IMG/VR virus record: IMGVR_UViG_3300032053_000647
Location: 1 to 20,890 of that record
Source of the DNA: a virus
Direction: 5' to 3' (one strand)
DNA: 20,890 nucleotides
The notes under the pieces were generated by a model, which saw only the letters and a program-made list of their open reading frames with translations, was not told where the DNA came from and did no database searches. The translations under genes were made by a program, and so were the position numbers. How positions within the stretch are numbered: position 1 is the stretch's first letter; each line of letters opens with the position of its first letter. Shown here one piece after another: positions 1-20,890 of this stretch.

Positions 1-678
1 AATGCCGTGTCTGTAGAAGCCAATATCAAAATCCACTCAAAGATTACATCGTACCGCAATACTCTTACAAAGCTAGATGTTGAGTATCAGAAACAACACA
101 GGTCTCTCATGGAAGTTTCTGGTAAGAGACAGTTGTACGAATCGGATATTGTAAAGCTCACAGATACCATCGACCTAGTACAAGATATGGAAAATAAATT
201 CGATTCATATCAAAATTACCTCGAATCTGTTGGGCGAAATGGTATTCCATATCAAGTCATTTGTAATCTTATAATAGAAATTGAGAAGGAAGTAAATGCT
301 ATCTTAAGTCCAGTGGTAGATTTTACTATTCAGTTCGAGACAGATGGTAAGAATATAACCCCAAATATAATGTATGAGCATGGAAAATATCCTATCGAAT
401 TATCATCTGGTTATGAAAGATTTGTATCTTCCATAGCTATACGAGTTGGTTTAACGGAGGTCTCAAATCTTCCAAGATGTAATTTTTTAGCAATCGATGA
501 AGGATGGTCCACGTTAGATGCGGAAAACCTTGCAGCGATACCGACATTATTTACGATACTGAAAAATTATTATGATTTTGTTATTATTGTGTCGCATAAC
601 GAGGCATTGCGCGATGCAGTAGATAAACAAATAGAAATTACTCGTTGTGATGGGTTTGCTAAAGTTATTCATGAATGA
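1..678 (+). CDS. Recombination endonuclease subunit, gp46/SbcC/Rad50-like ATPase (C-terminal part)
   Basis: The reading frame is open from the first base of the window, so the true start lies upstream and only the last ~225 residues are visible. The start of this piece looks like the end of a coiled coil. It is followed by the C-terminal ABC lobe of a Rad50/SbcC-type ATPase: an ABC signature (ELSSGYERF), a Walker B and D-loop (FLAIDEGWSTLDAENL) and an H-loop (IIVSHNE). In T4 the gp46 ATPase partners the gp47 nuclease to resect DNA ends for recombination-dependent replication; that role is inferred from the family. The signature is LSSGYE rather than the common LSGGE, which is tolerated in phage members. 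A bacterial SbcC is possible, but the neighbours favour a phage gp46. The frame ends with TGA. Confidence 0.85.
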   Translation, partial: NAVSVEANIKIHSKITSYRNTLTKLDVEYQKQHRSLMEVSGKRQLYESDIVKLTDTIDLVQDMENKFDSYQNYLESVGRNGIPYQVICNLIIEIEKEVNAILSPVVDFTIQFETDGKNITPNIMYEHGKYPIELSSGYERFVSSIAIRVGLTEVSNLPRCNFLAIDEGWSTLDAENLAAIPTLFTILKNYYDFVIIVSHNEALRDAVDKQIEITRCDGFAKVIHE

Positions 679-713
679 ATGAAAATAATCAGTGTTTTTT
701 GGTAAGTGGTTTA

Positions 714-721
714 TATTTATA
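714..721 (+). promoter_or_regulatory. TATTTATA motif copy 1
   Basis: TATTTATA in the gap after the gp46-like gene, 13 bases before the ATG at 735 and touching the Shine-Dalgarno sequence AAGGAG (721-726). One of six gap or leader copies in the window. It may be a phage promoter -10 element; no transcript evidence is available. Confidence 0.4.
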
Positions 722-734
722 AGGAGACCCAGTT

Positions 735-1809
735 ATGGGAAGAAAACGAAAATATTTCACAGATGAACAACAACGAGAAGCAAAGCGAAGAGAAAACCAA
801 CGATATTATTCTCGAAACAAAGACCGCATTAACCGAGAGCGGATGCGAAAATATTATGCCAATGTGGACAAAAAGATGTCCTAAATGTAATTGTGTACAA
901 GTATATGCGACCAAACGCATTCTTATAGTAGCAACACAGAAAAATAAAGTGTGTCAAAAATGTCGCCCAAGAAAAGAAAAAACTCTAATTGTTCCGCCCG
1001 ATGGATGGACTCGCCAATGTGATTGTGGACGAATACTTCATTATAATAGTAAAGGAAGTTTGACTTTTGCCATTAAGCAAAAAGGAAAATGTAATGCCTG
1101 TTCTCACATCGGCAAAAAAGGAATGAGAGTAACTTGGTCTGAATTTAGAAGGAATTGTCCACTATGTAATAAAGAAATATTTTACTCTACGAATAGATCT
1201 CTTCAACGAGCAATTCGGCGAAATTTAAATTGTTTATCGTGTCTTCAAATGGGAGAAAATAACGCGATGTACGGAAAAATTCTTGCCCCAGAAGTAATAA
1301 AAAGATTAAGGTCTATGAACGTCGGACGACACCCAACAGAAGAGACGAGGAAAAAGATGTCTTTAAATTGTGCTAGACGAGGAGTTCATAAATATGGAAA
1401 AGACGCTAATTTTTATGGAAGACGACATTCCGATGAAACGAAACGAAAAATGAGAATTGTTGCTTGTAAAAGGATAATGAAGTTGAGATTGCAAAGAAAT
1501 AAAAACGGATGGATAAACAATGTAGGTAAAAATGAAAATAATTATTTTACTAAAATGGAAAAAGAACGCGGATGGAATGGGATATATTATGGAAAGTCGG
1601 GAAAACAATATTTTTTAGAACACCTTGGATATTGGGTTGATTATTACGAACCAAATCTAAACATTGTAGTAGAGTATGATGAGCCAAGGCATTATAGGTA
1701 TGGTATTCTGACAGAACGAGATATGAATAGAATGAAAGAGATAAAATCTCATCTTAGGTGCCAGTTTTGGAGATATGATGAGTATAAAAAGTGTCTTGTA
1801 AAATTTTGA
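735..1809 (+). pseudogene. Zinc-ribbon/NUMOD3/Vsr-like homing endonuclease gene, broken by a one-base frameshift
   Basis: The likely start is ATG 735, 8 bases after AAGGAG (721-726). This frame encodes a basic peptide (MGRKRKYFTDEQQREAKRR...) and stops at 884. From about 868 the +1 frame continues open to 1809. Removing one A from the five-A run at 870-874 joins them into ~357 residues. The joined protein has three zinc-ribbon-like repeats (CPKC...CQKC, CDC...CNAC, CPLC...CLSC). Next come NUMOD3-type DNA-binding motifs (GENNAMYGK, HPTEETRKKMS, DANFYGRRHSDETKRKM). The C-terminal nuclease-like domain contains VVEYDEPRHYR and a late FWRYDEY, resembling the Vsr/EDxHD phage homing endonucleases. 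The frame also opens upstream at a GTG (706), but those residues look like a shadow of the basic peptide. It could be a true pseudogene, a sequencing error in the A run, or recoding by a +1 shift. Confidence 0.75.
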
Positions 1810-1817
1810 ATGTGAGA

Positions 1818-1846
1818 TTGACAATGTGTTTTGTGTGTGGTATAGT
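1818..1846 (+). promoter_or_regulatory. Sigma70-type promoter of the restriction-modification operon
   Basis: TTGACA (1818-1823), a spacer of exactly 17 bases, and TATAGT (1841-1846). This is a near-consensus bacterial housekeeping promoter just after the homing endonuclease stop codon. Transcription would begin near 1853 and read the endonuclease gene at 1895. It implies expression by host polymerase, independent of phage late signals. Confidence 0.8.
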
Positions 1847-1864
1847 ATGAGAAGTTGAAATTAG

Positions 1865-1889
1865 TTAAACAAAATTGATTAAACAAAAT
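1865..1889 (+). repeat. Two direct copies of TTAAACAAAAT in the leader of the endonuclease gene
   Basis: TTAAACAAAAT occurs at 1865-1875 and again at 1879-1889, a 14-base period, between the promoter and the ATG at 1895. There is no Shine-Dalgarno sequence in this leader. The repeat may bind a regulator or simply be an unstructured AT-rich ribosome-loading region; the sequence alone does not decide. Confidence 0.5.
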
Positions 1890-1894
1890 AAATT

Positions 1895-2680
1895 ATGGCA
1901 AATTCAGCACAATTAAGAGCAAACACAAACCAACACGGACTTAAAAACCGCATTTCTAAACACAAAGAAAAATTGCTTGCGTTGTCTATGCGTAATGCGG
2001 TGAAACAAATCGTTTCATTATATCCTAACATTCAATTCAAACTTTTGCTTAATTCGGGAAACAACCGATGGGATTATCCAAGTTTTCCTAATCTTATCGT
2101 TGAGTGGAGTAAGGAAAGTAAACTATCTAATGTTATGTTGGTTGAAAAATTGAAACGAATGTATCCCGATGAAATTTCTAAATTCGCATCTGTAGTAGAA
2201 AATGGATATATTAATCCAGATGGAAGCGTTTTAATGGCTATGTTTAATGATGAGTGGAAAATTATAATTGCCAGTGAACATAAGCGGCAGGGAACGAATG
2301 ATCAGCGTATAGACGAGGGTAAGAAAGAACAAGCAATGGGAAATGCGGTTGAAAGAGCAGGAAAAAATTTGGCTTTCATTCGTAGTTATACACACGACGA
2401 GAATATTACTCCATATGTCTTGTTTGCGGAAGGATGTGATTTTCACGAAGGAAGTAGCATTCGAGGACGTATATTTGCTATGAATGATGGTAGTTCGTTC
2501 AACCAAATCAATCTCTTTACAATGGCGAACGGCAAACTGCGTCCGGTTTCTTTTTTCGTGAGAGAAAAATCTTGGACGGAGATGGAAATGAGAACAGTAT
2601 TGGATGAAGTTATTGTCAAGTCGTTAGCATACTATGTTCAAAAATATGGTAATCAATCTACTGCATCCATTATAGTATGA
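1895..2680 (+). CDS. EcoRI-family type II restriction endonuclease
   Basis: A 261-residue protein close in length to EcoRI (277). It matches EcoRI across the catalytic core: PDGS (Asp109, like EcoRI Asp91), then EWKIIIASEHKRQG giving the E-x-K pair Glu128/Lys130 (EcoRI Glu111/Lys113, in AEAKHQG). Next is MGNAVERAGKN (EcoRI AGNAIERSHKN, whose Glu-Arg contacts the GAA half-site) and PYVLFAEGCDF (EcoRI PYVLFLEGSNF). The C-terminal helix also resembles EcoRI. It should therefore cut DNA as a Mg-dependent homodimer, probably at a site with an AATT-like core; the exact specificity is inference. It has its own sigma70 promoter and overlaps the downstream methylase gene by ATGA, the same R-then-M order as EcoRI. 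No broken motif was seen, so it appears intact. Confidence 0.85.
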   Translation: MANSAQLRANTNQHGLKNRISKHKEKLLALSMRNAVKQIVSLYPNIQFKLLLNSGNNRWDYPSFPNLIVEWSKESKLSNVMLVEKLKRMYPDEISKFASVVENGYINPDGSVLMAMFNDEWKIIIASEHKRQGTNDQRIDEGKKEQAMGNAVERAGKNLAFIRSYTHDENITPYVLFAEGCDFHEGSSIRGRIFAMNDGSSFNQINLFTMANGKLRPVSFFVREKSWTEMEMRTVLDEVIVKSLAYYVQKYGNQSTASIIV

Positions 2681-3936
2681 CTCCATTTGATCAAATTGAT
2701 AGATGGGGGGATAGATCAATAGATCTTAAATCTCCCTATCTTACTACTCATCTAATTACTTATTTGGGAAATAAGCGTTCTTTACTACCATTATTGAAAG
2801 ATGGGTTTGATAAAGTTCGTGGAGAATTACACAATCCCAAGATGGTATGTTTGGATGGATTTTCTGGAAGTGGCTGCGTTTCGAGATTACTAAAGAATTA
2901 TGCATCTGTATTACATTCCAATGATTTGGAACCTTATACAGAAACTATTAATAAGTGTTATTTGACATACATCAGTGATGTAAATATGACAGAAATACGC
3001 AAACAAATAGAATTGTTAAATCAACACAAATTATGCAAAAGTCGAGGTATAATAGAATCGTTATATTCACCCAAAGATGACACCAACATTCAAAACGGGG
3101 AGCGGGTTTTTTATACAAATCAGAATGCCAAAATTATAGATGATGCTCGTCAACGCATTGAGAAACTTCCGACTAAACTTCAACCTTTTTGTTTGGCTCC
3201 CCTTTTGGTTAAAGCTAGCATACATGTTAATACATCGGGGGTGTTTAAGGGGTTTCATAAGAATCGAATGGGTATAGGTCAATTTGGAGGAGAATCTAAA
3301 GTAGCTTTACAACGGATTTGCCAAGAAATTGTTCTGGAAGTACCGATATTATCGGATGTAAATTGTGAAGTAAATGTTCATAGAAAAGACATCAATAAAC
3401 TGGTAAAAGATTTGCCAGATGTTGATTTGGCTTATTATGATCCTCCATACAATCAACATCCTTATGGTTCTAATTATTTTATGTTAAATGTCATTAATAG
3501 TTATGAAAAACCAGAAGAAATTAGCAGTGTTAGTGGTATTCCAAAATCTTGGAATAAATCTGACTACAATAAGCGTGTAATAGCAGAACAAGCAATGGAA
3601 AATCTTATCGATGAAACGCCCGCCAAATTCATATTAATTTCATATAATAACGAAGGTATTATTCCATTATCCAATTTTGCATCTCTTTTGAAAAAATTCG
3701 GCAGTGTAGAACTCATGACGCAAGAATATAATACCTATCGCGGTTCTCGTAATCTCCGGGATAGGTCCATAAAAACACAGGAGTTTTTATGGATATTAAA
3801 AAAAGGAAAATCTCAAAAATATAATAAAGAATTACAACGAAAATTAGATGAGATACTTAATAAAGATAATGAAGAAAAAGGATTTTCTTTAATGGATAGT
3901 GTTCTCGTCGATGATGGAGAGACATTTGGCGACTAA
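2677..3936 (+). CDS. D12-class DNA adenine-N6 methyltransferase (cognate methylase)
   Basis: A 419-residue protein with the SAM-dependent adenine methylase motifs in D12-class order: motif X ITYLGNKRSLL (residues 28-37), motif I LDGFSGSGCVS (59-69) followed by the acidic SNDLEPY, and motif IV YYDPPYNQHPYGSNYF (254-268) with the catalytic DPPY. Such enzymes methylate adenine N6 and would protect host and phage DNA from the partner endonuclease. Its start codon overlaps the endonuclease stop (ATGA, 2677-2680), suggesting translational coupling. M.EcoRI is a different, NPPF-type enzyme, so this pair is not a simple EcoRI cassette but a different R/M combination. The residues after about 385 are a charged tail. 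An intrinsic terminator follows at 3967. Confidence 0.88.
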   Translation: MTPFDQIDRWGDRSIDLKSPYLTTHLITYLGNKRSLLPLLKDGFDKVRGELHNPKMVCLDGFSGSGCVSRLLKNYASVLHSNDLEPYTETINKCYLTYISDVNMTEIRKQIELLNQHKLCKSRGIIESLYSPKDDTNIQNGERVFYTNQNAKIIDDARQRIEKLPTKLQPFCLAPLLVKASIHVNTSGVFKGFHKNRMGIGQFGGESKVALQRICQEIVLEVPILSDVNCEVNVHRKDINKLVKDLPDVDLAYYDPPYNQHPYGSNYFMLNVINSYEKPEEISSVSGIPKSWNKSDYNKRVIAEQAMENLIDETPAKFILISYNNEGIIPLSNFASLLKKFGSVELMTQEYNTYRGSRNLRDRSIKTQEFLWILKKGKSQKYNKELQRKLDEILNKDNEEKGFSLMDSVLVDDGETFGD

Positions 3937-3966
3937 TTTGTAAACATATTATCAATAGATTAGGAG

Positions 3967-3994
3967 TGGCAGGGAAGATTTTCCTGCCATTTTT
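3967..3994 (+). terminator. Rho-independent terminator after the restriction-modification operon
   Basis: A 10-bp stem, TGGCAGGGAA (3967-3976) pairing with TTTCCTGCCA (3980-3989) with one G-T pair and the loop GAT, followed by TTTTT (3990-3994). It sits 30 bases after the methylase stop and closes the operon cleanly. Confidence 0.88.
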
Positions 3995-4032
3995 ATGTAC
4001 ATGTAAACTTCCAACAAACCAATATGTATTAT

Positions 4033-4129
4033 GTCAAAATACACACGACCCTAAAGGGTCGGTGCTTGTAAGACCCCGACACTTGCCAAGGATTTATATA
4101 CATTTGGCGTATTGACTGACGCCTGCCCG
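4033..4129 (-). ncRNA. Predicted omega-RNA (reRNA) scaffold, 97-bp repeat copy A
   Basis: In IS200/IS605 elements the guide RNA of TnpB overlaps the 3' end of tnpB and the right end, and the guide is read from the DNA just outside that end. This stretch holds the last 25 codons and stop of tnpB plus 18 bases beyond, with the right-end hairpin at 4046-4061. It is repeated with one mismatch (C4077 versus T11676) at 11632-11728. On the minus strand the guide would be copied from about 4032 downward, starting ATAATACATATTGG. The RNA itself is inferred from family knowledge. Confidence 0.5.
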
Positions 4130-5193
4130 TAAGTCAGGTTTGTGGTCTGTGATACGGGAAGTTTGGATACTTTAGCAATGTTTATGCTTGCGTTTATATC
4201 CGCATCATATACTAATCCATTTGGAGAGTAAAACCTACAACCTCGCCTTTCACCTTCAATCTTACCGCTTACGCAGTCAGTTTGAGAAGTGTATTGCGGG
4301 CAAACTAACAGCACCATTTTTCCTTGGTTCTGTGCCTTATAGGTTATTACTCTACGGAGTTCGTATAATGGAACTTGCGATATACTATGCTTATTCTGGT
4401 ATGGATTTTTCTTTCGTTTGATGGACTTGAGGTTCTCTAAACAAATCGTATCTGCCTCGGTCTTGAGAATGAGATTGGCAATCAGATGGGTCTGATTTTT
4501 GTTTTGATTGCGTTCCTTACGCTTCAAGGAGAAGCGAAGTTTGTGTCGGGCAGATTTGGTTCCCTTGGACTTGAGTTGGTCTTTTTGGTGTCTCAATCTG
4601 CGTTTTCGTTCATTGAAACTTTTGTCTATAATCAGTCGTCCATCACTTGTGGCTGCTGACCTACGGATGCCTAAATCCACTCCCAATGCTAATCTTTGTT
4701 TGAGTTGTGGTTGCTTATTCTCAAAGGACAGGCAGATATACACGTTGCCATCATTCTCATAGATAAGTGGGTCTTGGTATGGATACTTCTCAATCAGTTC
4801 CTTGAGGCGGGGATAGACCACGAAGTTATAGGTCTGTCTCTTGCCTGTGGTAGTGATACGAATGGAAAACTTATCGGGTATAGAATACAACCTCTTATCA
4901 AGTCGCATTGAGAGATTGGTCTTCACAATGGGTTTAGTAATCTTATGCCTATTGGATTTGATTGACCTGTATCCAGCAAGAACTTCTTGTTCTGCTTTGA
5001 TTACGACTTGAGATGGGATTTCGGGGTTTGACTTGCGGACGTTCTTATAGACCTTGGAATGGAGGATTACGAGAGATTTGGTCTTCTCGGGGAACTGCTC
5101 CTTGGAGGCGATATTATACACCAACTGCTCCATTTGGAGTAGTTTCTTCAACTCATCGGTGTCTCCGAGTAGTTTGGTGTTATACGTAATCAT
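4051..5193 (-). CDS. tnpB: TnpB-family RNA-guided endonuclease
   Basis: A 380-residue protein of typical TnpB length. A helical N-terminus is followed by a beta-rich wedge-like region, then the RuvC motifs: LALGVDLGIRRSAATSDG (Asp173), DTICLENLKSI (Glu253) and YDADINASINIAK (Asp332). The catalytic triad is intact. The zinc knuckle normally seen between RuvC-II and -III (CxxC...CxxC) is degenerate: in TSQTDCVSG...RRGCRFYSPNG only Cys307 aligns well, with Cys319 nearby. TnpB uses a right-end-derived RNA to cut DNA next to a short adjacent motif and promotes retention of its element. The stop codon TAG lies inside the right-end hairpin. A minus-strand promoter lies at 5202-5230. Its base composition appears somewhat GC-richer than the neighbours, consistent with transfer. 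Confidence 0.88.
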   Translation of the reverse strand: MITYNTKLLGDTDELKKLLQMEQLVYNIASKEQFPEKTKSLVILHSKVYKNVRKSNPEIPSQVVIKAEQEVLAGYRSIKSNRHKITKPIVKTNLSMRLDKRLYSIPDKFSIRITTTGKRQTYNFVVYPRLKELIEKYPYQDPLIYENDGNVYICLSFENKQPQLKQRLALGVDLGIRRSAATSDGRLIIDKSFNERKRRLRHQKDQLKSKGTKSARHKLRFSLKRKERNQNKNQTHLIANLILKTEADTICLENLKSIKRKKNPYQNKHSISQVPLYELRRVITYKAQNQGKMVLLVCPQYTSQTDCVSGKIEGERRGCRFYSPNGLVYDADINASINIAKVSKLPVSQTTNLTYGQASVNTPNVYKSLASVGVLQAPTL

Positions 5194-5195
5194 TC

Positions 5196-5263
5196 ACACA
5201 ATACATATCATACCAAATGGAAAAAGTCAATCTTTTTGTGAAATAGATGATATGTATTGGTGT
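5196..5263. repeat. Inverted repeat in the left end of the tnpB element
   Basis: ACACAATACATATCAT (5196-5211) is an inverted copy of ATGATATGTATTGGTGT (5247-5263), separated by 35 bases, with one extra base in the right arm. It lies directly upstream of the tnpB start and covers the -10 of its promoter. A related ATATGTATTATGTC occurs at 4022-4035, just across the right-end boundary. It may be a transposase or self-regulation site. Confidence 0.55.
5202..5230 (-). promoter_or_regulatory. Promoter of tnpB
   Basis: Read on the minus strand: TTGACT (5230-5225), a 17-base spacer, TATGTA (5207-5202), with the tnpB ATG at 5193. The -10 is poor in its last bases, and it overlaps one arm of the inverted repeat. 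The start codon is so close that a transcript would have almost no leader. Confidence 0.5.
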
Positions 5264-5308
5264 CGTTGCTCCTCCCCTACCCTAAAGGGATAGGGGTTTC
5301 CGCAACGA
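5263..5308. repeat. Left-end hairpin of the tnpB element
   Basis: The outer stem TCGTTGC (5263-5269) pairs with GCAACGA (5302-5308). The inner stem CCCCTA+CCC (5274-5282) pairs with GGG+TAGGGG (5287-5296) with one bulged A and loop TAAA. It shares ACCCTAAAGGG with the right-end hairpin, as expected for sub-terminal hairpins recognised by a single-strand transposase. Confidence 0.7.
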
Positions 5309-5330
5309 GAAAAAATATGAAGCGGATGAA

Positions 5331-5338
5331 TATTTATA
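5331..5338 (+). promoter_or_regulatory. TATTTATA motif copy 2
   Basis: TATTTATA only 6 bases before the ATG at 5345, with no Shine-Dalgarno sequence between. If it is a -10 element the message would be leaderless or nearly so. Confidence 0.4.
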
Positions 5339-5344
5339 GTACAT

Positions 5345-7609
5345 ATGGCATTACAACTTTTAAGTAGTCAGGGAAAACGCGGGGTAGATCTTCATCTATT
5401 GACGATGCCGGCGGACATAGAAGATACATCGTATCTTTCTACGTACTTCGATGTCGTCGAATTCAGTCCGATTTTCACGGCTGGTAAAAACTCCGTGGCA
5501 TTCAATGGAACTCCTCTTCTTTCCCCAAATTCTGAAATTCAGGTTCAATGTATTGACTCAAATGGGAATTCGCTTTATTTGGAGTATCCGAAAAGCAAAA
5601 CCCAATTTGTGGACGTTGCCAACTTTGTTGTTGCTATTCACGTTTATAATGAAATATATAATGGGGTGGGAAAACTGATTGTTGTTGGAACGTCGAAGAA
5701 GGGAGAAATCGTTCGGTGGACTGCAAACATTTCAATTGATAAGACACTTCAGAATATCTCAAAAACACGCTTCTATTCCACTCCCACGATGGAAGCTCGT
5801 TCTCTTCTTTATCCTGTCATTAGTAATGACATCGCTCTTCAACAAACGTATCTTATACGGTTCACCGGCAGTTTTTATGCCAATGCAATTATTCCTCCGA
5901 AAGATACAATACAGTCTTATATCAATCCAAAGAAAATTGATATAGATTACAGAATAACGTATAATGCTCCCAACCAATCTTTGATTAGTCCTCAGATTTA
6001 TCCTACTACCTCATTCAATACCCAGATGGAAGGTCAATCGATCCTTCTGACATCTAATATTATTCAGGAACCATTCTCATATAAAGAAAAATATACTAAT
6101 GTGTCGGCGTCATTTAAAATAAAGAAGGTTATTAATAGTAATACACTTCAGGTTTCCGACGCATTTTTCTACCAAAATGGTAAAGATCAGATAATAACTA
6201 ATATAAATCTTGGTCAATTTACATCTTCTTACAAGTGGATTTCTTACAATACAGCACCCGACATTTACAAAAAGTATGTTCCTCCGGGAGAAGATCCCAT
6301 TTATGTAAAGGATTCGTATGCCGAAATACTTTATAGAAATATAGGTACATTTTCAGGATTTATTGCTCGTCATAAACTCTATAGAAAAAGTTCACTATAT
6401 CCTGGTGATTTCCAATTACTAACTGATGAGCCGCTCGGAACTCGGGAGCTTCTGGTTGATCCGGTAACAGCCAATAAATCGTATAATTTGATTGGGTCAT
6501 TCTATAACTCGGTTCATATTGACAAATATTGGTTTACCAGCTCAACCGATTTTCAACTTTCTCATTCCGTTACTCCCCAAATAAATGCTATGAGAATAAA
6601 TACATTGGGGTCTTTTTCCAAAATGGATGGAACCAAATACATTATTGTCAAAACGGATTCAGTAGATACTATTCCAAATGACCATACATATTGGCCATAT
6701 GATGAGGATCAATTCAATGAACTTCAAGGATTGAAATATAATTCCAATTTTATTGATTTAAAATCTGGTTCACTATATGCATTATCAATGAACCTTTCCA
6801 TAGAAAAGGAAAATCTTGATACTTCGGCTAAACTTCAATTTTTCTTTACCAGTTCTATTTCAGACATAAAGAAAGAAAAGAATTACATTTCTCCATTTGG
6901 GTTAAAACTTGGAGAAATTGATGTAAACGAAGACACAACCACCAAACATTTCTCCAATAAGCAATACTTTTATTTTACTCCAAAGGAAGATTACTTTGGG
7001 ACTCTGGTAATTGTTCCATATCATTGCGGTGCCATATTTTCCGAAATATCTCTTGGAGTTTATGGAGACCATGGATTTTCGCCCGATAGTTTGACAACAA
7101 AAATACCATTTAAAGTTAATTGTCAGAACGAAGTGTGGCAACTAAAATCTGAATTGTACGACATCAATTCTATATTAGTATATTCTGACTTAAAAACGGT
7201 TCAGACGTTTGATGCCACAGGTGAAAGCTTATTTGTATTTATTGGGAATAGTAATATAGATCCATCCAATGTTTCTTTTATATCAGGAAGTCTTACAGTT
7301 TCGAAGAGCTTATTTCTTCCAAATCTCCCGGGATGTCCTCCATCCGATAAGCGTTTTATTGCCTGGGAACCACCAACTCATTATCCTCCAGAAGCTGGAG
7401 ATGGAGTATTGTGTTATACTAACTTAACTGCGGTTGAACTTTTACCGACCAATGACTTGGGTACGGTTACTACGAAGGATTATATCAATATTGTAACTAC
7501 TAATGACAACGAACAATCCATTGCTATACGTTACAGTGGAAATGGTGTAGATATAGCCGGGCGGCGTATTTATATAGATTCTTCGGGGGTAAAACACACA
7601 TATTCTTAA
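5345..7609 (+). CDS. Large probable virion structural protein, family not recognised
   Basis: A 754-residue protein starting at ATG 5345; no ribosome-binding site precedes it, only TATTTATA. It shows no signal peptide, no membrane segment and no catalytic motif that I recognise. The composition is rich in Ser, Thr, Asn, Tyr, Ile and Phe with many short alternating hydrophobic stretches, suggesting an all-beta extracellular or virion protein. Tail, baseplate, neck or fibre proteins of large phages look like this. Its place just before the terminase genes, a usual neighbourhood of neck and tail genes in T4-like phages, supports a structural role, but that is inference. The C-terminus (GNGVDIAGRRIYIDSSGVKH) looks like a compact beta domain. 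The gene appears complete, with no frameshift. Confidence 0.55.
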   Translation: MALQLLSSQGKRGVDLHLLTMPADIEDTSYLSTYFDVVEFSPIFTAGKNSVAFNGTPLLSPNSEIQVQCIDSNGNSLYLEYPKSKTQFVDVANFVVAIHVYNEIYNGVGKLIVVGTSKKGEIVRWTANISIDKTLQNISKTRFYSTPTMEARSLLYPVISNDIALQQTYLIRFTGSFYANAIIPPKDTIQSYINPKKIDIDYRITYNAPNQSLISPQIYPTTSFNTQMEGQSILLTSNIIQEPFSYKEKYTNVSASFKIKKVINSNTLQVSDAFFYQNGKDQIITNINLGQFTSSYKWISYNTAPDIYKKYVPPGEDPIYVKDSYAEILYRNIGTFSGFIARHKLYRKSSLYPGDFQLLTDEPLGTRELLVDPVTANKSYNLIGSFYNSVHIDKYWFTSSTDFQLSHSVTPQINAMRINTLGSFSKMDGTKYIIVKTDSVDTIPNDHTYWPYDEDQFNELQGLKYNSNFIDLKSGSLYALSMNLSIEKENLDTSAKLQFFFTSSISDIKKEKNYISPFGLKLGEIDVNEDTTTKHFSNKQYFYFTPKEDYFGTLVIVPYHCGAIFSEISLGVYGDHGFSPDSLTTKIPFKVNCQNEVWQLKSELYDINSILVYSDLKTVQTFDATGESLFVFIGNSNIDPSNVSFISGSLTVSKSLFLPNLPGCPPSDKRFIAWEPPTHYPPEAGDGVLCYTNLTAVELLPTNDLGTVTTKDYINIVTTNDNEQSIAIRYSGNGVDIAGRRIYIDSSGVKHTYS

Positions 7610-7613
7610 GATT

Positions 7614-7621
7614 TATAAATA
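7614..7621 (+). promoter_or_regulatory. T4-style late promoter candidate TATAAATA
   Basis: TATAAATA five bases after the stop of the 5345 gene and 38 bases before the ATG at 7660. TATAAATA is the classical -10 of T4 late promoters read by gp55. It is a single copy in a gap, so chance is possible in AT-rich DNA. Confidence 0.4.
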
Positions 7622-7648
7622 TTTTAGTGTTTTTCTGTGTTGAGATTA

Positions 7649-7656
7649 TATTTATA
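7649..7656 (+). promoter_or_regulatory. TATTTATA motif copy 3
   Basis: TATTTATA inside TATATTTATATATATGG, 3 bases before the ATG at 7660. As with the copy before 5345, there is no room for a ribosome-binding site between the motif and the start codon. Confidence 0.35.
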
Positions 7657-7659
7657 TAT

Positions 7660-7821
7660 ATGGATAACAAATTCCATCAAGCAAACTACCGACGAGATAA
7701 AGAAAAACGGGGATGGAAATATTTTTCTGTTATGATTCCATCGGAATGTTATTTGGAATTGAAGAAGTTTTATCTTCGATGGAAAAGTGATAATTTAGAA
7801 AAATGGAATAAAAATGAATAA
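7660..7821 (+). CDS. Small basic protein, unknown
   Basis: A 53-residue protein, MDNKFHQANYRRDKEKRGWK..., strongly charged, with a central segment (YFSVMIPSECYLELKKFYLRW) that could form a short strand followed by a helix. This resembles small ribbon-helix-helix-like DNA-binding proteins, but no family was recognised. The frame also opens upstream at a GTG (7627), but ATG 7660 is preferred because the extra residues look like read-through of AT-rich leader. Its last 8 bases overlap the start of the GIY-YIG remnant at 7814. It may be a leftover of the same homing cassette. Confidence 0.45.
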   Translation: MDNKFHQANYRRDKEKRGWKYFSVMIPSECYLELKKFYLRWKSDNLEKWNKNE

Positions 7822-7948
7822 TGGGATTTATAAAATTAGAAATATTATAAATAACCATTGTTATATTGGAAGTTGTTCCCATTTTAAAGGATTTATTTTT
7901 AAATGGAGAACGCATAAAAAGGGTGGATCTGTTTGGGAAAGGAATTGA
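7814..7948 (+). pseudogene. Truncated GIY-YIG homing endonuclease (N-terminal 44 residues)
   Basis: A short frame starting at ATG 7814 encodes MNNGIYKIRNIINNHCYIGS followed by SHFKGFIFKWRTHKKGG and a stop at 7946-7948. GIYKI...CYIGS is the first strand pair of the GIY-YIG nuclease core, and FKWRTHKK matches the following helix with its catalytic-region Arg and the conserved His. The rest of the domain (the Glu-bearing helix) and any DNA-binding tail are missing. This is therefore a remnant of a homing endonuclease inserted between the small gene and the 7952 gene. The frame ends 3 bases before the ATG at 7952, whose Shine-Dalgarno sequence (AAAGGA, 7938-7943) lies inside it. Confidence 0.7.
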
Positions 7949-7951
7949 GTT

Positions 7952-8602
7952 ATGATAAAAAAATATAAGGGATTATCTAATATCGAAATATTAAAAAAAT
8001 ATATTTCGGGAGAACGTCCTTTTACGATTGTTGGATATACATCACCTACTATAAAACGAAGTGTAGGAGAACAATATGTCGATTCTAAAGGAGTAATGTG
8101 GAGACAAGAAACTGGTTACAAAACAAGAGTAAATAAACAAGCAGATATTATTCGAGACGCAATTCGGAAAAAATGTAGTATTTGCAATGCTGATGCGAGG
8201 TTTGGAAGTAGAATTGACAACATTTTGTATCGTAAAACAGGATTGTGTTCAAACTGTCTTATTGATTATGAAACCAAACTTCGTATTGTTGGAGTGTACG
8301 ATGATTACGAGTTATATAAACTTTCTGCCAATGAAATCGCATTTCTCAAAGATACGATGGACAAAATCGAAGAAACCATTAAATTTTTCTCAGAAGAATC
8401 TGGGGATGTAATCGCAATATGCAATTCAGATGGATTTATCGAACGCTGGAAAAATACTAACAAAGACAAGATACTTGAAGATGCAAAAAGAGATTTGAAA
8501 TTGGTGCGACAACGAATTATTGCTCTTACTAAAATCAAAACGCAGCATAAGAAGAAGTTTCAAACTGGAGCAAAGAAATTTAACCTTGAAACTTATGTCT
8601 AA
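7952..8602 (+). CDS. Conserved-looking zinc-knuckle/coiled-coil protein upstream of the terminase
   Basis: A 216-residue protein with AAAGGA 8 bases before ATG 7952. The first 60 residues hold a segment IEILKKYISGERPFTIVGY. Then comes a treble-clef-like zinc site CSIC (75-78) and CSNC (99-102). The second half is a long charged helix region (about 125-200) likely to form a coiled coil. It ends 8 bases inside the start of the large terminase gene. In T4-like phages the small terminase (gp16) occupies this spot and is helical, so a packaging role is plausible, but the zinc site is not typical of gp16 and I do not assign the name. Confidence 0.5.
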   Translation: MIKKYKGLSNIEILKKYISGERPFTIVGYTSPTIKRSVGEQYVDSKGVMWRQETGYKTRVNKQADIIRDAIRKKCSICNADARFGSRIDNILYRKTGLCSNCLIDYETKLRIVGVYDDYELYKLSANEIAFLKDTMDKIEETIKFFSEESGDVIAICNSDGFIERWKNTNKDKILEDAKRDLKLVRQRIIALTKIKTQHKKKFQTGAKKFNLETYV

Positions 8603-11600
8603 CAAACCGCAAATCGAATATAAAGATATAATCAAAGACGAGTACAAAAAGTGTATGGAATCTCCTGTGTACTTTATGAAGCACTTCGTCAAGATTCAAC
8701 ATCCTCTTCGTGGTACTATTTTATTTGATCTTTATCCGTTCCAGGAAGAAACGCTTAAATCATTTCACGATTACAAATTCAACATTATTCTTAAATCCCG
8801 CCAGATGGGTATATCAACTCTTGTAGCTGTATATTCATTATGGATAATGATTTTTCATAAAGATAAAAATATTCTTTTGATTTCTTTGAAGCAGGATGAT
8901 GCGAAGGAAGTTATTACAAAAGTTCGTTTTGCCAATGAAAATCTTCCGACGTGGTTGAAAGTGCGATGTCAAGAGGATAATCGTCTATCGCTTAAATTCG
9001 CCAATGGTTCACAAATCAAAGCTGCTTCAACTACCAAGAAATCGGGTGTTGGTCATGCTTTGTCATTGCTGATTATTGACGAAGCTGCGCTTATTGAAGA
9101 TGCGGATGATTTATGGACTTCCGCCATACCAACGCTTAGTACAGGAGGGGATGCCATAATATTATCGTGTGTTACTAAAGATACAATGGTTATAACTTCT
9201 GAAGGAATAAAAGAAGTAGGAGATTTTGTTAATATATTTAAATCGGGGGGATATAAAATCAATAAATATGGAGTTATGGGAGTTCGTGGTATTCGGCATG
9301 GAACTCTTTTCCATAATAATGGAAAGCAAAGAACAAACATTATAAAAACAAAATTTTCGGAATTGGAATGTACTGAGAATCATAAATTATGGGCATATAA
9401 ACATAAAGATAATAAGTTTGATTGGTATCAATCATCCGAATTAGAATTGGGTGATTATATATCATTACAATATGGAAAACGATTATGGGGAATGAATAAT
9501 GATATATGTGGGTTTGATCCATCGGTGTCCTCTAAAATACATTCTCCATTTAACCCAAAATTATTAACGCCAGATTTGTGTTATTTATTGGGATTGTATA
9601 TTTCAGAAGGAAGTGTGTATAAAGTTCTAAATAAAGACGGAACATTAGTTGGTAGTTCATTGACAATTACGTGTGGGGATGATATTTCATGGGTATTCGA
9701 TAAACTTGGTCTAAATTATAGTTGTTGGGATGGACTCCACTATACAATATCTAATAAAAATCTTATAGAATTTATGGAATATATTGGATTTGATTTATCA
9801 GTAAAAGCAAGTCAGAAATATATTCCAGGTCGATTATTAGAAATGAGTGATGAAAATATAAAATGGATGCTTCGTGGTATATTTGATGGTGACGGAAGTG
9901 GTACAAATAAAATTGTAAAACTTACTTCTACATCCAAAAAACTTATTAATCAAGTTAGAATGATATTATCTAATTTTGGAATACTTGGTGGAATTTATAC
10001 TGAAACGCTTAAGAAACTAAATTCAAGAGCAAACAGGATAAAATACAACTATCAACCATACAATTTGGAAGTATGTGGAAGATATGCTCTAAAATTTTAT
10101 ATTCTTGTTGGATTTGCACTAGAAAGAAAACAGAAACACATTATTAATTTTTTATCAAGAAATCTAACCAGATCGTGCAGTCGAGATGTTATTCCCAATT
10201 CATTGGATATAGTTCAAGAATTAATAAAATCATCAGGACTTTCTTATTATGACATCAAGAAAAAACACGGAATATTTGTAAATTCATGTGCGACTAAGAA
10301 AACAAAGTATAAAACCTCTAATATTTCAAGAGATAATGTTTTATTATTATATTCCTTATTTTCCGAGAATCTTTCTTCAGAAGTTAAAGAATATTGGGAT
10401 AGAATTATAAATGAAAATGTTGTGTGGTGCGAAATAACATCTATTATTTCATCCGAAAATGAAACTTTTGATTTTTCTTTGCCAGATGACCCGGATGATT
10501 TTTGGTGTCATTCTATAATTTATAATGGAGTTATAGGTCATCAAACGCCGCGTGGTGTTGGTAACTGGTTTCATAAAATGTGGCAAGGTGCCGAAGAAGG
10601 TGGGGATGGGAAAGCTGGTAAAAATGAATTTCATCCTATTACTTTGCCGTGGCATTTGCATCCAGAACGTGATGATGAATGGCGCAGAATTGAAGGTGAG
10701 AAGCAAGGAAGTCCTAAAAAGGCGGCACAGGAATATGATTGCAACTTCCTCGCATCGGGTGATAACGTTGTTGACCTTGCCATTGTTGAATACTACAAAA
10801 AGAATAAAACCAAAGACCCCGAGGAAAGGCGCGGTGCTGAAAAGGCTTTATGGATTTGGGAATATCCAGGTAATCGTAGCTATGTAGTTTGCGCTGACGT
10901 GGCGCGTGGAGACGGTGCAGATTTTTCAGCATGTCATGTATTAGATATAACTTCAGAAAAACCTACTCAAGTTGCTGAATATAAGGGGTCACTGGGAACA
11001 AAAGATTTTGGAAATTTTTTGGTTCTTTTGGCAAGGGAATATAATGATGCTTTACTTATCGTAGAACGAGAAAGTTACGGCTGGGCAACTTTAAATCAAA
11101 TTATAAGCCAACAATATAAAAATACGTTCTATAGTTCTGCTGATATAAAATACGTAGATGTTCAACATCAACTTACTAATAAATGGGATGCCGAAGAAAA
11201 GAAATTGGTGCCGGGATTTAGTACCAACATCAAAACTCGTCCACTTATTATTGACAACCTGGAGCATTATTTTCGGAAAATGGCAGTAGAAATTAGATCA
11301 AAGAGAACTTTGTCTGAGTTGGAAACATTTATTTGGAAAAACAGCAAGCCAATTGCTATGAGTGGATATAACGACGATTTAATCATGTCTTTAGCTATTG
11401 GATTATGGGTTCGTGATACGGCTCTGCGTTTACGTCAAGAGGGAATTGATTTAACCAGAGCAGCCATCGGTAACATTGGTATGAGTAGAATGGATCAAAC
11501 ACCTTTTTATAAGACGAGAAATGCCCAAGTAGGCGCGGAATCGTGGACAATGAAGACGGGCAGACAAGGATTTGGAAAACAGAACCAGGAAGATTTGAAA

Positions 11601-11615
11601 TGGTTGCTTTCGTAG
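8595..11615 (+). CDS. Large terminase subunit (gp17-type) interrupted by an intein
   Basis: The precursor is 1006 residues from ATG 8595. The frame is open further upstream to 8520, but those codons overlap the previous gene. Residues 192-650 are an intein; the spliced product is 547 residues, near T4 gp17 (610). The N-terminal ATPase has the Walker A variant LKSRQMGISTL (67-76) and Walker B LLIIDEAAL (158-166). After the intein, TPRGVGNWFHKMW continues the ATPase (the coupling Thr region), and the RuvC-like nuclease carries Asp768 (CADVARGDGADFS), Glu824 (LLIVERES) and Asp927/928 (GYNDDLIMSL). It packages DNA into proheads and cuts concatemers at the portal. It overlaps the upstream gene by 8 bases and lacks a clear Shine-Dalgarno sequence, so it may be translated by coupling. 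Confidence 0.93.
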   Translation: MSNKPQIEYKDIIKDEYKKCMESPVYFMKHFVKIQHPLRGTILFDLYPFQEETLKSFHDYKFNIILKSRQMGISTLVAVYSLWIMIFHKDKNILLISLKQDDAKEVITKVRFANENLPTWLKVRCQEDNRLSLKFANGSQIKAASTTKKSGVGHALSLLIIDEAALIEDADDLWTSAIPTLSTGGDAIILSCVTKDTMVITSEGIKEVGDFVNIFKSGGYKINKYGVMGVRGIRHGTLFHNNGKQRTNIIKTKFSELECTENHKLWAYKHKDNKFDWYQSSELELGDYISLQYGKRLWGMNNDICGFDPSVSSKIHSPFNPKLLTPDLCYLLGLYISEGSVYKVLNKDGTLVGSSLTITCGDDISWVFDKLGLNYSCWDGLHYTISNKNLIEFMEYIGFDLSVKASQKYIPGRLLEMSDENIKWMLRGIFDGDGSGTNKIVKLTSTSKKLINQVRMILSNFGILGGIYTETLKKLNSRANRIKYNYQPYNLEVCGRYALKFYILVGFALERKQKHIINFLSRNLTRSCSRDVIPNSLDIVQELIKSSGLSYYDIKKKHGIFVNSCATKKTKYKTSNISRDNVLLLYSLFSENLSSEVKEYWDRIINENVVWCEITSIISSENETFDFSLPDDPDDFWCHSIIYNGVIGHQTPRGVGNWFHKMWQGAEEGGDGKAGKNEFHPITLPWHLHPERDDEWRRIEGEKQGSPKKAAQEYDCNFLASGDNVVDLAIVEYYKKNKTKDPEERRGAEKALWIWEYPGNRSYVVCADVARGDGADFSACHVLDITSEKPTQVAEYKGSLGTKDFGNFLVLLAREYNDALLIVERESYGWATLNQIISQQYKNTFYSSADIKYVDVQHQLTNKWDAEEKKLVPGFSTNIKTRPLIIDNLEHYFRKMAVEIRSKRTLSELETFIWKNSKPIAMSGYNDDLIMSLAIGLWVRDTALRLRQEGIDLTRAAIGNIGMSRMDQTPFYKTRNAQVGAESWTMKTGRQGFGKQNQEDLKWLLS
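9168..10544 (+). mobile_element. LAGLIDADG intein in the large terminase
   Basis: A 459-residue intein inserted in frame between Ser191 and a Thr, at the extein site ILS/TPRGVG just after the Walker B strand. It starts with Cys1 (CVTKDTMVIT, block A). Block B has the conserved His72 in FSELECTENHKLWA. The endonuclease domain has two LAGLIDADG motifs, LCYLLGLYISEG (137-148) and WMLRGIFDGDGS (233-244). The C-terminal splicing block reads ETFDFSLPDDPDDFWC...GVIGHQ followed by Thr+1. The last residue is Gln instead of Asn, which is rare, although Gln-ending inteins are known to splice. The homing nuclease retains acidic residues in both motifs and looks active. Confidence 0.92.
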
Positions 11616-11620
11616 CTTGC

Positions 11621-11628
11621 TATTTATA
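11621..11628 (+). promoter_or_regulatory. TATTTATA motif copy 4
   Basis: TATTTATA six bases after the terminase stop codon and four bases before the 97-bp repeat copy B. It would read into the repeat and the truncated endonuclease. Seen on the minus strand it is TATAAATA. Confidence 0.35.
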
Positions 11629-11631
11629 GGC

Positions 11632-11728
11632 GTCAAAATACACACGACCCTAAAGGGTCGGTGCTTGTAAGACCCTGACACTTGCCAAGGATTTATATAC
11701 ATTTGGCGTATTGACTGACGCCTGCCCG
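11632..11728 (-). repeat. 97-bp orphan tnpB right end (predicted omega-RNA scaffold), copy B
   Basis: Identical to 4033-4129 except T11676 for C4077, and in the same orientation. It holds the last 25 codons and stop of tnpB, the right-end hairpin CGACCC-TAAA-GGGTCG and 18 bases beyond it, but no other tnpB sequence and no left-end hairpin. On its right it stops abruptly against the truncated endonuclease fragment. It may be dead debris of a second TnpB element. If it is transcribed leftward it would yield a guide RNA whose guide begins GCCTATAAATAGCAAGCTAC, the sequence at the terminase 3' end, usable by the TnpB at 4051. The near-identity implies a recent copy. Confidence 0.8.
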
Positions 11729-11744
11729 ACTGCGAGTAGCTCAA

Positions 11745-12074
11745 ATGAGAGGAAGAAAATTATCAGAAGAAACAAAGAAAAAGATTAAACAATCTTTAAT
11801 GGGTCATATTGTAAAACAATCTACGAAACAAAAGATAAGTAATTGTCACCGGGGAAAACCAAGACCATGTACAGAGGCAAAACGAATTAGTATTGCCAAT
11901 GCTCGTAAACCGGAAGGAGGATTTCCTTCTTTAATATCTCCATCGGGGCAAATATTTCATATAGATATACTTTCAGATTTTTGTAGAGAACACAATCTTC
12001 ATTTGCCGACGATATGTGGATTAATAAGAGGATATAAGAATGTCAAATCTCATAAGGGGTGGAGATTATCATAA
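11745..12074 (+). pseudogene. C-terminal fragment of a NUMOD-type homing endonuclease
   Basis: A 109-residue frame beginning MRGRKLSEETKKKIKQSLMG, which is a NUMOD3 DNA-binding motif (LSEETKKKI), followed by a second, weaker copy (STKQKISNCHRGKPRP). It ends with a modular helix-turn-helix-like tail typical of phage homing endonucleases: LISPSGQIFHIDILSDF, ATTIC-like LPTICGLIRG and SHKGWRL. No nuclease catalytic domain is present. Upstream the frame is open only to a stop at 11712, inside the 97-bp repeat. The nuclease half (probably GIY-YIG or HNH) was therefore replaced at about 11728/11729 by the tnpB end. The start at 11745 has no Shine-Dalgarno sequence, and expression is doubtful. Confidence 0.65.
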
Positions 12075-12092
12075 CAATGGGTTTTCCGAGGA

Positions 12093-12100
12093 TATTTATA
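12093..12100 (+). promoter_or_regulatory. TATTTATA motif copy 5, upstream of the portal gene
   Basis: TATTTATA 62 bases before the portal ATG. This copy leaves room for a normal leader with a Shine-Dalgarno sequence (AAAGGA 12151-12156, 6 bases before ATG 12163) and is the best-placed of the six for a promoter role. Confidence 0.5.
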
Positions 12101-12102
12101 AT

Positions 12103-12119
12103 GGGGACATTTTGTCCTC
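12103..12119 (+). promoter_or_regulatory. Short stem-loop in the portal leader
   Basis: GGGGACA (12103-12109), loop TTT, TGTCCTC (12113-12119): 7 pairs with one G-T. It begins three bases after TATTTATA and lacks a T tract, so it is not a terminator. It may be an operator or a hairpin near the 5' end of the message. Confidence 0.45.
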
Positions 12120-12162
12120 AAACACATATACATACACAAGAAAGAAAAGAAAAGGATAGAAT

Positions 12163-15100
12163 ATGCCAAGTCCATTACAAATAAAGCCATTTGAAGACGA
12201 GATCTTAGACGTTAAGAAGTCGTCACTATATGCAAGATTAAAGAGACTGTTCTCTACGGACGTTATTGTTCGTAATGTCGGTGGTAAACAGCTTAAAATA
12301 AAAGATACTGATAATATCATGTACGCAACGGATAAAAATTCGTTGCGAGACAGATTTAATCGCATTCGTTCCACAGCTTACAATGCTTATACTCGTGATT
12401 TTGCATTGTCGTATCAAGCAGCACGAATGGACCTATTTCGTGATTATGATTGTGTCGGACCAGATACTATCATTCCATTGCCAGACGGAAGCAGACCTAC
12501 AATAAAAGAACTCGCCGAAAAATACAAAAACAAACCCCAAGAGAGATTTTATGTATTTTCTTACGACCACGAGACCGACTCTATTAAATTGGGGAAAGCA
12601 TACTACCCAAGAAAGAAAAAAGGAACCCGAGTTGGTTATAAGGTAACTTTTGATAACGGCCAATATATCATTGGAAGTATAAAACATCCATTTATGATGA
12701 GAAATGGGGAATATAAAATGATTTTTGACCTTAAAGTGGGGGAATCTGTAATGCCATTTTATCAAAAGAATTATAATTGTAGATATAATAAATACAAAAC
12801 CTTATACAACTTCTCAAAGGGATGGCAATCTGAACATAAGATTGTTGCAGAACAATTTAACCGACCTTTGAAAGAGAATGAAATTGTTCATCATAAAAAC
12901 TTTAAGGGTTATGATAATTTGCCTAATAATTTACAAATAATGACGGGGGAAGAACATACACAATTCCATTCTAATTATAGTAAAAATGTTTTGTGGGGGC
13001 AAGAAAATTATGAAACGCAACTTAAAAAATTGCTCTCAAATGAAAATTACATAAACAGAGATTTCCACCATTGGAATGGAGAACGAATAGGAGAAAATAA
13101 TCCATTTTTCGGGGAAAGTCACTCAGATGAATCAAACGAAAAACGTTCCAAAACGCTTAAGGAAGTTTTTATAAACAGAGACCAAAACGGAAATAAAAAT
13201 CCAAAATACAGAAATGACCTAACCATAGAAGTATTACGGGTTAAAGCGGCGGCACATTATAAGCAAAATGGAAAATTAACCTCTTGGGGTTTTGTCAAAG
13301 AGTTAGGGTGTGATTATTCTGTATTACAAAATCGTTTAGAAAGTAATAATATTGACTGGAAAACATTCAAACATGAAGTAGAATCTACTCTTAACCATAA
13401 AATTGTTTCCATTGAATCCATTGGTCAAATTGATGTATATGATGTTACGGTAGAGAAATATCACAACTTTGCTACTGATAGTTGTTTCGTAAAAAATACA
13501 ATGGACATGGACCCCATAATGTGTTCAGCCCTGGACATTTATGCTGATGAATGTCTGACTTATAACGAAATGGGTAGGATGATTACTGTCCATTCCAATA
13601 ATAATAATGTCAAAAAGATCCTCGAAAACTTGTTTGATGAAATTTTAAATGTTCGTTTTAATCTATGGTCATGGGTCAGAAACATGTGTAAATATGGAGA
13701 TTTTTTTCTTAAACTCTATGTTACTCCCGAATATGGAGTTTACATGGTAGAACCTATTTCCGCTTATAATGTAGAACGTATTGAGAATTCCGACCCTTAT
13801 AATAAGCGATATGTCAAATTTCAAATTCGACCAAGTGATACGGCGCAAGCTGAAGTTCTCGAGAATTATGAAGTTGCTCACTTTCGTTTAATTTCCGATA
13901 GTAATTTCCTTCCATATGGTAAGTGTTTGACATCAAATAGTTATGTAAAGACGGAGTTTGGTTCTAAAAGAATAAATGAAATGGAAATTGGGGAACGGAT
14001 ATGGTCATTTAATAAAGAAAATCAACAATTTGAACTTACTTCGGTTCTGAATAAATGTTCGTCGGGTCTAAAAGAAACACTTAAAATTTCATCACAACAT
14101 AATAATATTGAGTGTAGTTTTAATCATCCAATATTGGTTTATTCCAACGATACATTAGAATATAAGCAGGCGAGAAATGTGTCAGTAGGAGATTTGTTAG
14201 TATTAGATAATACAATTAACAGATCGAGATCTTTATTATTGAATAAGACATTACTTACAAATGAAAATCACAATGGATGGAGAAATAATCTTCTTACTCT
14301 ACCAAGTTATCCAGACGCCAAGTTCGCAAGATTCTTTGGATTTATGCTTGGGGATGGATGGTTAAATAAGGATTTGAATAGGGTATCGTTTGCCACTGGA
14401 ATAGATGATGAGTTAAATGAAAAATATTCAGGAATTCTCGGAGAATATTCCAAGAAAGAAGCAACTATACTTCCTCCAAGAGAAAATAGTGGAGGACAAC
14501 GATATGTGGATTCCAAATTGTTAGCGGAGTTTTTATATGTCAATGGATTTGTAGGAGATGCGACTACTAAACGAATACCACAATGGGTATATGAATTAGA
14601 TGATTGGAGTAAATTAGAGTTTATACGGGGGTTTGTTGATGCTGACGGAAGCATTTTTACTGATAAGTGGAATGTTAATCGTTATTCTGTAGAATTAACA
14701 AATAAATTGTTGGTGGAAGATATTAAAGAACTTTTGTGGGGGTTAAACATAAAATGTTCCAATGTGAAATCCCGAAGATTCGATGGAGAAACAGAAATTT
14801 GTGGAGTCAAGTGTCATAGAAATACATCTCATTATATCTATTTTTATTTGGATGGTAATAAAAAAACACAATTACAAAAATATGATTTTATAAAAAACGA
14901 AAACATAATTTTAGATCCTATCACTTCTATTGTAGCGAGTGGATTACAAGAAACATATGATATTCAAGTGGAGTCGTCTAACTCCAACTTCATTGCCAAC
15001 GGAATGGTAGTTCATAATTCTATGATTGAAGGTGCCCGCCGCATCTGGAAACAGCTTTCACTTATGGAAGACGCCATGCTTATACATCGTATCATGCGTG

Positions 15101-16365
15101 CTCCCGAAAAACGTATTTTCTATACTGATATTGGAAACATTCCCCCAAATGAAGTGGATAATTACATGCAGAAAATGATGGATAAAATGAAGAAAATTCC
15201 TTATATGGATGAACAATCCGGGGAATATAATCTGCGTTTTAACCTTCAAAACATGGTAGAGGATTATTACATTCCTGTTCGTGGTAGCGATAGTGGTACA
15301 AAGATTGATACTCTCGGTGGTATGGAATGGACTGGAATTGATGATATTAACTATTTGCTTAACAAATTGATGGCTGCGCTTAAGATTCCAAAGGCATTTC
15401 TTGGATATGAAGAAGGTATTTCAGGAAAAGCAACCCTGGCATCAGAAGATGTTCGTTTTGCCCGAACTATTCAACGCCTCCAGCGTATTATAGCATCTGA
15501 ACTTGAAAAGATAGGTATTGTTCACCTGTACGCACAAGGATACCGGGATGAAAGTTTAGTTGATTTTGCAATCGAACTTACGAACCCATCTACAATTTTT
15601 GAAAAGGAAAAGGTTGAGATTTGGTCTGATAAAGTTTCTGTGGCGACTGACATGGTTGAGAACAAATTTTTCTCTTTTAACTGGATTTACAAAAACATCT
15701 TTAATATGTCAGAAGATGACATCAAAATTGTCAAGGACGAGGTTGTCGAAGACGCGAAACAACGCTATCGTTTCACTTCTATTGAGAATGACGGCGATGA
15801 CCCAGCCAAACCGTTCAAAAAAATTGGAGGTAAGGGGGGTGATGATGATGAGGGGGGAGATGACTTCGGAGATATTGGAAAAGGTGGTCATGGAGGGGGT
15901 GGGGGAGGTAAAATTCCAGATCTGGATGACTTAAGCGATTTGGATGATGAAGGAGGAGAAAAGGGCGAGGGTGAAGGCGAGGAAAAAGGAAAAGATGAAG
16001 GCCCGCCAGAAGACATCAAAGAAACCAAGAAACCCGAGCGAGACCAAAGTGGAGAACACGATGCTAGGGCACAACATCCTATGTCAGAAGACCCGTTAGG
16101 CCAACATGCCAGACATGAGACTCCCAAGAAAAATAGTGAAAGAAAGAAGAAAAGCGCTTTAACTCACAATTATGAAGGTGGCTCTCCTTTGGGGAGATTA
16201 CGAGAACGTATCACTCCTCCAGTGGATAAAGCAATGATAAGCAGTTTGTCTGAATTTCTATCTAAAACTCATAAAGATACACAGAAAGAATTACTCAAAG
16301 AAAATGTCGGTGATAATCCCAATGGTAGTAGGTCTATGATGGACGAAAAAAACATTTTAGAATAG
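12163..16365 (+). CDS. Portal vertex protein (gp20-type) interrupted by two inteins
   Basis: The precursor is 1400 residues, with exteins encoded at 12163-12450, 13498-13923 and 15019-16365. Splicing gives ~686 residues against 524 for T4 gp20. Portal-type sequence is seen in DPIMCSALDIYADECL and, after the second intein, in the gp20-like stretch ARRIWKQLSLMEDAMLIHRI...RAPEKRIFYTDIGN, then KIPKAFLGYEEGISGKATLA. The portal is the dodecameric ring through which DNA enters the head; it nucleates head assembly and docks the terminase. The extra length is a C-terminal low-complexity tail from ~residue 1208: Gly/Asp/Glu-rich, then Lys/Glu/Pro-rich, probably disordered. A good Shine-Dalgarno sequence (AAAGGA) precedes ATG 12163. 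The HNH gene begins one base after its stop codon. Confidence 0.92.
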   Translation: MPSPLQIKPFEDEILDVKKSSLYARLKRLFSTDVIVRNVGGKQLKIKDTDNIMYATDKNSLRDRFNRIRSTAYNAYTRDFALSYQAARMDLFRDYDCVGPDTIIPLPDGSRPTIKELAEKYKNKPQERFYVFSYDHETDSIKLGKAYYPRKKKGTRVGYKVTFDNGQYIIGSIKHPFMMRNGEYKMIFDLKVGESVMPFYQKNYNCRYNKYKTLYNFSKGWQSEHKIVAEQFNRPLKENEIVHHKNFKGYDNLPNNLQIMTGEEHTQFHSNYSKNVLWGQENYETQLKKLLSNENYINRDFHHWNGERIGENNPFFGESHSDESNEKRSKTLKEVFINRDQNGNKNPKYRNDLTIEVLRVKAAAHYKQNGKLTSWGFVKELGCDYSVLQNRLESNNIDWKTFKHEVESTLNHKIVSIESIGQIDVYDVTVEKYHNFATDSCFVKNTMDMDPIMCSALDIYADECLTYNEMGRMITVHSNNNNVKKILENLFDEILNVRFNLWSWVRNMCKYGDFFLKLYVTPEYGVYMVEPISAYNVERIENSDPYNKRYVKFQIRPSDTAQAEVLENYEVAHFRLISDSNFLPYGKCLTSNSYVKTEFGSKRINEMEIGERIWSFNKENQQFELTSVLNKCSSGLKETLKISSQHNNIECSFNHPILVYSNDTLEYKQARNVSVGDLLVLDNTINRSRSLLLNKTLLTNENHNGWRNNLLTLPSYPDAKFARFFGFMLGDGWLNKDLNRVSFATGIDDELNEKYSGILGEYSKKEATILPPRENSGGQRYVDSKLLAEFLYVNGFVGDATTKRIPQWVYELDDWSKLEFIRGFVDADGSIFTDKWNVNRYSVELTNKLLVEDIKELLWGLNIKCSNVKSRRFDGETEICGVKCHRNTSHYIYFYLDGNKKTQLQKYDFIKNENIILDPITSIVASGLQETYDIQVESSNSNFIANGMVVHNSMIEGARRIWKQLSLMEDAMLIHRIMRAPEKRIFYTDIGNIPPNEVDNYMQKMMDKMKKIPYMDEQSGEYNLRFNLQNMVEDYYIPVRGSDSGTKIDTLGGMEWTGIDDINYLLNKLMAALKIPKAFLGYEEGISGKATLASEDVRFARTIQRLQRIIASELEKIGIVHLYAQGYRDESLVDFAIELTNPSTIFEKEKVEIWSDKVSVATDMVENKFFSFNWIYKNIFNMSEDDIKIVKDEVVEDAKQRYRFTSIENDGDDPAKPFKKIGGKGGDDDEGGDDFGDIGKGGHGGGGGGKIPDLDDLSDLDDEGGEKGEGEGEEKGKDEGPPEDIKETKKPERDQSGEHDARAQHPMSEDPLGQHARHETPKKNSERKKKSALTHNYEGGSPLGRLRERITPPVDKAMISSLSEFLSKTHKDTQKELLKENVGDNPNGSRSMMDEKNILE
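12451..13497 (+). mobile_element. HNH-type intein 1 in the portal protein
   Basis: A 349-residue intein between Asp96 (extein RDYD) and Thr+1 (TMDMDP). Block A begins CVGPDTIIPLPDG; block B is YKVTFDNGQYIIGSIKHPFM with the conserved His. Instead of LAGLIDADG it carries an HNH-like core: EHKIVAEQFNRPLKENEIV, HHKNFKGYDNLPNNLQIM and EEHTQFH. It is followed by a NUMOD3-like GENNPFFGESHSDESNEKR. The C-terminal blocks are IDVYDVTVEKYHNFATDS and CFVKN, then Thr. The penultimate residue is Lys where inteins usually have His, so Asn cyclisation may rely on other residues. Confidence 0.9.
13924..15018 (+). mobile_element. LAGLIDADG intein 2 in the portal protein
   Basis: A 365-residue intein between Lys587 (extein FLPYGK) and Ser+1 (SMIEGARRIW). 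Block A is CLTSNSYVKTEFGSKRI; block B is LKISSQHNNIECSFNHPILV. The homing domain has two LAGLIDADG motifs, FARFFGFMLGDGW and LEFIRGFVDADGS, both with their acidic residues. The C-terminus is canonical: TYDIQVESSNSNFIANGMVVHN followed by Ser. All splicing residues look intact. It is distinct from intein 1 in endonuclease type, so the two were acquired separately. Confidence 0.93.
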
Positions 16366-16366
16366 T

Positions 16367-16861
16367 ATGGAAGAATTCATAAAAAAGAGGTTTGGACGGT
16401 GGATTGTTGTTGAATTTTCCCATAAGGATAAATATAATAATTGTTATTATAAATGTAGGTGTGATTGTGGAACTGAAAAAATAATAGCTAAAAGCAACTT
16501 GAAGAGTGGGCAAAGTAAATCGTGTGGATGTTTACAAAAGATAAAACCATTCGAATCGTTGTATAAAAAGTTTGTTAGAACCAATAAATCTAGGAAGGTT
16601 CCGGTCAATTTAACCTATGAAGATTTTTTTAGTTTTACTACAACGGGAAAATGCCATTATTGTGGATGTTCGGTTCTATGGCATAAACACAACGCTACTG
16701 CACATTCTAATTACAATTTAGATAGAAAGGATAATACTGAAGGATATACTCTTGAAAATTGTCTTGTGTGTTGCGGAATATGTAATCATATGAAATCTTC
16801 AACGACCTATGACGAATTTATCAAAAAAGTAAGAGATATAACCCATAACCTATCCACATAA
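16367..16861 (+). CDS. Free-standing HNH homing endonuclease
   Basis: A 164-residue protein beginning one base after the portal stop codon. The N-terminal part (FGRWIVVEF, YYKCRCDCGTEKIIAKSN, SCGCLQ) is the short Cys-rich domain common in phage HNH homing enzymes. The HNH domain follows: CHYCG (96-100), NYNLDRKDNTEGYTLENC with the Asp-Arg and Asn positions, then CCGICNHMKS completing the zinc site. It likely nicks or cuts a cognate phage allele and moves into the gap behind the portal gene. No motif appears broken. The product would be translated from messages running out of the portal gene. Confidence 0.85.
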   Translation: MEEFIKKRFGRWIVVEFSHKDKYNNCYYKCRCDCGTEKIIAKSNLKSGQSKSCGCLQKIKPFESLYKKFVRTNKSRKVPVNLTYEDFFSFTTTGKCHYCGCSVLWHKHNATAHSNYNLDRKDNTEGYTLENCLVCCGICNHMKSSTTYDEFIKKVRDITHNLST

Positions 16862-16888
16862 ATGTGTAAGTTTAAGAATATGGGTCTA

Positions 16889-16896
16889 TATTTATA
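16889..16896 (+). promoter_or_regulatory. TATTTATA motif copy 6
   Basis: TATTTATA in the gap after the HNH gene, 15 bases before ATG 16912. There is no Shine-Dalgarno sequence in the short AT-rich leader. It could start a transcript for the head-core genes. Confidence 0.45.
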
Positions 16897-16911
16897 ATTA
16901 AGTTAAAAATA

Positions 16912-17811
16912 ATGTCTAATACTATGCAGACACAGAAAAGAATGCGTCATTCGAAGTTTAGAAATACCGGCATTCTGTTTGAATTGCTTACAAAGCAAGT
17001 CACGGCAGATATAATTGCTGGCAAAGACACATCAGCGGCGAAGGATTTACTCTATAAATATTTCCACGAAAACATGGAATTAGGGAGAGAGTGGCAACTT
17101 TATAGCACCTTACTGAATGAAAAAATTAAAGACGAACCTCATGCTGAAAGGTTCTTTTCTGTGATAATAGAGGCTAGAAAAAAGCTTAACACCCGGAAAC
17201 TATCCCTTCTAAAGTATGATTTAATTAAAGAAATCAAAGACAATTATCCCATCGAGGAAATGCTAAAAGCTCCCGTACCAAATTACCGAGTATTAGCATC
17301 TATCTTCAAGGTTTTTGAAGACGTGGTGTCTTCAAAATGTAAGTTTGATGTCAAAGAAGTGTATCAGGCTAAAAACTGCATAGTAGAACACATCGTTGAT
17401 AAACCAAGGGTTATACATTCCGAAGACGAACTCATCAACTATTATCAATTACAAACCGAGGACATCCGTCTTCTTACCTATACACTTCTTTGTGAAAAAT
17501 TTAATGCAAAATATGCCAGTGTTCTCGACGATAAACAAAAAACAGTTTTACGTGAATATATCTGTAATGTTGCTAATACCAATAGTTTTGATGTATTTGT
17601 AAAGAATAAAGTTTCTGAAATTAAGATATGTTTAACTGAAGTCGTTGGTAAAATTAAAGATTCAGATGTAATAAAAATTAAAATTAACGAGGTTATCAAT
17701 CAGCTTGATAAAATTAACCCCGGCAAGATTGTTAAAGATAATAATGTTATGTTACTGATGCTTTCTTACGAATTACTTAAAGAATCTCGAAAGGTATTAA
17801 ATGGACAATAA
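16912..17811 (+). CDS. Head-module protein of unknown function (between portal and protease)
   Basis: A 299-residue, largely helical, charged protein starting MSNTMQTQKRMRHSKFRNTG followed by ILFELLTKQVTADIIAGKD. It has no membrane segment, zinc site or enzymatic motif that I recognise. In T4 the genes between portal gp20 and protease gp21 (gp67, gp68) encode prohead core proteins, but this is much longer than those, so only the position suggests a head or core role. TATTTATA lies 15 bases upstream and there is no Shine-Dalgarno sequence. Its last 11 bases overlap the start of the GIY-YIG gene. No frameshift is seen. Confidence 0.55.
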   Translation: MSNTMQTQKRMRHSKFRNTGILFELLTKQVTADIIAGKDTSAAKDLLYKYFHENMELGREWQLYSTLLNEKIKDEPHAERFFSVIIEARKKLNTRKLSLLKYDLIKEIKDNYPIEEMLKAPVPNYRVLASIFKVFEDVVSSKCKFDVKEVYQAKNCIVEHIVDKPRVIHSEDELINYYQLQTEDIRLLTYTLLCEKFNAKYASVLDDKQKTVLREYICNVANTNSFDVFVKNKVSEIKICLTEVVGKIKDSDVIKIKINEVINQLDKINPGKIVKDNNVMLLMLSYELLKESRKVLNGQ

Positions 17812-18118
17812 TTTTTATGTATATCATTTAATAGATCCTTTGACAAATTTACCATTTTATGTGGGAAAAGGACAAGGAAGAAGAATGTACTTCCACGAGT
17901 ATTTGGCGAGACGAGGACGAAAGTCAAATAATAACGGTCATTTGTACAATAAGATAAATAAAGTTCTTCGAGATAGTACAGTAATTGAATATAGAAAAGT
18001 ATTAGAAAATGTAGATGAAGCATTATGTAAAAGAGATGCATTAAAATTGCGTCATAAAATGGGACTAATGCATTTGAATGGAATTGAAAAACAATTGGGA
18101 GGAAGCAGTGAAAGTTAA
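17801..18118 (+). CDS. GIY-YIG family endonuclease, probably a small homing endonuclease
   Basis: A 105-residue protein with the GIY-YIG variant FYVYHLIDPLTNLPFYVGKG followed by GRRMYFHEYL, i.e. the two strands, the Arg and the His of the core. The middle (NGHLYNKINKVL) and DEALCKRDALKLRHKMGLM correspond to the rest of the domain. In related proteins this last helix carries a catalytic Glu; here that position is not clearly acidic, so activity is uncertain. There is no extra DNA-binding tail. It starts 11 bases inside the upstream gene and its end overlaps the GTG start of the next gene. The Shine-Dalgarno sequence of that next gene lies within it. Confidence 0.75.
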   Translation: MDNNFYVYHLIDPLTNLPFYVGKGQGRRMYFHEYLARRGRKSNNNGHLYNKINKVLRDSTVIEYRKVLENVDEALCKRDALKLRHKMGLMHLNGIEKQLGGSSES

Positions 18119-19544
18119 TCTTAATGTTCTTGCACAGTTGACACAAACCTATGGTGTATCTGCTCTTGCTCAATATCCCGATGCCAAGAAGGTTGTTGCA
18201 TCCGGAAATTCCGAGAAGGCTCCCGCGAAATATGAGCCATTTCTAACGGGCAATGGATATGTTTGGGATGATAGTCAAAATGCGTATATAATGGAAGATC
18301 AATCTATCTATTATTTCTCAAATGGAAATATATTTATTTGGGTGTGGGGAAACACGCTTTTTCGTGGTATTAAGGGAGGCGAAGCACTTAATAAATGGGT
18401 TCAGGGAAACGAAAAGTATCCAGAAGGAAAAGCAAATTCTTTTATGGGTATTTATAACCAAATGACCGGCCAAGGAAAGGAAAGTGGTGGAGGAGTGGCA
18501 GTTGCCGAACCTGGCGCTGAAGAACCTGGCGCTGAACCTGGTGATGATGATGATGATGATCGTCTTAAAGGTGCTGGAGATATTACGTTTGCCGGGGCAG
18601 GCGTTCGCGGGGGCAATTACGAACCGAAAATAATAGACCCAACGGATGCTCTGATTAATAAATTGAAGAAACAAGCGGGATTCAGAAAAACTTTGCCTAC
18701 CGATTTAATGATCGATTTGGGATTGAAAGCGAAGAAAGAAGGGAACCAGAAGCTTTTGAATTTTCTTAAAACTGTTACTCCACTTAAAGAGAATTCTATT
18801 AAGAAAAATGATTTGTCGGTTCTTATTCAAGAAATTGTTAGAAATATTATTCAAGAGGTCGATGTATCTTCTGAAGATGAAGGTATGGCAAAAAATATTG
18901 CACGGAAAGTGTGGGGGATTGATAACCGGGGATGGGTTAACAACCGGACAAGTGAGAATGGATCTGTTTTTCAATTTAGGAGCGCTGGGCCTCATAAACT
19001 TTTGTGGAAGACACCATCCGGTCAATGGAAGTATTTAGATGATACATCCGGCCGACGTAAGTGGCAAGATGTACCTATGACAGAAGAAAACGGTACAGCT
19101 GCCGTATCACCAGTAACAACTCCAATGGCTTTTAAAAAGAAACCAGCCGAAGGACTTGAGCCGTTAGGTGGGATGGAAGAAAAACTTGATGAAATGACTA
19201 CCACTGATGGTGGGACTCCGGGATATAATATTCCTGGTGCTTTTTCTGGCCGCGGTGGAAGTAAAAAAGGCATCGCTGGTTCCGCGGCCCTGGGGTATGA
19301 TCTCACAGTTCAAGGTAAAAAAGATATGCAATTAAAGGCAGATAAGCTTTACGAGTCGAAGGATAATAACGAAGAACTTGAATCCGGTGGGTATGTTCCT
19401 GTAGCAAAAATACATAGTTGTAAAAAGGATGGGCACAGGTGGCATCATAAAAACAGTACAATGAAGGATGGAGAACGAATAGCAATATATAAGTGTTCTC
19501 AATGTGGAAAAAGATCTTATTCCTCCGACCCAAACCAACCATAA
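18108..19544 (+). CDS. Head-module protein with acidic linker and C-terminal zinc ribbon, unknown
   Basis: The preferred start is GTG 18108, which has GGGAGG five to six bases upstream; the frame is open to an ATG at 18078, but that lies deeper in the GIY-YIG gene without such a site. The product is ~478 residues. The N-terminal domain (VNLNVLAQLTQTYGVSALAQ...) contains a beta segment (QSIYYFSNGNIFIWVWGN). A linker has two AEEPG-type repeats and six Asp. A helical part (KNDLSVLIQEIVRNIIQEV) and a segment RKVWGIDNRGWVNN follow. It ends with a zinc ribbon, HSCKKDGHRWHH then YKCSQCGKRS. Its position between portal and protease suggests a capsid-core or head role by inference. No catalytic motif was recognised. 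Confidence 0.55.
   Translation: MKVNLNVLAQLTQTYGVSALAQYPDAKKVVASGNSEKAPAKYEPFLTGNGYVWDDSQNAYIMEDQSIYYFSNGNIFIWVWGNTLFRGIKGGEALNKWVQGNEKYPEGKANSFMGIYNQMTGQGKESGGGVAVAEPGAEEPGAEPGDDDDDDRLKGAGDITFAGAGVRGGNYEPKIIDPTDALINKLKKQAGFRKTLPTDLMIDLGLKAKKEGNQKLLNFLKTVTPLKENSIKKNDLSVLIQEIVRNIIQEVDVSSEDEGMAKNIARKVWGIDNRGWVNNRTSENGSVFQFRSAGPHKLLWKTPSGQWKYLDDTSGRRKWQDVPMTEENGTAAVSPVTTPMAFKKKPAEGLEPLGGMEEKLDEMTTTDGGTPGYNIPGAFSGRGGSKKGIAGSAALGYDLTVQGKKDMQLKADKLYESKDNNEELESGGYVPVAKIHSCKKDGHRWHHKNSTMKDGERIAIYKCSQCGKRSYSSDPNQP
18507..18560 (+). repeat. Short coding repeats: GAACCTGGCGCTGA x2 and (GAT)6
   Basis: GAACCTGGCGCTGA at 18507-18520 and 18522-18535, then six GAT triplets at 18543-18560. They encode the Pro-Gly-Ala-Glu and poly-Asp linker of the 18108 gene and could vary in length between relatives. 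Confidence 0.7.
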
Positions 19545-19560
19545 TAAATATAATTTTGTG

Positions 19561-20442
19561 ATGATTAAGCTGACTCGTATAATTGAGCAAACTGGATATG
19601 AAGGTCAATATTATGATCTTGGGAGAGATTTTGCCAATTTTGGTCGTAATATTGATGGTGCAGATGAACAAATCAAACAAAAATTTGAACGAATTATTGG
19701 GTCTAAATTGGTAGGCAAAAGAATCAAAGCAAGAGCATCTCGCGGGTATAAACAATACATAAAGGATTATGAGTTTGATGCTGTTAAGGTAACACTCGAT
19801 GATTATTATGATAATTATGTTGTAGTAGCTCATGATAATACGACTCCCAAGGCTAAAGAATATTTTTTGAAACCGGGATTTAAGATTCAAATTTTGGGTC
19901 CGGCAACTGGGCAACCATCTCCTCAAAAAGGAGATAAGCCGGGAGATATGCAGCCAAATGCTTCGACTACGCCCGCTCAACCAAAAAAAGAACCGGACTC
20001 GGCACAACATCAACAAATGGCGCTTGCCCCGGCTGGACACACTCCAACGGAAGAACCCGTAAGAGAACAAGAGCAAGAACAACGGGGCACTGGGTTTTAT
20101 GATGCTTATCCTATTGATGATATTGCACAAGATATAAAATCTTGGCTTCCTCCATTTTTGGTTAAACCAGAAACCGCTCTCCGAGATTTTATCAAAGGAC
20201 TTGGATGGCAACGAAATTTGGGACGCGGGACTTCGGTTTCTTTATATGACTTAAAAGTACCAGCAAATACAATTAAACCTAACACCGGAATAGCAAAAGT
20301 AAGATCTGCGATTGTGGGGGCGAGTAAACAAGGTTCAACTATTGATGTCAAATATGATTTGGTCAAAATAGAACCCGATGAGGCCAGAGCGACGTGGAAC
20401 ATCAGAATCAAGAAAACAATTACCGACAAATCATACATATGA
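19561..20442 (+). CDS. Head-module protein of unknown function directly before the protease
   Basis: A ~293-residue protein. ATG 19561 (MIKLTRIIEQTGYEGQYYDL) is chosen because it lies 16 bases after the previous stop; the frame is open back to a GTG at 19504, but those codons overlap the upstream gene. The N-terminal domain (about 1-115) mixes helix and strand (KVTLDDYYDNYVVVAHDN). A Pro/Gln/Lys/Glu-rich linker spans about 120-180. The C-terminal domain (FVKPETALRDFIKGLGWQRN...) ends with beta strands. No family was recognised. It overlaps the protease gene by ATGA, so the two are probably translated together, supporting a prohead-assembly role. Confidence 0.55.
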   Translation: MIKLTRIIEQTGYEGQYYDLGRDFANFGRNIDGADEQIKQKFERIIGSKLVGKRIKARASRGYKQYIKDYEFDAVKVTLDDYYDNYVVVAHDNTTPKAKEYFLKPGFKIQILGPATGQPSPQKGDKPGDMQPNASTTPAQPKKEPDSAQHQQMALAPAGHTPTEEPVREQEQEQRGTGFYDAYPIDDIAQDIKSWLPPFLVKPETALRDFIKGLGWQRNLGRGTSVSLYDLKVPANTIKPNTGIAKVRSAIVGASKQGSTIDVKYDLVKIEPDEARATWNIRIKKTITDKSYI

Positions 20443-20890
20443 ATGACCAAAGAAAACTCTTAATGGAATGTATTACTTTCAATGCAGAACCCAGAATGCT
20501 TCAAGAATCGACCACTCATCCCAATCAACCATTCAGAGTTCAAGGTATTTTGCAACGAAAGAGCAAGAAAAATCAGAATGGGCGTATTTATCCTGATGAA
20601 ATTTTGATTCGGGAGGCGCAGAAATATGCCCAGACGTTTATTGCTGACCGCAGAGCTATGGGTGAATTAGATCATCCGGAATGCGTAAGTAGTTGTGATA
20701 TAATGACTTATGAAGGATGGAAAGATATTAAAGCGGTGTCTGTCGATGAATTGATTGCTACGTTGAATACTGTCAATGGTCAATTAGAATATAAGCCAAT
20801 ACAAAGAATCATAAATGACCCATACAAAGGGAAGATGATTTCTATTAAGGGACAAAACATTGATATATTGGTAACTCCAAATCATCGATT
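20439..20890 (+). CDS. Prohead core protease (gp21-type), partial, interrupted by an intein
   Basis: The start is ATG 20439, overlapping the previous stop; the gene runs off the window. The first 81 residues show the gp21 signature: FRVQGILQRKSKKNQNGRIY, DEILIREAQKY and then RRAMGELDHPE, where the His of ELDHP is the expected catalytic His of this Ser-His protease family. In T4, gp21 digests the scaffold core and trims capsid proteins during head maturation. Immediately after GELDHPE the reading frame enters an intein (Cys82 onward). The catalytic Ser and the rest of the protease must lie beyond the window. Placement after the portal and core genes fits the T4 gene order. Confidence 0.85.
   Translation, partial: MNDQRKLLMECITFNAEPRMLQESTTHPNQPFRVQGILQRKSKKNQNGRIYPDEILIREAQKYAQTFIADRRAMGELDHPECVSSCDIMTYEGWKDIKAVSVDELIATLNTVNGQLEYKPIQRIINDPYKGKMISIKGQNIDILVTPNHR
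20682..20890 (+). mobile_element. Intein in the prohead protease (N-terminal part only)
   Basis: The insertion follows GELDHPE. Block A reads CVSSCDIMTYEGWKDIKAVS, starting with Cys1, though the spacing to the T-x-x-G is one residue shorter than usual. Block B is MISIKGQNIDILVTPNHRF with the conserved T-x-x-H. The homing domain and C-terminal splice site are outside the window, so the type of endonuclease is unknown. The insertion separates the catalytic His from the expected catalytic Ser, so the protease could not work before splicing. Confidence 0.85.

Follow-up and report, generated by a model that had tools for sequence, protein, structure and literature searches.

The 97-nt sequence at 11632-11728 of the window (the whole stretch of DNA analyzed here, an IMG/VR virus record of 20,890 bases from a T4-like phage) is very probably the right end of an IS605-type element that inserted independently at a homing endonuclease start codon and lost the remainder to a deletion; the stump is most likely inert. 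The history that can be read here is thus one in which a TnpB element would have inserted at the endonuclease start codon and a deletion then removed most of both. An insertion at this place acquires a guide that should target alleles carrying the rival nuclease gene.

The window contains a single tnpB gene (4051-5193, minus strand), identified by Pfam match and family alignment. Its 380 amino acid product has an intact RuvC triad (D173, E253 and D330, aligned across the family) and matches Pfam Cas12f1-like_TNB at 3e-12 and ISDra2 TnpB (8bf8, 8h1j) at 1.8e-7; zinc-finger cysteines are mostly gone throughout its clade. Comparison with the L001 gene gives pS 0.28 and pN 0.026 (pN/pS ~0.09), and the protein is under purifying selection. 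The resident element, which is of the tnpB-only IS605 type, extends from its left to its right end over 4033-5316 (minus strand), limits that were set by left end identity with L022 and L024 and by the TTCAT borders. TTCAT itself occupies 5317-5321 at the left border (minus strand), and together with the left end and its hairpin (5261-5321, minus strand; hairpin 5274-5296) forms a 61 nt stretch identical to that of an autonomous IS605 element (TnpA plus TnpB) in L022; the right end also has a hairpin. The border copy in L022, as in the window, is the TTCAT immediately preceding ATTTTTT. The left border is TTCAT both in the window element and in nine relatives (L001, L003, L005, L009, L012, L022, L024, L031 and L035), and this sequence is therefore taken as the target motif and the TAM; in ISDra2 these two are the same sequence (PMC8612924). 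The uninserted site of the resident element was also sought; the one match, in an unrelated gene, is due to chance.

The resident element has no tnpA of its own, as no Y1 transposase gene is present among the window ORFs. For end swapping, 4033-5316 was compared with L001, L020, L022 and L024. Over its last 36 nt the right end matches exactly IS605 elements whose TnpB is only ~40% identical, among them the TnpA-carrying IS in L022; L001, on the other hand, has a TnpB 96% identical to the resident protein and a left end 99% identical, but a different right end. Sharing of ends with a distant IS, together with the different right end of L001, suggests that ends are exchanged between elements and that mobilization in trans is likely.

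A repeat finder shows that 4033-4129 and 11632-11728 form the sole long repeat in the window, 97 nt in the same orientation with one mismatch, exactly as the first-pass annotation had it, and a search of the genome against itself gives the second copy an E value of 6.8e-46. Read on the minus strand, the orphan copy consists of the final 26 tnpB codons including the stop, followed by the right end with its CGACCC-UUUA-GGGUCG hairpin and the TTTTGAC terminus at 11632. Neither the 5′ part of tnpB nor a left end lies next to it; to its left is endonuclease coding sequence with no TTCAT, and so it does not have the two borders and left TAM of a stand-alone mobile omega-RNA unit (a ghost locus or mini-element). 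Its left border is absent from all other loci examined, and a BLASTN comparison of both repeat regions with 50,697 phage records returned zero matches. L021, another phage contig, carries 26 nt of the same right-end sequence (TTTAGGGTCGTGTGTATTTTGAC, 7023-7048) without tnpB and near tRNA-like sequence, possibly a further solo right end.

The omega-RNA scaffold was described by a covariance model (R1) built from 11 relatives with both window copies left out. It finds both at full length: the orphan at 11632-11727 (minus strand; model positions 1-95 of 95) with 90.6 bits and an E value of 1e-20, and the resident copy with 89.9 bits. Stem 1 (GGCGU/ACGCC) has standard pairing in 14 of 14 sequences with changes on both sides in three of its five pairs, and an enlarged set of 16 sequences again gives 100% pairing and the same three of five. 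Pairing of the stem 1 loop GUCAA with the terminal UUGAC could form a pseudoknot, which is invariant or misaligned in the alignments and rests on the reading of GUCAA/UUGAC in all close relatives and GUCAC/GUGAC in L013; the ISDra2 omega-RNA has such a pseudoknot between the stem 1 loop and the 3′ end (PMC10097598). Stem 3 follows stem 1, and then comes stem 4 with a UUUA loop. The orphan retains stem 1, both pseudoknot strands, stem 3 and stem 4, and thus the whole core, and its one mismatch preserves pairing in stem 3, where a U-A pair takes the place of U.G.

The resident scaffold (4033-4158, minus strand, delimited by the covariance model and covariation) includes in addition a conserved hairpin 5′ of stem 1, which we call stem 0. 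This hairpin, CCCGUA...UACGGG with an inner CAGA/UCUG, was predicted independently by RNAalifold and shows changes on both sides in four of ten pairs among 16 sequences; its position in the resident copy is 4158-4126 (minus strand), where it overlaps the tnpB codons that directly precede the omega-RNA core. The orphan begins within its 3′ arm, of which only CGGG is left. The first-pass description of an omega-RNA right end that lacks tnpB and a left end is therefore upheld by the covariance model, but a scaffold lying wholly inside the 97 nt is not, since stem 0 is cut: the core is complete and the covarying 5′ hairpin is lost, so that the scaffold does reach in part into missing tnpB sequence, an outcome the annotation had held to speak against a guide function. 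Conserved 5′ stem loops are known in one TnpB clade (PMC10278001), while ISDra2 tolerates removal of all sequence 5′ of stem 1 (PMC10097598). For the scaffold described here no Rfam family exists. A scan of bacterial genomes for the scaffold core returned mostly intact or contig-end Spirochaetales tnpB copies and chance matches in unrelated genes, with a few truncated 3′ ends (e.g., L170 and L149) that have no clear TTCAT border. For this phage TnpB clade the analysis supplies a probable TAM (TTCAT) and a covariation-backed scaffold with an extra 5′ hairpin.

The origin of the orphan became apparent from a comparison of 27 related terminase junctions. One of them, L051, shares the terminase 3′ junction but lacks the insert: 22 nt are identical up to CTATTTATAG, after which come the TAM and an intact endonuclease gene. 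The TTTCGTAGCTTGCTATTTATAG stretch is common to the window and L051 only; on the plus strand the window continues from TTTCGTAGCTTGCTATTTATAG with GC and then the orphan, and L051 with AC and ATGAAATATTATG, while on the minus strand L051 reads TTTCAT followed by GTCTATAAATAGCAAGCTAC, and the window TTTTGAC followed by GCCTATAAATAGCAAGCTAC. The predicted TAM is therefore exactly at its predicted place in L051, and the orphan guide follows it with one mismatch (19/20). The guide-equivalent flank GCCTATAAATAGCAAGCTAC (11612-11631, minus strand) is the 3′ end of the terminase region, including a TATTTATA box at 11621-11628 on the plus strand; the gene concerned (8520-11615, plus strand) encodes a T4-type terminase large subunit with a LAGLIDADG intein. 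The earlier proposal that the orphan adjoins a guide (here the 20 nt beside it) is supported by an uninserted junction in a relative. TTCAT with the 19/20 site beside it is present only in L051 and L075 among the fetched loci, and when the complete viral collection was scanned for an exact pattern of the guide target, the L051 contig was the single hit. With a terminase 71% identical, L051 is a relative of the window phage and not its direct ancestor, and it has no tnpB.

The L051 gene encodes an endonuclease with GIY-YIG and NUMOD3 domains, and its first bases are ATGAA, the complement of which is TTCAT; the guide target adjoins this start codon, just upstream. The window retains a remnant of such a gene (11727-12074, plus strand), comprising ORF 11745-12074 and six upstream codons. 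The ORF is 54% identical to the L051 endonuclease from residue 112 on (the C-terminal part), and the six codons that precede its ATG (RLRVAQ) are homologous to L051 residues 106-111 (RLRSFQ). Homology to the endonuclease therefore resumes at base 11727, exactly where the 97 bp end. The remnant has NUMOD3 only; the first ~105 codons, with the GIY-YIG nuclease domain, are deleted. At the presumed breakpoint between the 3′ part of tnpB and endonuclease codon ~106 (11726-11729), 2-3 nt (CG/CCG) can be assigned to either side.

These observations are best accommodated by a short series of events. Comparison with L051 shows what the site looks like without the element: a GIY-YIG homing endonuclease gene comes after the terminase 3′ end, and the start codon of that gene (ATGAA, complement TTCAT) provided both insertion site and TAM. 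An element with tnpB alone, or a shorter derivative without it, would then have been inserted through TnpA acting in trans. From the structure of the junction, one deletion using 2-3 nt of microhomology would have taken the left end, most of the element body and the first ~105 endonuclease codons, so that the remaining right end (97 nt) came to adjoin the C-terminal half of the endonuclease gene; missing between the two are the left end, ~350 tnpB codons (if a full element was inserted) and those ~105 codons. The resulting stump should not be excisable because its left end is missing; since it also lacks its own promoter and one half of a conserved hairpin of the scaffold, it is most likely inert. 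At the position of the mismatch the orphan has the base of L001 and L002, which the resident copy does not, and for this reason the orphan appears to be a sister and not a daughter of the resident copy. The first-pass view that a recent copy of the resident end had been placed here as a guide locus accordingly gives way to a deletion remnant of a separate insertion.

Four points count against this deletion scar. The intermediate, a complete element beside a complete endonuclease gene, was not found. The comparison relies on L051, which as noted is not the direct ancestor. The breakpoint spares the scaffold core, lying six bases outside stem 1, and one deletion in ~1.28 kb would only rarely spare the core by chance, though this is judged after the fact. 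Finally, the orphan is hardly decayed (1 of 97 positions differs), so either the event was recent or the core has been kept.

A special case of the deletion scar, differing only in the element that was first inserted, is that the same deletion trimmed a mobile tnpB-less mini-element to give the orphan; this is possible, if somewhat unlikely. Such units exist in another phage contig, IMGVR_UViG_3300050010_000571 (L036/L039; 39 kb with at least 12 tRNA genes), which has a 143-nt unit at 31845-31987 and again at 23307-23449, and a 338-nt unit at 28074-28411 and again at 25437-25774. The copies are identical within each pair and have unrelated flanks, and all four are bordered by TTCAT and a right end, extending from TTCAT to GTTGAC; TTCAT occurs at about 0.0016 per base in this contig. 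They begin inside tnpB, as if cryptic left ends had been used, and carry stem 0, the whole core and the right end. No tnpA was found on the contig, which may be a fragment. Barring assembly error, these units are apparently candidate mobile stand-alone guide RNAs. The surviving 97 nt of the orphan cannot discriminate a full element from a mini-element as the source; on the other hand, no mini-element was found with the right-end sequence of the window phage itself, and the left border of the orphan is endonuclease sequence and not TTCAT. With the left TTCAT missing the orphan cannot itself count as an intact mini-element, although it might be what is left of one. When further 143-nt units were sought with a degenerate pattern, five chance matches came up beyond the two known copies, and an apparent insertion of one such unit in a tRNA anticodon loop was dropped, as ARAGORN sees no tRNA in the rejoined flanks.

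It is improbable, in our estimation, that the stump works through read-through minus-strand RNA which would guide the resident TnpB against endonuclease-bearing sister alleles, with tnpB-less omega-RNA units as a mobile guide layer served by TnpB and TnpA in trans. If true, the scar of one selfish element would disarm another selfish element. Any activity would hit endonuclease-bearing alleles, given that the target is immediately upstream of the start codon of the endonuclease. No sigma-70-like promoter was found on the minus strand between 11400 and 12500. On the minus strand the TATTTATA box at 12093-12100 becomes its reverse complement TATAAATA, the classical T4 late promoter word; as a candidate promoter it could in principle drive RNA through the orphan, but since relatives retain the box before the portal gene it is read as a putative portal promoter.

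The related idea of a stand-alone trans-acting guide, in which a leftward transcript of the orphan would bind the TnpB encoded at 4051-5193, cut uninserted endonuclease-bearing phages at TTCAT-GCCTATAAATAGCAAGC and so favor the window allele at co-infection, is distinctly improbable. It draws on a core that is complete by an independent covariance model (with the orphan scoring slightly above the resident copy), on the mismatch that makes a stem 3 U.G a U-A pair, on an intact TnpB under purifying selection, on the TAM and 19/20 target in L051, and on the dispensability of sequence 5′ of stem 1 in ISDra2 (PMC10097598). Yet the conserved stem 0 is broken, the left end is lost, the minus strand has no promoter-like site, and the L051 mismatch falls at guide position 2, within the expected seed; moreover, deletion accounts for the structure without selection. 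The anti-competitor role once suggested for the orphan keeps a target in just one of the 27 terminase junctions, a homing endonuclease-carrying allele and the one target allele known, and as a broad role it is weak. The 143- and 338-nt units fit the trans-guide idea better than the window orphan does, and are a better place for testing trans-acting guides in phages. Lastly, it is very improbable that recombination or gene conversion copied the resident right end into the terminase-portal gap to give the 97 bp: 99% identity inside one genome would suit this, but the guide-side border is exactly the TAM site of L051 and the mismatch base is that of L001/L002.

The resident element resembles the ISDra2-type IS200/IS605 elements in its RuvC triad, an omega-RNA overlapping the 3′ end of tnpB, the pseudoknot of stem 1 with the 3′ end, the UUUA tetraloop of stem 4, a flank-derived guide and a TAM equal to the insertion site (PMC8612924, PMC10097598). 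It differs from ISDra2 in its TAM (TTCAT here, TTGAT there), in having no tnpA in the window, in a TnpB clade whose zinc-finger cysteines are largely lost and in the extra conserved 5′ stem 0, and the orphan lacks in addition the left end and nearly all of tnpB. Like the ghost loci of Fanzor (PMC10432273), the orphan is an omega-RNA-like locus without a nuclease gene, with the nuclease encoded elsewhere; those loci, however, were described with inverted repeats and TAM regions, whereas the orphan is one end only and probably made by deletion. The haloarchaeal PATEs, degenerate IS605 elements with fused ends, are likewise non-coding IS605-type remnants that arose by core deletion, but unlike the orphan they retain both ends and mobility (PMC3119063). 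The 143- and 338-nt units in L036/L039 resemble both ghost loci (PMC10432273) and PATEs (PMC3119063), and are a closer parallel to the latter than is the orphan. The insertion site and 3′ flank of the orphan, finally, belong to a gene like the free-standing GIY-YIG/NUMOD3 homing endonucleases of T4-like phages, from which the window gene differs in being truncated, with its nuclease domain deleted.

The window encodes several endonuclease genes, and the packaging genes (8520-11615, with the terminase intein, and 12163-16365) form a dense cluster of homing elements with NUMOD3 and GIY-YIG genes nearby; the portal gene (12163-16365) has intein-splicing, LAGLIDADG and HNH_3 matches. The TATTTATA boxes at 5331, 11621, 12093 and 16889 (plus strand) repeatedly precede plus-strand genes, also in relatives. 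In L004, a 368 kb phage contig, an IS605-type unit (4578-7157) comprises tnpA (minus strand), an extra ORF and an HNH-type endonuclease ORF (5522-6007) that overlaps the start of tnpB, a homing-type nuclease carried within a TnpB element; an HNH-like ORF at 16367-16861 of the window resembles it.
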